This document shows positions 1 through 56,973 of a DNA stretch of 56,973 nucleotides, piece by piece. The notes under the pieces were generated by a model, which was not told the DNA's origin, searched no databases, and worked only from the letters and a program-made list of their open reading frames with translations. The stretch is from contig NZ_WJBI01000002.1 in assembly GCF_020804225.1 (NCBI RefSeq), forward strand, positions 392,342 to 449,314, written 5' to 3'. Positions within the stretch are counted from its first letter, which is position 1; every line of letters begins with the position of its first letter. This DNA comes from Methanosarcina sp. DH2. Lineage in GTDB: Archaea; Halobacteriota; Methanosarcinia; Methanosarcinales; Methanosarcinaceae. A program made the translations under genes and the position numbers.

Positions 1-1
1 A

Positions 2-232
2 AGATTTATAAGAAAAGGGATGAATTTCAGTAAAACAATGAAGATGCATCAGAAAGCTTTTGATTTATTCCAGGCATGGTATAACTTTATAAAACCTCAT
101 AAGTCCCTAAGATTAGAAATAAACTCTGGAAATAGAAAATGGTTCCAAAGAACCCCAGCAATGGTAGAAGGAATAACCGATCACATATGGACTTTAAAGG
201 AATTACTAACGTTTAGAGTTCCAGTTCAATAA
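2..232 (+). CDS. Transposase, C-terminal part (5' end outside window)
   Basis: The frame is open from the window edge to a TAA, so only the last ~76 residues are present. The text FIKPHKSLR followed by QRTPAM and LKELLTF resembles the end of DDE transposases common in Methanosarcina insertion sequences, where the fragment around the last catalytic Glu is followed by 'NxxRPHxSL'-type residues. The exact IS family cannot be fixed from this tail. About 235 bases of very AT-rich sequence follow before dnaK and probably hold the element's right end and the dnaK promoter. Whether the full element is intact depends on sequence upstream of the window. Confidence 0.6.
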   Translation, partial: RFIRKGMNFSKTMKMHQKAFDLFQAWYNFIKPHKSLRLEINSGNRKWFQRTPAMVEGITDHIWTLKELLTFRVPVQ

Positions 233-467
233 CTTGGGGACACGACCAAATTTTGACTCCATATTATTTCTCTCTAGCGAAAACCTTTTTTAATCTCATC
301 TCCTTTGTAATACTAAAAAATATCAAGAAGATTCTTTTATATCTAAGTAAATATTATATTTTATATTTACTATATCTCTACAGTTTAATTTTATATGTAC
401 ATTTTACAACTGCAATAGAAAAATTAATATCTCTTAGAAACGTTATAAAAATTTTGGGGGTGCGCCA

Positions 468-1946
468 ATGGCAAATATCAGAGGAAAAGTACTGGGCATC
501 GACCTGGGAACCACCAATTCTTGTATGGCGATAATTGAGCTTGGTGAACCCAAGGTTATCACCAATTCGGAAGGAAAAAGGCTTACGCCTTCAGTTGTAG
601 GTTTTTCAAAGAAGAATGAGTTACTTGTAGGCGATCTTGCCAAAAGGCAGATGGTTTCCAACCCTGAAAATACTGTCCAATCCATAAAGAGGCATATGGG
701 AAAACCCGATTACAGAGTATCACTGAATAATGAGAAATATACTCCTCATGGAATTTCAGCAAAAATCCTTCAAAAACTAAAACGTGATGCTGAGAAATAT
801 TTAGGTGATGCCATTGAAAAAGCGGTAATTACTGTTCCTGCTTATTTTAATGATTCTCAACGTTTTGCAACAAAAAAGGCAGGCGAACTTGCAGGCCTGG
901 AAGTACTTAGAGTCATAAACGAACCTACAGCGGCTGCGCTCGCTTATGGCTTGAAAGATGGAATTGATAACCGGAAAATTCTGGTTTACGACCTTGGAGG
1001 CGGTACTTTTGATGTTTCAATTCTTAAGATTAAAAACGGAATTTTCGAAGTACTGGCTACCAGCGGAGATACCGAACTAGGCGGCGATGATTTCGACAGG
1101 AGGATCGTTGAACACTTACTTGCCAAGTTCCAGGAAACTGAAGGTAAAGACCTCTCAGATATGCCTCAGGCGATGCAGCGCATTAGGGAGGCTGCAGAAC
1201 GCTGCAAGATTGACCTGTCCACTCTCACAACTACAAATGTTAATCTGCCCTATATTTTTGAAAATAAAACCCTGGATATAGATGTAACAAGAGATCAGTT
1301 CGACGGGATGACAGAGGACCTCATTAAGAAAACTTTATCAATTATGGAAAAAATCCTGCAGGATGGAAAGCTTTCTCCTGCCGAGGTCGATGAAGTTATT
1401 TTTGTAGGGGGCTCTACCAGAATACCTGCTGTAGTGAAAGCTGTAGAACAGTTCATGGGAAAAAAAGCCCTTCAGAACATTAATCCTGATGAAGTAGTAG
1501 CAATGGGGGCTGCTGTTCAGGCAGGAATCCTTGGAAATGAATATCTTAAATCTCCCAGGGAGGAGGTTGACACGGGCAACCTTGTGCTTCTTGACGTGAC
1601 CTCTCTTACCCTAGGGTTTGAAACCGTCGGAGATTTGATGGCGCCAATAATTCCAAGGAATACAACAATTCCTACAAGAAATAGTAAAACCTTCACCACA
1701 CATTACGACAACCAGAGGGTTGTAAGAGGTAAAATCCTCCAGGGGGAAGAACGAGTTGCATCAAAAAATGTTACCCTGGGAATGATTATTCTCGATAATA
1801 TCCCCTCTGCTCCAAAAGGTATCCCGCGTATAGAGGTTACTTTTGATATTGACGCTAACGGAATAATAAATGCTACAGCTAAAGACCTTGGGACCGGGAT
1901 CATGAGAAGCGTGACTATAGAAAGGCCAGAGGGTCTTAAAGATTAA
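468..1946 (+). CDS. dnaK: Hsp70 (DnaK-type) chaperone lacking the C-terminal lid
   Basis: ATP-dependent chaperone. Residues 1-360 form a complete actin-like ATPase: phosphate loop 1 GIDLGTTNS, the AKRQ segment with the catalytic Lys, NEPTAAALAYG, phosphate loop 2 DLGGGTFDVS and GGSTRIP. The interdomain linker NLVLLDV is followed by a beta-sandwich substrate-binding domain ending in the FDIDANGIINATAKD signature. The protein stops about ten residues later at 492 residues, so the alpha-helical lid (roughly 110-140 residues in standard DnaK) is absent. The end is a clean TAA, with no obvious frameshifted lid sequence downstream. The start ATG has a strong GGGGGTG ribosome site. The next gene, 129 bases on, encodes a J protein, so the two probably form a dedicated pair. 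No grpE is nearby. Confidence 0.93.
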   Translation: MANIRGKVLGIDLGTTNSCMAIIELGEPKVITNSEGKRLTPSVVGFSKKNELLVGDLAKRQMVSNPENTVQSIKRHMGKPDYRVSLNNEKYTPHGISAKILQKLKRDAEKYLGDAIEKAVITVPAYFNDSQRFATKKAGELAGLEVLRVINEPTAAALAYGLKDGIDNRKILVYDLGGGTFDVSILKIKNGIFEVLATSGDTELGGDDFDRRIVEHLLAKFQETEGKDLSDMPQAMQRIREAAERCKIDLSTLTTTNVNLPYIFENKTLDIDVTRDQFDGMTEDLIKKTLSIMEKILQDGKLSPAEVDEVIFVGGSTRIPAVVKAVEQFMGKKALQNINPDEVVAMGAAVQAGILGNEYLKSPREEVDTGNLVLLDVTSLTLGFETVGDLMAPIIPRNTTIPTRNSKTFTTHYDNQRVVRGKILQGEERVASKNVTLGMIILDNIPSAPKGIPRIEVTFDIDANGIINATAKDLGTGIMRSVTIERPEGLKD

Positions 1947-1978
1947 TTGCTTAATCAATTAACGTCTCAATAACAGAT

Positions 1979-2048
1979 ATACAGTTCAGATACCTGTCAG
2001 ATGTACAGTTTAGGTACAGTTTAGGTACAGTTTAGATATACAGTTCAG
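1979..2048 (+). repeat. Short tandem repeat, 11-13-bp unit, ~6 copies
   Basis: Between dnaK and the J-protein gene the unit GTACAGTTTAG or ATACAGTTCAG is repeated about six times with small variations. It is non-coding and ends just before the ribosome site of the next gene. Confidence 0.8.
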
Positions 2049-2075
2049 AGATGCAGGTTCAGAGGGTGAAATGCA

Positions 2076-2789
2076 GTGGATTATTATCAGCTTTTCGACA
2101 TTCCCAGAGGTGCAAGCCCTGAGGAAATCGAAGACAGATATCATTATTTTGCAAAAAAATACCATCCGGACAGAGCTAGGTCCCCGGATGCACATGAAAA
2201 GTTCATACAGATCAAAGAGGCTTACGAAACTCTTAAAGACTCTCAAAAAAGAAAGACATACGATAGGTCTTTGCCCCCAGAAGAAAAGGCAACGGAACTT
2301 TATGCAACTTCTCAGAATTCAAACCAGGAAGTTATCCAGGAATCACCGGTCCCAGAAGTTCCCGATATGCCGTCAGGCTCTAAATCCCCTTTCAGAACGA
2401 CTACTATATCATATGTTTCATTCAAATCTGCCAGTGATCCCCTGAGCCCCGTTCAGTCCACTTCCTCTCCCGAAGCCGAGGCTGTTGACTGGTCCAAATA
2501 TGTTTATTCCGGAAAACATCAGGGTTCTGAAGACGAAGACCCATCAGGAAAATCAAAAGGGGATAGTGCCGACTGGTCAAGTGTAAAAGTCAAGTATCAG
2601 GGGCTGGTAGAAGAAGTTGACGATAGCAAACAAAAAAAGCGTTTTTCAGCTGGCTCTTTTTTACTGAAGACTTTTGTCTTTGCTCTCGTTATTATCTTTC
2701 TCCTGGCAACAGTTGCAGTTGTTTCACCAGGTCAGTTAAAAGCTATAGGGCTCGAAAGTGTAGTGGACTTCTTCGCTAAAGTAATATGA
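2076..2789 (+). CDS. Membrane-anchored J-domain protein
   Basis: Co-chaperone that should stimulate the ATPase of the preceding Hsp70. Residues 1-65 are a J domain with the HPD motif (KKYHPDR) and the usual helix III/IV residues. There is no G/F-rich region, no zinc-finger domain and no CTD, so this is a class III (type C) J protein. Residues ~70-195 are polar and disordered, with two WS-containing segments (VDWSKY and ADWSSV). Residues ~203-222 are one hydrophobic membrane segment, followed by a ~15-residue tail. The J domain would face the cytoplasm. I chose GTG because the J domain begins there and GAGGGTG lies just upstream; no in-frame ATG fits. It probably works with the lidless DnaK at the membrane, which is inference from adjacency. 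Confidence 0.87.
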   Translation: MDYYQLFDIPRGASPEEIEDRYHYFAKKYHPDRARSPDAHEKFIQIKEAYETLKDSQKRKTYDRSLPPEEKATELYATSQNSNQEVIQESPVPEVPDMPSGSKSPFRTTTISYVSFKSASDPLSPVQSTSSPEAEAVDWSKYVYSGKHQGSEDEDPSGKSKGDSADWSSVKVKYQGLVEEVDDSKQKKRFSAGSFLLKTFVFALVIIFLLATVAVVSPGQLKAIGLESVVDFFAKVI

Positions 2790-2804
2790 AAAAAGTTAAC
2801 AGAT

Positions 2805-2957
2805 GACTGAAGGTTATAGGCGACTAAAACTGGTAGATGACTAAAACTGGTAGACGACTAAAGCTTATATATAACTAAAGCTTATAGACAACTTAAGCTT
2901 ATAGACAACTAAAGCTTATAGACGACTAAAATTGATAGACGATCAAAGCTGAAAGGC
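2805..2957. repeat. Tandem repeat, 17-bp unit, nine copies
   Basis: Nine consecutive 17-bp units of the type GACTAAAGCTTATAGAC fill the gap between two convergent genes in exact register (153 bp in total). Units 4-7 are most alike; the outer ones have drifted. It holds no open reading frame. Confidence 0.9.
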
Positions 2958-3004
2958 ACCTGTTATTACTTCGTTTTATTTCTTCATTTTTTATCCAGCG
3001 TCTT

Positions 3005-3781
3005 TTACTGCGTTGTTTCGGGAAGCTTCAAAAGTCCTTCTTCAATTTCCTCAACTTTCTTGAAAGCAATACCCAGAGGAACTTCGAAGTCTTCATAGCC
3101 GCTATGTTTTCTTGACCCTTTACACCCGAAAGATAAGCCTATGCCTTTTTCAAGAGCCAGTACCGTGCAGTCTCCACAGATTGAAGCCGCTCCCATTGTA
3201 TCCATTACTGTTCTATTTCCTTCGGAATAGGCATTTGCCTGGACAACGCGCATAGCTTTCTCGGGTTTAAGGAAAAAAATTAACACATCAAAGTTACCCC
3301 TGTTAAGGGACAGAGGTTCGATCACTATGGAGCAAAATTTTTTCTTTAATCTTGGAAGGGATAGGGCTGCTTTTTCTGCAGCCTGTATAGTCCTGTACCT
3401 TCCGGATTTGAGATAATATTCAGCAGGACTCTCTTCAGAGAATCCCAGAACATAGTCTCCGGGAGAGCAGCCCTGTCCGGAGATCCGAAACTTCTCTCCC
3501 ATACGGGCTTTCTGCACAAGTTCGCAAAAAAGGAAGCCGGATTTCTCGGGAAGCTCTTCACTTGCTCTTCCGGTTACTTTTTCTTTGGGCATTACTTCGT
3601 GACATGGTACTGTTTCCTGGACTGGTACCGCTCCACTGGCTGGTACTGCTCCCCAGAATTCTTTTTTTGTGTCCTGTTCTTCTGTTTCGAAGGTCACACA
3701 CACCGGCTCTCCAGTTTCCATCAACCGTCTGAGCTCGGAGTATCCTGAAAACGGTACTCCTTCTTTTTGCATATAGCCCAT
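3005..3781 (-). CDS. DUF169 family protein
   Basis: A cytoplasmic protein of the DUF169 family (found in methanogens and other anaerobes), whose biochemical role is unknown. The C-terminal half carries the family pattern: a CGDC pair, then SFGCKGSRKHSG, then VPLGIAF. These conserved Cys residues suggest metal or cofactor binding, but that is inference. The N-terminal ~100 residues include a Val/Pro/Glu-rich stretch (around residues 40-70) that looks like a linker. A second Met at residue 4 is an alternative start. The gene begins 38 bases after the sepS stop on the same strand, so it is probably co-transcribed with sepS. Confidence 0.75.
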   Translation of the reverse strand: MGYMQKEGVPFSGYSELRRLMETGEPVCVTFETEEQDTKKEFWGAVPASGAVPVQETVPCHEVMPKEKVTGRASEELPEKSGFLFCELVQKARMGEKFRISGQGCSPGDYVLGFSEESPAEYYLKSGRYRTIQAAEKAALSLPRLKKKFCSIVIEPLSLNRGNFDVLIFFLKPEKAMRVVQANAYSEGNRTVMDTMGAASICGDCTVLALEKGIGLSFGCKGSRKHSGYEDFEVPLGIAFKKVEEIEEGLLKLPETTQ

Positions 3782-3819
3782 TCCTCTTTTTGCTGCTCGT
3801 CCCTGTTTTTACTTTTATT

Positions 3820-5439
3820 TCACTTGAAATCCGCTTTTACAGAGGTGAAGATCGGGCCCCTGATATCGATCTTTTTATTTTTACCAGTGATATACCGCTG
3901 GGCAGTAGAACCTATCTTCAGGTTAACTTCAGAGGGAACCTTGACAATCCGTACTCTTACAATGTGCTCATCTGCTCCGGACATTGCAGCCTCTTCAATT
4001 TCCCGTGCAGCCTGGGCAGCAAAAGACTCTATAAATCGTATGCCTGCCCTTGCAGAGTGGTTTTCAAAGGCTTTCTGCCATTTCTTGTTATTCGGAATTC
4101 CCAGAATATCTCCTTGATAGGCAACGACCTCATTAAAGGCTGCAGGACCGCAAAGCTTTGTATTCTCTTCAGGCTCGATTACGGAAACCTTAACCTTTCT
4201 TCCGCAAATCTCCCCTTCCCAGGCAGGGAACTCACAGGGACTTGGCTGTTCTCCGTGCAGTTCGCACTGGGAAACTATGGCATCTGCAATTGCCTGACCC
4301 TCCGGAGTCTCAGGTGTTTTATCTACAAAGACCTGCTTTGCAAGTTCGCTGTCAGGCAACTCCCATTCGCTGTACTGCGGGATCTGCGGGTAGGTCAGGG
4401 AGCGGACATCAGGGGCATCATGCAGGATCATGGCAAGCCTTTCGACCCCGAGCCCTAGGTTCATCACAGGGTATGGAATATCATACTCTGCAAGGGCTGT
4501 CGGAGAGTATATGCCGAAAGTTGCAACCTCAATCCAGCCGTCCGAATACTTGGAGTTCGAGCCCACGAGTTTTGGGTGGAAAGCAAAGACCTCTATCTGG
4601 GTGTCAGGCACATAATACTTGCTGCGCTTTTCATCGGGTCTGAAGAGGAATTTTTCAAAGCCGAACTGAGAAAGGAGTCCCTGGGCAACAGCTTTTCCGT
4701 GGTCTACGGTCACGTCCTCGTCCATAATAACACAGGAAGCTGAGTAGTAGGTCATGAGCCTTGAGGCATCTTCCTGCTGCTCTCTCCTGAAACAGCGGTC
4801 AATCGAGAAGAAGTTGAAAGGAGGCTCTTCCCGTTCAAGGAGGGAGCTGAGGGAAATGAACCAGCCGCTTGTCATGTGGCTGCGCAGTGTTTTTGTGCTT
4901 GCCTGAGGTACAAGCTCTTTGAATTCAGGAAAAACCCTGTCAATCATATCGGCTACAAGGGCATCCGAAACCCCAAGGGCTGCTGAGATTTCGGGAACCA
5001 GGTCATCTCCTTCAACCTTCCCTTTTTTGTAACCGTGAAGGACCTTCCTGATTTTGTCTATGCCTTCGTCCCCGATGTCACCCAGGATTTCTATTACCTG
5101 TGCAATGCGCTCGTCAGAAATTCCTACATTGGGGCGGGGCAGGCCTGCAAGATAGAAGCAACGGTCAAGGACTGCGAGGGCTTCGCTTCCGAACTGTTTG
5201 TGAACCTCTTTTTCATCAACTATAAGTGGGTTCATCATCTCTTCAAAACCCATACGCAGATAGGCTTCTCTCAGTCTCTGGATCGTATCATAAACAGGAT
5301 GAGCCTTCCCGTATCTCAGAGTGGTTCTCGGGTAGCGCTCGTTAAGTGTAGGTGTTTTGACCATTTTTTTGCCCTCGTTCCAGGCAAGGTCAAAATTCTC
5401 CTTTGCATCCTTTTTTATTTTTTCTGGATCAAATCTCAT
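3820..5439 (-). CDS. sepS: O-phosphoseryl-tRNA(Cys) synthetase
   Basis: Charges tRNA-Cys with O-phosphoserine, the first step of the tRNA-dependent cysteine route in methanogens; SepCysS, not in this window, then converts Sep-tRNA to Cys-tRNA. It is a class II synthetase of 539 residues, the family's usual length. Motif 2 is visible as FSIDRCFRREQQEDASRL and motif 3 as NLGLGVERLAMI. The Thr-rich ligand segment LRSHMTSGWF, which binds the phosphoserine, is present. The C-terminal domain (from ~residue 370) matches the SepRS anticodon-binding region. A DUF169 gene follows directly. Methanosarcina usually also encodes CysRS, so the two routes may coexist. Confidence 0.96.
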   Translation of the reverse strand: MRFDPEKIKKDAKENFDLAWNEGKKMVKTPTLNERYPRTTLRYGKAHPVYDTIQRLREAYLRMGFEEMMNPLIVDEKEVHKQFGSEALAVLDRCFYLAGLPRPNVGISDERIAQVIEILGDIGDEGIDKIRKVLHGYKKGKVEGDDLVPEISAALGVSDALVADMIDRVFPEFKELVPQASTKTLRSHMTSGWFISLSSLLEREEPPFNFFSIDRCFRREQQEDASRLMTYYSASCVIMDEDVTVDHGKAVAQGLLSQFGFEKFLFRPDEKRSKYYVPDTQIEVFAFHPKLVGSNSKYSDGWIEVATFGIYSPTALAEYDIPYPVMNLGLGVERLAMILHDAPDVRSLTYPQIPQYSEWELPDSELAKQVFVDKTPETPEGQAIADAIVSQCELHGEQPSPCEFPAWEGEICGRKVKVSVIEPEENTKLCGPAAFNEVVAYQGDILGIPNNKKWQKAFENHSARAGIRFIESFAAQAAREIEEAAMSGADEHIVRVRIVKVPSEVNLKIGSTAQRYITGKNKKIDIRGPIFTSVKADFK

Positions 5440-5720
5440 GGATATCCTCTTGTAACTGATACCGAAATTCCGGATCTATCAGACCCTTACGGTTTTATCG
5501 TTTATATGCATATGTTGAACTGTCTGGCAGCCCGGTGAAGTACACAGGATAACGGGCTTCAGGTAAATGAGTGCTAAATTGTAATGTAACTGCACTAAAT
5601 AGTAAATGATTTTAGTGGTTATTGTGAAATTATTTATCTCTCTTTCTCAGTCTGTATCTCTACCAGGCCGCTGAAGGAGAGACTGCCTTAAAGTCCAATT
5701 GTCTTACGCCTGTATTCCTC

Positions 5721-6371
5721 TTAAAGTCCGGATTCCTCTTGAAGTCTGGATTTCAGGCTCTGCATTGCAAGCTCAAGTTTTTTCTGCTGAATTGAGTTTA
5801 CAACGTCGCCGCGTGTTTTTTCTATTAAGGAGCGGGATACATCTGTCTTTCGTCTGAGCCCTCTGGTTATTGCATCAGGGTAGTCAAAGTCCATAAGGAC
5901 TGCATGGATATTTTCCATAATTCCCAAAAAAACTTCGGCTTTTTCAAAAGACTCTTCCCTTATAAGGTCAAGAACATGCCTCCTGAGCTCTCCTACTACA
6001 TCTCCAAGCCCGTTAAGGTATGCAGCATACTCAACCCCAAGCTCATCCGGAGACGGAATATTTTGCGGATCTCCTTCGTCTTTAAGCAGGCTGTAGACAA
6101 TTGCAACTTCCGAATATTCCTGCTGGGAATGTTCTACAAATCCGGCGTGATAAATGTCAGAATGTCCTTCGAATCTGGTTTCAAGTTTTTTTAAAGCTCT
6201 TCCAGCTGCCTCTATGCTGTTACCCGCCTTTTCAAAGTCCTTCCCATGCAGGGCAAAACTTGCTGTCCTGCATTCCCTGACAATTTCCCTTGAGATTTTC
6301 AGTCCTTCTTCCCTTATCTTATCTTTGACTTCGAAATTCTCCCTTATCCGGATAGAAATTTCTTCCAGCAT
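5721..6371 (-). CDS. Translin family protein
   Basis: An all-helical protein of the translin/TRAX superfamily, whose members form octameric rings that bind single-stranded nucleic acid; archaeal homologues include proteins with RNase activity. Features seen are RTASFALHGKD near the N-terminus, ALKKLETRF, the segment SEVAIVYSLL, and the C-terminal translin pattern VEYAAYLNGLGDVVGELRRH with FPYPDA-like DFDYPDAITRGLRRKTD. I set the start at the ATG preceded by a run of six G (GGGGGG), giving 216 residues; an upstream in-frame start adding 22 residues has no ribosome site. Acidic residues for RNase activity cannot be judged with certainty by eye. Confidence 0.85.
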   Translation of the reverse strand: MLEEISIRIRENFEVKDKIREEGLKISREIVRECRTASFALHGKDFEKAGNSIEAAGRALKKLETRFEGHSDIYHAGFVEHSQQEYSEVAIVYSLLKDEGDPQNIPSPDELGVEYAAYLNGLGDVVGELRRHVLDLIREESFEKAEVFLGIMENIHAVLMDFDYPDAITRGLRRKTDVSRSLIEKTRGDVVNSIQQKKLELAMQSLKSRLQEESGL

Positions 6372-6574
6372 TATTTTTCCCCCCAATAAGCTTTCTAAGC
6401 TGTTTATATTTCTGTGATACCGGTTTTCTACCTGCATTATGTTATTCGCTATTTATTACGTATTTTTACGTATTTTTATGTGTTTTCTGTTTTTATGCTT
6501 TTTCAAACTTCTATGCCTCTATCTCATAATTCCTTTGTAATTGTATTATGTCTATAGCTCCGATTCATCTCCCC

Positions 6575-6652
6575 AATTTATTGTCTTAATTTATTGTCTT
6601 AATTTATTGACTTAATTTATTTACTTAATTTGTTGACCTAATTTGTTGACTT
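6575..6652. repeat. Tandem repeat, 13-bp unit, six copies
   Basis: Six 13-bp units in exact register, of the type AATTTATTGTCTT. The first two are identical and the rest differ at one to three positions. Non-coding. Confidence 0.9.
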
Positions 6653-6818
6653 AATTTTTTTATCCTGTATAAAATGACTCTGAGGTCCTTTATATTTTTA
6701 TCTCTCTTTTCATCCTTTTTTTATACATATACTTTCTAATATTTATTGCCTTTATAGAAAGTAAAATCTGATATAATTTAAAATTCGGTCCGGAAAAATA
6801 AGGTAAAAAAAGATAGAA

Positions 6819-6851
6819 AGGATAGAGAAAGGATAGAGAAAGGATAGAGAA
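6819..6851. repeat. Tandem repeat, 11-bp unit, three copies
   Basis: Three perfect copies of AGGATAGAGAA in a purine-rich stretch. Non-coding. Confidence 0.85.
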
Positions 6852-7134
6852 AAGAAGGAAAAAGATAAAAAAGGTTTTTTACCTTAAGATATTACGTTGT
6901 CGTTATCCCTTACCTTTCGCTTAATTATAAAATCAGGCGGAGGAGACTACAAAATTATCAGGTCGCTTCCTTTCCGACTTTTTCTAGAATAAGGTAAAGT
7001 TCGGGATTTTTTAACAGAATCGTCTCAAGAAACGCGTCTGAGCTTTTTTCTTTCCGGGAGCCGAATAATTTTTCAGGCGCTCTCGGAAAAAATCCTTTTT
7101 ACGGGATTAGAAAAATCTTTTACTTTTTCTGGTT

Positions 7135-7407
7135 TTACTCGTCTACTGGAATGGTTTCGAGCTGGCTTGAAAGATTCCAGATTAGAGTCCTTGTGTGTAG
7201 AGGAAGGTTTGGATCATTGCTTATATCTTCAAGAATGGAAATGCTTGATGCTGCTCTAAGGAAGAGAGGTTCGGAGTCGTTGTTCAGGATATCTATGATT
7301 TCATTCACAGAACGCCTGATATTTCTTGGAACTGAAGAGTCACTTGTTATGCTGTCTAAGACCTGAAGGCATTGTCTGATAACTTCTGCTGAATCATTTG
7401 ATGACAT
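7135..7407 (-). CDS. UPF0147 family protein
   Basis: A small (90-residue) helical cytoplasmic protein of the archaeal UPF0147 family, of unknown function. The family pattern is clear: [17 protein letters not shown], then [22 protein letters not shown] and a short Glu/Asp tail. I chose the ATG because AGGTGA sits five bases ahead of it; a TTG seven codons upstream lies before that ribosome site and is unlikely. It stands alone, with gaps of more than 240 bases on both sides. Confidence 0.87.
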
Positions 7408-7650
7408 CTGAATCACCTGCGCAGTCAATTATGATAAAAATTAGAGCTAATAAATTAGTGTAAGACAGGCTTGTTATATAAAATATTATCGGTAATTCTT
7501 GAACCCGATTGCTTCAGTGCCTTCTCTTTCCGATTTTGCGTGCGGCTCTTTTTCCGCTTTGTGAATTATAAGGTAGTTTCATATAGAGGGAGCTACAGGA
7601 AAAATCTTATAAAATAAGTAAAAAGCTATGCAAAAAGGAAGGTTAGGCGT

Positions 7651-8262
7651 ATGGATTCTGAGAAAGACCGAAAAGTAAAGCGAATAGCCCGTTTCCTGGA
7701 ACTTGGGGGCACAATGCTTGCCGAACACTGCAAAGTATGCGGAGCCCCAAAATTTCGTTACCAGGGCACGGTAATCTGCCCTATCTGTGATGTCCGGGAA
7801 GAAGATGAAGAAACTCCGGCTTTAGAACCTGCGGCAGAAGTCCAGGCTCCGGAAGCCAGATCTTCTATTGAGAGAGACAGGCCCTCTTTTGATACTAGAA
7901 AGAAAGTACAGGCACGCAGACAGAAACCTGGGTTCGGGCAAAGGACTCCGGAAGCTGAAGAGGATGATATCCTTGATTTTGTGGAAGAAGAGATTCCAGA
8001 GACACCTTATGAGGTCGAAGAAGCAGGAAGGAAAGCTTCTAAAGTTCAGACTGCTCCTGCAGTCCGGGCAGGGAAAAAGACGGAATTATCCACAGTTTCT
8101 ACAGCGCATGAAGACTCCAGGGTGCTGGAAAATCTTCTCTTCAAAAAGATGGTCAGTATTGCGTCTTCTCTTCAGGATGAAAAGAATCTGCGCAGTATTG
8201 CTGAGCAGTTTGAGCTGATCGAAAAAGGTATCAGTCTGATAGAGCGGTTGAGGCAGGTCTAA
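7651..8262 (+). CDS. ZNRD2/Sjogren-autoantigen-type zinc-ribbon protein
   Basis: A 203-residue protein with an N-terminal zinc ribbon typical of the archaeal/eukaryotic 'Sjogren's syndrome/scleroderma autoantigen 1' (p27, ZNRD2) family. The sequence LELGGTMLAEHCKVCG is followed ~15 residues later by CPIC, giving a CxxC-x14-CxxC metal site. Residues ~50-150 are acidic and Pro/Glu/Arg-rich and probably disordered. The last ~40 residues form a predicted helix (EQFELIEKGISLIERLRQV), possibly a coiled coil. Its role in archaea is unknown; a nucleic-acid or protein-binding adaptor is a guess from the zinc ribbon. GGAAGG precedes the ATG. Confidence 0.82.
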   Translation: MDSEKDRKVKRIARFLELGGTMLAEHCKVCGAPKFRYQGTVICPICDVREEDEETPALEPAAEVQAPEARSSIERDRPSFDTRKKVQARRQKPGFGQRTPEAEEDDILDFVEEEIPETPYEVEEAGRKASKVQTAPAVRAGKKTELSTVSTAHEDSRVLENLLFKKMVSIASSLQDEKNLRSIAEQFELIEKGISLIERLRQV

Positions 8263-9182
8263 AACCTCAATTGCAGGGAAAGCTGAAACAGCCCGGTCAG
8301 GGATGGGCGAGCCAGAAATAAATTCAAATTAATAACAGATATAAAATAGTACTAACAGATAAAAATAGTACTAGCAGATATAAAATAGTACTAACAGATA
8401 TAAAATAGTACCAAGAATGTACAGGATTAACTATGTCTTGAAAAAGGTTCCTGAGAAGAGGAAATCCGGAAGAAAATATTGCAATAAGATAGATTTTGTA
8501 GGGAAATAAACTTTTAAAGAGGGTTAAAAGCAAAAGAAATGTTTTTCCGGGCAAAATACAAAAAAAGCAGTTCTTCTGAAAACCTGCCTGAAAAATCTAA
8601 GTTTCTCTGTTCCTTTTTCACCTTTAAGAAGTTTAGTATGCCCTGACTGCGGGAATTTCCCCGAGAAACTAGGAGTTTCTTTCAGAATACTTTGGTCTTA
8701 ATGTGTAATATTTCTCCCCCACGCCTGCGGCAAACTTCGCATGATGCCGATTTTGCTCTGTAAGGCATCTTTTAAGGCATTTCCCTCTTTTTTATATGGC
8801 TACTTTTATTATAACCATGATATATATTTATTATATATTTAATGAATTTTATTTTTCTCATACTTCCTGATCTTTCATTACAGTTTTTACACTTTTTGAT
8901 TACAGGAATCCTCTTTCCTGTTTTCAATTTCACTGAACATGTATTTTGCCGTAGTAAATATCTTCGCCGCGTGATTTCGTTTTTCTCTTTAACTTTGTTA
9001 ACTTTCGTAAGGCAATTTTAGATGAGAGTTTTTCTATAACTATTTATCATGATGGATTCTGCCCTTTCTTTGAACATTGGCACTTTGAAGCTGTATGGAT
9101 CTATCACGATTTATCATAAATTTCTTTTAGGTGTGTTTATATTTTATGACCTGATAAATGTATATTGAGAGGTGATGAAAGC
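8263..9182. other. Gene-free 0.9-kb region with repeats and small hairpins
   Basis: No convincing reading frame. It contains the 20-bp repeat array listed separately. There are also three closely spaced hairpins: AGAAAC/GTTTCT at 8664-8680, TGCG/CGCA at 8726-8741, and GATGCC/GGCATC at 8753-8769. A T-rich stretch (TCTTTTTTAT) follows at ~8788. The hairpin cluster could be a terminator or a small RNA; I saw no clear TATA box in front of it. Confidence 0.4.
8332..8411. repeat. Tandem repeat, ~20-bp unit, four copies
   Basis: Four copies of about AACAGATATAAAATAGTACT, the second with one base deleted. Non-coding, downstream of the zinc-ribbon gene. Confidence 0.87.
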
Positions 9183-9365
9183 ATGCGAGAGATATACAGA
9201 AACCTGCTTTCATGTCTGATTACCTTTTTGAGGTTGCTTGGAGCGATGATCCTTCTTTTTCCGTTTGGATGGATTTTCATTCTCCTCGGTGTGCTGCCTG
9301 AGCCAAAGTGCACGGTTCACAGGCGGCATCTCGAAAAAATATTCTGCAGCGTCAAAAGGCACTGA
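9183..9365 (+). CDS. Small membrane protein, unknown function
   Basis: Sixty residues. A hydrophobic segment of about 25 residues (around LLGAMILLFPFGWIFILLGVL) is followed by a basic, Cys/His-containing tail (PEPKCTVHRRH ... CSVKRH). The excellent ribosome site GAGGTGAT eight bases upstream of the ATG argues that it is translated; a TTG six codons upstream overlaps that site and is rejected. Positive residues at both ends leave the topology unclear. I do not recognise the family. Confidence 0.6.
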   Translation: MREIYRNLLSCLITFLRLLGAMILLFPFGWIFILLGVLPEPKCTVHRRHLEKIFCSVKRH

Positions 9366-9591
9366 TAGGACAGGTTTTTCTCGCGGGGATTCCCTTGGGA
9401 ATTCCTCTTTAAAAAACGGTTTTTTCCCGGAACCTACAGGTTGAGCACTATTATTTCAGGCTTATAGTATGCGGTTTTCCTCGAATACTGTTATCAGCTA
9501 TCCTCCTATGATCATAAAAGGTCTTTTTCAGCTTGACTCTCGGGAAAATTTATTTTTTATTTTTAGTTGTCCCGTGTCCTATAGCTGAGAT

Positions 9592-9717
9592 ATGAAATCG
9601 GAGTACCCAGTCAGGTGTGATTTCGTTTTTTCTCAATTGTATGCAGGCTGGCTCAAGCCGCGCACGGAGCATGGAAAAAGAGAAGTTGAGATATTATTTA
9701 CAGACATTTTGGAATAA
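9592..9717 (+). CDS. Possible 41-residue peptide
   Basis: An ATG-to-TAA frame that is GC-richer than the sequence on either side, with polar and aromatic residues (it begins MKSEYPVRCDF and ends FTDILE). Only a weak GAG lies upstream, and I do not recognise the peptide. It could equally be a chance frame or a gene remnant. Confidence 0.25.
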   Translation: MKSEYPVRCDFVFSQLYAGWLKPRTEHGKREVEILFTDILE

Positions 9718-9777
9718 ATGCTAATCAATCAAAAAAGTAGCATCTATTTTTTAATATATCTTCATTTGTCTTTTTAT

Positions 9778-9832
9778 TTATCTTTTTATTAGTTTTTTAT
9801 TTATCTTTTTATTAGTTTTTTATTTATCTTTT
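9778..9832. repeat. Tandem repeat, 23-bp unit, ~2.4 copies
   Basis: Two full copies and one partial copy of a T-rich 23-bp unit beginning TTATCTTTTTATTAG. Located just downstream of hef. Read in the hef direction it is A-rich, so it is not itself a poly-U terminator for hef. Confidence 0.8.
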
Positions 9833-9913
9833 CACTTGTTTTTCATCAGTTTTGACTGTAATTTATGAGGTATCGAACTTTAGCTTTATTTCTATTAATT
9901 TCCTTTTTATGAC

Positions 9914-12442
9914 TCATCCTTTATACGGGCTTTCAAGGACTTCTCTTATTCTGGCTGCTGTTTTAGGTCCTATTAGCTTTACGCCTTTCAATTCTTCGGT
10001 ATCAGCTCGCATAATAGCTTCTACCGAGCCGAAGTGCAAAAGGAGATTTCTTGCAGCTTTTGGCCCTATATTCGAAATAGAAGAAATAAGGTATTCCTGC
10101 TGCTCTGCAAGAGTGCTGGCAGATTTCTTCCCGTGAGGATTGATTTCACGTTTGTTCTCTGTCTGCTCACGCTTTGCAAGCACCTTTAAAATAGAAGCTG
10201 TTTCTTCCTCATCCCGGGAATATAGAATGGATACTCCAAAATCAATTGCAATGGAAACCAGAGAGCCGTAAATAGCGTTTGGGTTGATCTGCCTGGAAGT
10301 GAAGAGATCTTCCCCTTCAATTATCAGGACTGGTTTTTCGTATACTCTTGCAAGATCTGACAGCTGGGCAAAAAGGTTGCGTTTTCCGTCGATCAGAGAA
10401 CTTGCAAAGTCATCCGTACGCTTTCTTTCCACTGCAAGGCGATCACTTACAACGTAGTCCCCTACTTCGAGAGCCACAAAGCTGAGTTCCATACCGAGCC
10501 TGTCCAGGGTTTTTGCAACTCCACATTTTGTCTCCCTGTGGTCGATTACTATTCTGAGTGACTTTTTTATGCTTTCTCCTGATGCGGCTCCGAAATCTAC
10601 AAGGGTTTTTTGCCTTTCTTTTACGTTTCCATCTGTTTCTTCGTTTCCATCTTTCTTTCCATTCTCATCTGAGCTTCTTTCCAGGTTTATGTTTTTATCT
10701 TCTTCCCTTTCATCTCCATTTTTCCTGGAATCTGCAAGACTGTTGTTGTCGCCATCCTCATTTTCGTCTCTATTTTCGCTTCCTATTTCCTTCAGTCCTA
10801 TTTCTTGTACTTCTAACTTCAGTTCTGAAATACAGGATAAGCCTTCGAAATCCGAAAGTTCTGAACTTTTCTTTGGAGCCTTTGGGGTAAGGATAGCCTC
10901 AAGCCCGTGCATACTGTTCAGCATCCTTTTTTCCTTACTTTTGCTGCTCCAGTAATAAGCTTCGTCCCGCGTGCCTTTTGTCACAAGCACAATTACTCTG
11001 CCTTTTTGCTGCCTGCCTGTCCTGCCCTTACGCTGGATGCTGCGAATTTCCGAGGGGATAGGTTCGTAAAATAGCACCATGTCCGTAGAAGGAATATCAA
11101 GCCCTTCTTCAGCAACTGAAGTGGCTACGAGGACATTATATTCTCCTGCCCTGAATTTGTCAAGGATTTCTGCCTGCTGCTTCTGCGTAAGTCCTTTGTC
11201 TTTATGACGCGAACCCTGCCCCACAAAACGAGTAGGAACAATTCCCGGAGCGTCAGAAAGGGCGTTTGCCACTATCTCTGCAGTATCCCTGTAGTTAGTA
11301 AACACAATTACCCGGGAATCAGGGTTTTCTTCTAACTGTTCGGATACTATTTTCCTTGCAAGTTCGAGTTTAGGGTGCTCGATATCACATTCTTTTACCC
11401 TGTACAGGGCTTTTCTCATGTAAAGGTCATCCATGAGCCTTTTTGCAGCCTTACTTGCGCTGTTTGAAGAAGCCTCTGCATCCAGTTTTTCCAGGTACTT
11501 TCTTAAAGTCTCAAGCCCCTGCGTCTCCACCATTTCCACAGCATGGTTCACCTTCATCATCTCAGCAACCACAGACATGGCAGAAAAAATTGCAGGGTCT
11601 CCACCCATACGAATTTCACCCTGGAGTTGTTTCTGGAGAAGCAGGAGGTCTTTTTTGGAGATGTATTTTCCACTGCCTGCAGAAAAGCCCAGTTTTCTTA
11701 TGGTTCCTAGCCGATCATTGAAGATCTTTTCCAGATAGCTACGAATTTCAGCCATTTCGGCAGGAAGCAGGACCTGAAGCCATTCTATTTCTTTTTCCTG
11801 CACATAAGGGCGAACATCCCTGTCTTTCTCTGTTTTTACAGCTACGTTTTCAACATGTAAAGCCTGACATACCTCAGAGATTTTCTCGTCTGAGCTGCCC
11901 GGACTTGCAGTAATTCCCAGTACGTGAGGATTTTTGGCACTCTCAAAATACTTTTCCGCAATAAAGGTATAAGCATAATTTCCAACTGCCCGGTGGGCTT
12001 CATCAAAGGTTATGTGGCTTACATCCTCAAGGCTGATCCGTTTCGTAAGAAGGTCGTTTTCGATAACCTGGGGTGTGGATACTATCAATTTTCCCTGTGC
12101 CCAGAGCTTTTCCCGCTCAGCAGGGGCAATGCTGCCTGTAAAAGCCAGAATTTCTTCTTCGGGGAGGGTCATTACCTTTTTAAAAAAAGCTGCATGCTGG
12201 TCTACAAGAGGTTTTGTAGGAGAAAGTATCAGAGCTTTTCCTCCGAAACGCTGGAGTCGGGATGCAATCACAAAAAGAGCTATAATGGTTTTTCCAAGCC
12301 CCGTGGGAAGCACAACCAGGCTTGACCCTTCAAGGGCTTTTCCTGCAAGGTTGAGCTGGTAAAGCCTCTGCTCAACTGTATCGGGCTTTATCAGTGGATG
12401 CTTCATGCATGCCTGTTTCTCAGGAAAAAGACTTTTGTTCAT
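9914..12442 (-). CDS. hef: Hef helicase/nuclease (FANCM-XPF type)
   Basis: Processes stalled replication forks and branched DNA. Residues ~20-500 form an SF2 helicase: Walker A LPTGLGKT, motif II FDEAH, motif III GITASPG, and motif VI region QRKGRTGR. Residues ~630-770 form an XPF-family nuclease with the intact signature GDYVVSDRLAVERKRTDDF (GDxn-ERKx3D). A tandem helix-hairpin-helix follows near residues 785-838 (SNIGPKAARNLL and VKLIGPKTAARI). The helicase and nuclease parts are joined by a ~70-residue stretch of almost only Asp, Glu, Asn, Lys, Ser and Gly. In archaea Hef acts with PCNA, which is encoded elsewhere in this window. The start is uncertain: a Met at residue 13 is also possible. 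Confidence 0.96.
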   Translation of the reverse strand: MNKSLFPEKQACMKHPLIKPDTVEQRLYQLNLAGKALEGSSLVVLPTGLGKTIIALFVIASRLQRFGGKALILSPTKPLVDQHAAFFKKVMTLPEEEILAFTGSIAPAEREKLWAQGKLIVSTPQVIENDLLTKRISLEDVSHITFDEAHRAVGNYAYTFIAEKYFESAKNPHVLGITASPGSSDEKISEVCQALHVENVAVKTEKDRDVRPYVQEKEIEWLQVLLPAEMAEIRSYLEKIFNDRLGTIRKLGFSAGSGKYISKKDLLLLQKQLQGEIRMGGDPAIFSAMSVVAEMMKVNHAVEMVETQGLETLRKYLEKLDAEASSNSASKAAKRLMDDLYMRKALYRVKECDIEHPKLELARKIVSEQLEENPDSRVIVFTNYRDTAEIVANALSDAPGIVPTRFVGQGSRHKDKGLTQKQQAEILDKFRAGEYNVLVATSVAEEGLDIPSTDMVLFYEPIPSEIRSIQRKGRTGRQQKGRVIVLVTKGTRDEAYYWSSKSKEKRMLNSMHGLEAILTPKAPKKSSELSDFEGLSCISELKLEVQEIGLKEIGSENRDENEDGDNNSLADSRKNGDEREEDKNINLERSSDENGKKDGNEETDGNVKERQKTLVDFGAASGESIKKSLRIVIDHRETKCGVAKTLDRLGMELSFVALEVGDYVVSDRLAVERKRTDDFASSLIDGKRNLFAQLSDLARVYEKPVLIIEGEDLFTSRQINPNAIYGSLVSIAIDFGVSILYSRDEEETASILKVLAKREQTENKREINPHGKKSASTLAEQQEYLISSISNIGPKAARNLLLHFGSVEAIMRADTEELKGVKLIGPKTAARIREVLESPYKG

Positions 12443-12488
12443 TTTGATTCAAGGTTTTTTCAAGATTATCTTTTAAGTTATTTCGTTT

Positions 12489-12583
12489 CAACGTTGTTTT
12501 ATTTCATATTGTTTTATTTCAATATTGTTTTATTTTAGTGCTGTTTTATTTTAATGCTGTTTTGTTTCAATGCCGTTTTGTTT
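12489..12583. repeat. Tandem repeat, 16-bp unit, six copies
   Basis: Six copies of a unit of the type CAATATTGTTTTATTT (one is 15 bp) lie in the gap between hef and glyS, upstream of hef. They may overlap the hef promoter region. Confidence 0.88.
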
Positions 12584-12697
12584 CAGGACTTTAATTCAAT
12601 TATAAAAAAGCAATAGAAAATTAATAAAACTAAAAATTTTGCTGCAGGCACTTTAGCCCACAGCTTAGAAATTTAGCAGTATCCTTAACCCCTTAAT

Positions 12698-14545
12698 TTA
12701 AAAGTTAAAGGACTTGCCTGCGGATTCGAAATTTCTGCCCCTGTAGATCAGCTCATAGAGCATGTTTTCGATTCCATTGATAGGAGCCCTTATCTGGCGC
12801 ATTGAGTCTCTGTCCCTGATTGTAACAGTCCCATCTTCAAGGGTGTTATAGTCCACAGTAACCGAATAAGGGGTCCCGATTTCGTCATTTCTTCTGTAGC
12901 GGCGCCCGATAGTCCCGGAGTCGTCATAATTGACGAGCAGGCTCTTTTCCCTGAGTCTTGAAACAATCTCCTTTGCCGGATCTGCAAGCTCTTTCCTGGT
13001 AAGGAGCGGAAGGACTGCTACCTGCACAGGGGCGACTGCACTTGTGAAATGCATAACAAGGCGGGCTTCTTCTTCGCTTTCTCCTTCACTTTCACCCTTT
13101 ACGGCTTCGAGTTCTTTTTTTGTTTCTTCTGCCTTTTCTACCTCTTCTGCACCTTTAAGTCCGGATTCGACTGCCTTTTGAGCAACGTTTTCTTCATCAA
13201 AGGCATGCTCCATTACGCCGTAAAAGATCCTGTCAATCCCGTAGGAAGGCTCAATCACGTGGGGAATAACGTTTTCACCGCTGACTTTTACGGTTTCCTC
13301 TGCAAAGTCCACCACGTCTGAACTGACTGTCAATTCTTCCCCATCCACAGTCACTTTGATTTGATCTTTTGAGAGTGAAAGCTCTTCCTCTGAAAGCTGT
13401 TTTAAGGCATCTGCAACAGCTTTTGCTTTGCCCTTGAAGAGGGGGCCGAGTTTGCCCATGTTTGGCTTTACAACAAAGCGGGTAACCATCTTTGGTTCGT
13501 CATATTCCACATAAACGTAAAGATCGGTCTTGCTGACTCTTGCATGGGCTTTGAGGTCGTAGTCCGTCCTGTCGGCAATTCCTACTATTTCAACCCAGCC
13601 AAAGCGCTCGGTCTCGATCTCAGCGTCCCAGCAATCAATTGCATAGTGCGCCATCTCGTCCTTCAGGTGCTGCCTGAACCTGAGCTTTGCGGGATTCATC
13701 CCTACCTTTGTCAGGAACTCGTTGGTAAGCGCAATATTGTAACCCAGAACCTCATGGGCAATAACTCCGGTCTCTACAGCTTCCCTCACGGTCATCCTGA
13801 TAGTCTCTCCCTGCTGCTGCCCCTTCTGCGAATAAAGCGCAAGTTCTCTATCTGCGAAACGCTCAAAATTCGGGTGTTTCTTGTTCCTGGGATCAACGAA
13901 AATCTCACACTCAGCCTGCGTGAACTCCCTGAGCCTTATTACGCCCTGCCTTGGCGCAATCTCATTCCTGTAAGACTTGCCGATCTGCACTGCCCCAAAA
14001 GGCAGCTTATCCCTGTAGAAGCGGGACAGCCTCTGGAAGTCCACGAACATCCCCTGCGCCGTTTCCGGCCTGAGGTACCCCTGCCTTCCGGTCCCGGGTC
14101 CGATTGTAGTCTTGAACATCAGGTTAAATTCATAGGCTTCCCCGAATTCTCCACCGCACTCGGGACATTTAACTCCTTTTTCCCTTATGACCTTCGTAAG
14201 GTCTTCTGCACTGAGAGTTCCTGCCGCATCCGTTACGTTTTCCACAAGATGGTCAGCCCTGAAAGCCTCTTTACAGTTCATGCACTCACACAGAGGATCG
14301 GAAAAGCCTCCAACGTGCCCGGATGCGATAAATACTTCCTCGATTCCTATGGTCGGGCACTCGATTTCCATATGCCCTTCCTGGATAACGTAAAACTCTC
14401 TCCAGGTCTGCTCAATCCGCCTTTTCAGCGTGCTCCCGAGCGGCCCGTAATCATAAAACCCACGGCTTCCGCCATACAGCTCAAAAGAGTTCCACAAAAA
14501 GCCGCGGCGCTTTGCCAGCTCGAATACTTTTTCGTATTTATCCAT
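12698..14545 (-). CDS. glyS: Glycyl-tRNA synthetase (dimeric, archaeal/eukaryotic type)
   Basis: Attaches glycine to tRNA-Gly. A class II synthetase of 615 residues. The N-terminus ELAKRRGFLWNSFELYGG with FYDYGPLG is family-typical. Motif 2 lies around SYRNEIAPRQGVIRLREF and motif 3 around SYGIDRIFYGVMEHAF. The C-terminal anticodon-binding domain starts near residue 505 (APVQVAVLPLL). Residues ~85-150 hold two Cys pairs (CECMNC and CPECGG), probably a zinc site. Between motif 3 and the anticodon domain (about residues 460-500) is a highly charged Glu/Lys/Ala stretch that looks like a flexible insertion. Single gene with its own promoter; the MITE-like element lies upstream. Confidence 0.96.
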   Translation of the reverse strand: MDKYEKVFELAKRRGFLWNSFELYGGSRGFYDYGPLGSTLKRRIEQTWREFYVIQEGHMEIECPTIGIEEVFIASGHVGGFSDPLCECMNCKEAFRADHLVENVTDAAGTLSAEDLTKVIREKGVKCPECGGEFGEAYEFNLMFKTTIGPGTGRQGYLRPETAQGMFVDFQRLSRFYRDKLPFGAVQIGKSYRNEIAPRQGVIRLREFTQAECEIFVDPRNKKHPNFERFADRELALYSQKGQQQGETIRMTVREAVETGVIAHEVLGYNIALTNEFLTKVGMNPAKLRFRQHLKDEMAHYAIDCWDAEIETERFGWVEIVGIADRTDYDLKAHARVSKTDLYVYVEYDEPKMVTRFVVKPNMGKLGPLFKGKAKAVADALKQLSEEELSLSKDQIKVTVDGEELTVSSDVVDFAEETVKVSGENVIPHVIEPSYGIDRIFYGVMEHAFDEENVAQKAVESGLKGAEEVEKAEETKKELEAVKGESEGESEEEARLVMHFTSAVAPVQVAVLPLLTRKELADPAKEIVSRLREKSLLVNYDDSGTIGRRYRRNDEIGTPYSVTVDYNTLEDGTVTIRDRDSMRQIRAPINGIENMLYELIYRGRNFESAGKSFNF

Positions 14546-14860
14546 TTTATAAGTCCTCGTGAAATTGATCGGGGATATTGGGTAATTGTGAATTTATGAT
14601 TTGTTTGAAATATTAGATGGATAAAGGGAATCATTATATTAAATTTGCACTGCTCTGCATCAATTGGAAAATACAAAAGTGACGGTGAATGAGCAAACAG
14701 AGTTATTTCAAGGTCTATATGAATATATGAATTTAAAAATCATTTTAAGTTATCAATAGTTTTTGTATCATTCAGTTACTGTATTAAATAACTAGATATT
14801 CTAAAAATTAAAACCAAAGTTAAAAAATATAAAATTGCTTCGTCTCTAGCATATATTCAT

Positions 14861-14989
14861 GAGCTCATCCCAAAACCAATTTTATTCCCACATCACTAAA
14901 TTTTTGAAATATCTTACGTAATCAGAAACTTTGGTGATTATTTCAAATTAGAGGTTTAGAGAACTAACTCTGAGTTTTTGGATGAACTC
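14861..14989. mobile_element. MITE-like inverted-repeat element, copy A (~130 bp)
   Basis: The left end GAGCTCATCCCAAAACC is the approximate inverse of the right end (…TTTTTGGATGAACTC), and the interior is partly self-complementary. The right arm, read in reverse complement (GAGTTCATCCAAAAACTCAG, then TTCTCTAAA), matches the left arm of the element at 22745-22874. There is no transposase gene inside. The size and terminal inverted repeats fit a non-autonomous element mobilised by a related IS. It sits upstream of glyS in the gap before MC1. Confidence 0.7.
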
Positions 14990-15115
14990 CGTAATTGATT
15001 TTGCGCCTCAAGTGCGTAAGTCCTAAAAATTAAAGATAGACAAAGCTAATTCCTTTTATGATATCGAAAAAATGAAGGAACCTTGAATTCCAAGGTATAT
15101 AAGGAAAATTATATT

Positions 15116-15400
15116 TTACTCGATTGTTTCTATTTTCTCTTTCTTGACAAAGGGTTTGCTGATTTTATCTGGCATCCATTCAGGCTTGTTTTTCGGGGCT
15201 TTGACAAGTTGCTTCCATGCCTTGAAAACATGGACCTTCTTTGTCCCGCGTTCCCTGAGTCGGATAATATCCGGTTTTGATTTAGTTCCTGTGCCACGGT
15301 TAGCAGCTTTCAAGGCAGCCTGACGAGGCTGTTTCCCAGTGAAAACTCCATGTTCATTACCTTCTGCATCTCGTAAAACAAAATTTCGTGTATCAGTCAT
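15116..15400 (-). CDS. mc1: Chromosomal protein MC1
   Basis: The main small DNA-binding and bending protein of Methanosarcina chromatin. The 94 codons give 93 residues after Met removal, exactly the known MC1 length. The sequence carries TRNFVLRD, HGVFTGKQPRQAALKAANRG, RLRERGTKKVHVFKAW, WMPDKISKPFVKKE. MC1 is a monomer that bends DNA sharply and binds cruciforms and supercoiled DNA. I chose the second of two ATGs: GAGATGA ahead of it serves as the ribosome site, whereas the first ATG overlaps that site. The gene is isolated, as expected for an abundant protein with its own promoter. Confidence 0.95.
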   Translation of the reverse strand: MTDTRNFVLRDAEGNEHGVFTGKQPRQAALKAANRGTGTKSKPDIIRLRERGTKKVHVFKAWKQLVKAPKNKPEWMPDKISKPFVKKEKIETIE

Positions 15401-15449
15401 AAGGGTCATCTCTCAAAGTATATTATTAGAGAATGATTAATTTTTAAAG

Positions 15450-15461
15450 TATATATAATTT
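15450..15461 (-). promoter_or_regulatory. TATA box for MC1
   Basis: Read on the minus strand, AATTATATATAC lies ~50-60 bases before the ATG, which predicts a short leader of about 25-35 bases containing the GAGATGA ribosome site. Confidence 0.55.
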
Positions 15462-15960
15462 TCTTATAATGTTGCCTGTAGTTATTGCTTTCTTTTAATT
15501 GAGTAACCTGTAGTTTGCTGCGATAAAAACCACTCAAAAACATAGAAAATTACATTCTATGAGAGATCTGGCGTGAACATATATTCTTGAATCGGAACGC
15601 ACTAGATTCGGCTGTTTGCTTTTGATTCTTAAATAGAGAGTGAATTCTCTTTTCTTTTGTCTTCAGCCGTATTTGCGCTTAAGTATCTTTTTGTATAATA
15701 TATTCTTGTCAGGAATAAATACCCGGCAATACCTTCTTTTTTCGATCTCGAGTTTATAAGCTCTATTTTGTTTTCGTAGCCTTTCCTCTTTTGCTATCAA
15801 TATTCAGCTTCTTTCTCTTTTTTTTCGACAAAAAAGTTGATAGAAGAGCCTGTTAATTATTAAAGCCTTCATATAAAATTCTCTTATACAAGCTCAACAA
15901 CCTTTAATATGACAAGCTTCTAAAGCTAGAGTCGGTGGGGTAAAATATGGCATTTCAATA

Positions 15961-16130
15961 CGGGGATGCCTCTTTAAGACTACGTCGGATAGTGTATACT
16001 ATACAGGATGTCTTCAAACAGAAGGCTCCTTTTGAGACTATGTTGGATAAAAAATATCTCGCACAGGGCATTTTCAAACAGAGAATGCTTTGAGTTAACG
16101 TCTGATAGAATACATTATCAGTGGGGTTAC
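15961..16130. repeat. Degenerate tandem repeat, ~60-bp unit, nearly three copies
   Basis: Two full units and part of a third, at an almost exact 60-bp spacing. Shared blocks are AGACTACGTCGGATA / AGACTATGTTGGATA / AGTTAACGTCTGATA and, at the unit ends, CTTCAAACAGA / TTTTCAAACAGA. On the minus strand two ~20-residue repeats beginning CLK can be read. Confidence 0.65.
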
Positions 16131-16136
16131 GATAAA

Positions 16137-16319
16137 ATGTTAGCAAAAGGTTTACACGAAATCATAAAAACTGTACTAGAAAAGAAAAGTTTACAACCGG
16201 AAACGATTGTGGAGATAGGGGAATGGCTTCACAGTCTGGAGTTTCTAACAATGAAGGTGATAATGTTTTCTTTAAGTGTTTATCACCTGTATGAATATAC
16301 AATTAAAAATGTATTTTAA
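16137..16319 (+). CDS. Possible 60-residue protein
   Basis: An ATG preceded by GGGGTTAC opens a frame whose first 35 residues (MLAKGLHEIIKTVLEKK…, then VEIGEWLHSLEFL) look like a plausible amphipathic helical protein; the rest is hydrophobic/aromatic. It starts directly at the end of the 60-bp repeats. Not recognised; it could be a remnant. Confidence 0.3.
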   Translation: MLAKGLHEIIKTVLEKKSLQPETIVEIGEWLHSLEFLTMKVIMFSLSVYHLYEYTIKNVF

Positions 16320-17043
16320 AATGTCTTTAAAACTGCAGTTAATATGGTACTGCAGGTTTGCCTCCTTCGAGGTTAAATTGAAAAATCTGCTTTCTACTGA
16401 GAAAGAATATCTCCGGGCTAAATATAAGGGTAACCCGGTGAGACATCAATTGTCAGTTAAAGCAGACAGACGGCTGCCTTTTTGGTGTGGCAGGACTTAT
16501 GCAGTTCAACTATAAACATATGAAACGAGAAATGAGAATCGGAATAAAATGAGAACAGTAAATCCGAGGCCCCAAATGTTAAAGCGAATTGCTTTTCCAA
16601 AACTCAGGTCTGTCGCGTTTCGCTTCATTTTCGTTTCGTTACTGTGTAAGTCGTATCCGAAGAAAAGGAGGCTTTGCTTCAAGTCTGGCTTCAAAACGCC
16701 TGGGGTTGAAATAATCCGTACTGGGTGGATCAAGCATCCTTCTCTAATACCCCGCCTGTTTCGAAATCCTCAGGTTAAAAAAGCGGACTGGAATAAAAAT
16801 AACCAGTTAAGCCATAAAAGGAAGCATTACAAGATCCAAAAGGAGAATTCTCAGATTAAAAAGAACCAGGGCTCAGCAAATACTAAACAAACAGCCCTGC
16901 GTTTTATCTCTTGCTTCGGCATTTCTGCCGTTGTATTTTTTTCAAATTTAATCTTATGTTCCTGTGTTCTTTATCTAAATTTCTAGATTTTTCAATTATT
17001 GCTTTTATTTCTTAGTTTTCTTTTTTTTCGCTTTTTTTATAGT

Positions 17044-17634
17044 TTAGATCGGAACAACTTTCCTGCCATATGCGTCATTAAGCACTTCCCCGAGGGCAGT
17101 GTACAGGGCTCCAAGCCCCATAATGAGTCCCACATAACCGGCTATGACGAGAAGGCCTGTATTCCCTGTGGCGTTTACAATAGCCAGTAGTATAAACAGC
17201 AAGAAAAGGGTCACGAATACGAACATTATCGCTTTGCTGCCCAGCTTTAGGGTTGCCAGAAGCATGACGAAGGTATAGACTCCCCAGAGAAAGAGATAGG
17301 CTGCAAGTGCCAGAGGCTCCGGACCTTCAATCCAACCAATTGCTGGCATAAGTATCAGTCCTGCAAGAGAGAACCAGAAAAGCCCGAACGCACAAAACGC
17401 CGTGCCTCCAAATACGCTCCCTTTCTTCCATGCCATAATTCCTGCAAAGACCTGGGCAAAGCCCCCCAGGAATATTGCCATGGACACGATCATTGAATCC
17501 ACAGGGTAAAGTCCTATATAACTAAGGCTTAGGAGAACTGCTGAAAGGCCAAGACCCGTAAATCCCAGAGGTGAAGGGTTTGCGGTTCTATCCCTTACAT
17601 GTACATCTGTTACTATTTCCTGTGTTTCTACCAT
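17044..17634 (-). CDS. Acetate uptake transporter, AceTr (GPR1/FUN34/YaaH) family
   Basis: An integral membrane protein of 196 residues with six hydrophobic segments, of the family that moves acetate across the membrane; in Methanosarcina such a protein is linked to growth on acetate (AceP). The family signature NPSPLGFTGLGLS appears right before the first membrane segment (residues ~20-32). Also typical are the YPVDSM loop, FGGTAFCAFGLFW and the final ALGEVLNDAYGRKVVP. I chose the ATG eight bases after GGGGAG; a GTG three codons earlier overlaps that site. No acetate-kinase or phosphotransacetylase genes are adjacent, so it appears to be a single-gene unit. Confidence 0.9.
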   Translation of the reverse strand: MVETQEIVTDVHVRDRTANPSPLGFTGLGLSAVLLSLSYIGLYPVDSMIVSMAIFLGGFAQVFAGIMAWKKGSVFGGTAFCAFGLFWFSLAGLILMPAIGWIEGPEPLALAAYLFLWGVYTFVMLLATLKLGSKAIMFVFVTLFLLFILLAIVNATGNTGLLVIAGYVGLIMGLGALYTALGEVLNDAYGRKVVPI

Positions 17635-18117
17635 CAATACCACTCCCCGGATTCCTCCGGATTTTAACTGTTTAACTGAAATATTTCACTCTGCTTATTT
17701 TGCCTTTTTGACAGAATCTGGCTGGCTTTTATAGCTGTCTGACTTTTATAAGTGCAATTCAGAATAGTGTCGCTGGTTTTAATCGTGATTGGTTTATTTT
17801 TGGGTTATAATAATTATCACCAATGTCAATAATACTCAATCGCCAGTAACACTGGAAGTCAAGCAAAAAAATCTTTTAACCCTGAATATAAAAAAACAAA
17901 AATAATTCGGGCTAGCTCCCCTTTTACTTTTTATATCGGGACTTCCGTGCTCATTTTCACCCCCGCTAAACGCTTTATAATTAATATATGTCCTCTAATA
18001 TATTATTTTTGTTTCTATAAAAATATCTAAATGAAAATCGGGCCTGAAAACAATTTATCTCCAAATAGGGTTAATTCGGCGCAGCGTTTCCATAAATTTT
18101 AAATTATCCGGAAACTT
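17635..18117. other. Divergent promoter region, acetate transporter / surE
   Basis: AT-rich gap with TATA-like stretches on both strands (for example TAATTAATATATG near 17980 for surE). There is no gene and no strong repeat. The length leaves room for regulation of the transporter, but I see no clear operator. Confidence 0.45.
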
Positions 18118-18921
18118 ATGGGAAAGCTGATGGTCCCAAAAATTCTTGTTACAAATGATGACGGTGTTTATTCGACAGGCCTGAAAGCTGCCTTTGACAG
18201 TGTTTCGGATCTCGGGGAGGTTACAATCTCAGCTCCTGCTGTCCAGCAGAGTGGGGTAGGACGTTCGATTTCTATTTTTGAGCCTATCAGGATAACGAAA
18301 ACAGATGTAGGAGGCATACCTGCGTATGCTGTGGGCGGGACTCCTACGGATTCTGTAATTCTGGGCATTTTTACCATTCTCAAGCAGATGCCAGACCTGG
18401 TGCTTTCGGGATTTAACATTGGAGAGAATATCAGCACGGATACGATCACTACCTCAGGGACTATCGGAGGAGCCCTTGAAGCTGCAAGCTATGGCGTTCC
18501 GGCAATTGCCGCTTCCATGCAGGTGCTTGATGAAGGACAGAAATTCGACGATCCAAGAGATTACCACAGAGAGCGCTTCGAAACAGGGATAAAAGTCGTT
18601 AATAGAATAGCCAGAAACGTGCTCAAGCACGGTATGCCGGATAATGTGGATCTCCTGAACATTAACATTCCCTACCATGCCGAAGAAGATACTCCGGTGG
18701 AGATAACGCGCCTTGCGCGAAAGGTCTTTAAAACCGACGTTGAAGAACGCCGTGACCCCAGGGGCAGGTCTTATTACTGGATTGCAGGAGATCTTATCCG
18801 CGAAGAAGAAGAGGGGACCGATGTGCACGCCATCATGCAGAAAGGGCACGTCTCAATAACTCCGATCTCGCTGGACTCAACCGCAAGAATAGAATTTTCA
18901 GAGATCGAAAAATACCTTTGA
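18118..18921 (+). CDS. surE: 5'/3'-nucleotidase SurE
   Basis: A metal-dependent phosphatase that dephosphorylates nucleoside 5'- and 3'-monophosphates. The N-terminal metal site ILVTNDDGV with two Asp is followed by the SGVGRSIS loop, GTPTDSV, the metal Asn in SGFNIGENISTDTITTSGTIGGALEA, and the GVPAIAAS strand. All are typical of the SurE fold. The length of 267 residues is normal. The first ATG and one four codons later are both possible starts; the second aligns better with most family members. Single gene. Confidence 0.94.
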   Translation: MGKLMVPKILVTNDDGVYSTGLKAAFDSVSDLGEVTISAPAVQQSGVGRSISIFEPIRITKTDVGGIPAYAVGGTPTDSVILGIFTILKQMPDLVLSGFNIGENISTDTITTSGTIGGALEAASYGVPAIAASMQVLDEGQKFDDPRDYHRERFETGIKVVNRIARNVLKHGMPDNVDLLNINIPYHAEEDTPVEITRLARKVFKTDVEERRDPRGRSYYWIAGDLIREEEEGTDVHAIMQKGHVSITPISLDSTARIEFSEIEKYL

Positions 18922-19034
18922 ACACAATAACGCTGTTCTATGTATCTTGTCTAAAAAAAGAATAGAATTCTGCGCCGGATAAATACCGACTTTTTTATTC
19001 CGAAAACACGTTTTCTGTTTTTTATTTGCCTTTT

Positions 19035-19196
19035 TTAATTTACTTCGTCCTGTTTTATACGTATAGAAATTTCCTTCCAGTCGCTATCGATTGTGTGAAG
19101 AGTCTCGACCATTGCTTTGGTAACATTTCCTACTATTGTCTGGACAAACTCATTCATTGGGATTTTCCTGCCGTCTACCATAAGTTCGATTTTCAT
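19035..19196 (-). CDS. Conserved-looking 53-residue protein downstream of moaA
   Basis: Begins MKIELMVDGRKIPMNEFV and continues as a predicted beta strand, turn and amphipathic helix (GNVTKAMVETL) with an acidic/basic C-terminal strand (WKEISIRIKQDEVN). A perfect TAAGGAGG ribosome site precedes the ATG, and the ATG lies 29 bases after the moaA stop on the same strand, so it is most likely translated from the moaA transcript. I do not know the function. Any role in molybdopterin synthesis would be inference from position. Confidence 0.7.
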   Translation of the reverse strand: MKIELMVDGRKIPMNEFVQTIVGNVTKAMVETLHTIDSDWKEISIRIKQDEVN

Positions 19197-19225
19197 TTTT
19201 TTCCTCCTTATTGTAAGCTTTTTTC

Positions 19226-20242
19226 TTATTCTTTTATTTTCTCTAATTTTTCGATCCCTATAACCGGAGTACAATAGGGTCTCCTCCGGCTTACTGCGAG
19301 CCTGAGCAGTTTTTCTATCTCTTCGGGACCTTTTGCTTCCCTGATGTCAACCAGGTTATTATGCACAAGCAGACAGGGCTTGAGCTTTCCATCGGCTGTG
19401 ACCCTGAGCCTGCTACAGTGAGCGCAGAACTCCGAGTTGTCCATCGGCCGCACAAACTCCACTTCCACCCCGTCAATAATGTACTTTTTCCGGTGGTGCA
19501 GGTGTCGGACTCTTACCTCGCTTGCCCGTTCTTCAAGGCTTTTTTCAAGGGTTTTTGAGTCAATAGTATACTTTGAAAGCCCTGGGTCAATATTCATGAG
19601 CTCTATTAGCTGAAGGATAACTTTTCCTTCATAAGGGCGGATAAAATCCATCATGGCATCAATTTCATTCTCGTTTATGCCTTTCAGAAGCACCATATTC
19701 AGCTTTACAGGGGTCAGCCCGGCTTCAACTGCGCTATCAATGCCTTTGATAACCCTCTCAAGAGTGCCTGGCGAAGCCCCGGTAATCGCCTCATACTTTT
19801 CGGGGTCAAGGGAGTCCAGGCTTACATTTACCCTATCGAGTCCGGAAGCTTTGAGGTCCTTTGCACGTTTTTCAAGCAAGATGCCATTTGTAGTTGCCGA
19901 GACCTCTTTCAAAGGAGGGAGGCATGCGAGGATTTCTTCAAAGTCTTTTCTGAAAAGCGGTTCTCCTCCAGAGAACTTTACTTTACGAACTCCGAATTTC
20001 GCTGCTTCCCGGATAATACCGCAGATAAGTTCCGGGCTCATCTCGTGTCCTAAAGGACCGCAGGCGCAGCAGTCTGCCCCTTCATTATGGCAGTACATAC
20101 AGGAAAGGTTACACCTGTCAGTGATGGATATTCGAAGCCCGGTTACTTTGCGCCCGTAAGGGTCAACCAGAATTTTTTCTTCTTCTTTTTCTTCTTTTCC
20201 ATTGGGAAGCAGAGAATTTTTCCCTGAATTATTTTCCTTCAT
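19226..20242 (-). CDS. moaA: GTP 3',8-cyclase MoaA (molybdenum/tungsten cofactor)
   Basis: A radical-SAM enzyme that, with MoaC, turns GTP into cyclic pyranopterin phosphate, the first step of molybdopterin biosynthesis, needed for formylmethanofuran dehydrogenase. The SAM cluster motif is CNLSCMYC (after RISITDRCN); GGEPL and the C-terminal second [4Fe-4S] site CAHCSRLR…LKPC are present. A short insertion right after the radical-SAM loop contains three more Cys (ADCCACG). The N-terminal ~25 residues are Lys/Glu/Asn-rich. GGGGA precedes the ATG. The small 53-residue gene follows in the same unit. Confidence 0.94.
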   Translation of the reverse strand: MKENNSGKNSLLPNGKEEKEEEKILVDPYGRKVTGLRISITDRCNLSCMYCHNEGADCCACGPLGHEMSPELICGIIREAAKFGVRKVKFSGGEPLFRKDFEEILACLPPLKEVSATTNGILLEKRAKDLKASGLDRVNVSLDSLDPEKYEAITGASPGTLERVIKGIDSAVEAGLTPVKLNMVLLKGINENEIDAMMDFIRPYEGKVILQLIELMNIDPGLSKYTIDSKTLEKSLEERASEVRVRHLHHRKKYIIDGVEVEFVRPMDNSEFCAHCSRLRVTADGKLKPCLLVHNNLVDIREAKGPEEIEKLLRLAVSRRRPYCTPVIGIEKLEKIKE

Positions 20243-20603
20243 ATTTCCCCAGCGTATTTATATAATCTAGGTAATAATATTTCTTGGCAGAATCCTAACC
20301 TGGTTATCTGGAATGATCCAAAGTGTCATAACTAAAAAGATATCTGCTAGCGATATGTTTCATCTACTATAATACCTAATTGCAGCTAATATAAATTGGT
20401 AGCGCGTATTATTTCGGAAATTCCGGGAAGAAAAATATCATAGTTTGATTCTTTAATCCGGTTTTCTCCAGATCTGTTTCTTCAAGCTCTATTTTTAAAG
20501 TTGCACGCTATAATGTACACGAACATGCTGGTTTTCCGGTAAACGGTTGCTGTTCTCCTTACCAGCCGAATTAATATATATTAATCTGTACAATAGTTAC
20601 CAA
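20243..20603. other. Divergent promoter region, moaA / amidotransferase gene
   Basis: AT-rich; it holds promoters for both genes. No reading frame and no clear riboswitch-like fold was seen. Apart from the TATA box listed for the rightward gene I cannot assign elements. Confidence 0.45.
20571..20580 (+). promoter_or_regulatory. TATA box of a leaderless transcript
   Basis: TTAATATATA is centred 28 bases ahead of the ATG at 20604. With the usual archaeal spacing, transcription would start at or within a few bases of the ATG, and no ribosome site is present there. The mRNA is therefore probably leaderless. Confidence 0.6.
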
Positions 20604-21923
20604 ATGACAAAAGGAATACTTATCGCAGGAACCCACAGCGGAGTTGGAAAAACCACAGTCTCCATGGGTATTATGGCTGCACTCAAGCACAGGCAGCTAA
20701 AAGTCCAGCCTTATAAGGTAGGGCCGGATTACATTGACCCTTCCCACCACACAGCCATCTGCGGGCGCTCTTCCAGGAACCTGGACACCTACATGATGGG
20801 CACGGAAGGGGTAAGGCAGACAGTTGCCCGCACATCTGCAGACGCTGACATTGCTGTCGTTGAAGGTGTAATGGGTCTCTTTGACGGAATTGATTCTACG
20901 GAAATTGCAAGCTCGGCGCATGTTGCAAAGACTCTTGATATTCCGGTGATTCTGGTAATCAATGTCCACGGCATGTCAAGAAGTGCCGCAGCTCTCCTGA
21001 AGGGCTATTCCGAGTTCGATACGGAAGTCAGGGTTGCAGGTGTTATCCTGAACCAGGTCGGAAGCCCCCGCCATGCAGAACTTGTGAAAAATGCGCTCCC
21101 GGGCAATATTCCTGTTATAGGCACAATTCCCCGAAGAAAAGATATTGAGGTCCCTTCAAGGCACCTTGGACTTTACATGGCACATGAAAAGGACTATAAC
21201 ACCGCGGAAATGGCAGCCTTTATTGAAGAAAATGTCGACCTTGATGCGGTGCTTGAACTTGCTGAGCCCTGTTCGGTTCCGGAAGCTGAGGTAATTCAGA
21301 GACCTGGAACAGATATCAGGATCGGAGTTGCCTGGGACCCTGCTTTCTGTTTCTATTATCGGGATATGTTTGACGCATTCAAAGATAACGGAGCAGAAGT
21401 TGTATTTTTCAGCCCTATGGCAGGTGATGTTCCGGATGTAGAAGGAATTTACCTTGGAGGCGGCTACCCCGAGCTCTACGCAGAAACCCTTGAAAACTCA
21501 GAGACCACCCGGAAACTGAAAGGTCTTGCAGCCGACGGCCTGCCCATCTATGCTGAATGCGGCGGCCTGCTCTATCTCTGCGGAACTTACGAGGTTGACG
21601 ATAGGACTTATAAACTGGCTGATGTCGTGCCTGCAAATACTCGCATGACAAACCGTCTGAAGGCTCTGGGATATACCGAAGCCCGCCCCCTTGACAAAAA
21701 CTTCTCTTCCCACAATATCAAAGGCCATGAATTCCATTACTCTCTTACGGAATGCGACAGAGATGCCAGGTTTGCATATGAAATGATCCGCGGAAAAGGT
21801 ATACAGGACGGTTTTGACGGGCTTGTGGAACACAATACCCTTGCAGGATACATGCATTCTCATCCTGCTAGCTTCCCGGTAGAAAAATTCGTGCAAAAAT
21901 GCAGGGAATACAAAAGACGGTAA
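20604..21923 (+). CDS. cbiA: Cobyrinate or Ni-sirohydrochlorin a,c-diamide synthase (CbiA/CfbB family)
   Basis: An ATP- and glutamine-dependent amidase that converts two acetate side chains of a corrin or Ni-tetrapyrrole to amides. The N-terminal half is a dethiobiotin-synthetase-like ATPase (GTHSGVGKTT, then PYKVGPDYIDP and VEGVMGLFDG). The C-terminal half is a type 1 glutamine amidotransferase domain with IYLGGGYPEL, the nucleophile Cys in YAECGGLLYLC, and a final His in GYMHSHPASF. CbiA (cobamide, needed by methyltransferases) and CfbB (coenzyme F430, needed by methyl-CoM reductase) share this architecture. No other cfb or cbi gene is adjacent, so the substrate is unresolved. The start is the ATG after the TATA box; a TTG 19 codons upstream lies before the promoter. 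Confidence 0.88.
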   Translation: MTKGILIAGTHSGVGKTTVSMGIMAALKHRQLKVQPYKVGPDYIDPSHHTAICGRSSRNLDTYMMGTEGVRQTVARTSADADIAVVEGVMGLFDGIDSTEIASSAHVAKTLDIPVILVINVHGMSRSAAALLKGYSEFDTEVRVAGVILNQVGSPRHAELVKNALPGNIPVIGTIPRRKDIEVPSRHLGLYMAHEKDYNTAEMAAFIEENVDLDAVLELAEPCSVPEAEVIQRPGTDIRIGVAWDPAFCFYYRDMFDAFKDNGAEVVFFSPMAGDVPDVEGIYLGGGYPELYAETLENSETTRKLKGLAADGLPIYAECGGLLYLCGTYEVDDRTYKLADVVPANTRMTNRLKALGYTEARPLDKNFSSHNIKGHEFHYSLTECDRDARFAYEMIRGKGIQDGFDGLVEHNTLAGYMHSHPASFPVEKFVQKCREYKRR

Positions 21924-22251
21924 ATGTTCAGGACTTAGGCAAGGTTCAGGACTCAGGTAAAAGTTTAAGAGCTTACGCAATTGCCTGTTTTACAGGCAAT
22001 TTTTACTTTTCATCATTTCATCATTCTTGTATTGAAACATGCCTCTTCTGAACGTTATTTTTTGAAACAGGAGAGCAGTTGAAGCAGTTATGAGAGATAA
22101 GAATTCCTTTTTTAAATCTTCTTTACTGGCAGCATCATCCTGACCTTTTAATTGTTGAAATATTCGAAACACTACTCTTTAAAAACAATAACTGTTTACG
22201 GTGAACTACCCCGCCCTGCCTGATGGCGAGGACGGAGCTTCCTTCGAGTAA
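21924..22251. other. Gap containing terminator and IS200/IS605 right-end sequence
   Basis: Besides the terminator, this gap contains an imperfect hairpin at 22209-22235 (CCGCCCTGCC / GGCGAGGACGG) directly beyond the TnpB stop. This is the kind of structure found at the right end of IS200/IS605 elements and at the 3' part of TnpB guide RNAs. A 60-codon minus-strand frame at 21990-22172 has no supporting features. Confidence 0.45.
21979..22001 (+). terminator. Hairpin terminator after the amidotransferase gene
   Basis: A perfect 9-bp stem AATTGCCTG / CAGGCAATT with a 5-base loop, followed by TTTACTTTTC. Confidence 0.65.
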
Positions 22252-22449
22252 TTACGTCACTTGGATATTTGCAGTAATGCAATTATCCATCTGTAATCCT
22301 GTTTGTCGAAGATTATCAGAAAACTTCTGATAGCTTGTCCACAAAGCATTTTGTGATAAGAACCGTTTCATGATGTTGATAGCACTATTTCTATCCCTAT
22401 CAATTACGTTTCCACAATCACATTTCATAGTTCTTTCCCAAAGAGGCAT
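22252..22449 (-). pseudogene. TnpB (IS200/IS605) C-terminal remnant
   Basis: About 60 residues survive: PLWERTMKCDCGNVIDRDRNSAINI… is the end of a TnpB RNA-guided nuclease. It contains half of the zinc ribbon (CDCG) and the last RuvC acidic motif (DRDxNSAxNI). The rest of the protein, including the first two RuvC motifs, is missing. The upstream sequence switches abruptly to a dehydrogenase gene at about 22447. No TnpA is present, so this is a dead fragment. Confidence 0.82.
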
Positions 22450-22703
22450 TGCATGTCTTTTTCTACCTGCTCCACAGCACTCTTAATCTGTTCTGTTTTC
22501 ATTACATCACATACGTAATGGCGGCAGGTTACGCCAATTTCTTCGATTTCCTTTTGTACTTCCTTTAATTTTTCCTCACGACGTGCAACTATAGCGATAT
22601 TTGCACCTTGGTTTGCCAGAGCTTTAGCAAAGTCTACCCCAAGACCTGAGGAAGCACCTGTTACAATAGCAACTTTACCCGTTAAATCAAATAGATTTTT
22701 CAT
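22450..22703 (-). pseudogene. Short-chain dehydrogenase/reductase, truncated after ~85 residues
   Basis: The N-terminal Rossmann part of an SDR oxidoreductase: GKVAIVTGASSGLG (nucleotide-binding TGxxxGxG), then ANIAIVARREEKL and a CDV motif that would contact the adenine. GGAGG precedes the ATG, so the start is intact. After residue ~85 the sequence runs into the TnpB remnant, so the catalytic Tyr-x-x-x-Lys part is lost. The frame continues a few codons into the foreign DNA before a stop. Disruption by the insertion element is the simplest reading. Confidence 0.85.
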
Positions 22704-22744
22704 TTTTCAATCCTCCGATTTTTTTTTCGTTAGATTTTATAGTA

Positions 22745-22874
22745 GAGCCGATCCCAAAACTCAGAACTACTTCTCTAAATTGCGAATCTAGAGTAATCAA
22801 TCGAGTTTTTGATCGCGAAAAACAGTTCTGAGATTCTTATTGATTTAGAGTAAACCTGGTTTTGGGATGAGCTC
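22745..22874. mobile_element. MITE-like inverted-repeat element, copy B (~130 bp)
   Basis: The left end GAGCCGATCCCAAAACTCAG and right end GGTTTTGGGATGAGCTC are inverted repeats. The left arm (with TTCTCTAAATT) matches the reverse complement of the right arm of copy A at 14861-14989, so the two lie in opposite orientation. No coding content. It lies upstream of the truncated dehydrogenase gene. Confidence 0.72.
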
Positions 22875-23208
22875 GTAATTTGATTGTTTTAAACGTTCGT
22901 ATGTTGCACTGTTAGGTTCCTCCTCGAAATTTCTTTCACTAACCACTCAGCAGAAAACTGGATTTTTTAGCTGCTTTTTCCGTTTAATGATTTTTTGTGA
23001 TATTTTTATCCGAAACTCCATGAAAAAAACACTTTCAGCTTTCTAGGCTGAGATTAATAAATACCAAAGTAATTTTTAGGAACAGAGGTAATATACTGGA
23101 ACGGATACTCAGAGTATTTATTGAACGGGTTTTTACCATTATATGAACAATAATTTGGAACAGTGAATCATATCCAGTATCATGCTCACTACAAAAGGAG
23201 GGAATAGA
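22875..23208. other. Gap before the VOC gene
   Basis: AT-rich, without a convincing gene or repeat. It should contain the promoter of the VOC-family gene; no single TATA box stands out. Confidence 0.4.
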
Positions 23209-23673
23209 ATGAAATTTATATGCCCGCTTATTGTTGTCAACAATATGGAACTTTCCAGGAACTTTTACGAAAAAGTTCTCGATCAAAAAGTACAGTACAA
23301 TTTTGGCGAGAATGTGTCTTTTGAGGGCGGCTTTGCGATACATTTAAAATCACATTTTTCAGATTTAATAAATATAAACAAAAACGACATAGTTCAAAAA
23401 TCAAACAATTGTGAATTATATTTTGAAGAAAACGATTTGGATAGTTTCCTTCAAAAGCTGAAAGATATGGATTCCGTTAAGTACGTACACGAATTAAAAG
23501 AACAGCCCTGGGGACAGCGGGTTATCAGATTTTACGATCCTGATATGCATATTGTTGAAGTTGGCGAACCCATGGAAAGCGTAGTAAAAAGGCTCTTGAG
23601 TGAAGGATCATCGGTCGAAGAAACCTCAAAACGCACTTTAATGCCAGAGGAATTTGTCAGGCAGTTTTTGTGA
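23209..23673 (+). CDS. VOC (glyoxalase/bleomycin-resistance fold) protein
   Basis: A 154-residue protein of the vicinal-oxygen-chelate superfamily. The first beta-alpha-beta module (CPLIVVNNMELSRNFYEKVL) and the second with the strand RVIRFYDPDMHIVEVGEPM are typical. Possible metal ligands include the His in MHIVEVGE with its following Glu, and a Glu in CELYFEEND. The substrate is unknown. An extra ~30-residue helical tail (ESVVKRLLSEG … EEFVRQFL) follows. AAAGGAGGG precedes the ATG; the in-frame codon nine residues earlier is upstream of that site. It lies beside mobile DNA, so it may have been acquired by transfer. Confidence 0.82.
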   Translation: MKFICPLIVVNNMELSRNFYEKVLDQKVQYNFGENVSFEGGFAIHLKSHFSDLININKNDIVQKSNNCELYFEENDLDSFLQKLKDMDSVKYVHELKEQPWGQRVIRFYDPDMHIVEVGEPMESVVKRLLSEGSSVEETSKRTLMPEEFVRQFL

Positions 23674-23716
23674 ATAGTCGAGGGCTGGCAGCCTGTATGC
23701 CTCTTTTTAAATTCCT

Positions 23717-24826
23717 TTATTTGGGGTCTTTTTCAGGTGGCATTTTACCTGGTTTTTCACTTTCATTCCCCTTTTTGTTCTCATTTCTTTTTTCTTCTCC
23801 TTCTCTCTCTCCCTGTTCTTTATTCCTTATGAATACTTTTTTCTCGTAGTACCCAAGAGGATGGCTGATTTTTTCGCAGAGCCTGTCTTTTCCCACGCAG
23901 TTGCCGTAAGTCCTCATAGTGTCGCAAGCAGGGGGTTTGTACGTATTGCCTGTGGCGCCCGCAATGTGTTCTATCTGGTAGAGGGTTTTTTCCGCATCAA
24001 AATCAGGAGAGATATTGAAAAGGTTCAGGATCTCATCCACTGACATACCTACACTGAGTAAGAAAGAAGTCATTGCAAAACGCATCGAATGAGCGAGATT
24101 CACCCCACCCTGTGCGTTTGCAAGCGCATGAGCGATACAGGGAGGAAAGAGCTCTGGCTCAACAGCCCCGAAGTCCGTAGCTCCGAATTTCTTTTTCTGG
24201 ACTTCAAACTGTTCCTTTATCTCGGCAACATAGGGAGCACAGAAACTGGAAACTTCTGGGGGAATTTCCGGGATAGGAAAGGACTGTTCAATCCTTTCCC
24301 TGACTGCTTCCTCAAGAAGCCTTGCAAACTCTTCCCGCGTTATTTTTATCTTACCTGCCCTGAGCTGGCGGTTTGTCAGTTTCCAGGAAGGGTCTTTGAG
24401 GGAATTTGAAAATCGGATATAATCCGTAAAATGCATGTTAAAATAGGAGTCCTGAAAATCTGCCTGGATTCCAAAATCTTCCCCGAATTCAAGCAGAAAG
24501 TCCGGGTTTTCGTTTCTCATAAAAGTATAGGCAGCCTTGGCTTCTGCCAGAGCATAGCGCCGGGTAAAGAGCTGGTCATCCACGCAGGCAACCAGCATCC
24601 TGGCAAAGGGATAGGAAAGGAGTTCTGAAAGCACCTGGGCTTCCCCTGACATAGGGGGTTTTTTAATTTCTCCTTCAAGAGCCTCTTTTACTCTATCTAT
24701 TCCACGGGCTCTTGCAGCCCTGTAAGCCCTTGAATTAAGCAGGCTTTCCAGGGAAATTCCCAGGTTTCCAACATGGGCAGATGCTTCTGAAGTAAACGGG
24801 TAATATGCAAGTTTTTCGGCCTGCAT
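23717..24826 (-). CDS. priL: DNA primase large subunit PriL
   Basis: The regulatory subunit of the archaeal/eukaryotic-type primase, which with PriS makes primers for DNA replication. The four Cys expected to hold the [4Fe-4S] cluster are visible in the C-terminal half: FPPC near residue 230, PPACDTM, YGNC and RLCEKISHP. The AHSMRFAMTSFLLSVGM segment is also typical. The last ~35 residues are a Lys/Glu/Asn-rich tail. It begins 7 bases after the pcn stop on the same strand, so PCNA and primase are expressed together. PriS is not in the window. Confidence 0.93.
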   Translation of the reverse strand: MQAEKLAYYPFTSEASAHVGNLGISLESLLNSRAYRAARARGIDRVKEALEGEIKKPPMSGEAQVLSELLSYPFARMLVACVDDQLFTRRYALAEAKAAYTFMRNENPDFLLEFGEDFGIQADFQDSYFNMHFTDYIRFSNSLKDPSWKLTNRQLRAGKIKITREEFARLLEEAVRERIEQSFPIPEIPPEVSSFCAPYVAEIKEQFEVQKKKFGATDFGAVEPELFPPCIAHALANAQGGVNLAHSMRFAMTSFLLSVGMSVDEILNLFNISPDFDAEKTLYQIEHIAGATGNTYKPPACDTMRTYGNCVGKDRLCEKISHPLGYYEKKVFIRNKEQGEREGEEKRNENKKGNESEKPGKMPPEKDPK

Positions 24827-24833
24827 GCCACCC

Positions 24834-25571
24834 TTAGTCCGATTCTATTCTCGGAGCCAGGAGATAGGATATTCTTCCTGCCCCGTTTGCAATTTCAAAG
24901 TCAATCAGGATAGGAAAGTCTCTTCCAAGGGAGAGAGTAACCTCATTTACCTTGTTTGTGGGTTTGACTATATCTGACAGATAGTCCAGGGAAAAGAGCG
25001 AACAGGCTTCACCTGCTTTAAGATCAATTAACTGGTCTCTACCCATTTCCAGGCGGACCTGATCGGTATCGCCCTTTGCTTCCATATAGAAAGTATCGCC
25101 GGAAACTCCCATAAGCATATGGTCGCTTATTTTTTCTGCGGCTTTCACGGCACGCCTGAGGTCTGCACCGTTCAGAACAACTTTGGCAGGCAGCTCGAGC
25201 TGGGGAACTCTGGGTTCTGCACGGATTGTTGAAGGGTCCAGAAGAGAAAGAGTATAAGACAGTCCTCCTACATCAATCAAGAGTTTATTGCTTCCTTCTT
25301 CAAGCTGCATTCGGACTGTATCGCTCCTATCAGCGATTCCCAGAAGGTCCATAATTTTATTCAGGTCAAGTCCGATCTCACTCTCATCAGCGCTGTATTC
25401 GTCAAAAGCCGAAGATCCAAGCTCAAAAATCCCCATTGCAACGTTGGCAGGATCTACTGCTTTTACAGAAATACCTTCGGGTTTAATCTTGAATCTAACC
25501 TCATCTACAATTACGGCCAGTGCGGCAATCGCGTCTTTCAGAAGCTCTGCATTAATCGCTGCCTTGAACAT
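24834..25571 (-). CDS. pcn: PCNA sliding clamp
   Basis: A homotrimeric ring that tethers polymerases, Fen1, ligase and Hef to DNA. The 245-residue length is standard. The sequence begins MFKAAINAELLKDAI; the two-domain repeat is clear (VKAVDPANVAM with DP-ANVA near residue 40), and the interdomain connecting region around LLDPSTIRAEPRVPQLELP precedes the second domain. It ends LLAPRIESD, the usual C-terminus that forms part of the PIP-box pocket. A short leader with GGAG follows a good TATA box. Confidence 0.96.
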   Translation of the reverse strand: MFKAAINAELLKDAIAALAVIVDEVRFKIKPEGISVKAVDPANVAMGIFELGSSAFDEYSADESEIGLDLNKIMDLLGIADRSDTVRMQLEEGSNKLLIDVGGLSYTLSLLDPSTIRAEPRVPQLELPAKVVLNGADLRRAVKAAEKISDHMLMGVSGDTFYMEAKGDTDQVRLEMGRDQLIDLKAGEACSLFSLDYLSDIVKPTNKVNEVTLSLGRDFPILIDFEIANGAGRISYLLAPRIESD

Positions 25572-25897
25572 GATTCTTCTCCATTAAATAAATTTAAGCC
25601 TTAAACTCCTTATCTATCCTTCGTTATATAAATTTCTTTACAATTTGGGACTTTCCATCCTTTTGAGGAAAAACTTTCCGAATCAGGATAAATAGCCATA
25701 TGGAATTGGGCTAAACTATTAGATTCAAAGCCCCGGCAACTATATAAATCTTGGTCAGAAAATCAGGAAGCTTCAGGCTCTGCCTGAAACATAAAAGAAA
25801 TCCTGAGCTGAAAATTCGTTTTCCAGAAATAAGTTTTTCAGAAACACATTTTTCAGAGGCACGTTTTTAAGAAGGGCCCGGAAAGAAGCTGTGAAAT
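25572..25897. other. Gap between tfs and pcn
   Basis: Contains the pcn promoter. Near 25810-25870 there is a loose direct repetition of TTTTTCAGAAACACA / TTTTTCAGAGGCACG just downstream of the tfs stop. No gene. Confidence 0.45.
25624..25632 (-). promoter_or_regulatory. TATA box for the pcn-priL operon
   Basis: Read on the minus strand, TTTATATAA lies ~55 bases before the pcn ATG. This predicts a ~30-base leader that includes GGAGAAG. Confidence 0.6.
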
Positions 25898-26212
25898 TTA
25901 GTCGTATTCTCTCCATGTATACCCGCACTTCGTGCATTTGAGGAAACGGGTTTCGGATTCGTCTGCAGACCTGAGCTGTCTGAGCCACCAGGCTGCAGTA
26001 TTGTTCCCGCATTCCGGGCACTTTACACTCGTTGTTGGCAGGCCTGAAGTCTGTTCACCCTCGAGTACCACTACTTCATGATCGTCAATCTTGGCTTTGG
26101 AGACGAAATTCTTTGCGTTATTTTCAATCGGTATTATGTTTCCACACTTTCTGCACTGGTAATTACCATCTTTAGGAAACATCATACTTTTGCATTTGGT
26201 ACAGAACTGCAT
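25898..26212 (-). CDS. tfs: Transcription factor S (TFIIS-like RNA cleavage factor)
   Basis: Stimulates transcript cleavage by backtracked RNA polymerase. The 104-residue protein has two zinc ribbons: the N-terminal CTKCKSMM…CRKCG (RPB9-like) and the C-terminal CPECG…CTKCGYTW. The catalytic acidic pair of the hairpin tip is present in RSADESETRF. I start at MQFCTKC, the usual beginning of this family; longer frames add seven residues without support. The gene overlaps the end of the Nudix gene by ~40 bases, which suggests co-transcription and coupled translation. Confidence 0.93.
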   Translation of the reverse strand: MQFCTKCKSMMFPKDGNYQCRKCGNIIPIENNAKNFVSKAKIDDHEVVVLEGEQTSGLPTTSVKCPECGNNTAAWWLRQLRSADESETRFLKCTKCGYTWREYD

Positions 26213-26606
26213 TAATATCACTTTTTGCATCATCTATCATTTTGTTATGGTCGAAAGCCAGCTCAGGAATCGAGTTAAGTTCAAAAAGTTCAACGGCATC
26301 AGCATCAGAGCCTGGTTTTAAATCTCCGCATCCTTTCGCAAGGTAACACACTGAGACTGTGTGCCTCCTGGGGTCGCGTTCAGGATCGGAATAGACACCG
26401 ATAAGCTTGAGAATCTCTACAGAAAGGCCCGTTTCTTCAAAAGCTTCCCTGGAAGCTGCTTTTTCTGTACTTTCCCCGATTTCGACGAAGCCTCCAGGAA
26501 GGGCAAATTTTCCCTCATATGGAGGGTTTTTTCTCTTCACCAGAACAAGCTTGTTTTTAAAGAGAATTACAGTGTCAACGGTTAGGCTGGGGGTATTATA
26601 TTTCAT
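26172..26606 (-). CDS. Nudix hydrolase (ADP-ribose pyrophosphatase-like)
   Basis: Hydrolyses a nucleoside diphosphate linked to another group. The complete Nudix box is present around residues 36-58: GGFVEIGES…REAFEETGL, matching GX5EX7REUXEEXGU. The segment PPYEGKFALPGG before it and the SDPERDPRRHTVSVCYLAK strand after it resemble archaeal ADP-ribose pyrophosphatases; the true substrate is not certain. I take the ATG (MKYNTPS…) rather than the TTG five codons upstream. First gene of a unit with tfs. Confidence 0.9.
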   Translation of the reverse strand: MKYNTPSLTVDTVILFKNKLVLVKRKNPPYEGKFALPGGFVEIGESTEKAASREAFEETGLSVEILKLIGVYSDPERDPRRHTVSVCYLAKGCGDLKPGSDADAVELFELNSIPELAFDHNKMIDDAKSDINAVLYQMQKYDVS

Positions 26607-27447
26607 AAAACGCCTTCGCAACTCACTTTCCGGGAGACTTTTCCCTTTACTAATCTCTTTCCTGATTAGCTTTTTCTGGCGTTTTGCCAGGTAAAATAAT
26701 ATATTAGTATTGTGCGTATTCTAGAAACTCGTCATCATATTTTAATTATTCTTCTCAATTTTTTTATTCTTATTAATTCTTTTTGAGTTATTCTCCAGTT
26801 CGCTGTTATATGAGTCGAGCCTCCGTCAAGCAAAAAAGTCACTTATGCAGTAGTCTTTATTAAAGGTTTCTCTTTTATGGATAACCAAAAAGCTCTTTAT
26901 CTATTTTTTTCCAAAAGCTTTCATCTGGATTATTTTTCTTATAAATAGGGGTGCTTTACAATCCGTTATTTTTCTATAATAGGAATTTATTATCTATCTA
27001 CATAACTCTTAAAATATCAGTACCTGACTGCATAAATCCGGACAGGTATTTATACGTCTTGAGTCAGGTCAGATATGTAATCCGTAACGCTCATAGATAT
27101 CTGGCATGAGGCCTTCTATATCATAGTACCTGGACTTGCCTTACCATGCCGAATCACTTTCATGTAGGTATTTGCCAGTGCCCTATCATGACTCTTCAGG
27201 GGGTAATAATTCGCAAGATTTTTAATCGCATATTAAAGTAAAATCCATAACCTTTGAATCCCTTAATACTTATGGTTATGAAAACTTTAAATCCTTTGTA
27301 GAAGCTCTATGGAAATCTATTAATTATTTTAGGGAATTTCATGTTTTACTTTCCGGAAATTTCAGAACTTGCTCGGAATTTTCCAACATCACAGAATAAA
27401 TATAGAATCTGGAGTGTCTTAATCCCGGGCAAAAAGGTGCGTGAAAA
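26607..27447. other. 0.84-kb gap upstream of artA
   Basis: AT-rich divergent region between the Nudix gene and artA. It contains the decayed minus-strand fragment listed separately and presumably promoters for both directions. Nothing else coding is seen. Confidence 0.45.
27069..27230 (-). pseudogene. Decayed gene fragment of unknown family
   Basis: Read on the minus strand, one frame gives AIKNLANYYPLKSHDRALAN followed by TYMKVIRHG. After a one-frame shift the text continues RYYDIEGLMPDIYERYGLHI and a TGA. Both parts look like real protein (balanced composition, no low complexity), and together they would be the end of a protein of which only ~50 residues remain. I do not recognise the family. 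It could also be a chance reading in AT-rich DNA. Confidence 0.35.
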
Positions 27448-28317
27448 ATGATAGAAAGTGTACTCTGGCTCGCAGTCGGGTTAATGATTGCGTCATCCGT
27501 CATCCCCAGAACCTTAAGAATTCGTAAACTGGTAGGGGGAGTAGGGTGGGGTGTGTTTTCCATCCATTGGGGTTACCAGCCTCTCCACTACATAGAGACC
27601 CTGGACTATGCCAATGCAGTCCTTACATTTGCATTTGCCCTGTTTTGCTTGCTTGTGGCATATATAATGTTTCGTGAGTACAGGGAAGGTCCTATTGTCC
27701 TAAAAAAGAATAGAGAAATGATGCACTCGGAAGTTTCAGCTCAGATTGAGGGAGATTCTCTTGACATAACTTCAATGCTTACAAGTGCAAGTGCTCTTGG
27801 AGCTCTTGTTTATTTCCCGTTTGCAAACTTCTCTTCCCTGAATACATGGATCATTGGAAACGTTACCTCACAGGTCATCTGGGTCCTCCAGTACTTTGAG
27901 ATTCCGGCATACATGAAAGACTGGAATATGATAACCCTTAACGGGTATACGGTTGAGATCATCCTGGCCTGTACTGCAATTGAAAGCATTGCTCTTTTCA
28001 TGGGGTTAATAGGTGCGGTCAAAGCCCCTCTTAATCGTCTGGTTACGGCTTTCATCGTGTCCGTACCCGTGATCTATGTGCTCAATCTTATCAGGGATAT
28101 CTTTGTGGTTGTGGCTTACGGAGAACAGTGGTTTGGTACTGACAGTTTCATAATTGCACATAACTATATCGCAAAGGCGGGATCAGGAATCGCTCTCTTT
28201 GCTATTTCTTATATAGTACTCAAGGTTCTTCCTGAGTTGCTGGCAATGATCGACGGCCTCTGGGTCATACTTTCCGAAGAATTGAAATATCTTCTACATA
28301 GATTTGCTAGGGACTGA
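27448..28317 (+). CDS. artA: Archaeosortase A
   Basis: A membrane transpeptidase that cleaves surface proteins bearing a C-terminal PGF-CTERM tripartite signal and couples them to a membrane lipid. The 289-residue protein has about eight hydrophobic segments. The catalytic triad is visible: Cys in ILACTAIES, Arg in LNLIRDIFV and His in IIAHNYIAK. Two genes for archaetidylserine and archaetidylethanolamine synthesis follow directly. That agrees with the known link in haloarchaea between ArtA-dependent anchoring and PssA/PssD. The substrate surface proteins (S-layer type) are not in the window. Confidence 0.92.
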   Translation: MIESVLWLAVGLMIASSVIPRTLRIRKLVGGVGWGVFSIHWGYQPLHYIETLDYANAVLTFAFALFCLLVAYIMFREYREGPIVLKKNREMMHSEVSAQIEGDSLDITSMLTSASALGALVYFPFANFSSLNTWIIGNVTSQVIWVLQYFEIPAYMKDWNMITLNGYTVEIILACTAIESIALFMGLIGAVKAPLNRLVTAFIVSVPVIYVLNLIRDIFVVVAYGEQWFGTDSFIIAHNYIAKAGSGIALFAISYIVLKVLPELLAMIDGLWVILSEELKYLLHRFARD

Positions 28318-28322
28318 GATCA

Positions 28323-28949
28323 ATGATTGCAAAAGGATCTGAACCCTGGCTTTTCACAGCTGCGTCTGTAACTGCTCTATTTGCAATTCTCTCTATGGCA
28401 ACGGATAGTTTACCCTACCTTAATCATGCAGCTCATATGGGAATGGCATTAACTTTCTTTATGGTCGTCTTTTTCAGGGACCCCGAAAGAAAGGTAGAAA
28501 TCTCTGATACTTATATGATCTCCCCTGCCGACGGTACGATTATCGACATCAGGGATAGGAAGATCTGCATTTTTATGTTTCTTCAGAACGTACATGTTAA
28601 CAGAGCTCCGATTTCCGGAAGAATCAGGGCAATCACCTACAAGAAAGGTGGTTATCTCCCGGCTTTTTGTAAGGACTCGGAAAGGAATGAAAGAAACGAG
28701 TTTATTATCCACAGCAAGTACGGGGATGTGCGGGTCACACAAATTGCAGGCACCATTGCCCGCAGGATTGTCTCATATTCCGGTGTGAATGACATTGTAG
28801 AACAGGGACAGCGTATCGGAATGATCCGTTTTGGGTCAAGAGTTGACGTAACAATTCCTCATGATTTTGATATTACAGTTCAAAAAGGGGAGCGGGTACT
28901 TGCAGGCAAGACCGTTATAGCAACAATAAAAAATGACAGGGACTTTTGA
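28323..28949 (+). CDS. Archaetidylserine decarboxylase (Psd-type)
   Basis: Converts archaetidylserine to archaetidylethanolamine. The short 208-residue form has two N-terminal membrane segments, then the PSD domain: FFRDPER, ISPADGTI (the PADG motif), QNVHVNRAP, and the self-cleavage site in RFGSRVDV. There Gly-Ser is cut to form the pyruvoyl cofactor. It starts five bases after artA and ends overlapping the start region of the synthase gene, so the three are one operon. Confidence 0.92.
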   Translation: MIAKGSEPWLFTAASVTALFAILSMATDSLPYLNHAAHMGMALTFFMVVFFRDPERKVEISDTYMISPADGTIIDIRDRKICIFMFLQNVHVNRAPISGRIRAITYKKGGYLPAFCKDSERNERNEFIIHSKYGDVRVTQIAGTIARRIVSYSGVNDIVEQGQRIGMIRFGSRVDVTIPHDFDITVQKGERVLAGKTVIATIKNDRDF

Positions 28950-28951
28950 AT

Positions 28952-29695
28952 ATGAATGTTTTTCAAATGTTAAGACTCCCGGACCTGGTCTCTCTTTTGA
29001 ACCTGATCTGCGGGATTGGCTCCATTGCAATAGCTGCCCAGAGCGACTCTTTTGGTTTTGCTTTGATCTTACTCCTGATTGCGGCAGTTGCAGATGGGGC
29101 GGACGGATACATTGCCCGCAGATTTAAAGGGGGAGAACTAGGGGAGCAACTTGACTCCCTGGCAGATGCAGTCTCTTTTGGGGTCGCTCCTGCCCTTCTT
29201 ATATTCCTGGAGTTCGGAGAAAAAGACCCTCTTGTCGCGATGTTTGCAGCTTTTTATGCTATCTGCGGTGTGCTCAGGCTCGCCCGTTTCAATTCTACTG
29301 TATCCACCCCGAAGGCAGGATTTGAAGGGCTTCCTATAACCGCAGGTTGCATAATGCTTGTTACATACCTTTTGCTTGGCAAAAGTATAGTAGGGATAGA
29401 CGTCTTGCTGGCTCTCACTCTTGCCCTCTCTATCCTTATGGTGAGTACTGTAAATTATCCGAAAATAAGGAATATCAAGATCCTGGCTTTTGTAGCTTCT
29501 GTTTTCGGGATAACTGTGTTCCTCTACTTTATTGATGTGCAGTATATGAGGCTCTTTTCTTTCCTGCCGTTTATCCTGATGCTTACTTACCTGTTTTCTC
29601 CTTTTTTGAAAATTCCTCTGATCAGTGTTGTTAGCAATAAAGAATACGGGAATAAGAAGGGGATTAAAGCTGGAGGACGGAAAGAAAAGCAGTAA
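28952..29695 (+). CDS. pssA: Archaetidylserine synthase (CDP-alcohol phosphatidyltransferase family)
   Basis: Transfers serine to CDP-archaeol to make archaetidylserine. The CDP-alcohol transferase signature DGADGYIARRFKGGELGEQL followed by DSLAD is complete (DxxDGxxAR-x8-G-x3-D-x3-D). About eight membrane segments are predicted. The C-terminus is basic (KEYGNKKGIKAGGRKEKQ). I use the ATG two codons after a TTG that overlaps the stop of the decarboxylase gene. Together with the decarboxylase it supplies the lipid head groups probably used with ArtA. Confidence 0.92.
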   Translation: MNVFQMLRLPDLVSLLNLICGIGSIAIAAQSDSFGFALILLLIAAVADGADGYIARRFKGGELGEQLDSLADAVSFGVAPALLIFLEFGEKDPLVAMFAAFYAICGVLRLARFNSTVSTPKAGFEGLPITAGCIMLVTYLLLGKSIVGIDVLLALTLALSILMVSTVNYPKIRNIKILAFVASVFGITVFLYFIDVQYMRLFSFLPFILMLTYLFSPFLKIPLISVVSNKEYGNKKGIKAGGRKEKQ

Positions 29696-29755
29696 AGCTA
29701 TTTCGAAGATTACCTGATTTCGGCGCACTAATGAAATAAGCAAGGAGAAGATTAT

Positions 29756-30112
29756 TTGACAGAAAAAGAAATAACAGATAGGGATAATGCACTCTTCGAA
29801 GCAGGAATAAAACTGGGAGCCCTCTATCACCAGTTTACGGGTTCCCCTGTAAACCTGAAAACAGCTTCAAGCCTTGAGCACGCTATTCAGGAAAGCATTT
29901 CAGTCCAGCCGTTTGTAGAAAACATTTCTGTGAAAATAGACCGTGAGCTCTTAAAAAGTAAGTTAAATAGCGAATTTGGATACACCGAACTTCAGGGCCC
30001 CATGCTTGAAGTTAAAATCACTGTAAAATACGGTTCTTCACGGGTGAAAGTCGCGATGGAATATAACTCTGAACTGAGTTACCCATTGATGAAAATTGAA
30101 AACATACAGTAA
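29756..30112 (+). CDS. mptD: Archaeal dihydroneopterin aldolase MptD
   Basis: Cleaves 7,8-dihydroneopterin to 6-hydroxymethyl-dihydropterin and glycolaldehyde in tetrahydrosarcinapterin (methanopterin) synthesis. The 118-residue protein has the family beginning ALFEAGIKLGALYHQFTGSPV and the central ASSLEHAIQESISVQPFVE, ending with VAMEYNSELSYPLMKI. The start is TTG, supported by AAGGAGA eight bases upstream and by family alignment. It is unrelated to bacterial FolB. It lies 60 bases after pssA and could share its transcript. Confidence 0.9.
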   Translation: MTEKEITDRDNALFEAGIKLGALYHQFTGSPVNLKTASSLEHAIQESISVQPFVENISVKIDRELLKSKLNSEFGYTELQGPMLEVKITVKYGSSRVKVAMEYNSELSYPLMKIENIQ

Positions 30113-30162
30113 TTTAGTGATTTGAGTCTTCAAAAATTAGATTAAAGTAAAGGAGCAGGGTT

Positions 30163-31263
30163 TTAAGCCTCAATTTTTGAAATTTCAAAAGCCCTGACAA
30201 CCTTTTCATTCTGCTCAGGCGTGCCGACTGTTACCCTGATAAGGGAATCTCCAGCTTCCCTGAAAGAATCACATGAACGCACGATTATCCCTTTCTTTAA
30301 AAGGCTCTCCGTGATCTTTTTTGCTTTTAAAGGAGCAACATCTACAAGCACGAAGTTTGCCTGTGAAAGGTAAACCGTAAATGGGATATTTTTTTTCAGG
30401 TATTTCCTCCCTTCCCTTGCAAGATTTATGCTTTTACTCAGGTGTTCTGCATCCGAAAGTGCGGCTATTCCTGCCTTTAAAGCCGGAAGACTTACTGAAA
30501 ACGGAGTGGCTGCCCTTGAATACTCTGTCACAAGCCATTCAGGCATTATCCCATAGCCCAGGCGCAGCCCTGCAAGCCCGAATACCTTGGAGAAGGTTCT
30601 CCCAATCACAAGGTTGTCATATTCCTTTACAAGCCCTGCAAGGTTCCTGTCCGCAAATTCGACATACGCTTCATCTATAAACACAAGGGAGCGCGTATTT
30701 TCAACAATTTTCCTCAGGTCAGCTTCGGGAAGAAGGTTGCCTGAGGGGTTATTGGGGGAACACAGGAAGATTATCTTTGTCCTGGAAGATAAGGCTTCAA
30801 GGATCTTTTTCGGGTCAATGGAAAAATCGAGGTTCCGCCTGACAAATACCGGTTTTCCACCGCAGGCTCTGGCAGGCAGTTCATAATAGGCAAAGGTCGG
30901 GGTAGGGACAATAACCTCGTCTCCCTTCTCAATGATTATCCTGCAAAGTCCATCAAGAAGTCCGTCCATTCCAGGTCCCGAAGCGACAATGTTCGGTACC
31001 GGAAACCCTGTATATTTTGAGAGGGCTTCTCTCAGTTCCCGTGCATCTGCCGAGGGGTAAATATTTGCTCCGGGAGCTGCCTCTACGAGAGCCCGGACAG
31101 CTTTTGGTGAGGGCCCGAGAGGGTTTTCGTTTGAGCCCAGTTTAATAATTGAAGCCGGATCAATCCTGTAGGCTGAAGCTATTTCTTCTATGGACTTTCC
31201 AGGAACGTACTCTGCAATATCAAAAATTTCCTTTTTTATCAGTTCACGCCTGCTCAAGGACAT
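30163..31263 (-). CDS. hisC: Histidinol-phosphate aminotransferase
   Basis: A PLP enzyme of histidine biosynthesis that converts imidazole-acetol phosphate and glutamate to histidinol phosphate. Fold-type I markers are [12 protein letters not shown] at the N-terminus, the CSPNNPSG loop, FIDEAYVEF, and the PLP-binding Lys in [17 protein letters not shown]. The C-terminus has the substrate Arg in [15 protein letters not shown]. The ATG start (MSLSRREL) overlaps the end of argD by 20 bases, so translation is likely coupled to argD. Confidence 0.93.
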
Positions 31264-32431
31264 CAACTACCGTATCTATCTGCTCTTTTGTAATCACCAG
31301 CGGAGGGACAAGACGGAGTACCGAGTCTGAGGTGCAGTTTACAAGCACGCCGTGTTCCCTTGCAAAGTCAACAAATTTGCCGCAGGGATATTTGATCTCA
31401 ATCCCTATCATAAGCCCTTTCCCGCGGACTTCCACAACGTCGTCCCTTGTCATACCCATGAGCTTTTCCATGAAATAAGCTCCCATTTCCTTTGAGCGCT
31501 CCAGAAGCTTTTCTTCCTTTATTGCCTTAATTGAAGCAAGAGCGGCTGCACATGCAAGAGGCCCGCCTCCGAAGGTAGAAGCATGCTGCCCGCGCCCAAA
31601 GCTGAGCCCGCTGCGAGCCGCAATGGCACCCATGGGGAAACCTCCTCCTATGGCTTTTGCCATGCTCATAATATCAGGCTCTATCCCAAACTGCTCTTTG
31701 CAGAACCAGGTGCCTGTCCTTCCAAAACCTGTCTGCACTTCATCAAAGATAAGGAGGGCGCCGGTTTCATCACAGATTTCCCTTACTTCTTTTAAGTATC
31801 CGGGGTCTGGTATGTTTACTCCGCCCTCCCCCTGAATGGGCTCAAGGATTACTGCTGCGGTATTTCCGGAAATTGCTTGCCTGATAGCATCGGCATCGGA
31901 GTATGGGACAAAGGTAGTTTTCGAACTGACTGGCGGCATGAAAGGATCCCTGTACATGCTTTTGTGGGTCACGCTTAGGGCTCCTATAGTCCTGCCGTGG
32001 AAGGAGTGTTCGGCTGCTACAAAAGCGCTTTTTCCGGTAGTCACACGAGCCAGCTTCATTGCAGCTTCTACAGATTCAGCTCCCGAGTTGCAGAAAAAGA
32101 CGCGCTCCATACCCGTAACCGAGACGAGGGTTTCCGCAAGTTCTGCCTGGATTTCAGTATAATAGATATTGGATACGTGGATCAATTTCTCAACCTGCGC
32201 CTGAATGGCTTTAACAACTGTCGGGTGGCAGTGCCCTACATTGTTTACCGCAATGCCTGCTACGCAGTCGATATACTCTTTACCGTAAATATCCTGGACA
32301 ACCGCTCCTTTACCTTTTGAAAGCACAAGGGGCTGGTGCCCATAGGTCTGCATTACATACTTTGAGTCTTTTTCTATAACGGAATTGTACCTTGCCTGCA
32401 GGTCTCCAGATTCAATAATATCTTCTGTCAA
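31244..32431 (-). CDS. argD: Acetylornithine aminotransferase
   Basis: A PLP aminotransferase of arginine biosynthesis that makes N-acetylornithine. The 395 residues include [37 protein letters not shown], the [14 protein letters not shown] motif, the PLP Lys in [14 protein letters not shown], and [17 protein letters not shown]. Paralogous roles (lysine or GABA aminotransferase) are possible but the motifs fit ArgD best. First gene of a two-gene unit with hisC. Confidence 0.93.
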
Positions 32432-33022
32432 GTGAATTCCTTTCCTTAAAACTGTGATAATAAGTTTGTCTTAGAGTTTAATAGTGAAAGATTATCTAAA
32501 GTTTAACGTTGAAACTTCAAAATTGAAAGTTTATTGAAACTTATATCGAAAGCAGGGTATTCTTCATGAGTTTACATGAGTTTATAGTCAATTACTGATA
32601 TTTCATCTGTTTCCTGCCTTAATGGACCGCTGGTTTCTACAGAATGTATCCTGAATTTTATGATTTCCTGATTAACTAATCTCTTAGTTTAAATTTTTCC
32701 CCCTCTTCAATATAAACCGGATAATTCCCTGATTCTCTGAGGGTTCCTCAATGGTTTCCTAAGAATACTACCGATTATCTGCTGCTTTCCGGAAAAAGAA
32801 AGTGCTCTGCACTATTTTTTCCGTATCCTGTGACGTTTCTCTGCCATAAGAAGAAATCAAGACTCACAGAAAATCAGGATCCACAGAAAATCAGGATCCA
32901 CAGAAAATCAGGACCTACAGAAAATCAGGACCTACAGAAAAACTTAATATTCCGGGAGCAGCCTGTCTGAAATATTACGGATAGAATGCCACTTCCGGGA
33001 GTCCTGGCTTATCAGGGTCTAA
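32432..33022. other. Gap between bactofilin-like gene and argD
   Basis: No gene. It contains the argD promoter region (AT-rich, 32440-32560) and the 17-bp repeat array listed separately, near the downstream end of the bactofilin-like gene. Confidence 0.45.
32865..32932. repeat. Tandem repeat, 17-bp unit, four copies
   Basis: Four units CACAGAAAATCAGGATC / …GACC in exact 17-bp register, followed by a broken fifth (TACAGAAAAACTT). The same period as the array at 2805-2957 but an unrelated sequence. Confidence 0.9.
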
Positions 33023-34171
33023 TTAGCTCTGGTGTTCTCCAGTCTCCTGTCTTTTTTTAAGTGATCTGGATCCCGCAAGACGTCGGGTTCTTGCGAGAGC
33101 CCTGGTCCTTGCAGACTTTCTTTCCATGCCAGGCACAAAACCATTTTTGGCTTTTGGATTTACTTTGATGAGAGAATCGATTTCGACCAGATCCACAGCC
33201 TTCATGAGTCCTTCTTCAGGCACATTTACTAACTGTTTCTCTGCCTCAACTATGATTACTTTCCCTAAAGCGTTAACCTCTGCAAGAACTGGCTTTTCTC
33301 CTGCTTCCCGCAAGAAAGAAACTCCGGAAGGCGCTTTTATCGTACCGTCAACTCTTGCATTTTCATGAAGGATCACGGAATCAGCCTTTATTCCTCCGAA
33401 GACTCTACTGTTCCTGCCAATGTGTATCTGCCCTTTTGAAACAAGGTTTCCATAGACAGTACTGCTTTCTCCTATGGTTACATTTCCTTCCGAAAAAACG
33501 CTCCCTTTGAGGGTCAGGCCTTTTCCGGTTTCGACAGACTGTACCCTGAGGGTTCCTATCAGATAGCAGTTGTTCCCTATAACTGCTTCTCCACCAGCTT
33601 CAATGGCTTCAGGAGACATTTTTGCGTCTTCGGGTATGATAAGTACTTTTTCACCCGGTTCTTTTCCATCAGGTTCCTTATTTTCCTCAGAGTCATCAAA
33701 AAGTTCTTCAATTGCTTTTTCTACTTCCTCTCCTCTGCCGAGGCGCATCATTTCCCTTATATAAAGAAGCAAAAACATTATTACAGGAACAGGGTTCCTG
33801 ACAACAATCCAGCCTTTGGCTTCAAACCCGCCCTTGATTTTAACTTCCTTTCCTACGTCCAGGTCCCCTTCTACGGTCAGTTTTCCATCAATGGTAACAA
33901 ATTCTCCCAGATAGGCGTTTCTACCGACCTCTACCCTGCTCCCCATTTTAGACCACATGTCAATCCTGGCGTCAGAGCAAGCTACAATGTCTCCGGAAAC
34001 GTCCACTCCTTCTCCTATGATGACCGTGTCTCCAGATATACCGTACTGGATACTGGAGTGGTTGCCGACAATAACGTCTCCCTCTACTATAATCCTGTTT
34101 GTCTCTATTCTGGTATTATCGGGAACCAGAAAGTACTTCAGGATCTGCTCTGGCTCTGAGATATTTTTCAC
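33023..34171 (-). CDS. Bactofilin-like polymer-forming protein (beta-helix)
   Basis: A 382-residue protein built from two right-handed beta-helix blocks (residues ~20-130 and ~195-300), shown by the spaced V/I-x-G pattern as in GDVIVGNHSSIQYGISGDTV and GNVTIGESSTVYGNLVSKG. This resembles COG1664 (bactofilin/CcmA-type) proteins that polymerise. Between the blocks are a short hydrophobic segment (VPVIMFLLLYIREMM) and a Glu/Lys-rich linker. The C-terminus is unusual: a strongly Arg-rich tail (RTRALARTRRLAGSR). Cellular role in methanogens unknown; a membrane-associated scaffold is inference. Single gene. Confidence 0.75.
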   Translation of the reverse strand: MKNISEPEQILKYFLVPDNTRIETNRIIVEGDVIVGNHSSIQYGISGDTVIIGEGVDVSGDIVACSDARIDMWSKMGSRVEVGRNAYLGEFVTIDGKLTVEGDLDVGKEVKIKGGFEAKGWIVVRNPVPVIMFLLLYIREMMRLGRGEEVEKAIEELFDDSEENKEPDGKEPGEKVLIIPEDAKMSPEAIEAGGEAVIGNNCYLIGTLRVQSVETGKGLTLKGSVFSEGNVTIGESSTVYGNLVSKGQIHIGRNSRVFGGIKADSVILHENARVDGTIKAPSGVSFLREAGEKPVLAEVNALGKVIIVEAEKQLVNVPEEGLMKAVDLVEIDSLIKVNPKAKNGFVPGMERKSARTRALARTRRLAGSRSLKKRQETGEHQS

Positions 34172-34609
34172 TCTCCGGGGAAACTGTTTCCTGCTATCTG
34201 GCGTAAAGGCTTCAGGTTCAGCTTTCAGGTTCAGCTTTCAGGTTCAGCTTTAAATTTTTAGGATGAAGTTTTTAAACTGCGATACTGAAATACAATTATT
34301 TATTTTATGAGTGGTATTCATTCAAAAATAACTATCTATGATATATTCTTATCCATTTTTTCCGCTCATTTTTCTTTTTTGAGCAGTAGGGGATAACATC
34401 TTATATATTATATCTAGCTATATGAGAATTTGTATAAAACGTAAAAATACCTTTTGCCCTTCTGTATAAAGTTTAAAATTTATTTTTCTTTACTTCTTTC
34501 TTTATCTTAATTTCTGATCTATTGTCCTTTTTAATTCGATATTTATGATTTATCGACTAAAAGAGCGATGACTGACAGATAATTTACTGGCTTTCCTAAA
34601 CTGGAATAT
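34172..34609. other. Promoter region of the bactofilin-like gene
   Basis: AT-rich gap, no gene. It contains a perfect three-copy 13-bp repeat close to the start codon, and several TATA-like stretches (for example TTATATATTATATC near 34400). Confidence 0.45.
34211..34249. repeat. Perfect tandem repeat, 13-bp unit, three copies
   Basis: TTCAGGTTCAGCT repeated exactly three times, about 40 bases upstream of the bactofilin-like start codon. It therefore lies in or next to the 5' leader. A change in copy number would alter the leader. Confidence 0.9.
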
Positions 34610-35092
34610 TTATTCTTCTTTTTTCGAAGTAATTCCTACCCGTACATCTACAGCTGCTCCGCTGTCAAGAGAAAGGATCTCTGCAGGGGATAAGAGCAAC
34701 TGCCCTGTTGCAAGCAGCCTGTCTGTATTATCTGTGACGAGCACTTCTTCTCCAGCTCTGAGTTCCGGATCAATCTCAACTATATGTTTTGCAAAAGCTG
34801 TTTTGCCTGCCTCCACAAAGGGAGCAGCATCTTCTGAAACAACTACCCTTAGCTTTTCTCCTGGAAGAAGTCTGTGGACTATAGAAGCTCCTTCAATACT
34901 GAGCGTGAAAAAACCATCCTTTGCTCTCGCCGTTGCAATTCTTTTACCTGAGTAAAAGACCTGGCGTACTCTTTTTGTCCTGGATAACTGGAATGTTGAT
35001 CCTTCAGGGAAAAGCTCTTTTCCTATTCCTTTCCCGAACTGGTAATCCGCAATCATACGGACCCTCGAAAGTCTCTCTACGTTGTAGTTCAT
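34610..35092 (-). CDS. PUA-domain protein
   Basis: A 160-residue probable RNA-binding protein. Residues ~78-155 form a PUA domain (LRVVVSEDAAPFVEAGKTAFAKHI, then RAGEEVLVTDNTDRLLATGQLLLSP) like that at the C-terminus of archaeosine transglycosylase. Residues 1-75 form a pre-PUA module (MIADYQFGKGIGKELFPEG…, RQVFYSGKRIATAR). Stand-alone archaeal proteins of this type are thought to act in rRNA or tRNA maturation, but the exact target is unknown. It is divergent from the first regulator gene to the right. Confidence 0.85.
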   Translation of the reverse strand: MNYNVERLSRVRMIADYQFGKGIGKELFPEGSTFQLSRTKRVRQVFYSGKRIATARAKDGFFTLSIEGASIVHRLLPGEKLRVVVSEDAAPFVEAGKTAFAKHIVEIDPELRAGEEVLVTDNTDRLLATGQLLLSPAEILSLDSGAAVDVRVGITSKKEE

Positions 35093-35408
35093 GAGGCTAG
35101 ATAATATATGCAGACCTTAAAGCCGTTCCGGTCATGCATACTTTCGTAAATAAACCACCACGAAATACATAAATTTATATTTTCAAGACGAAATAATAAA
35201 TTATTTATATTTTGTATCTTTTAACCAGTAATTGTCTGGAAGTGCTAATTTCGTAATAATGTAAATAAAAAACTGGTTACTACCTGATTTGAAAGAGATA
35301 TGTAGATCTAACTCTCAGGAACCTCACGAACCTTCAGATAATTAATCCTGCAGATGGAAATTTCTTCGGATCCGGCCACAACTTTAAAAAAATAGATGGA
35401 GGATTTTG
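35093..35408. other. Divergent promoter region, PUA gene / first output-domain regulator
   Basis: AT-rich, no gene. TATA-like TTTATATTTTC and TTATTTATATTTTG occur around 35170-35215. No clear operator palindrome for the neighbouring DNA-binding protein was found by eye. Confidence 0.4.
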
Positions 35409-36515
35409 TTGATTCGCAAAAACGTTTCTTTAGATGAAGCTCACCTCCAGAAACTCCAGCCTCTGCTGGAAAAAAACGGGGGAAATTTAAGTGCAGCAAT
35501 ACGGGAAGCCATTGACCTGGTTAGCCCTGACCCTGAAATCCATGGTACTTCAGATGAGACCTCTGAAAATATAAGGAAAAAAGAAAGTTTCCCAGAAACA
35601 AGGGAACGACTTCTCGTGAGCGGAGAATGTGTCATGATAAGCCAGCAAATGATGAAATGGCTTGTAAAAAGCAGTGCTGGCAAGCTTATTGATGAAGATC
35701 TTGTCCATGAGATTATAAATCCGTACCTGATTACCACAGTTTCTGAGCTGGAAGAGTACTTTAACTACATCAGTAAACAGATGGGGTGGAAAATTAATGT
35801 CTCGTGTTCCTGTAAAGAAAGCCTTCAAAAAGAGTATGCAACTATGGATTTCACTGGCGGGGACAGAGACCTTCGTGAGTTTCTTGTAGAAGCCGTCTGC
35901 ATTTTCCTCTCGCGCTGGATGGATATGGATGCAGAGGCGCTTCATCGAAAATCCAATTCAATTACCGTATACCTGAAAAGTTTTGTTCGGCATGAACTGC
36001 AGAAAACAGCTCCTGGGGTGAGGAAACATTTCGGTTCCAGAGACATCCTGTACAGGGAAATTGAGAGAAAATCCGCTTTCTGGATAACGCTTGCGGAACT
36101 CTATCTAAAGTTCAATTACCAGAGGGTAAATCTGGACAAGAGTCTTTTTGAAGCTCTGTTAGCAGGAAAGCTTCCTGATATAACAAAATATTTTGAGATT
36201 AAAGCTGACCGCTCACTCCGTGAGATCCCTCTTTCGGAACTGCTTCCCCTTTTTAAATACCTTGTAGTTGCCTCACAGCTTGTGAGTGATGTGGAAATAT
36301 ATCCCGAGAAAGGAAAAGAGTACATCAAAATCAGGCACGACTATTCTGATGAGAGTGTGGTTTTAAAACTGATCCAGCTGTTTTCCAATTTATTTGAGGC
36401 TGGCCTGCACAGGTTCACTGTAAATTCTGTCTCCGAGCTCATAATATTTGATTTTTCTCTTCCTAACACTTCAATACGAGGCGCTGTAAAAGTCTCCCCG
36501 CGTCTGGATTTTTAA
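35409..36515 (+). CDS. RHH-type protein with methanogen output domain, paralogue 1
   Basis: A 368-residue protein. The first ~45 residues (LIRKNVSLDEAHLQKLQPLL … GNLSAAIREAIDL) resemble a ribbon-helix-helix DNA-binding fold: a beta strand, then two helices with the SAAIREAI end. The remaining ~300 residues match a domain known from Methanosarcina as a methanogen output domain (MetOD1-like; name from memory). Conserved points shared with the two following paralogues are INPYxI, GWKI, HRKSNSI, KxFG, ExxxKxxFW, and YQRxNLDKSLFEA. Probably a one-component regulator. The start is TTG, with GGAGG six bases upstream; a preceding TTG is too close to that site. Confidence 0.7.
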   Translation: MIRKNVSLDEAHLQKLQPLLEKNGGNLSAAIREAIDLVSPDPEIHGTSDETSENIRKKESFPETRERLLVSGECVMISQQMMKWLVKSSAGKLIDEDLVHEIINPYLITTVSELEEYFNYISKQMGWKINVSCSCKESLQKEYATMDFTGGDRDLREFLVEAVCIFLSRWMDMDAEALHRKSNSITVYLKSFVRHELQKTAPGVRKHFGSRDILYREIERKSAFWITLAELYLKFNYQRVNLDKSLFEALLAGKLPDITKYFEIKADRSLREIPLSELLPLFKYLVVASQLVSDVEIYPEKGKEYIKIRHDYSDESVVLKLIQLFSNLFEAGLHRFTVNSVSELIIFDFSLPNTSIRGAVKVSPRLDF

Positions 36516-36642
36516 TAAAAATAACAACTTTTATATATCTGCGCTGATCCTGTAATCTTGTTTATGGTCTTCAAGTTTATACTGTGCCTGCACTGCCAGG
36601 CTGTTTGCTGAATAACAATTTGTATAAAACAGGGGATAACCT

Positions 36643-37692
36643 TTGATTCGCAAAAACGTTTCTATGGAAGATGAATATCTTCAGAAACTGCAGCCCTTCC
36701 TGGATAAAAATAACGGGAATCTGAGTGCTGCAATAAGGGATGCAATAGAACTCGCAGATGCTGCCCTTCAGGGTCACGAGTCCGTAGAAGGTGCCCTGGA
36801 ACATTTTACGCAGAGTTCAACAAAGTACCCTGAAATCCGAAACAGTTTGATAGAAAGCGGAGAATGCATATTGATTAGCCAGCTTTCATTCAGGTGGCTT
36901 ATTGAAAATACCGATGGGATACTCGTAGACGATGAACTGGTAAGTGAACTTTTTAACCCATATAAGATAAAGAACGTTTCAGACCTTCTCGAGTATATAA
37001 ATGCACGCAGTCGGAATATGGGATGGGGAATTGAAGTTTCCGTCAGTAGCTAGGAGGATAAGACCGAGGTAATAGTGCTTGAAAACGGGGACCCAAATTT
37101 AAGAGCTTATCTTGCTGAGGCAGTCTCTATCTTTCTCGGTCACTACCTTAACCTTGATATTCCCTTTGTCCATCGGAAATCTAATTCAATCCGCATCTTC
37201 CTTATGAAACACAGATTCGACATGGACGTTCCTCCAGGGATCAGGAAGAACTTTGGAACTCTTGACTATACTTTTAAAGAAATTAAAAGCAAATCTGAAT
37301 TCTGGATCTCTCTGGTGGAAAGATACAGGCTGCACAGGTATCAACGGATAAATCTAAACAGGGATGTCTTTGAAACATTTCTTTCCGGAAAGATCCCTGA
37401 TGTGACAAGCTTTTTTGAAGTGTCTGCAGGCAAGCCTATTAAGGAAATTCCACTTTGCGAAATGTTTGCTATTTGCAAAAAATTAATTTTTGTCACCCAG
37501 CTTGCAAATGATATTGAAAGGACAGTTGAGAAGGGAAAAATAAATATAAAAATTCGACATCAATTCTCCGAAGAAATTGCTATTGAGAAACTTGTAGAGC
37601 TTATCTCAAAGCTATTCCAAGCTGCAGGTTATGTATTTGAGGTCAGGACCGTATCAAATCTTATTATTATCGAGTTTGCAGACATATGTTAA
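36643..37692 (+). CDS. RHH/output-domain paralogue 2 with in-frame TAG (possible pyrrolysine)
   Basis: The reading frame is colinear with both flanking paralogues over its whole length (RHH start MIRKNVSMED…GNLSAAIRDAIEL; later FVHRKSNSI, KNFGTLDYTFKEI, YQRINLNRDVFETFL). It is interrupted only by TAG at codon 137 (37051-37053), in a variable loop after GWGIEVSVSS. No other stop or frameshift follows for 213 codons. In Methanosarcina UAG can be read as pyrrolysine, giving a 349-residue protein. The alternatives are a nonsense mutation, or two separate polypeptides: a GTG at 37075 has GAGGT four bases upstream and AGGAGG lies right after the TAG. The start is TTG behind AGGGGATAACCT. Confidence 0.65.
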
Positions 37693-38054
37693 AGTCTATC
37701 TTTCCCGTAGCCGCTAATATTGATACGTTAAATGCTAATTCCTTAGCTTCTTCACTACTGATTCTTTATTTTTTTCCTGTTCTCTCAACACAACAACTAC
37801 TCAAATGAATTATAGGTGTAAATGAACTTTTCACCTTTTATTTTTCAATTATTTTTGTTTTGCTTGTCTCTGTTTTTTATTTTCTTCCCTTTATGCCTTA
37901 AATTCTTGAATATAAATCTTCGGTTCTACTCTCTAGCAAAAAAATTAATAAGTATGAACTACAATTTAATACTTGTTTATAAGTATGAAAAAGTCTGGAG
38001 GCTAGGAAAACTCAACCCTCCTGTACTTTCAAAAAGGGAGAAGAGGATGTCCGC
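37693..38054. other. Gap between paralogues 2 and 3
   Basis: T-rich, with a 78-codon frame at 37822-38058 whose product is Phe/Leu-rich and ends inside the next gene's start, so I do not call it. TATA-like TAATACTTGTTTATAAG near 37965-37985 may drive paralogue 3. Confidence 0.45.
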
Positions 38055-39188
38055 TTGATAGTCCGAAAAAACATCTCGATTGATCAATGCTACATAGATA
38101 AATTAAAGCCCTTTCTGGATAAAAACAATGGAAATTTAAGTGCCGCGATAAGGGACTCTATCGAAACTGCCTCTCAGGCTATTAATGGAGAAAAGAGTGA
38201 AAAAGAAGGACAAAACTCAAGCCAAGCTTTTAAAAACGCAGAATCACGTAACAAAATGGTTGAAGACGAAGAATTTCTACTTATCCATCATACTATGCTT
38301 GAGTGGTTTATCAGAAAAACCTCAGGTTTGCTTATTGAAGAATCGACCGTATACGAGTTAATAAATCCCTATTCTATTAAAAAAATTCCTGATTTTGTTA
38401 GTTACGTAAATGCACTCAATGAGAGGATTGGCTGGAAAATTAAAGTTGGCGCAGAGTGCATAGGAAGCCCGGAACCGGAATCTGTAATTCTTACTCTTTC
38501 AAATGGCAACCCTTGCTTTAGAGGAATAATTGCTCACAGCCTTGCCCTCTACCTGGCAAAACAGATGAAACTGGATGTACAGGGGCTATTCAGCAGGTCA
38601 AATGTGACTAAAGTCTATCTTAAAAGGTTTGAGTTTCTTAATTACGAAAAGGTTCCTAAGGGACTTGAAGAACACTTCGGTCAGATGGATGGAACTTTTA
38701 AAGAGATCCAGAGGAAACCGGAATTCTGGAAAAACCTTGTCAAGATCTACAAACAGCAGAACTATCAGCGGCTCAGCATGAACAAAAAAGTTTTCGAAGC
38801 TTTTGTTTCCGGAAATCTACCTTCAGTTGACGATATGACAAGAGAATTCGAATTATTTGCAGGCAAACCTTCTGAAGCCTTCACCCTTGCAGAGCACATA
38901 ATGGTTTTCAAAGAGCTTTACCTTATTGACAGTATAGGAACAGAAATTGAAGTCTGTACCGATAAAGGCAATGAATACGTGAGATTAATTCACGATTATT
39001 CCGATAGGAGGGTATGTGAACGCGTTACATCTTATTATTCAAGTATTTTCAAATGTATTGGTCATCCATTTACAGTCACTTCCAGTCCCCATATGATTGT
39101 TTTCGAATTCGGAAAGAACATGGAGATCAGCTGCATTTCCGAATCAGGATTGGCAGGCACGGAATCTGAGCCCTCCTTTACTCCATGA
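38055..39188 (+). CDS. RHH-type protein with methanogen output domain, paralogue 3
   Basis: 377 residues with the same architecture as the two preceding genes: an N-terminal ribbon-helix-helix-like segment (MIVRKNISID … GNLSAAIRDSIE), a short Glu/Lys/Ser linker, then the output domain (INPYSIKKI, ERIGWKIKVGAEC, EEHFGQMDGTFKEI, YQRLSMNKKVFEAF). Its start is again TTG, aligned exactly with the TTG starts of the other two, with AGAGGA upstream. The ligand or signal sensed is unknown. The gene triplication without operon partners suggests recent local expansion. Confidence 0.7.
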   Translation: MIVRKNISIDQCYIDKLKPFLDKNNGNLSAAIRDSIETASQAINGEKSEKEGQNSSQAFKNAESRNKMVEDEEFLLIHHTMLEWFIRKTSGLLIEESTVYELINPYSIKKIPDFVSYVNALNERIGWKIKVGAECIGSPEPESVILTLSNGNPCFRGIIAHSLALYLAKQMKLDVQGLFSRSNVTKVYLKRFEFLNYEKVPKGLEEHFGQMDGTFKEIQRKPEFWKNLVKIYKQQNYQRLSMNKKVFEAFVSGNLPSVDDMTREFELFAGKPSEAFTLAEHIMVFKELYLIDSIGTEIEVCTDKGNEYVRLIHDYSDRRVCERVTSYYSSIFKCIGHPFTVTSSPHMIVFEFGKNMEISCISESGLAGTESEPSFTP

Positions 39189-39239
39189 GTTTTTAGTCCG
39201 AAGGATACATTCATATGCTGGAATTTCCTATCCTTTTTC

Positions 39240-39806
39240 ATGAGTGACGTAATTCTGCTGTGGGACTCTCCTCTTCTTTTTGAAAAACTGTTTGTAGAAT
39301 ACGGGCTTGAGTGCACCCGTGCGCTCTCAACATCTCTTGGTACTCCTTATTTGCCTGCCTGTAAAATTCTTGTCCTGCCTACCGGTTTTGCAAATAAACT
39401 GTATACAAAAACAGGAGTCGGACTTGAGCGCAGCAAACGTTCCCTTGAAAGATTTGTGGAAAAAGGCGGGACTCTTCTCGTTTTCAGTCCTCTTGTACCA
39501 GAATATGAGTACGAGTGGCTGCCTTTCTCTCTGAAATACGTAATGGAAGAAAACCCCTGCACACCTAATCCTGTAGACGAACATGAGGCTCAAAAGCTTA
39601 TCGAAAACATTATTCCTCCTGCAGGATGCGACGGCTATTTTTCAGAAACCGATGCTCAGGTTGTCCTCGAAGACGACAGAGGCAGGCCCATCATGGTCGT
39701 AAAAGAAATCGGGGAAGGAATGATTGTCGCAACCACAGTGCATGAGCTGCCTGCAGCCGGGTTCTTTGAATGCAGGGCTGAATGTACGAAAAAGGTTAAA
39801 GCCTGA
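39240..39806 (+). CDS. GATase-like Rossmann-fold protein, unknown function
   Basis: 188 residues with a ThuA/glutamine-amidotransferase-like layout: an N-terminal strand MSDVILLWDSP, a strand-turn ACKILVLPTGFAN, an alpha helix with LERFVEKGGTLLVFSPL, and a C-terminal strand MIVATTVHELP. No catalytic Cys-His pair of glutamine amidotransferases is evident, so the enzyme class is unsure. There is no ribosome site ahead of the ATG, and the gene begins 51 bases after regulator paralogue 3; co-transcription with it is possible. I do not recognise a named family. Confidence 0.65.
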   Translation: MSDVILLWDSPLLFEKLFVEYGLECTRALSTSLGTPYLPACKILVLPTGFANKLYTKTGVGLERSKRSLERFVEKGGTLLVFSPLVPEYEYEWLPFSLKYVMEENPCTPNPVDEHEAQKLIENIIPPAGCDGYFSETDAQVVLEDDRGRPIMVVKEIGEGMIVATTVHELPAAGFFECRAECTKKVKA

Positions 39807-39985
39807 AAGTGAAAGCCTTAGATCAAAGTTTCGCTTTGTAAAAACTTCTCTCTGTATAATGTAACCATGTAATCTGAAAATAAAGAGATGCGGGAAAAAT
39901 CAACTTAAAAAGAACTTGATACTAAATATAAAGAGAGTTTTAAAGGAAAATAAACAGCTACAGACGATAGCTATTTTGTCAGCCT

Positions 39986-40288
39986 TTATTTTATCTTTTT
40001 TACATCTTTATCTTTTTTGTACTTCTCTCTAAGTTTCTTGATCTCCTCTGATTCATTTTTCATCCTGATTACAAAGAGGCCGAAGCAGGGCTTTATGAAT
40101 TGGAATAGAATGGCATCTCCTGAAAAACCAACAGGGATAGCTGTGCCCAGAAGGAAAATGCCTTTTACGTTGTACCCTCCGGGTACCAGGTACACCTCTT
40201 CCGAATGTTCCTTAATAAGGTTTTCACACTCTTTGAGGGTTGCGTTTTTCAGGAGGATCTCATAGTCAAACTCGCTTAAGCATACCAT
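39986..40288 (-). CDS. DUF1894 protein, second copy
   Basis: A 100-residue methanogen-specific protein similar to the one at 41355-41729: both have YEILL-K-T, EVYxVxPGY, a GI(x)PxAxGxxGxAxxF strand and KPCFG/KPCYGTF with one conserved Cys. This copy ends in a Lys/Glu/Asp-rich helix. AAGGT precedes the ATG. DUF1894 is found only in methanogens and its function is not established. It faces the DUF1890-DUF1894 pair from the opposite strand across a 0.6-kb promoter region. Confidence 0.8.
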   Translation of the reverse strand: MVCLSEFDYEILLKNATLKECENLIKEHSEEVYLVPGGYNVKGIFLLGTAIPVGFSGDAILFQFIKPCFGLFVIRMKNESEEIKKLREKYKKDKDVKKIK

Positions 40289-40899
40289 TTTTGTACCTTC
40301 TATGTTTTTTTCTTAAATCAAGCCAGAGAAGTTCCGATATTTTTACTGCCTCAAGTGACCGCTAACCACCAATTAAATTTATAAATTAAAATTAGCAGGG
40401 GATGATATATAGAGATAACATTTTGAAAAGAGAACCAGGGGATTCTATAGAAACTTCGAATTACTCCAGGTACTCGTATAAAACCAGAGCAAAAAATGAT
40501 GCCTGCATAATTACATAAGTAAATATATCTGGTAAATTTCTGAAACACTTTTGCGAATAAAAAGTTATCAGGGGAGATCGAACAGTTTTATGATTGATTC
40601 GAGACTGACTCGACAATTTATATATTAAATTAATGATAACATTAGGATGGTTAAAATTAGACCCTTAAAGGGATTGAACGTGGACCTATTGGTTACATGG
40701 TTGATTAAAACGTTGTCTCGTTTTCAAGGATTTCCGCCGAATCTCAATTGCAAAGATTGAAATTCAGGATTAGTCATATCCCATTCTTACAGATAAAATA
40801 CATGAGGTAAGACACCTCATATAAAATGCCAACTAATATGCATCAGATAAAGCGCATCAAATAAAGTGCAACAGTAAAATACGTGAGAGATGAAATGTT
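40289..40899. other. Divergent regulatory region between the two DUF1894 copies
   Basis: No gene. A TATA box candidate, TTTATATATTAAATT, lies near 40616-40630 for the rightward pair. That would give a ~250-base leader, and a hairpin ATGAGGT/ACCTCAT at 40802-40820 lies inside it. AATAAAG(C/T)GCA-like near-repeats occur at 40830-40870 just before the DUF1890 start. Confidence 0.45.
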
Positions 40900-41358
40900 A
40901 TGACCGGCGCAAAAGTACTTCTCATGATGGGATGTCCGGAGGTCCCAATTCAAACCAGCATTGCTCTGTATCTTTCCCATAAGCTGACTAAATTGGGATT
41001 CGATGTAACCGTTGCCGGGACAGGTGCAGCAACCCAGCTTTTGAAGGTATCTGATTCCGACGGCTATTATGCAAAAAAGCTGGTTAATCTCGACAATACT
41101 CTGGAGGACATTATTGAGAAAAGAGCGGATTTCGACATCTGTTTCGCCTTTATGCATAACGATGCCGGAATGACCTATGCTGCGACTATGAGCGCTATTT
41201 CTCAGTCCAGGCTGTACTCCATAGTCTTCGGCAGGAACGCTGAGGCTCTGGCCGAAACCATCGAGTTCGATGGCGAAAAGATCATCTCAACTGACGTTCA
41301 CAACCCTGTTCGTCTCAAGAACAAGCTGGACAAAGTGGTGGAGGAGATAGTCAAATGA
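40900..41358 (+). CDS. DUF1890 protein (methanogen-specific)
   Basis: A 152-residue cytoplasmic protein with a Rossmann-like pattern (AKVLLMMGCPEVPIQTSIAL, FDVTVAGTGAATQLL, FDICFAFMHNDAGMTYAATM). DUF1890 occurs only in methanogens and is normally next to DUF1894. The Cys in MMGCPE and the His-Asn-Asp stretch could bind a ligand. GAGATGAAA precedes the ATG. The stop overlaps the DUF1894 start (ATGA), so translation is coupled and a complex of the two is plausible. Their biochemical role is unknown to me. Confidence 0.85.
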   Translation: MTGAKVLLMMGCPEVPIQTSIALYLSHKLTKLGFDVTVAGTGAATQLLKVSDSDGYYAKKLVNLDNTLEDIIEKRADFDICFAFMHNDAGMTYAATMSAISQSRLYSIVFGRNAEALAETIEFDGEKIISTDVHNPVRLKNKLDKVVEEIVK

Positions 41359-41729
41359 GCTGCATTGAACAGATGAAGTACGAGATCCTCCTGGATAAGA
41401 CGACCTACAAGGCTGCCAGAGAGTATATTGAGAAAAACTCGGATGAGGTTTACTATGTATCCCCCGGCTACAAGATCTTCAAGGACTACCACATAATAGG
41501 AGTGCCTCCCATTGCTCTAGGGGCTAAAGGCAACGCTTTGATCTTCACCTACACAAAGCCTTGCTATGGAACTTTTGTCCTGACCATAGACAACGAGGAC
41601 AGCACAAAGGAGATAGATCGGGTCCGGGAGATGGAGAATGAAAAAGTAATTGCCTCATTGAAGAAGGGCAAGACTCCTGAAAGCTCAAAGGCATCATCGA
41701 CCAGCTATCAGGATATGTGGAAAAAATGA
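41355..41729 (+). CDS. DUF1894 protein (methanogen-specific)
   Basis: 124 residues, overlapping the DUF1890 stop by four bases. The sequence has KYEILLDKTTY, DEVYYVSPGYKIFKDYHIIGVPP, ALGAKGNALIFTYTKPCYGTFVLTI and a polar, Ser/Lys-rich tail ending DMWKK. It has a paralogue on the opposite strand at 39986-40288. Function unknown; restriction to methanogens suggests a role close to methanogenesis. Confidence 0.85.
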   Translation: MSCIEQMKYEILLDKTTYKAAREYIEKNSDEVYYVSPGYKIFKDYHIIGVPPIALGAKGNALIFTYTKPCYGTFVLTIDNEDSTKEIDRVREMENEKVIASLKKGKTPESSKASSTSYQDMWKK

Positions 41730-41809
41730 GTTATAAAAAATTTATGAAAAAGCGAACTATAAGAGAAAGGCTGCCTTGATCAAGACCACAAAAAAGGGTT
41801 TTAACGGGC

Positions 41810-41884
41810 ACTTCAACGGAGTATCCAATGGGGTATTTCAACGGAGTATCCAATGGGGTATTTCAACGGAGTATCCGATAGGGT
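41810..41884. repeat. Tandem repeat, 25-bp unit, three copies
   Basis: Three units of the type ATTTCAACGGAGTATCCAAT+GGGGT, plus a partial fourth (ATTTCAACAT), lie between two convergent genes. The first two differ at one base. Confidence 0.9.
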
Positions 41885-41975
41885 ATTTCAACATAAGGGG
41901 AATAGAGCTTTACCTCATTTCCCTCTAAGTTGACACCAAAACCTGGTCTTATACCAAAACCGGGCTTGCACTTTT

Positions 41976-42977
41976 TCACTCTATTATCAGGTCTTTAACC
42001 CTGATTCCTTTTTCCACGATTTTTCCTACGATTTTTCCGCCTGTTATTTCTGCAGCTTTTGCGGCATCTTTTTCCGGCAGGATGATCAAAAAGCCCATTC
42101 CCATATTGAAGGTCCTGTACATTTCAAGATCCTCAACTCCGCCCTCTTTCTGCAGGAACTTGAAAATCTCCTGGGGTTCCAGAGGGTCACAAAAATCAAA
42201 ACCGAGCTTTGTTACCCTTCTCAGTTTTAAAAGTCCGCTGCCTGTTATATGGGCAAGCCCGTGGACTTCGCACGTTTTAAGGACATCAAGGACTTCAATA
42301 TAAATCCTGGTGGGTTCGAGGAGGTCGTCTCCTATGGTCTTTGAACTGTCATAGGGGCATGGGTCATGGTAAGAGTATCCGGATTCCTCTATAATCTTTC
42401 TTACCAGAGTGTAACCGTTACTGTGGACGCCTGTACTCGGAATGCCAACAATAGCGTCTCCTACCTGGACCTTTCCTCCTTCAATAACATCTTCTTTTTT
42501 GACAAACCCCAGACATGTGCCTGCAAGGTCAAAACCTTTGATGATATCAGGGAGGGTTGCGGTTTCCCCGCCCACAATAGACATCCTGGATATTTCGGCT
42601 CCTTTAAGCAGCCCTTCTCCTATCTGTGCGGCAAAACCTTCTTCATGCTTTTCCAGGGCAAGGTAGTCCACAAAAGCTACAGGTTCAGCCCCTATAGCCA
42701 GCAGGTCGTTAACATTCATTGCGATACAGTCTATTCCTACAGTGTTCCAGCGCTGCATCTCGTTTGCAATAAGAACTTTTGAGCCAACCCCATCCGTTGT
42801 CATGGCAAGGGCATATTCTCCGAAGTCCAGGAGCCCTGCATAGTGACCTATATCTGTAAGAGGGGCTCCAATCCCTTTTCGAACATAACTCAGTTTTTCG
42901 ATAAGGGTTTTGACTGTTTTTTCTTCTTCTGTGATATTTACGCCCGAGTCCGCGTATGTTAGGTGCTTTTCGCTCAC
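41976..42977 (-). CDS. purM: Phosphoribosylformylglycinamidine cyclo-ligase (AIR synthetase)
   Basis: An ATP-dependent ring closure in purine biosynthesis that yields aminoimidazole ribotide. Markers are TYADSGVNITEEEK at the start, the ATP-binding loop AMTTDGVGSKVLIA, CIAMNVNDLLAIGAEP, SIVGGETATLPDI, GIPSTGVHSNGYTLVR and HITGSGLLKLRR; length 333. I chose the GTG that gives M-SEKHLTYADSG, the usual archaeal beginning. Frames reaching further upstream would overlap lysC and lack support. It follows lysC by 22 bases on the same strand. Confidence 0.93.
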   Translation of the reverse strand: MSEKHLTYADSGVNITEEEKTVKTLIEKLSYVRKGIGAPLTDIGHYAGLLDFGEYALAMTTDGVGSKVLIANEMQRWNTVGIDCIAMNVNDLLAIGAEPVAFVDYLALEKHEEGFAAQIGEGLLKGAEISRMSIVGGETATLPDIIKGFDLAGTCLGFVKKEDVIEGGKVQVGDAIVGIPSTGVHSNGYTLVRKIIEESGYSYHDPCPYDSSKTIGDDLLEPTRIYIEVLDVLKTCEVHGLAHITGSGLLKLRRVTKLGFDFCDPLEPQEIFKFLQKEGGVEDLEMYRTFNMGMGFLIILPEKDAAKAAEITGGKIVGKIVEKGIRVKDLIIE

Positions 42978-42999
42978 TCTCTGACCCATCCTGCCTGCT

Positions 43000-44418
43000 T
43001 CATAGCTGTTTTTCAATTCCATTTCCATTGTAGAGTTCGAATTCGTCATGCAGGGTTTTGACTGCAGCAAATGCGTCATCTTCCCTTACCACGAAAGAGA
43101 TATTGTACTGGGAAGACCCCTGGCTGATCATAATAATATTAATCATTGAATTTCCAAGTGCTCCGAATACCCTTTTTGCCACTCCGGGGGTCCCTGCCAT
43201 ACCTGCACCCACAACCGCGACCACACAGACATTTCTATCCGAAGTGATTTCCTTTACGATTTCACGGTTGAACTCGGCATGGAGGGAATTTAATGCATTC
43301 TCAACATGTGACTCACTGACCACAAAAGAGAGATTCGACTCTGAAGACCCCTGGCTGATCATAACGATGTTTACTCCTGCCCTTGCAAGTGCGGTAAATA
43401 GCCTCGCCACTGTTCCTACTGTCCCTGCCATCTCAGCGCCTGCGATGTTGATGAGGGCTACATTTTTGATCAGGCTTACTGCTTTTACTACGTGCTTGCA
43501 TTGAAACTTCTCTGCCACCACGAGTGTACCCGGTAACTCCGGGTCAAATGTGTTCTTGACGCGTACAGGAATATGTTCGCGCATTGCAGGTTCAATGGTG
43601 CGCGGGTGCAGCACATTTGCTCCAAAATAAGAGAGCTCCATGGCTTCTGCATAGGAGATCTGCGGGATGGTCTTTGCTTCGGGCACGATTCTCGGGTCCG
43701 TTGTCATGATCCCGTTAACTTCTTTCCAGAGCCATATCTCGTCGGCTTTCAGGGCCGCACCAAGGATGGAAGCCGAGAAATCAGACCCGCTTCTGCCAAG
43801 GGTGGTGATTATCCCGTCTTCATTTTCCCCTATAAAGCCTGTAACCACAAGTACATTGGATTCAATCCTGCATCCAAGCCTCTTTGATACAAGCTCGTAT
43901 GTCTTTTCAAGAGGGCGGGCATTCCCGTAATCCGATGTAGTTACAATCCCTGCCTCTCCTCCTGTGTATTCTATCGATGGGATTCCAAGGGAACGCACAG
44001 CACCTGAAACTATCGGAGCCGCCAGCCGTTCTCCATAGGAGGAGATATAGTCGATTGACCTGTAGGTAAGTTCGCCCAGATAGCAGATCCCGATCAGGGC
44101 TTTTTCGAGCTCCTCAATCCGGAGGTCAAGGATCTGGAGGACTTCTTTTGCAACATTGGGATCATCAATGGCATCCCTCACAGCTTCATGGTGTTTGTTT
44201 GTAAGCTCTGTTTTAAACTCTTTTACAAGAGAAACTTTGCCTTTTGTTGAGGCAAAGCGAGCATTTTCCAGAAGCTTATCGGTTACTCCACCGAGTGCCG
44301 AGGTTACCACCACGATCTGGTCGCCCTCCTCATAATACCTTTTAAGGAGATGGGCAACGTGACGGATTTTTTTTCCGTCTCCAACGGAAGTTCCTCCAAA
44401 TTTCATTACAATTTTCAT
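43000..44418 (-). CDS. lysC: Aspartate kinase
   Basis: Phosphorylates aspartate, the first step to lysine, threonine and methionine. The kinase domain begins KIVMKFGGTSVGDG and includes VVVTSALGGVTDKL, SYGERLAAP, TLGRSGSDFSA and the ending FGANVLHPRTIEP. The C-terminal part holds two ACT domains with nearly the same text (VNIVMISQGSSESNLSFVV and INIIMISQGSSQYNISFVV). These normally bind lysine or threonine for feedback control. I start at MKIVMKFGG; a Met seven codons upstream is less likely. First gene of a unit with purM. Confidence 0.93.
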   Translation of the reverse strand: MKIVMKFGGTSVGDGKKIRHVAHLLKRYYEEGDQIVVVTSALGGVTDKLLENARFASTKGKVSLVKEFKTELTNKHHEAVRDAIDDPNVAKEVLQILDLRIEELEKALIGICYLGELTYRSIDYISSYGERLAAPIVSGAVRSLGIPSIEYTGGEAGIVTTSDYGNARPLEKTYELVSKRLGCRIESNVLVVTGFIGENEDGIITTLGRSGSDFSASILGAALKADEIWLWKEVNGIMTTDPRIVPEAKTIPQISYAEAMELSYFGANVLHPRTIEPAMREHIPVRVKNTFDPELPGTLVVAEKFQCKHVVKAVSLIKNVALINIAGAEMAGTVGTVARLFTALARAGVNIVMISQGSSESNLSFVVSESHVENALNSLHAEFNREIVKEITSDRNVCVVAVVGAGMAGTPGVAKRVFGALGNSMINIIMISQGSSQYNISFVVREDDAFAAVKTLHDEFELYNGNGIEKQL

Positions 44419-44861
44419 GATCGGATCACGTTTTGGCATTAAGTAGGATATTCTGACACCTTTCTTTTTTGTAATATGTATCTCTTAGTATTTTGATATT
44501 AATTAACTTTGACCATTATGGTCAGTACTCAGTCTAATCTGCCATTATCATCAATTATAGTGCGAAATAAATTCTGTTACGCTTACAGGTCGCTTCTTTA
44601 TATATATTCCTGCCCGTAAAGAACAGTATGCTCCGGCTCTCCTGCTGCTTAATATAATTTACGCTGATAACCTGTCGTGTATAGGATATGGATACTATAT
44701 TATAATGTTTGTGTAAAATGGGTATAAGGATTGAGACGTTAGCATCGGCATAAAAAGCCTGCTGAAAATGCCAGAAAAACGCCATAGAAGGCATCTGGTA
44801 GAAAGTAATATATTTTATCTGCAAGATGAATGGGGTAAAGCAGTTGGAAAAAGGTGAAGCA
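44419..44861. other. Divergent promoter region, lysC / apgM
   Basis: AT-rich, no gene. A TATA-like ATTATAATG occurs near 44700, and TATATATTCC near 44600 on the opposite reading. No clear operator seen. Confidence 0.45.
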
Positions 44862-46055
44862 ATGAAATATGCCGTACTTATAGGAGACGGAATGGCGGAT
44901 TACCCTATAGAGAAACTGGGTGGCAGGACTATTCTACAGGCAGCTCGAACGCCTGCGATGGATTCCATTGCAGCGCGCGGAAAAACCGGGCTTGCAAAGA
45001 CCGTACCTGATGGTTTTCCTCCCGGAAGCGACGTTGCGAATATGTCAATTCTCGGGTATGATCCGGCAGCCTATTACTCAGGAAGGGCTCCTCTGGAAGC
45101 TGCGAGCATGGGAGTTGCTCTTGAAGCTGATGATGTGGCTTTCAGGTGCAATCTTATTACAATAGAAAACGGGACGATAAAAGACTACAGTGCAGGGCAT
45201 ATTAGCAGTGATGAAGCAGAAATTCTTATAGAAACACTTGATTCCGAACTCAGGACCGAGAAAGTCAGATTCTATCCGGGCATAAGTTACAGGCACCTTA
45301 TTGTTGCCGGAAATAATCTTGGAGCAGAAACGGAGTGTACGCCTCCGCATGATATTACAGGAGAAAGAAAAGACAGCTATCTTCCAAGAGGAAAAGATGG
45401 AGAATTTTTTTCAGGGTTAATTGAAGCATCTATGGTTGTTCTGGAACTACATCCTGTTAACCTGAAAAGAGTACAGGAAGGAAAAAACCCGGCAAATTCG
45501 ATCTGGGTCTGGGGACAGGGTTATGCCCCGAAGTTCACGTCTTTTCAGGAACTTTACAGGAAAAAAGGAGCTATCATTTCGGCAGTGGATCTACTCAAGG
45601 GTATTGGAATTTATGCAGGGCTGGATGTAATTGAGGTCCCCGGGGCAACCGGTTACCTGGATACCAATTATGAAGGAAAAGCCAGTGCAGCTATTGAAGC
45701 CCTGAAGACGAGAGATCTTGTCTTTGTGCATGTCGAAGCCCCCGATGAGGCAGGGCATGAAGGTAGTACTGATAAAAAACTGAAAGCAGTTGAGGATTTT
45801 GACAGCCGGATAGTTGCTCCTATCCTCAAACATGCCGAGATCTCGGATGAGCCGTTTACGATTCTTGTACTACCTGACCATCCGACTCCGGTCTCGATAA
45901 AAACCCATACAAAGGATCCCATTCCGTTTGCAGTTTATAGAACTGATAAACCTGATCCGGATAGTGTGAAAACCTTTGATGAGGAATCGGTTAAAAATGG
46001 TTCCATGGGGCTCGTAAAAGCCTCGGATCTGATAGGATTGCTTGTAAAGGGTTAA
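44862..46055 (+). CDS. apgM: 2,3-bisphosphoglycerate-independent phosphoglycerate mutase (archaeal)
   Basis: Interconverts 3- and 2-phosphoglycerate in glycolysis and gluconeogenesis without a bisphosphoglycerate cofactor. It is an alkaline-phosphatase-fold metalloenzyme of 397 residues. Metal and active-site segments are [33 protein letters not shown] with the nucleophile Ser, [13 protein letters not shown], and [15 protein letters not shown]. The ATG is preceded by AAGGTGAAGC; an in-frame ATG 12 codons upstream lacks this. Single gene. Confidence 0.94.
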
Positions 46056-46061
46056 AACTGC

Positions 46062-46112
46062 ATTCAAAATCCGTATTCAAAATCCATATTTAAAATCCAT
46101 ATTAAAATCCGT
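46062..46112. repeat. Tandem repeat, 13-bp unit, four copies
   Basis: ATTCAAAATCCGT / …CCAT repeated four times (the last 12 bp) immediately after the apgM stop codon. Confidence 0.88.
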
Positions 46113-46414
46113 ATTCAGGCTCTTTATGAAATTTATTACTGATTTCAATGCCCGAAGGCTTTTAATTTCCTTCGGAAATCCTTTTAAACGGGGTTTTCGG
46201 AGGTTTTTCTCTGATTTTCCTCTTAATATTTCTTTATTTTTTTTCTATTCGTTCTTTATTCTTCTTTTATGTTTTTTAATTTTATTTTTCAGAATCTATT
46301 TTTTCCATACACTTTAGTAAAATTATCTAAGAAAACGTATATATCCTTCCTCAATATATTCAAAATAGCACATATGATTCTGCATTATTTTTTTACTTAA
46401 GGGGGAATATTAAG
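46113..46414. other. Gap between apgM and hsp20
   Basis: Very T-rich (46190-46310). A TATA candidate CGTATATATCC near 46336-46346 would give hsp20 a leader of ~45 bases. No gene. Confidence 0.45.
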
Positions 46415-46876
46415 ATGAAATGGCCTGCTAAAAGATCATTTTCAGGACCCGCAAGATGGGACCCGTTTGAAGAGATCAGAAGGACACAGGAGCGTCTAAA
46501 CCAGCTGTTTGAAGACTTTATGCCAATGGAAGAATGGGGAGGCGGAAAAGTGTATACTCCTGCCATTGACATCAAAGAGGAAGAGGACAAACTTCTGGTC
46601 ACCACAGACCTTCCAGGGATTAATAAAGAAGATGTAGAAATTAATCTCAAAGAAGATATGCTTGAGATCAGCGCAAAGTCCGGCAAGGAAAAAGAATCAG
46701 AAGAAGAAGGATACCTGCGCAAGGAAAGAGCATATACACAATTTTACCGTGCAATCCGTCTGCCTGCAAGTGTCAGGGAGGAGGGGTCTACTGCAAAAAT
46801 GGAAAATGGTGTCCTGACAATATCGCTACCAAAAGCGAGAATTGAAGAACCAACGAAGAAAATAGAAATTGAGTGA
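46415..46876 (+). CDS. hsp20: Small heat-shock protein Hsp20
   Basis: An ATP-independent chaperone that binds unfolding proteins. It has 153 residues. A short N-terminal arm with a WDPFEEI motif is followed by the alpha-crystallin domain from PAIDIKEEEDKLLV to the A-x-x-x-n-GVL motif MENGVLTISLPKA. A C-terminal extension has KKIEIE in place of the classic IxI anchor. GGGGGAA precedes the ATG by a normal distance. Single gene, followed by a hairpin. Confidence 0.95.
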   Translation: MKWPAKRSFSGPARWDPFEEIRRTQERLNQLFEDFMPMEEWGGGKVYTPAIDIKEEEDKLLVTTDLPGINKEDVEINLKEDMLEISAKSGKEKESEEEGYLRKERAYTQFYRAIRLPASVREEGSTAKMENGVLTISLPKARIEEPTKKIEIE

Positions 46877-46948
46877 TCATTCCTGAAGAGGAAAGTAAAC
46901 TCTACTATAGATATAGACGGATAGTAGGCATAGATGAATTAAGAGAGA

Positions 46949-46966
46949 CTGCGAAAAAACTCGCAG
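46949..46966 (+). terminator. Hairpin terminator after hsp20
   Basis: A stem CTGCGA / TCGCAG with an AAAAAC loop, followed after a few bases by a T-rich stretch (TTTATTTTTTTCG). Confidence 0.6.
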
Positions 46967-46994
46967 CCTTTAACCTTTATTTTTTTCGTTGCTT

Positions 46995-47069
46995 GTTTTA
47001 TTTTTAGTCAGTTTATTTCCAGCTAGTTTATTTCCAATCAGTTTATTTTCAATCAGTTTATTTCAGTCG
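46995..47069. repeat. Tandem repeat, 15-bp unit, five copies
   Basis: Five units of the type GTTTATTTCCAATCA (one 16 bp, one 14 bp) in the gap after hsp20. Confidence 0.88.
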
Positions 47070-47072
47070 AAT

Positions 47073-47091
47073 ACCCCGCTTGCTGCGGGGT
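47073..47091. terminator. GC-rich hairpin between convergent genes
   Basis: ACCCCGC / GCGGGGT with a TTGCT loop, directly after the 15-bp repeats. It is strong and symmetric and lies between hsp20 and the convergent gene at 47199-47588, so it could stop transcription from either side. Confidence 0.5.
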
Positions 47092-47198
47092 GTGCCAGTG
47101 CAACTTTGATTTATAACTTATTTGTGGTTTTTCCGCTGGTTTCTTCTAATTCATTTTTTCTCTTTTTACCTTTTTTTAGGAGAGGTTTTGATTAAGAC

Positions 47199-47588
47199 TC
47201 AGGTATAGTGCGGGAAAATATACTTAGTTTCGATTGGTTTTTCCATTTCTTCACCTTCTTCATCGCGAAACTCTTTACTTTTCCGGGCTTCAGATCTTGC
47301 AAGTTCCGGATGTTGCTTCAGAAATTCGATGGAATAATCCATGGTTTCCCTGGATGATGCTTTGAAAGTTTCGTCGATCTCTTCCCTGCTGAACTGCCCG
47401 TGGTAAAGGAGAAGCTGAGTTATCTTTTCCCGGGTTGCCTGGGGCTCCTGTTCATAGTTCAGGGAGTAGTACAGCTTGCTTACAATAACTCTTAAGGCTC
47501 GAGCTTTACCCCGGTGTTCTTCTTTGAAATCAAATGGACTTTTTTCTTTTATTTTCTGTATAATTTCATTCAGGTCATACTGGCTCAT
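47199..47588 (-). CDS. Unknown small helical protein (129 residues)
   Basis: Polar and mostly helical by appearance: SQYDLNEIIQKIKEKSPFDF…, RALRVIVSKLYYSL, LLLYHGQFSREEIDETFKAS, then a Glu/Lys/Arg-rich tail ending IFPHYT. No signal peptide, Cys pairs or membrane segment. AAGGGGTG precedes the ATG, and an upstream in-frame start has no such site. I do not recognise the family; the tail composition suggests a soluble, perhaps protein-binding role, which is a guess. Confidence 0.65.
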   Translation of the reverse strand: MSQYDLNEIIQKIKEKSPFDFKEEHRGKARALRVIVSKLYYSLNYEQEPQATREKITQLLLYHGQFSREEIDETFKASSRETMDYSIEFLKQHPELARSEARKSKEFRDEEGEEMEKPIETKYIFPHYT

Positions 47589-47758
47589 ACTTAACACCCC
47601 TTAAGAAATTGGTTTGCATACTAGATAAAAATTCTTAAATCTGGCTCTGAAAATAAGTGAATATTGGTGACTGACCTAACTTGGATAATAAGGTAACCTA
47701 ACTTGAATGGGAAAGCAAAATAAATTGAATAGTAAGATAATTTGAAAATAGAGCAATA

Positions 47759-47801
47759 GAATGAATGAATGAATGAATGAATGAATGATTGAATGAATGA
47801 A
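47759..47801. repeat. Tetranucleotide microsatellite (GAAT)n, ~10 copies
   Basis: About ten GAAT units with one GATT variant, in the divergent region between the 129-residue gene and cofE. Such 4-bp repeats can change copy number by slippage; here no open frame depends on it. Confidence 0.92.
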
Positions 47802-48025
47802 AAACCAGAAAAAGATATTTTGAAACAAAACAAAGTAAAGAACAAAGTGAAAAGTGCGGCATCAGGAAATTGTTCTCATCATCTTTTGCTCAGCTGGGGT
47901 AACTTTCATCATCGCCGCAAAATCCAGTATATCGGTGGTCTTATTTATGGTTACTGCCTTTACTGCTGTAAATTATTCATTTATAGGATTATTTCTATGA
48001 CTCAACGAAGTCAACTGTGGTCAAA

Positions 48026-48069
48026 ATCAATCTCAAATCAATCTCAAATCAATCTCAAATCAATCTCAT
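48026..48069. repeat. Tandem repeat, 11-bp unit, four copies
   Basis: ATCAATCTCAA three times exactly and once with the last base changed, about 90 bases upstream of cofE. Confidence 0.92.
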
Positions 48070-48157
48070 TATTCTAACCGAACCCCGGAAAAGAGGGATT
48101 ATTACAAATTTTTATTATCCTGTATCTTATAAACTTTAAAATTTTTGAGGAAGCCTC

Positions 48158-48922
48158 TTGAAATTTGAAGCAATTGCCGTAGAAAAGATCCCCATGATAC
48201 AGAAAGGGGACAACCTTTCCTCCATTATCTGTGAGAGGATTGAACTTCAGGACAGAGACATTGTTATTATTGCCTCAACTATTGTTGCAAAAGCTGAAGG
48301 TGAAATCTTCAGGCTAGAAGATATCATCCCGGGAGAACAGGCTCTTGAGATCGCAGCCCGAACAGGGAAAGATGCACGTTTTACTCAGGCTGTCCTTGCC
48401 AGGAGCAGGGAGGTTTTTGTTGAAACCCCTTTCATGCTTGTGACCACAATTTCAGGGCATACATGTGTAAACGCAGGCGTTGACGAGTCTAATATTGAAC
48501 ACGGGTTTTTGCTTTACTCTCCTGAAGAACCGGATGCCAGTGCCTCACAACTCGGAGAAGAACTTGAAAGGCTCAGCGGGAAACAGTTAAGCGTCATTAT
48601 TACGGACACAAACGGAAGAGCCTTCAAGATCGGGCAGACTGGAGTTGCTATAGGGATCTACAAAATAAAACCAATAAAACGCTGGATAGGGGAAAAAGAC
48701 CTTTTCGGCAAAATCCTGGAGATTACAGAGGAAGCAGTTGCTGATGAGCTTGCAGGCGCTGCCAACCTTTTGATGGGAGAAGGGGCAGGCGGGATCCCTG
48801 TTGTAGTAATTCGCGGGCTTGATTATTACTTCGAAGGGGATGCGTCTGTAAAAGATACATATCGCCCTGAAAATTTGGATGTTATCAAAAAAGGGCTTCG
48901 ATGCCTGCGGAAAAAAAATTGA
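48158..48922 (+). CDS. cofE: Coenzyme F420:L-glutamate ligase
   Basis: Adds the first and second glutamates to F420-0 in a GTP-dependent way, finishing the methanogen hydride carrier F420. The 254-residue archaeal single-domain form has IPMIQKGDNLSSIICERIEL at the start, IIASTIVAKAEG, VNAGVDESN, IITDTNGRAFKIGQTGVAIG, and ANLLMGEGAGGIPVVVIRGL. The start is TTG with GAGG about seven bases upstream, and family alignment agrees. Single gene. Confidence 0.94.
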   Translation: MKFEAIAVEKIPMIQKGDNLSSIICERIELQDRDIVIIASTIVAKAEGEIFRLEDIIPGEQALEIAARTGKDARFTQAVLARSREVFVETPFMLVTTISGHTCVNAGVDESNIEHGFLLYSPEEPDASASQLGEELERLSGKQLSVIITDTNGRAFKIGQTGVAIGIYKIKPIKRWIGEKDLFGKILEITEEAVADELAGAANLLMGEGAGGIPVVVIRGLDYYFEGDASVKDTYRPENLDVIKKGLRCLRKKN

Positions 48923-49105
48923 ATTAAAAAATACGAACTCCAGAGCTCAGCTACTTGTTTAAAAACAGAAGCCTGAGGTTATCTGAAACATCTATTTAAA
49001 AGATCTTGCAAATATGGGGATAGCTTAGCTCCTTCCTAAAAAATAACTTCCCCAAACTTAAAGTGAGACAAACTTAAATTGAGAACTAATTTAGAAATGA
49101 CAGTA

Positions 49106-49429
49106 TTAAGAGCGGATCATAGTTAGAATCATTTTGAACCTTTCTATGGCATGGAGCGCATGGGATTCATTGGCAGGCATTATAATCATGTCTCCTTTCT
49201 CCAGAATATGTTTATTCCCGGAAATAGTGATTTCCGCCTTCCCGTCTATTACCTGTACCATGGCATCGAAGGGGGCTGTATGCTCGCTCAGTCCTTCTCC
49301 CTTGTCGAAGGCAAATATAGTAACTGTTCCGGTACCTTTACGGATAATTTCTCTGCTTACAACAGCTCCTTCCTGGTATTCAATCAAATCTTCCACTTTT
49401 AGTGTCCTGGCTTTTAATTCTTCAGACAT
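49106..49429 (-). CDS. Small cupin-domain protein
   Basis: A 107-residue single-domain cupin (double-stranded beta-helix). The two cupin motifs are recognisable: motif 1 around GEGLSEHTAPFDAMVQVIDGKAEI and motif 2 around GDMIIMPANESHALHAIERFKM. Possible metal ligands are His in EHTAP and His in ESHALHA. Substrate unknown; such small cupins are often sensors or simple isomerases. It lies ~65 bases downstream of the dCMP deaminase gene on the same strand and may share its transcript. Confidence 0.87.
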   Translation of the reverse strand: MSEELKARTLKVEDLIEYQEGAVVSREIIRKGTGTVTIFAFDKGEGLSEHTAPFDAMVQVIDGKAEITISGNKHILEKGDMIIMPANESHALHAIERFKMILTMIRS

Positions 49430-49492
49430 TATTCCACCTATTGTCCCTGTCCTTATTCCTGTTCGATAAATTAATATGGCTTCTCCAGGTAT

Positions 49493-49954
49493 TCAATATT
49501 TCAGCTCAAAAGGCACATATTCTACTTCCACACCTGCGCTTCTGAAGAAATCCAGGGAATCCGTGTCAGGATAAGGTGTTGAGTATACTACTCTTCTGAT
49601 GTTTGAGTTTATGATCATCTTTGCACACAGGATGCATGGCTGGTGCGTACAGTAAATGGTTGCTCCGGAGATGCTAACCCCATGGATTGCGGCCTGGATA
49701 ATGGCATTCTGCTCCGCATGTACTGCCCGGCACTTCTCCTGCCGTGTGCCTGAAGGAATCTTTTCAAGGTCCCGGATACATCCTGTCTCAAGGCAGTGCT
49801 CCATGCCACTTGGAGCTCCGTTGTATCCGGTTGAAAGAATTCGTTTATCCCGGACAATTACTGCCCCTACATTGTTCCGGAGGCAGGTTGCCCGTTTGCA
49901 TACCACGAAGGCAATTTCAAGGAAATATTCGTCAAGGGAAGGTCTTTCGGTCAT
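49493..49954 (-). CDS. Deoxycytidylate (dCMP) deaminase
   Basis: Zinc enzyme converting dCMP to dUMP for thymidylate synthesis. The 153 residues include the zinc/catalytic motif [11 protein letters not shown] and the PCILC pair in [37 protein letters not shown] is the nucleotide-binding part, and the second cysteine-rich stretch ([10 protein letters not shown]) is typical of this ComEB/dCMP deaminase group. Divergent from secF. Confidence 0.92.
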
Positions 49955-50348
49955 TATTTTTAATGAACAGTAACTGGTATATATAGTTATAACGTTAGAA
50001 CTTGTATCACTTCTAACAATAAATTTTAAATGAAATGAATTAACGCTATATAGAGAAAGAATTGTTTTTCGAGGAATAATTAATATAATCTATAGAATAT
50101 AGAACTGAGATTGATTAACTTATTTACACCATAAGGAATGTGAAAAATTTCCCCCGGAACCAGAGTTCAACAAGGACTTATATCTCAGGTTACCAGGCAT
50201 GTTCCGGACTATAAAGTCTGGATGGTTCTGGCTGTAAATATGGACACTTCCGTGTTGTGAAGCTGAATGTTTCTGGATTGTAAATCCGGACAAAAATAAG
50301 CTCGGATAAGTTCAAAAAAATAGATGCATTCATCCGGAGTATTTAATT
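49955..50348. other. Divergent region with a hairpin-rich secF leader
   Basis: No gene. The leftward half holds the deaminase promoter. The rightward half contains TATA-like AATTAATATAATC near 50080 and three hairpins before secF: CCGGACT/AGTCTGG at 50204-50221, ACAC/GTGT at 50244-50255, and TCTGGATT/AATCCGGA (with G-U pairs) at 50272-50290. The secF transcript would thus have a leader of ~240 bases. Confidence 0.5.
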
Positions 50349-51254
50349 ATGGCAACAGGTTTGACCGAATTTTTAGATAATTTCGTGAAAAATCACGATA
50401 ATCGCCAGTTGCTGGCAATCCCTCTTGCAGTACTTGCACTTTCTTTAGCTGTACTGCTGGTTTCCTTTGCAAGCAGTGGGTCGCCGGTAACCCTGGGAAT
50501 GGAGTTCCAGGGTGGTACCCAGATTTCAGTAGAGACAACTAACTCTCCAGCTACACTTGAAGAAATGTACTCTTCTTACCCTATCTCTGATGCTCGGCAG
50601 ACCGGAAGCAGGGTCATCATGCAGTTCGGGATTATGGATAATGAAGAACAGCGCCAGCTTGAAGAAGATGTAATGAGCCGCTATTCTAGCGTAGAAATCA
50701 AACAAATAGGGCCCGTTTACGGCCGGGAACTGCAGGTTCAGGCTCTCCAAGCTCTTTTTATATCCTTTATAGGAATGTCAATTGTGGTTTTCCTGATCTT
50801 CCGGAGCGTTGTGCCCTCTTTTGCAGTGGTGTTCTCCGCCCTTTCGGACATCATAATTGCCTCTGCTTTTATGCGGGTTGCAGGGATCGAACTTTCTCTT
50901 GGAACGATTGCAGCCCTGCTTATGCTCATCGGTTATTCCGTAGACAGTGACATTTTGCTAACAAACAGGGTACTCAAGCGCAGGGGTACGTTGGAAGAAA
51001 AGGTTTCAAGGGCGATGCAGACCGGGATTACCATGACCACAACAACCCTTGCAGCCCTTGTGGTTATGTACCTGGTTTCGACTTTCCCTTACCTGATAAT
51101 TCCATCATTTACAGGGATTGCCCTGCTTTCGCAGATTTCAAGCGTGTTGATCGTGGGACTTCTTGCAGATATTATGAACACATGGCTTCTCAACACCGGG
51201 ATCCTGCGGTGGCATGTGATGAAACCCGAATTCAGAGGGAGGTATAACAGATGA
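50349..51254 (+). CDS. secF: Protein-export membrane protein SecF
   Basis: Part of the archaeal SecDF complex that assists protein translocation through the Sec channel. The 301 residues have one N-terminal membrane segment (LLAIPLAVLALSLAVLLVSF) and an exported domain with the family motif TLGMEFQGGTQISVE. Five more membrane segments contain RSVVPSFAVVFSALSDI and the conserved LIGYSVDSDILLTNRVL. A GGAG site precedes the ATG. The stop overlaps the secD start (ATGA); the F-before-D order is the archaeal arrangement. Confidence 0.94.
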   Translation: MATGLTEFLDNFVKNHDNRQLLAIPLAVLALSLAVLLVSFASSGSPVTLGMEFQGGTQISVETTNSPATLEEMYSSYPISDARQTGSRVIMQFGIMDNEEQRQLEEDVMSRYSSVEIKQIGPVYGRELQVQALQALFISFIGMSIVVFLIFRSVVPSFAVVFSALSDIIIASAFMRVAGIELSLGTIAALLMLIGYSVDSDILLTNRVLKRRGTLEEKVSRAMQTGITMTTTTLAALVVMYLVSTFPYLIIPSFTGIALLSQISSVLIVGLLADIMNTWLLNTGILRWHVMKPEFRGRYNR

Positions 51255-52969
51255 GCGATAAAAAAAGCCTCTTTAAAAATGTAAGAGTTATCATCTTCAT
51301 ACTTGCTCTGCTCGCCTCGATCGTGCTTATCCAGCCGGGTTATACTTCAGGAGAAGGGGCCACCACTAACCTGAATTACGGGCTTGACCTTGAAGGTGGC
51401 TCCTGGCTTCAGATCAAACTACAGGGAGCTCTCGTCCAGGTAGATGCAGACCCTGGAATGATAGTAAGTCAAATGGTAGAACCTGTCATCGGCGCTCCTA
51501 TCCAGATCACAAGTAACAACCTGGAAGCCAGTGGAGTGAGTTCATCCGAAAAATCCATCACGTTCACAACGTCTGTTCCGGTTAGCGCAACCCAACTTGA
51601 GCTTATGGAGCTTGGCACTGTAAGCGTTGATAGGCTGAACCAGAACACGACCCAGGTAACTCTAACTACCAGTAAAGAATCCCTTATCCAGGCTTACCTC
51701 TCACAGGCCTTTGATGCAGAAGTGCTTCCTATCAGTACTGAAGATGGTATTGTCTATGAAATAAGGACTGAAGCCTCAGAAGAAGAGCTTGAAGCCCTTA
51801 TGGAAAAGGTCGGAGGTACAATCCTCAGAAATGAAGACGGGACATCGACTTATCAAGAAGGAGTCAGCACCGACACAAGGGACCTGACCAGAGACATTCT
51901 GAATGACAAACTTAACTCACTTGGCTTGAAAGATATCCCCGTCAGGACTGTCGGAGAAGATTATATTCTCATTGATTTTGCAGGAATCGACCTTGCAACG
52001 GCAAAGGATATTGCTGAAAAGCCCGGGAAATTTGAGATCCGCATACAGACTACAGGAAATGAGACCCAGCATGTCCTTTACGGAGAATCCATTGTAAGTG
52101 TGGGGATCCCTACTTACCACGATAACCAGTGGCACACTCCTTTTACCCTGAATGAAGAAGGAGCACGGACTCTCCAGAAAGTTGCAATCGAGACTGGGGC
52201 TACAGACAATCCAGACGCTCACTACCTGAATATGTATCTGGATGAAAACAAGATCTATGGAGCTCCCCTCAGTTACTCTGCAGCTTCCAGACTAAAAGAA
52301 ACTCCCATCTATTCATGGGAGGCTTCCACGGGCTCCGACGAGGCAGCCAAGATCGAAGCCGAAACACTCCAGATTCATCTCAGGGCAGGGGCTCTACCTG
52401 TAAATGTGGTGCTTGTAGGTTCAGGGCATGTTGATGCAACCCTTGGAGAACAGTTCAAAACCGAAGCTGTGGTTGCAGGTTTTATCTCCCTATTAGCGGT
52501 TGCTGCAGTTGTGTTCTACAGGTACAGGAGACCCGAAATTCTGGTTCCAATGGTCGGGACTTCCATCAGTGAAGTTATTATGATCCTTGGAGTTGCAGCA
52601 GCTATCGGCTGGCAGCTTGACCTTGCAGCAATTGCAGGTATAATTGCCGCAATAGGGACAGGCATTGACCACCTTGTAATCATCACGGATGAGGTGCTTT
52701 ACGAAGGAAAGCTTCCGCCAACAAAGGTCTTCCTTTCCAGGATAGGGAAAGCCTTCGCAATCATCTTCGGGGCAGCTGCCACAACGATTATTGCCATGTC
52801 TCCACTGGTGGTCATGGGTTTCGGAACCCTGAAAGGATTTGCCATCACCACCATCATTGGTGTTTTTATTGGTGTGGTCCTTGCAAGACCTGTTTACGGC
52901 GTGGTTATCAAGGAACTGCTTGAGAAAGATGGAAACGGTACCTCTGAAAGCGAAGGTCTGACTGAGTAA
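51251..52969 (+). CDS. secD: Protein-export membrane protein SecD
   Basis: The partner of SecF, 572 residues. One N-terminal membrane segment is followed by LNYGLDLEGGSWLQIKL (the D1 motif), a large exported domain (to ~residue 395), then the last five membrane segments including GFISLLAVAAVVFYRYRRP and the conserved AIAGIIAAIGTGIDHLVIITDEVL. The start overlaps the secF stop by four bases, so translation is coupled. It ends with a short Glu-rich tail. Confidence 0.94.
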   Translation: MSDKKSLFKNVRVIIFILALLASIVLIQPGYTSGEGATTNLNYGLDLEGGSWLQIKLQGALVQVDADPGMIVSQMVEPVIGAPIQITSNNLEASGVSSSEKSITFTTSVPVSATQLELMELGTVSVDRLNQNTTQVTLTTSKESLIQAYLSQAFDAEVLPISTEDGIVYEIRTEASEEELEALMEKVGGTILRNEDGTSTYQEGVSTDTRDLTRDILNDKLNSLGLKDIPVRTVGEDYILIDFAGIDLATAKDIAEKPGKFEIRIQTTGNETQHVLYGESIVSVGIPTYHDNQWHTPFTLNEEGARTLQKVAIETGATDNPDAHYLNMYLDENKIYGAPLSYSAASRLKETPIYSWEASTGSDEAAKIEAETLQIHLRAGALPVNVVLVGSGHVDATLGEQFKTEAVVAGFISLLAVAAVVFYRYRRPEILVPMVGTSISEVIMILGVAAAIGWQLDLAAIAGIIAAIGTGIDHLVIITDEVLYEGKLPPTKVFLSRIGKAFAIIFGAAATTIIAMSPLVVMGFGTLKGFAITTIIGVFIGVVLARPVYGVVIKELLEKDGNGTSESEGLTE

Positions 52970-53036
52970 GTGCCGGAAAAAGATAAAAATCCTGAAAACA
53001 ACTGAGTATCAAAAACTAAAAAACAAGGTGGAATTA

Positions 53037-54062
53037 ATGCAGGATCTCTGGACTCTAAAATACAGGGCAGATACTCTTAAAGGGATGCTTGGAAACGAAC
53101 ATGCCGTGAACACGCTTTCCGAACTGGTTCAGTCCAGGACCCTGCCCCATCTAATTTTTTACGGCCCTGAAAATTCAGGAAAAACAACGGCTTCTCTTGC
53201 CCTTGCCAGGCAGCTCTACGGAGAGACCTGGAAAAACAACTTTGCATACTTTAATGCCTCTGACTTTTTCGACCAGGGAAAACGCTATCTTGTACGGGAC
53301 AAACGTTTTGTCCGCATTCTGGGCACTGATGATCCTAAAAAAATCTACAAAAGCGTGATCGACATTTTCAAGGAAATTATTAACGAATACGCCGGAATGG
53401 CTCCCCTTGATGCCGATTACAAGGTCATCTATATCGATAACGCAGAGTCCCTGAGCTCAGATGCGCAGCATGCGCTCAGGCGGATCATGGAAAAGTACAG
53501 TGCAACCTGCAGATTTATTCTTTCCACTACAAGACCTTCAAAACTCATTTCTCCCCTTCGATCAAGGGGCCTTCAGGTATTTTTTACCTATGTCCCGGAT
53601 TCTCTCCTGAAAATTCACCTTGAGAGAATCGCCCTTTCTGAAAAGCTGAAACTTTCCGGCGGCGCACTTGATGCAATTCTTTATCTTGCTAAGGGAAACG
53701 TTGCAAGAGCTGTCCAGACTCTCCAGCTTGCGGCCCTGAGGGCAGAGGGTGCTGAAATAACGGAAGAAATTGTATATGAAGCTACCATGAAGGGCAGGGA
53801 CGAAACTGTGGATCTACTGCTTGAGGCCGCTCTTGCAGGAGATTTCTCCAGAGGGCGGCAGCTTATAGATGAAATGATTATTGAGAAAGGACTTTCTGGA
53901 ACTGATATTCTTGAAGGGCTTACAGAAGCTCTTATAGATTCAGGAGAAACCGACGCTGATATTGCACGCCTTATTGTTAAAATCTCAGAAACCGATTCAA
54001 GGCTTACAGACGCTGCCAGTGAGAGAATTCAGCTCGAAAAACTAATTTCTACTTTTTCCTGA
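53037..54062 (+). CDS. Replication factor C small subunit, divergent (RfcS2-type)
   Basis: A clamp-loader subunit that helps place PCNA on DNA. The AAA+ domain is complete in layout, with TLKYRADTLKGMLGNEHAV, a Walker A loop GPENSGKTT, the arginine-finger region RSRG, and a C-terminal collar domain. It differs from canonical RfcS: the Walker B box is YIDNAESL instead of xxLDEADx, and the SRC motif reads SRG. Methanosarcina is known to have a second small subunit, RfcS2, beside a normal RfcS1; this fits that subunit. The ATG follows AAGGTGG; the GTG three codons before overlaps that site. Confidence 0.88.
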   Translation: MQDLWTLKYRADTLKGMLGNEHAVNTLSELVQSRTLPHLIFYGPENSGKTTASLALARQLYGETWKNNFAYFNASDFFDQGKRYLVRDKRFVRILGTDDPKKIYKSVIDIFKEIINEYAGMAPLDADYKVIYIDNAESLSSDAQHALRRIMEKYSATCRFILSTTRPSKLISPLRSRGLQVFFTYVPDSLLKIHLERIALSEKLKLSGGALDAILYLAKGNVARAVQTLQLAALRAEGAEITEEIVYEATMKGRDETVDLLLEAALAGDFSRGRQLIDEMIIEKGLSGTDILEGLTEALIDSGETDADIARLIVKISETDSRLTDAASERIQLEKLISTFS

Positions 54063-54302
54063 TCTATTTTTTAGTCAAAATCTCTGATTTTTTGGATGGG
54101 AACTTACTTCTCATCCTCCCAATTTATTTTTATACGTGAGTATTCTCCTTTTATATGTTTCGGTTTACTACACTTCCTAATATACCTATTATATAAATAG
54201 TTCTATTAGATTCTTTCATTAAATACCAAATTATATATACTATATCTCTTTACTTGAAATTGGAGCAGCAAATTATATATACAATTAGTTTTTATCTTTT
54301 AT
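54063..54302. other. AT-rich segment after the RFC gene
   Basis: Holds the end of the RFC transcript and two or three TATA-like elements (ATTATATAAATAG near 54190, AATTATATATAC near 54230 and 54271). No gene. Confidence 0.45.
54271..54280 (+). promoter_or_regulatory. TATA box ahead of the structured RNA
   Basis: AATTATATAT, preceded by a purine-rich stretch (GGAGCAGCAA) that could serve as BRE. Normal spacing places the start near 54303, about a dozen bases before the first hairpin. Confidence 0.5.
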
Positions 54303-54668
54303 TGTAAGTAGACCAGAAGCTCATGCTTCTCAGGAGTTAAGGGGCTTAATTATACTTTCTAAGCAAGGTACAGACCTGAGATTTCAGGATACATCCCTGG
54401 TGGTGTGCCTGTACCCTCTATAGAGAGTTCGGAGCCTGTACTCCCTCGAGCAGAAGTCGGATTCGGGTCTTCTGAACAAATCCACAAAAAAATCCCTCCA
54501 TTGCTCCCTGAATAATCCCTCTTTTCAGGGAGACCATGCTCATGCGGTAGAATTGATCTACAACTTCATTTCAAAAACGAAAAATATTCTACTGTGCTCT
54601 AAGAACTTTAAAAAATATGGTCTGCCTGACTTCCTCCTCAGGCAGACATCCGGTTAAACTTTTTTTGT
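54303..54668 (+). ncRNA. Candidate structured non-coding RNA (~365 nt)
   Basis: No reading frame, but a dense row of hairpins. AGAAGC/GCTTCT lies at 54315-54330. A GGTACAG/CTGTACC stem (54367-54415) encloses CCTGA/TCAGG and ACATC/GGTGT, which looks like a three-way junction. Then come GGAG/CTCC (54431-54444), CAGAAG/CTTCTG (54451-54474), a 9-bp CTCCCTGAA/TTCAGGGAG (54504-54532), GTAGA/TCTAC (54547-54561) and a 10-bp GTCTGCCTGA/TCAGGCAGAC (54620-54647) followed by a T run. A TATA box lies ahead. It does not carry the conserved boxes of RNase P or SRP RNA that I know. The + strand is inferred from promoter and T-run positions; no gene follows on that strand, so it is not a leader. Confidence 0.55.
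54620..54668 (+). terminator. Strong hairpin with T run
   Basis: A perfect 10-bp stem GTCTGCCTGA / TCAGGCAGAC with an 8-base loop, followed by CATCCGGTTAAACTTTTTTTG. On the minus strand the same hairpin is followed by CCATATTTTTTAAAG, so it could also end the leftward membrane-protein operon. Confidence 0.7.
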
Positions 54669-54712
54669 AGTTTTTTTCAATATTTTCGTTTTTTTCAGTT
54701 TCTTTCAGCCTC

Positions 54713-54949
54713 TCAGTACTTGTAGTGCTTTACCGAGTGATACAGGATCACTACAAAGAAAGCAATTATGACAAGCAAGAAACTGAAGAAACCTACAGGG
54801 TCCCAGACAAAGCCTATTCCTGCCCCTCCTTCTCCCCAGGAAACGAGCACAGCTCCCTGGAGCACTGTGGGAATAACCACACAGGCGAAGGCAAGGATGA
54901 AAATAAATACAATATCAAAGACTTCTATCAAGATGTTCTTCTCTGCCAC
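54713..54949 (-). CDS. Small two-segment membrane protein (78 residues)
   Basis: Two hydrophobic segments (IEVFDIVFIFILAFACVVIPTVL and FFSFLLVIIAFFVVILYH) joined by a short Gly-rich loop (SWGEGGAGIGFVWDPVG); it ends KHYKY. The start is GTG, with GGAGG nine bases upstream that overlaps the stop of the preceding gene, so translation is coupled. It is the last gene of the operon with the methylamine-type permease. Not recognised; a small subunit of the permease is plausible by position only. Confidence 0.7.
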   Translation of the reverse strand: MAEKNILIEVFDIVFIFILAFACVVIPTVLQGAVLVSWGEGGAGIGFVWDPVGFFSFLLVIIAFFVVILYHSVKHYKY

Positions 54950-54962
54950 GTCTTCTGCCTCC

Positions 54963-55232
54963 TCAATCGTAGTATTTGAACTCGAACATGTGGTTTTTGA
55001 TGGAGTCTCTTACCCTCAGGCATCCTATAGTCTCGATTAAAAAGATCAGTCCGAGAAAGATTACGTAAAGGTAGAAGAAATCGGAAGCAATTTCCCATGT
55101 TTCGGAGAGGATCCTGTATATTATGAATCCTTCCACACCTACAAGCAAAGCAAGCATGCCTACAACGAGAAGCGTATCTCCGTTAAGTTTGCTATGATAT
55201 TTGCTTTCCAGTGCCTGGTTATTCGTCTCCAA
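54963..55232 (-). CDS. Small two-segment membrane protein (89 residues)
   Basis: A polar N-terminus, then LLVVGMLALLVGVEGFIIYRI and FFYLYVIFLGLIFLIETIGCL as membrane segments, and a basic/aromatic C-terminus (FEFKYYD). The TTG start is supported by GGAGG nine bases upstream, inside the end of the permease gene; it overlaps that gene by 14 bases. Probably translated with the permease. Function unknown. Confidence 0.7.
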   Translation of the reverse strand: METNNQALESKYHSKLNGDTLLVVGMLALLVGVEGFIIYRILSETWEIASDFFYLYVIFLGLIFLIETIGCLRVRDSIKNHMFEFKYYD

Positions 55233-56625
55233 TGCTCATCGCCTCCTTTCCGATTCTTTGATTTTCCGAGCCTTCGGGTAAGGGCCAGCCCATTTCAGCC
55301 CAGTTGTTTTCGATGTTTGAACTCTTGTGCCTGTGGCTGAAATAGAAGTACGCAATGCCATAGAACACAAAGGCGAAGATCAGGTTATACTTGTAGCCCC
55401 AGAACAGCGTTGAAAGAATCGTAATTGCGATTGCAATTGCAAAGTAAGCAATATACGGCTGAAGAGGGCCCACAAAAGGCCTGACCCGACTTGTGGACTG
55501 CGGAAAGAGGTTCCTGAAACGAATCAAGGAGAAAGGAATCAGCACGTAACAGAGCAGCCCCGAAATAATTGAGAAGGTAATCACCTGGTCAAGGAAACCG
55601 CTGAATGCAAAACCAATTGCAACAGGCATTGTGAAAATCACTGCCCGGTATGGGGTATTGTACCTTGGGTGCACTGCTGAGAACCAGGAAGACACGTAAT
55701 TGTCTCTGGAGAGGGCAAACCAGGAACGTGAGGAGTCACAGACGCAACCGTTTGCACTGGCAACACAGGTCAGAAAGGTCCCAAGCCCTAGCAGAGCAAT
55801 AAAGATAAATATGCCACTGTTCTGTGCAGCCTCAAAAAGCGGATACACGGAAACTCCGAGCAGGTCCGTCGGGATCAGCACTGCACATAGGTAGAGGGTC
55901 ATTGCCGCTCCTATGAGCAGGGTGATCATCCCGGCCTGCTGCCCAAGAGGCACTGCCCTTGACGGATGTTTGCACTCTTCGGCGCACATTGCCGCCCCTT
56001 CAATCCCTAAATAGAACCATGGTCCGAATTGCAGGGCTGCAAAGAGGCCTATCATGCCGTTTGGCAGGGCTCCCTGGAAAAGGTATTCAGGGTGAATATC
56101 CACGCCGCCAAAAGCAGTTGTGAAGAAGAAGGCCACTATTGCAATGAAAGCGATCATGGTCAGGACAAAGTTCAGGGTTAGAGCCGCAACAACGCCACGG
56201 TAATTTATGAAGGTCAGAAGTGCAATAACAAGCAAAGTCACAGGAAAAACTTGCAGCTCCGGGAAGATGCTTTGTGCGATGAATGCGACTACAATGGCAT
56301 CCGCCGCCTCAAGGGCGATGTATTCCATATAGACCGCAAGTCCGACACTGGCAGCCGCTCCGGGCCCGACAAATAACCTTGCCCAGTCATAGGGTCCTCC
56401 TGCAAGTTTGGTTGCTGACCCGAGTTCACTGGCACAGAGGGAGATTATAACATACATTGTCCCTGCAACCAGCATGGCAAGCAGAGAACCCAGTACCCCT
56501 CCTTTTGCGACAGTGAAGTTCCAGCCCATGTACTCTCCGACCAGCACAATTCCTACGCCGAGAGCCCATACATGGAAGGGCCGCAGAGTTTTTACCAGGC
56601 TGGCAGCTTCATTGTGTTCAGACAT
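55219..56625 (-). CDS. mtmP: APC-superfamily permease downstream of mtmB (probable methylamine permease)
   Basis: A 468-residue transporter with twelve predicted membrane segments. The text GEYMGWNFTVAKGG and AGGPYDWARLFVGPGAAASVGL resembles amino-acid/polyamine/ethanolamine permeases of the APC superfamily. It ends in a hydrophilic tail (NNWAEMGWPLPEGSE…). It lies just downstream of a gene whose end matches monomethylamine methyltransferase (MtmB). In Methanosarcina such a permease, MtmP, is found there, so monomethylamine uptake is likely. An ethanolamine or amino-acid substrate is the alternative. AGGGG precedes the ATG. Confidence 0.82.
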   Translation of the reverse strand: MSEHNEAASLVKTLRPFHVWALGVGIVLVGEYMGWNFTVAKGGVLGSLLAMLVAGTMYVIISLCASELGSATKLAGGPYDWARLFVGPGAAASVGLAVYMEYIALEAADAIVVAFIAQSIFPELQVFPVTLLVIALLTFINYRGVVAALTLNFVLTMIAFIAIVAFFFTTAFGGVDIHPEYLFQGALPNGMIGLFAALQFGPWFYLGIEGAAMCAEECKHPSRAVPLGQQAGMITLLIGAAMTLYLCAVLIPTDLLGVSVYPLFEAAQNSGIFIFIALLGLGTFLTCVASANGCVCDSSRSWFALSRDNYVSSWFSAVHPRYNTPYRAVIFTMPVAIGFAFSGFLDQVITFSIISGLLCYVLIPFSLIRFRNLFPQSTSRVRPFVGPLQPYIAYFAIAIAITILSTLFWGYKYNLIFAFVFYGIAYFYFSHRHKSSNIENNWAEMGWPLPEGSENQRIGKEAMSIGDE

Positions 56626-56631
56626 GCCATA

Positions 56632-56736
56632 TCAGCCCCTTTTTTTTGAAACTCTGCTGGCGTCAAGTAAAACCCAAGCCATCAGCCCGAAAGCCAGAAG
56701 ATATATCAGTCCGTTTATAACAGTCCAGATATCCAT
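56632..56736 (-). CDS. 34-residue membrane peptide between mtmB and the permease
   Basis: ATG-to-TGA frame too short for usual gene finders. AAGGGG lies a few bases before the ATG. The peptide MDIWTVINGLIYLLAFGLMA is one membrane helix, followed by WVLLDASRVSKKRG, a positively charged end. The stop is six bases before the permease ATG, so the two are translationally linked. It is a candidate accessory subunit of the permease. Not recognised from memory. Confidence 0.65.
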   Translation of the reverse strand: MDIWTVINGLIYLLAFGLMAWVLLDASRVSKKRG

Positions 56737-56863
56737 TTTTTTATCCCCTTCTTTTTTATATAACGAATTTTTGTATCCGTTCACCTATTCATGAAGAATT
56801 TTTCCGCATAACTCGTAATTTATATTTATAATTGTTTCGCCTGAAATTTTTCAAAAAAAAATT

Positions 56864-56885
56864 AGCCAGCAAGAGCTCGCTGGCT
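56864..56885 (-). terminator. Hairpin terminator after mtmB (minus strand)
   Basis: The stem AGCCAGC / GCTGGCT with an 8-base loop is followed, reading on the minus strand, by TAATTTTTTTTTG. It could end the mtmCB transcript or allow partial read-through into the permease operon. Confidence 0.65.
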
Positions 56886-56925
56886 TTAGTTCGTTCAGTA
56901 TAATTTCAGGCCTGGTGCTTTCGGC

Positions 56926-56973
56926 TTAGAATACAAGTCCCAGGTCTTCGAGCTTCTTTCTTGCTCCGTCATA
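56926..56973 (-). CDS. mtmB: Monomethylamine methyltransferase MtmB, C-terminal 15 residues (cut by window edge)
   Basis: The last 15 codons read YDGARKKLEDLGLVF followed by TAA, which matches from memory the C-terminus of MtmB. MtmB is the pyrrolysine-containing enzyme that passes the methyl group of monomethylamine to corrinoid protein MtmC. The rest of the gene, including its UAG codon, lies outside the window. The fragment is short, so the call rests on recognising this ending and on the adjacent permease. Confidence 0.6.
   Translation of the reverse strand, partial: YDGARKKLEDLGLVF

Follow-up and report, generated by a model that had tools for sequence, protein, structure and literature searches.

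In the methylamine methyltransferases MtmB, MtbB, and MttB, pyrrolysine (Pyl) is a catalytic and broadly conserved residue. In Methanosarcina, a genus where UAG is both a stop and a Pyl codon, the question arises how often other proteins take up this amino acid. In M. acetivorans, whose UAG has likewise been described as ambiguous (PMC2933860), the gene for the tRNA-His guanylyltransferase Thg1 carries an in-frame amber codon that, as described in the same source, arose in one species, can be read as Pyl, and is non-essential for activity (PMC2933860). The same species encodes the TetR-family protein MA2902, an annotated amber-containing regulator that was found by automated screens and has its amber codon in M. 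barkeri as well (PMC1914089, PMC3639795), so a Pyl-containing regulator is not without precedent.

We analyzed a window of 56,973 nucleotides from Methanosarcina sp. DH2 (assembly GCF_020804225.1, hereafter G000), in which the middle one of three tandem paralogs is interrupted by a single TAG (Table 1). No frameshift occurs along its reading frame, homologous coding sequence lies on either side of the TAG, and the upstream and downstream paralogs (46% and 38%, respectively) align with it end to end without a shift. Frame and alignment thus confirm what the initial annotation had described, a frame of 349 codons with a lone TAG and two paralogs in register. The genome contains four family members, and only the middle paralog has a stop; automatic annotation would break this gene into ORFs of 136 and 205 residues. 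Adjoining the regulator trio, at window positions 39986-40288 (-), 40900-41358 (+), and 41355-41729 (+), a DUF1890 gene is followed by a DUF1894 gene, with an extra DUF1894 copy on the opposite strand. Neither family has a known function; this neighborhood of the trio shows conserved synteny.

Table 1. Coordinates of the three paralogs, of features within the middle paralog, and of its remnants in other genomes. Positions refer to the window unless a locus is named.
Feature	Position	Strand	Remark
Upstream paralog	35406..36515	+	Free of in-frame stops; TTG 35409 is the probable start
Middle paralog, candidate Pyl gene	36643..37692	+	TTG start 36643 to TAA 37690-37692; 349 codons; single internal TAG
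Ribbon-helix-helix-like N-terminus (codons 1-42), probably DNA-binding	36643..36768	+	Model (low confidence) and weak RHH_1 similarity
First beta-beta-alpha-beta-beta domain, codons 130-189	37030..37209	+	AlphaFold2 models; TAG at turn of first hairpin
In-frame TAG, codon 137, proposed Pyl codon	37051..37053	+	Commonest codon in relatives is TGG
Nearest internal GTG, possible restart after TAG	37075..37077	+	Place differs in G007
Second beta-beta-alpha-beta-beta domain, codons 290-345	37510..37677	+	AlphaFold2 models
Downstream paralog	38055..39188	+	No in-frame stop
Remnant of middle paralog (G015)	L069:13824-15008
Remnant of middle paralog (G002)	L070 near 10080-10280
Remnant of middle paralog (G017)	L026:781-1078
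Remnant of middle paralog (G018)	L032:903-1082

The host carries pylT, pylS, and the Pyl biosynthesis genes pylB, pylC, and pylD; the five cluster some 30 kb downstream of the middle paralog, on the contig that also bears it. TAG terminates 12 of 248 long ORFs (about 5%) along 449 kb, and UAG is ambiguous in this genome, being both a stop and a Pyl codon. An mtmB gene with an in-frame TAG is found at the window's end, and an mtbB gene with one lies farther up the same contig. The mtbB gene (G000:C26:345667-347070 (+), L093; named from its sequence) has the longest TAG extension of a simple scan and provided a positive control. The mtmB copy (G000:C26:449276-450623, L067; from window position 56935) contains ambiguous bases and an apparent frameshift, defects that probably arose when mtmB copies were collapsed during assembly. 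Elsewhere on the contig, a 169-residue ORF (G000:C26:66549-67058 (-), L079) terminates at a TAG behind which 102 further codons are open (starting MVVINISEVIDNYPNIASVF...), and may be another readthrough or split gene. In the 100 nt from the TAG of the middle paralog, the mRNA has no structure beyond that of shuffled sequences (z = -0.27) and no PYLIS-like signal. Because a cis element for UAG recoding is reported to have been neither found nor required (PMC8211752), the missing structure does not count against Pyl.

We surveyed the middle paralog in 31 genomes of the genus and read codon 137 in 17 orthologs, 14 from Methanosarcina and three from a neighboring genus. The gene is full-length in 14 of the 31 genomes and occupies the same genomic place wherever its flanks were read. 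TAG at exactly codon 137 recurs in one further genome, G007, a different species with a single-contig genome of 5.02 Mb, whose middle paralog is 84% identical as protein to that of G000. The remaining Methanosarcina orthologs have TGG (7), TTG (2), CGG, TGT, or TCC at this site and the three genomes of the neighboring genus have CTG, giving Trp, Leu, Arg, Cys, or Ser in the 15 orthologs without TAG. Conservation of the TAG in other Methanosarcina, a check proposed with the initial annotation, therefore holds for G007, whereas the 15 other orthologs have sense codons. A required Pyl residue would call for TAG in nearly all orthologs, as opposed to the 2 of 17 seen, and five different ordinary residues in the other 15 argue that the protein can function without Pyl and without termination at this site. 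G000, G007, G009, and G025 all lack the codon that follows it; since G009 and G025, which share this deletion, have TGG at the site, a TGG-to-TAG transition is the likely origin of the TAG. A separate scan of genome contigs retrieved four relatives, with TAG noted in none of them. The genome that we take to be M. acetivorans (G001) has TTG at codon 137, and screens of M. acetivorans, M. mazei, and M. barkeri would therefore not be expected to find the middle paralog. Our literature search, which covered openly accessible papers apart from recent work on ambiguous UAG decoding in Methanosarcina, returned no earlier report of it.

An open in-frame extension taken alone was rejected as evidence of readthrough because such extensions also follow TGA or TAA elsewhere, reaching about 600 codons within the 449 kb. 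Selection on the two parts of the gene was estimated with a codon model that assigns a separate omega to each branch, implemented in our own script and fitted 3' and 5' of the TAG. For the part that follows the TAG, the model gives omega values of 0.234 for the G000 branch and 0.153 for the G007 branch, with a background of 0.21; upstream, the corresponding values are 0.084 and 0.127, against 0.137, and the two intact paralogs give 0.14-0.35 on the same branches. Forcing omega = 1 on both TAG branches lowers lnL from -3650.16 to -3678.97 (2dlnL 57.6) and neutrality is rejected. The test averages over each branch and would miss a TAG that both species had acquired only very lately, by separate gains. 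With omega = 1 imposed on a single branch, lnL falls by at least 10.2 units for G000 and by at least 18.7 units for G007. Under neutrality of the 3' part along the whole branch, 3.4 and 4.1 further stops would be expected in G000 and G007, respectively; neither gene has any after its TAG (P of none 0.03 and 0.016). Purifying selection acts on the 3' part in both TAG lineages. Together with the same TAG in G007, this makes the in-frame TAG more than a chance occurrence.

The history of the codon depends on the tree. With 100% support, the topology obtained from nine flanking genes is (G000,(G007,(G009,G025))), and the neighboring genes jointly reject alternative trees strongly. G000 and G007 are not sisters on this tree, which implies two gains of the TAG, or one gain and one reversal. 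The middle gene itself does not reject a tree that joins G000 and G007 (AU p 0.44 versus 0.62). Three scenarios thus arise for the TAG: a single origin on a local tree joining both species, a single origin followed by reversal to TGG, or two origins. All three fit a position at which Trp and Pyl can replace each other. The flanking genes place G007 firmly with G009 and G025, a grouping to which the middle and downstream paralogs lend almost no support. This hints that the lineages of G000 and G007 recombined locally within 35406-39188.

AlphaFold2 models of the protein have a mean pLDDT of 72 overall and 81 for residues 97-349. They place two N-terminal helices at residues 10-22 and 27-42, with low confidence, ahead of the two beta-beta-alpha-beta-beta domains. 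The turn between predicted strands 130-136 and 142-148 begins with residue 137; it is variable in sequence, and its length differs by one residue. The initial annotation had put the TAG in a variable loop between two halves of the protein; the variability is borne out, but the position falls inside the predicted beta-hairpin of one domain. The DNA binding that the initial annotation ascribed to this protein would rest on a weak ribbon-helix-helix (RHH) resemblance. Of the 34 family members compared with Pfam RHH_1, 5 gave weak hits, the best with an E of 0.0068, and a paralog from the window scores 13.1 bits against the RHH profile, where the cut-off is 20.5. RACo_linker and similar weak Pfam matches were dropped as under cut-off. 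As to a possible ligand-binding fold of the V4R / TRAPP / H-NOX type, a structure search against the PDB yielded weak matches to TRAPPC3, BcsD, and H-NOX only, with no E below 0.001. From these features, the protein may be a DNA-binding, ligand-sensing regulator. Its family is spread throughout the order, including lineages without any known use of Pyl, so that the family overall has no tie to this residue.

A recent nonsense mutation in both species would leave a pseudogene, or a working N-terminal form of 136 residues, whose 3' part has yet to decay. The background for such a loss exists: ordinary termination at UAG does occur in this genome, the species tree allows two separate gains, and the middle paralog is absent or reduced to a remnant in many Methanosarcina species, which makes it a dispensable member of the trio. 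The remnants in G015, G002, G017, and G018, each with several stops and frameshifts, show how decay looks in this gene, and the TAG-bearing copies are quite different, with no second lesion in either and selection relaxed on neither branch. The chance that a second random nonsense mutation strikes this same site is about 0.02, and the stop would cut the predicted hairpin. We consider this explanation unlikely. A sequencing or assembly error might be suspected in a 37-contig draft whose adjacent mtmB has ambiguous bases and a broken frame, but the identical TAG in the independent single-contig genome of G007 excludes it in practice.

Two functional uses of termination can be envisaged. Ribosomes could stop at UAG and re-initiate at a nearby GTG, splitting the gene into two polypeptides; a GGAGG overlaps the TAG, and the GTG at 37075 in G000 is preceded by GAGGT 4 nt upstream. 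However, the candidate start is codon 145 in G000 and codon 143 in G007, relatives without TAG have much the same nucleotides because these encode conserved residues, and the break would land within the hairpin. Re-initiation is less likely than translation as Pyl, and we regard it as improbable. Similarly improbable is a switch, possibly evolved twice, in which the supply of charged tRNA-Pyl would determine how much of a short RHH form is made relative to the full-length regulator, so that the protein reports Pyl or methylamine status. If true, this would tie gene control to that status, with low charged tRNA-Pyl yielding the short RHH protein and high levels the full-length regulator. The probable DNA-binding part does precede the TAG, mtmB and pylTSBCD lie about 20-30 kb from the locus, and the TAG may have two origins on the species tree. 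Yet the closeness to the pyl and mtm genes was rejected as a functional link, being plain genus-wide synteny seen also in species without the TAG; no mRNA signal is present; and the protein family extends order-wide, into taxonomic families for which no use of Pyl is known. The initial annotation had proposed both a sensor of Pyl supply and a short/long switch. The sensor finds no support because most orthologs have an ordinary residue at the site, as well as for want of an mRNA signal, and the switch fares no better, given a stop that cuts a hairpin within a domain and 15 of 17 orthologs without TAG.

We infer that the UAG is most likely read through as Pyl. The view of this gene as a candidate Pyl protein is supported by the full set of pyl genes, the TAG in G007, and purifying selection downstream. 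Our preferred reading, to which we assign a probability of about 0.73, is that UAG is translated, almost certainly as Pyl, at a tolerant turn, reached by drift from TGG and with no special role. The gene would encode a probable regulator of ~349 residues with an RHH-like N-terminus and two beta-beta-alpha-beta-beta domains. At codon 137, TGG (Trp) would have given way to TAG in a lineage with its own supply of charged tRNA-Pyl, and ribosomes would read the UAG as Pyl often enough for the full-length protein to stay in use. The length-variable hairpin turn would accept many side chains, Pyl having been gained by drift without a special chemical role. Pyl at codon 137 is thus probably a real but neutral oddity, not a sensor.

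Compared with known systems, the middle paralog shares with MtmB, MtbB, and MttB the decoding machinery and an in-frame TAG, with copies of mtmB and mtbB on the same contig, but its proposed Pyl sits at a variable turn. It resembles CopG-like ribbon-helix-helix regulators in its N-terminal sequence and helix pattern, with weak RHH_1 similarity in some members, and departs from them in having no match above the Pfam cut-off and beta-beta-alpha-beta-beta domains without a confident PDB match. As in MA2902, the in-frame amber of a regulator gene is common to two Methanosarcina species, although the DNA-binding family is another one. As in Thg1 (PMC2933860), the amber was acquired in a gene for a non-methyltransferase; unlike Thg1, the middle paralog has its TAG in two species that are not sisters by their flanking genes, and encodes a probable regulator known from sequence. 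With TAG in two species and TGG or other sense codons in their kin, this regulator makes it possible to test cleanly whether tolerant positions are freely open to UAG by drift. The middle paralog is a further candidate of the kind represented by Thg1 and MA2902, and the evolutionary support for it is better than for an in-frame TAG seen in isolation.

Follow-up and report, generated by a model that had tools for sequence, protein, structure and literature searches.

A conserved structured RNA beside the methylamine permease operon of Methanosarcina and its predicted pairing with the mttP translation start

In the genome of Methanosarcina sp. DH2 (G000; the other G, g and L labels used below denote comparison genomes, genera and loci), a gene-free region separates rfcS from a convergent methylamine permease operon. 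A preliminary description of this DNA proposed a structured RNA here, which could act on methylamine genes. Does the region encode a functional RNA, and which gene might the RNA act on? All positions refer to the window, the whole stretch of 56,973 nucleotides that was analysed.

Locus and neighbouring genes

The upstream gene rfcS (53028-54062, + strand; NCBIfam NF009067) encodes replication factor C small subunit 2. On the opposite strand, the convergent methylamine permease operon (54713-56625, - strand) comprises two small ORFs and an AA_permease-family permease (mtmP). The region 54303-54668 lies between the rfcS end at 54062 and the stop of the permease ORFs at 54713, and contained no gene of its own, as had been described. 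The two small ORFs 3' of the permease (54713-54949 and 54963-55232, - strand; 78 and 89 aa) are conserved, and no Pfam or NCBIfam family matched them.

In every genome with readable context, the RNA was located at the 3' end of the mtm operon. It adjoins the permease ORFs in most genomes, mtmB directly in G022, and an Amt-type transporter (PF00909) in G020, G017 and G066 (genus g2). Insertions separate the RNA from rfcS, and not from the permease, in two genomes. Among other members of the family (ten genomes), rfcS almost abuts the next gene and no comparable spacer exists.

The Amt/Rh-type transporter takes the place of MtmP at the mtm operon 3' end in Methanosarcina and g2 genomes (L133 2191-3447; L134 301-1554; L135 4759-6006; PF00909), which suggests that it is used for methylamine. 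One in-frame TAG was also found in rfcS of G009 and G016 (L085, L086), possibly encoding pyrrolysine or reflecting a shifted stop.

Conservation of the RNA

Homologues were found in 25 of the 30 Methanosarcina genomes, together with diverged forms in two neighbouring genera (g22 and g2). By blastn, 24 of the 30 genomes including G000 carry one copy each. Two covariance models were made from separate parts of the RNA, R1 from the linker and hairpin and R2 from domain I (both described below), and each added homologues beside rfcS, namely L076 (Methanosarcina G025) and L077 and L078 (genus g22). Through R1 we also found a shortened RNA in genus g2 (L080, L088), in which the linker, hairpins and terminator are kept and the 5' domain is small.

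The linker and hairpin showed 84% identity to the window, with 64% of columns invariant (14 species). Domain I showed 75% identity and the flanking spacers 37% and 31%, while the coding end of rfcS showed 81% identity and 45% invariant columns, fewer than the linker and hairpin.

Four genomes (G004, G009, G016 and G023) contained no RNA, and the permease gene mtmP, mtmB and mttP were also missing from them. The joint loss of the RNA and the mtm genes is partly due to linkage because they share one locus; mttP, unlike the mtm genes, is unlinked to the RNA. In G011 only a relic remains (L138 3682-3751; L139), where the promoter and domain I were lost and the linker was multiplied as AAGUCCCUCU units, and here the mttP Shine-Dalgarno (SD) sequence drifted to GGAGGAA.

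The RNA had been described as belonging to no known family, and Rfam gave no match at the gathering threshold, the relaxed search returning chance-level scores only (E 0.75 and 3). Identity with tRNA or tmRNA was rejected, as none was detected. A match outside the family at L025 was discarded as a 48-base chance match, apparently within the ruvA coding sequence. A pattern scan of the named-organism genomes, with a pattern that was too rigid, returned the single match Methanosarcina sp. 2.H.T.1A.6 (G029).

Secondary structure

The + strand of 54303-54668 folds at -109.7 kcal/mol, compared with -87.8 ± 5.6 kcal/mol for 100 dinucleotide shuffles, none of which was as low (z -3.93). The - strand also scored against shuffles (z -3.40); we take the + strand as the RNA strand because the TATA boxes, the C-rich linker and the 3' U-run suit it. 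From the conserved block, the homologues and the lack of a common ORF, the whole non-coding RNA is predicted to span 54299-54668 (+), about 365 nt.

Domain I (54310-54470, about 165 nt) is a predicted rod closed by the helix 54310-54314/54466-54470, for which compensatory changes were found. It contains a three-way junction (54368-54414), formed by the stem GUACAG/CUGUAC (54368-54373/54409-54414) and two hairpins. The linker follows with two conserved motifs. Motif 1, AAAUCCAC (54478-54485), is complementary to GUGGAUUU, which holds the mttP start codon and codons 2-3; motif 2, UCCCUCCAUU (54493-54502), is complementary to AAUGGAGGGA, the mttP SD. Next comes the hairpin CUCCCUGAA/UUCAGGGAG (54504-54532) with a nearly invariant stem and an exposed C-rich loop UAAUCCCUCUU, then a 3' stem GGUAGAA/UUCUACU (54546-54593), which has double changes in the RNAalifold consensus. 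The conserved terminator (54620-54667) consists of the hairpin GUCUGCCUGA/UCAGGCAGAC (54620-54647), also with double changes, and a U-run to 54667, and doubles as a terminator-like sequence for the convergent mtm operon. Mean predicted unpaired probabilities were 0.79 for the linker, 0.84 for the hairpin loop and 0.42 for the whole RNA. For the 5' segment GCUUCU, a local hairpin or a helix with AGAAGC was partly supported, less consistently than the chosen helix.

The fold of domain I was examined for compensatory changes in two alignments. The first (A4) was made with plain MAFFT from 19 species; here pairing holds in 96.9% of cells, and 8 of the 36 pairs changed on both sides; 20 double-change cells were counted against 7.0 ± 3.2 in shuffles (0 of 500 as many), and sliding the pairing partners abolished this signal. 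In the alignment that includes the diverged homologues (A6), which was fitted to the model and is hence biased toward it, 19 of the 36 pairs had double changes, with 43 cells against 10.4 ± 2.8 after shuffling. Within the stem of the three-way junction, each of the six pairs has a double change in one species or more (A6).

An ORF on the + strand with common start and stop was shared by at most 4 of 24 species, and the small-protein reading was rejected since no ORF is common to the species. That the region is a small mRNA, or a conserved intergenic stretch with no function, has in our view almost no probability: in M. mazei, Ribo-seq reveals small ORFs under translation within many sRNAs (PMC11456600), but the ORF count and the 19 compensated pairs speak against this reading here. 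It is close to certain that the RNA is real, conserved, structured and non-coding.

The structured RNA, the probable three-way junction and the hairpin-T-run terminator of the preliminary description are all borne out by the shuffle comparison and by the covariation in relatives that it had called for. Its row of consecutive hairpins was right in that the region is folded, but several local hairpins (e.g. 54316-54329) compete with the long-range helices of the rod.

Promoter

A single TATA box had been placed at the front of the RNA. The box is present, but there are three of them: the proximal box 3 (54274-54281, + strand; mean match 7.74), located 25 bp above a TTATTG start, box 2 (TATATATA, 54232-54239, + strand; 6.97) 42 bp above it, and the TATA-like box 1 (TATATAAA, 54190-54197, + strand; 7.28) 84 bp above it. 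These offsets (0, -42 and -84) were the best upstream ones over 29 loci, with matches counted out of 8 and a background of 3.66 ± 0.89. The start expected 25 bp below box 3 is 54299, a few bases from the described start at 54303.

The spacing of boxes 2 and 3 is 42 bp in 23 of 24 Methanosarcina loci and 43 bp in one, and the array at 42-bp steps is conserved in all relatives and across three genera. Forty-two base pairs correspond to four helical turns. When whole genomes were searched for TATATA repeated three times at 42-bp intervals, with at most one mismatch, the promoter was matched in 19 genomes; G000 and at least 11 others had no second site of this kind, and the array was nearly unique per genome. 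Of the few other matches, most look like AT-rich tandem repeats. The control with the reversed pattern is not independent because TATATATA also holds the reversed motif. The RNA thus appears to have its own promoter and terminator and to be separate from any mRNA, its downstream neighbours being convergent. The three-TATA promoter with 42-bp steps poses a puzzle of its own in archaeal transcription.

Predicted target

A first target search, for an SD-like pattern followed by ATG, found no conserved gene; it missed mttP because the start codon of this gene is GUG. Ranking by energy among the genes of the window and the mtm locus also found none that stood out, and the mtmC and mtbA starts offered only 8-10 matching bases.

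In the R1 genome scan, which presupposed no target, 12 RNA-bearing genomes gave weak secondary matches (E 0.002-0.1). For 10 of these genomes the top one covered, in antisense orientation, the translation start of the same gene, orthologous among them. Its product is a 348-aa EamA-family permease. The gene order is mtbC-mttB-mttC-permease-small ORF-mtbB (MTTB and Dimeth_Pyl domains), that is, a TMA/DMA operon distant from the RNA. We call the permease gene mttP, presumably correctly, by its position and by literature usage; no curated family bears this name. Permeases in such methylamine clusters have been named mttP (PMC5688252). A conserved ORF of about 97-102 aa lies between mttP and mtbB (L179 4747-5037; L185 2622-2927) and had no Pfam match.

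In Methanosarcina, the mttP start region has the sequence AAUGGAGGGA-(4-6 nt, U-rich)-GUGGAUUU, and close variants occur elsewhere; the SD is GGAGG and the start codon GUG. The linker is the reverse complement of this region, and this accounts for its two conserved motifs as well as for the intervening A-run, whose length varies. Neither mttP paralogue B nor the mttP of genera lacking the RNA has this special start region. Paralogue B has similar first residues, another start region and weaker linker pairing (-11 to -22 kcal/mol). The incomplete RNA-bearing genomes G005, G010 and G017 contained paralogue B only, and in G008 no mttP was seen.

Duplex energies were computed for protein-free RNA. 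The linker of each species was predicted to pair with its own mttP start in all 25 species tested, from three genera, over 18-27 bp that cover the SD, the GUG and the next codons, with energies from -21.7 to -34.1 kcal/mol (mean -29.9); shuffled targets averaged -8 to -14 kcal/mol. None of 200 shuffles was as good as the own mttP in 24 species, and one of 200 was in G066. When the G000 linker was compared with 165 genes, seven mttP starts came at the top (-31.3 to -36.6 kcal/mol), and the best of the roughly 158 others reached -21.8. When the full RNA and the mRNA were folded together in six species, the gain was 18-25 kcal/mol, against 7-12 kcal/mol with shuffled mRNA, and the linker pairing was kept. 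Taken in silico, the pairing of the RNA with mttP is strongly supported.

The two partners also vary together in part. The linker ACUCCC of g2, g22 and G025 faces the target GGGAGU, and the AUCCC of the species that we informally recognise as mazei/acetivorans-like (this and similar clade labels are our own) faces GGGAU. RNAs of the ACUCCC type reach -24 to -29 kcal/mol on their own targets and -17 to -20 on GGGAU-type targets, while the reverse combination, AUCCC-type RNA with GGGAGU-type target, still pairs well. The permutation p for co-change was 0.015 in ten related species; the duplex itself holds few compensatory changes, and the barkeri-like RNAs retain an internal mismatch. Because the reverse combination pairs well and the permutation covers ten species at this p, the co-change supports co-evolution of linker and mttP and falls short of proof.

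The preliminary description had expected an action on methylamine genes from the position convergent to the mtm operon. The methylamine link is supported by the predicted match to the mttP start and with the mtm-adjacent locus, but the predicted target is mttP in trans and not the mtm operon, whose start sites are unremarkable as linker partners. If the RNA instead acted in cis on that operon, as an antisense 3' end or an insulator, the mttP match would be a by-product. The position at the operon 3' end, which persists where MtmP is an Amt transporter or absent, and the bidirectional terminator common to both agree with such an action; the conserved domain I, promoter and linker match would be left unexplained, and we hold it to be very improbable.

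Proposed function

In the mechanism that we propose, the three-TATA promoter would give a transcript of about 365 nt, in which the rod-like 5' domain and the terminator hairpin flank the exposed linker. Its sequence, 5'-AAAUCCAC-(A)n-UCCCUCCAUU-3', would pair with the mttP mRNA 5'-AAUGGAGGGA-(U)n-GUGGAUUU-3', and the predicted duplex would bury the mttP SD, the spacer, the start codon GUG and codons 2-3. Since the duplex would extend from the SD through codon 3, no ribosome could start and no MttP would be made. Sequence comparison establishes the RNA, its fold and its conserved complementarity to mttP; transcription, the duplex in the cell, the repression and the growth conditions that would govern it are inferences. 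We consider it highly probable that this is a trans-acting RNA that pairs with the mttP start and represses MttP translation.

An RNA duplex that covers a start site as a rule leads to repression, and burial of the SD and start codon together blocks initiation in all comparable cases known to us; repression of MttP is the likely outcome. A pairing with a positive net effect, through protection of the mRNA or by keeping an inhibitory fold open, is unlikely: M. mazei sRNA154 stabilises several mRNAs and represses another (PMC5867862), but the duplex predicted here hides the SD and the start codon together.

The TMA/DMA operon of M. mazei, mm1687-mm1694, is not expressed on methanol, and trimethylamine induces it (PMC3407599). 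Repression of MttP by the RNA would place translational control on top of the transcriptional control for which this operon has been known, and the RNA could serve as a second lock on uptake or as a setter of the MttP level within the operon. It would concern methylamine uptake, and methylamines are a main methane source in marine and gut settings. We might further speculate that an RNA made at the monomethylamine locus silences the TMA/DMA permease, that read-through of the convergent mtm operon removes the RNA, so that one switch sets MMA and TMA uptake, and that the loop may hit the second paralogue. This wider scheme is rather doubtful, and the coordination via read-through is a guess.

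Comparison with known small RNAs

To our knowledge, targets have been established for very few archaeal sRNAs, and here the target is predicted to the base-pair level across three genera, in a genetically tractable methanogen. Masking of a ribosome-binding site is known in M. mazei from sRNA162 (PMC3510493) and, within polycistronic mRNAs, from sRNA41 (PMC5867862). The studied RNA resembles RNAs of this type in being non-coding, with an exposed conserved segment complementary to a ribosome-binding site encoded elsewhere (25 of 25 species). Like sRNA162, it is an intergenic Methanosarcina RNA whose unstructured linker is predicted to pair with the site in trans, with a link to methylamine use, but sRNA162 has 191 nt, is located between MM2441 and MM2442 and targets the regulator MM2441 (PMC3510493). 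With sRNA41 it shares the masking inside a polycistronic mRNA, here predicted, but sRNA41 targets ACDS operons; the two are set apart by the description of targets and not by locus (PMC5867862). It also resembles sRNA154, which is conserved in Methanosarcina, trans-acting and equipped with an anti-RBS loop, but has 130 nt, lies between MM3337 and MM3338 and has nitrogen targets (PMC3177094, PMC5867862). Identity with sRNA162 or sRNA154 was rejected, as their loci differ from that of the studied RNA between rfcS and the mtm operon. Exposed CU-rich motifs in a linker or loop that cover SDs are also known from LhrC of Listeria and other UCCC-motif sRNAs (PMC4132741); those are bacterial and multicopy with short pairing, whereas the studied RNA is predicted to form about 22 bp with a single gene, in a duplex that includes the start codon.

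Further partners of the linker and loop

UCCC/UCCAC motifs are repeated in the linker and loop, and are multiplied in G011 and genus g2. The hairpin loop fits the SD of paralogue B moderately in some species (from 0 of 200 to 35 of 200 shuffles as good), and such a pairing is suggestive only. These repeats and moderate loop matches would suit an RNA that is mainly a decoy, the CU-rich linker and loop binding a protein or many SDs and the mttP match being merely the strongest. Full-length complementarity to one gene, including the GUG and codons 2-3, exceeds what an SD decoy needs, so that we give this account a low probability, slightly below that of a positive effect on mttP.

The start of mtbA, AGAGAGGGAUUAUAG-AUG (L146, about 7283), is conserved, and about 10 of its bases are complementary to the hairpin loop; it may be another target or an SD that matches by chance.
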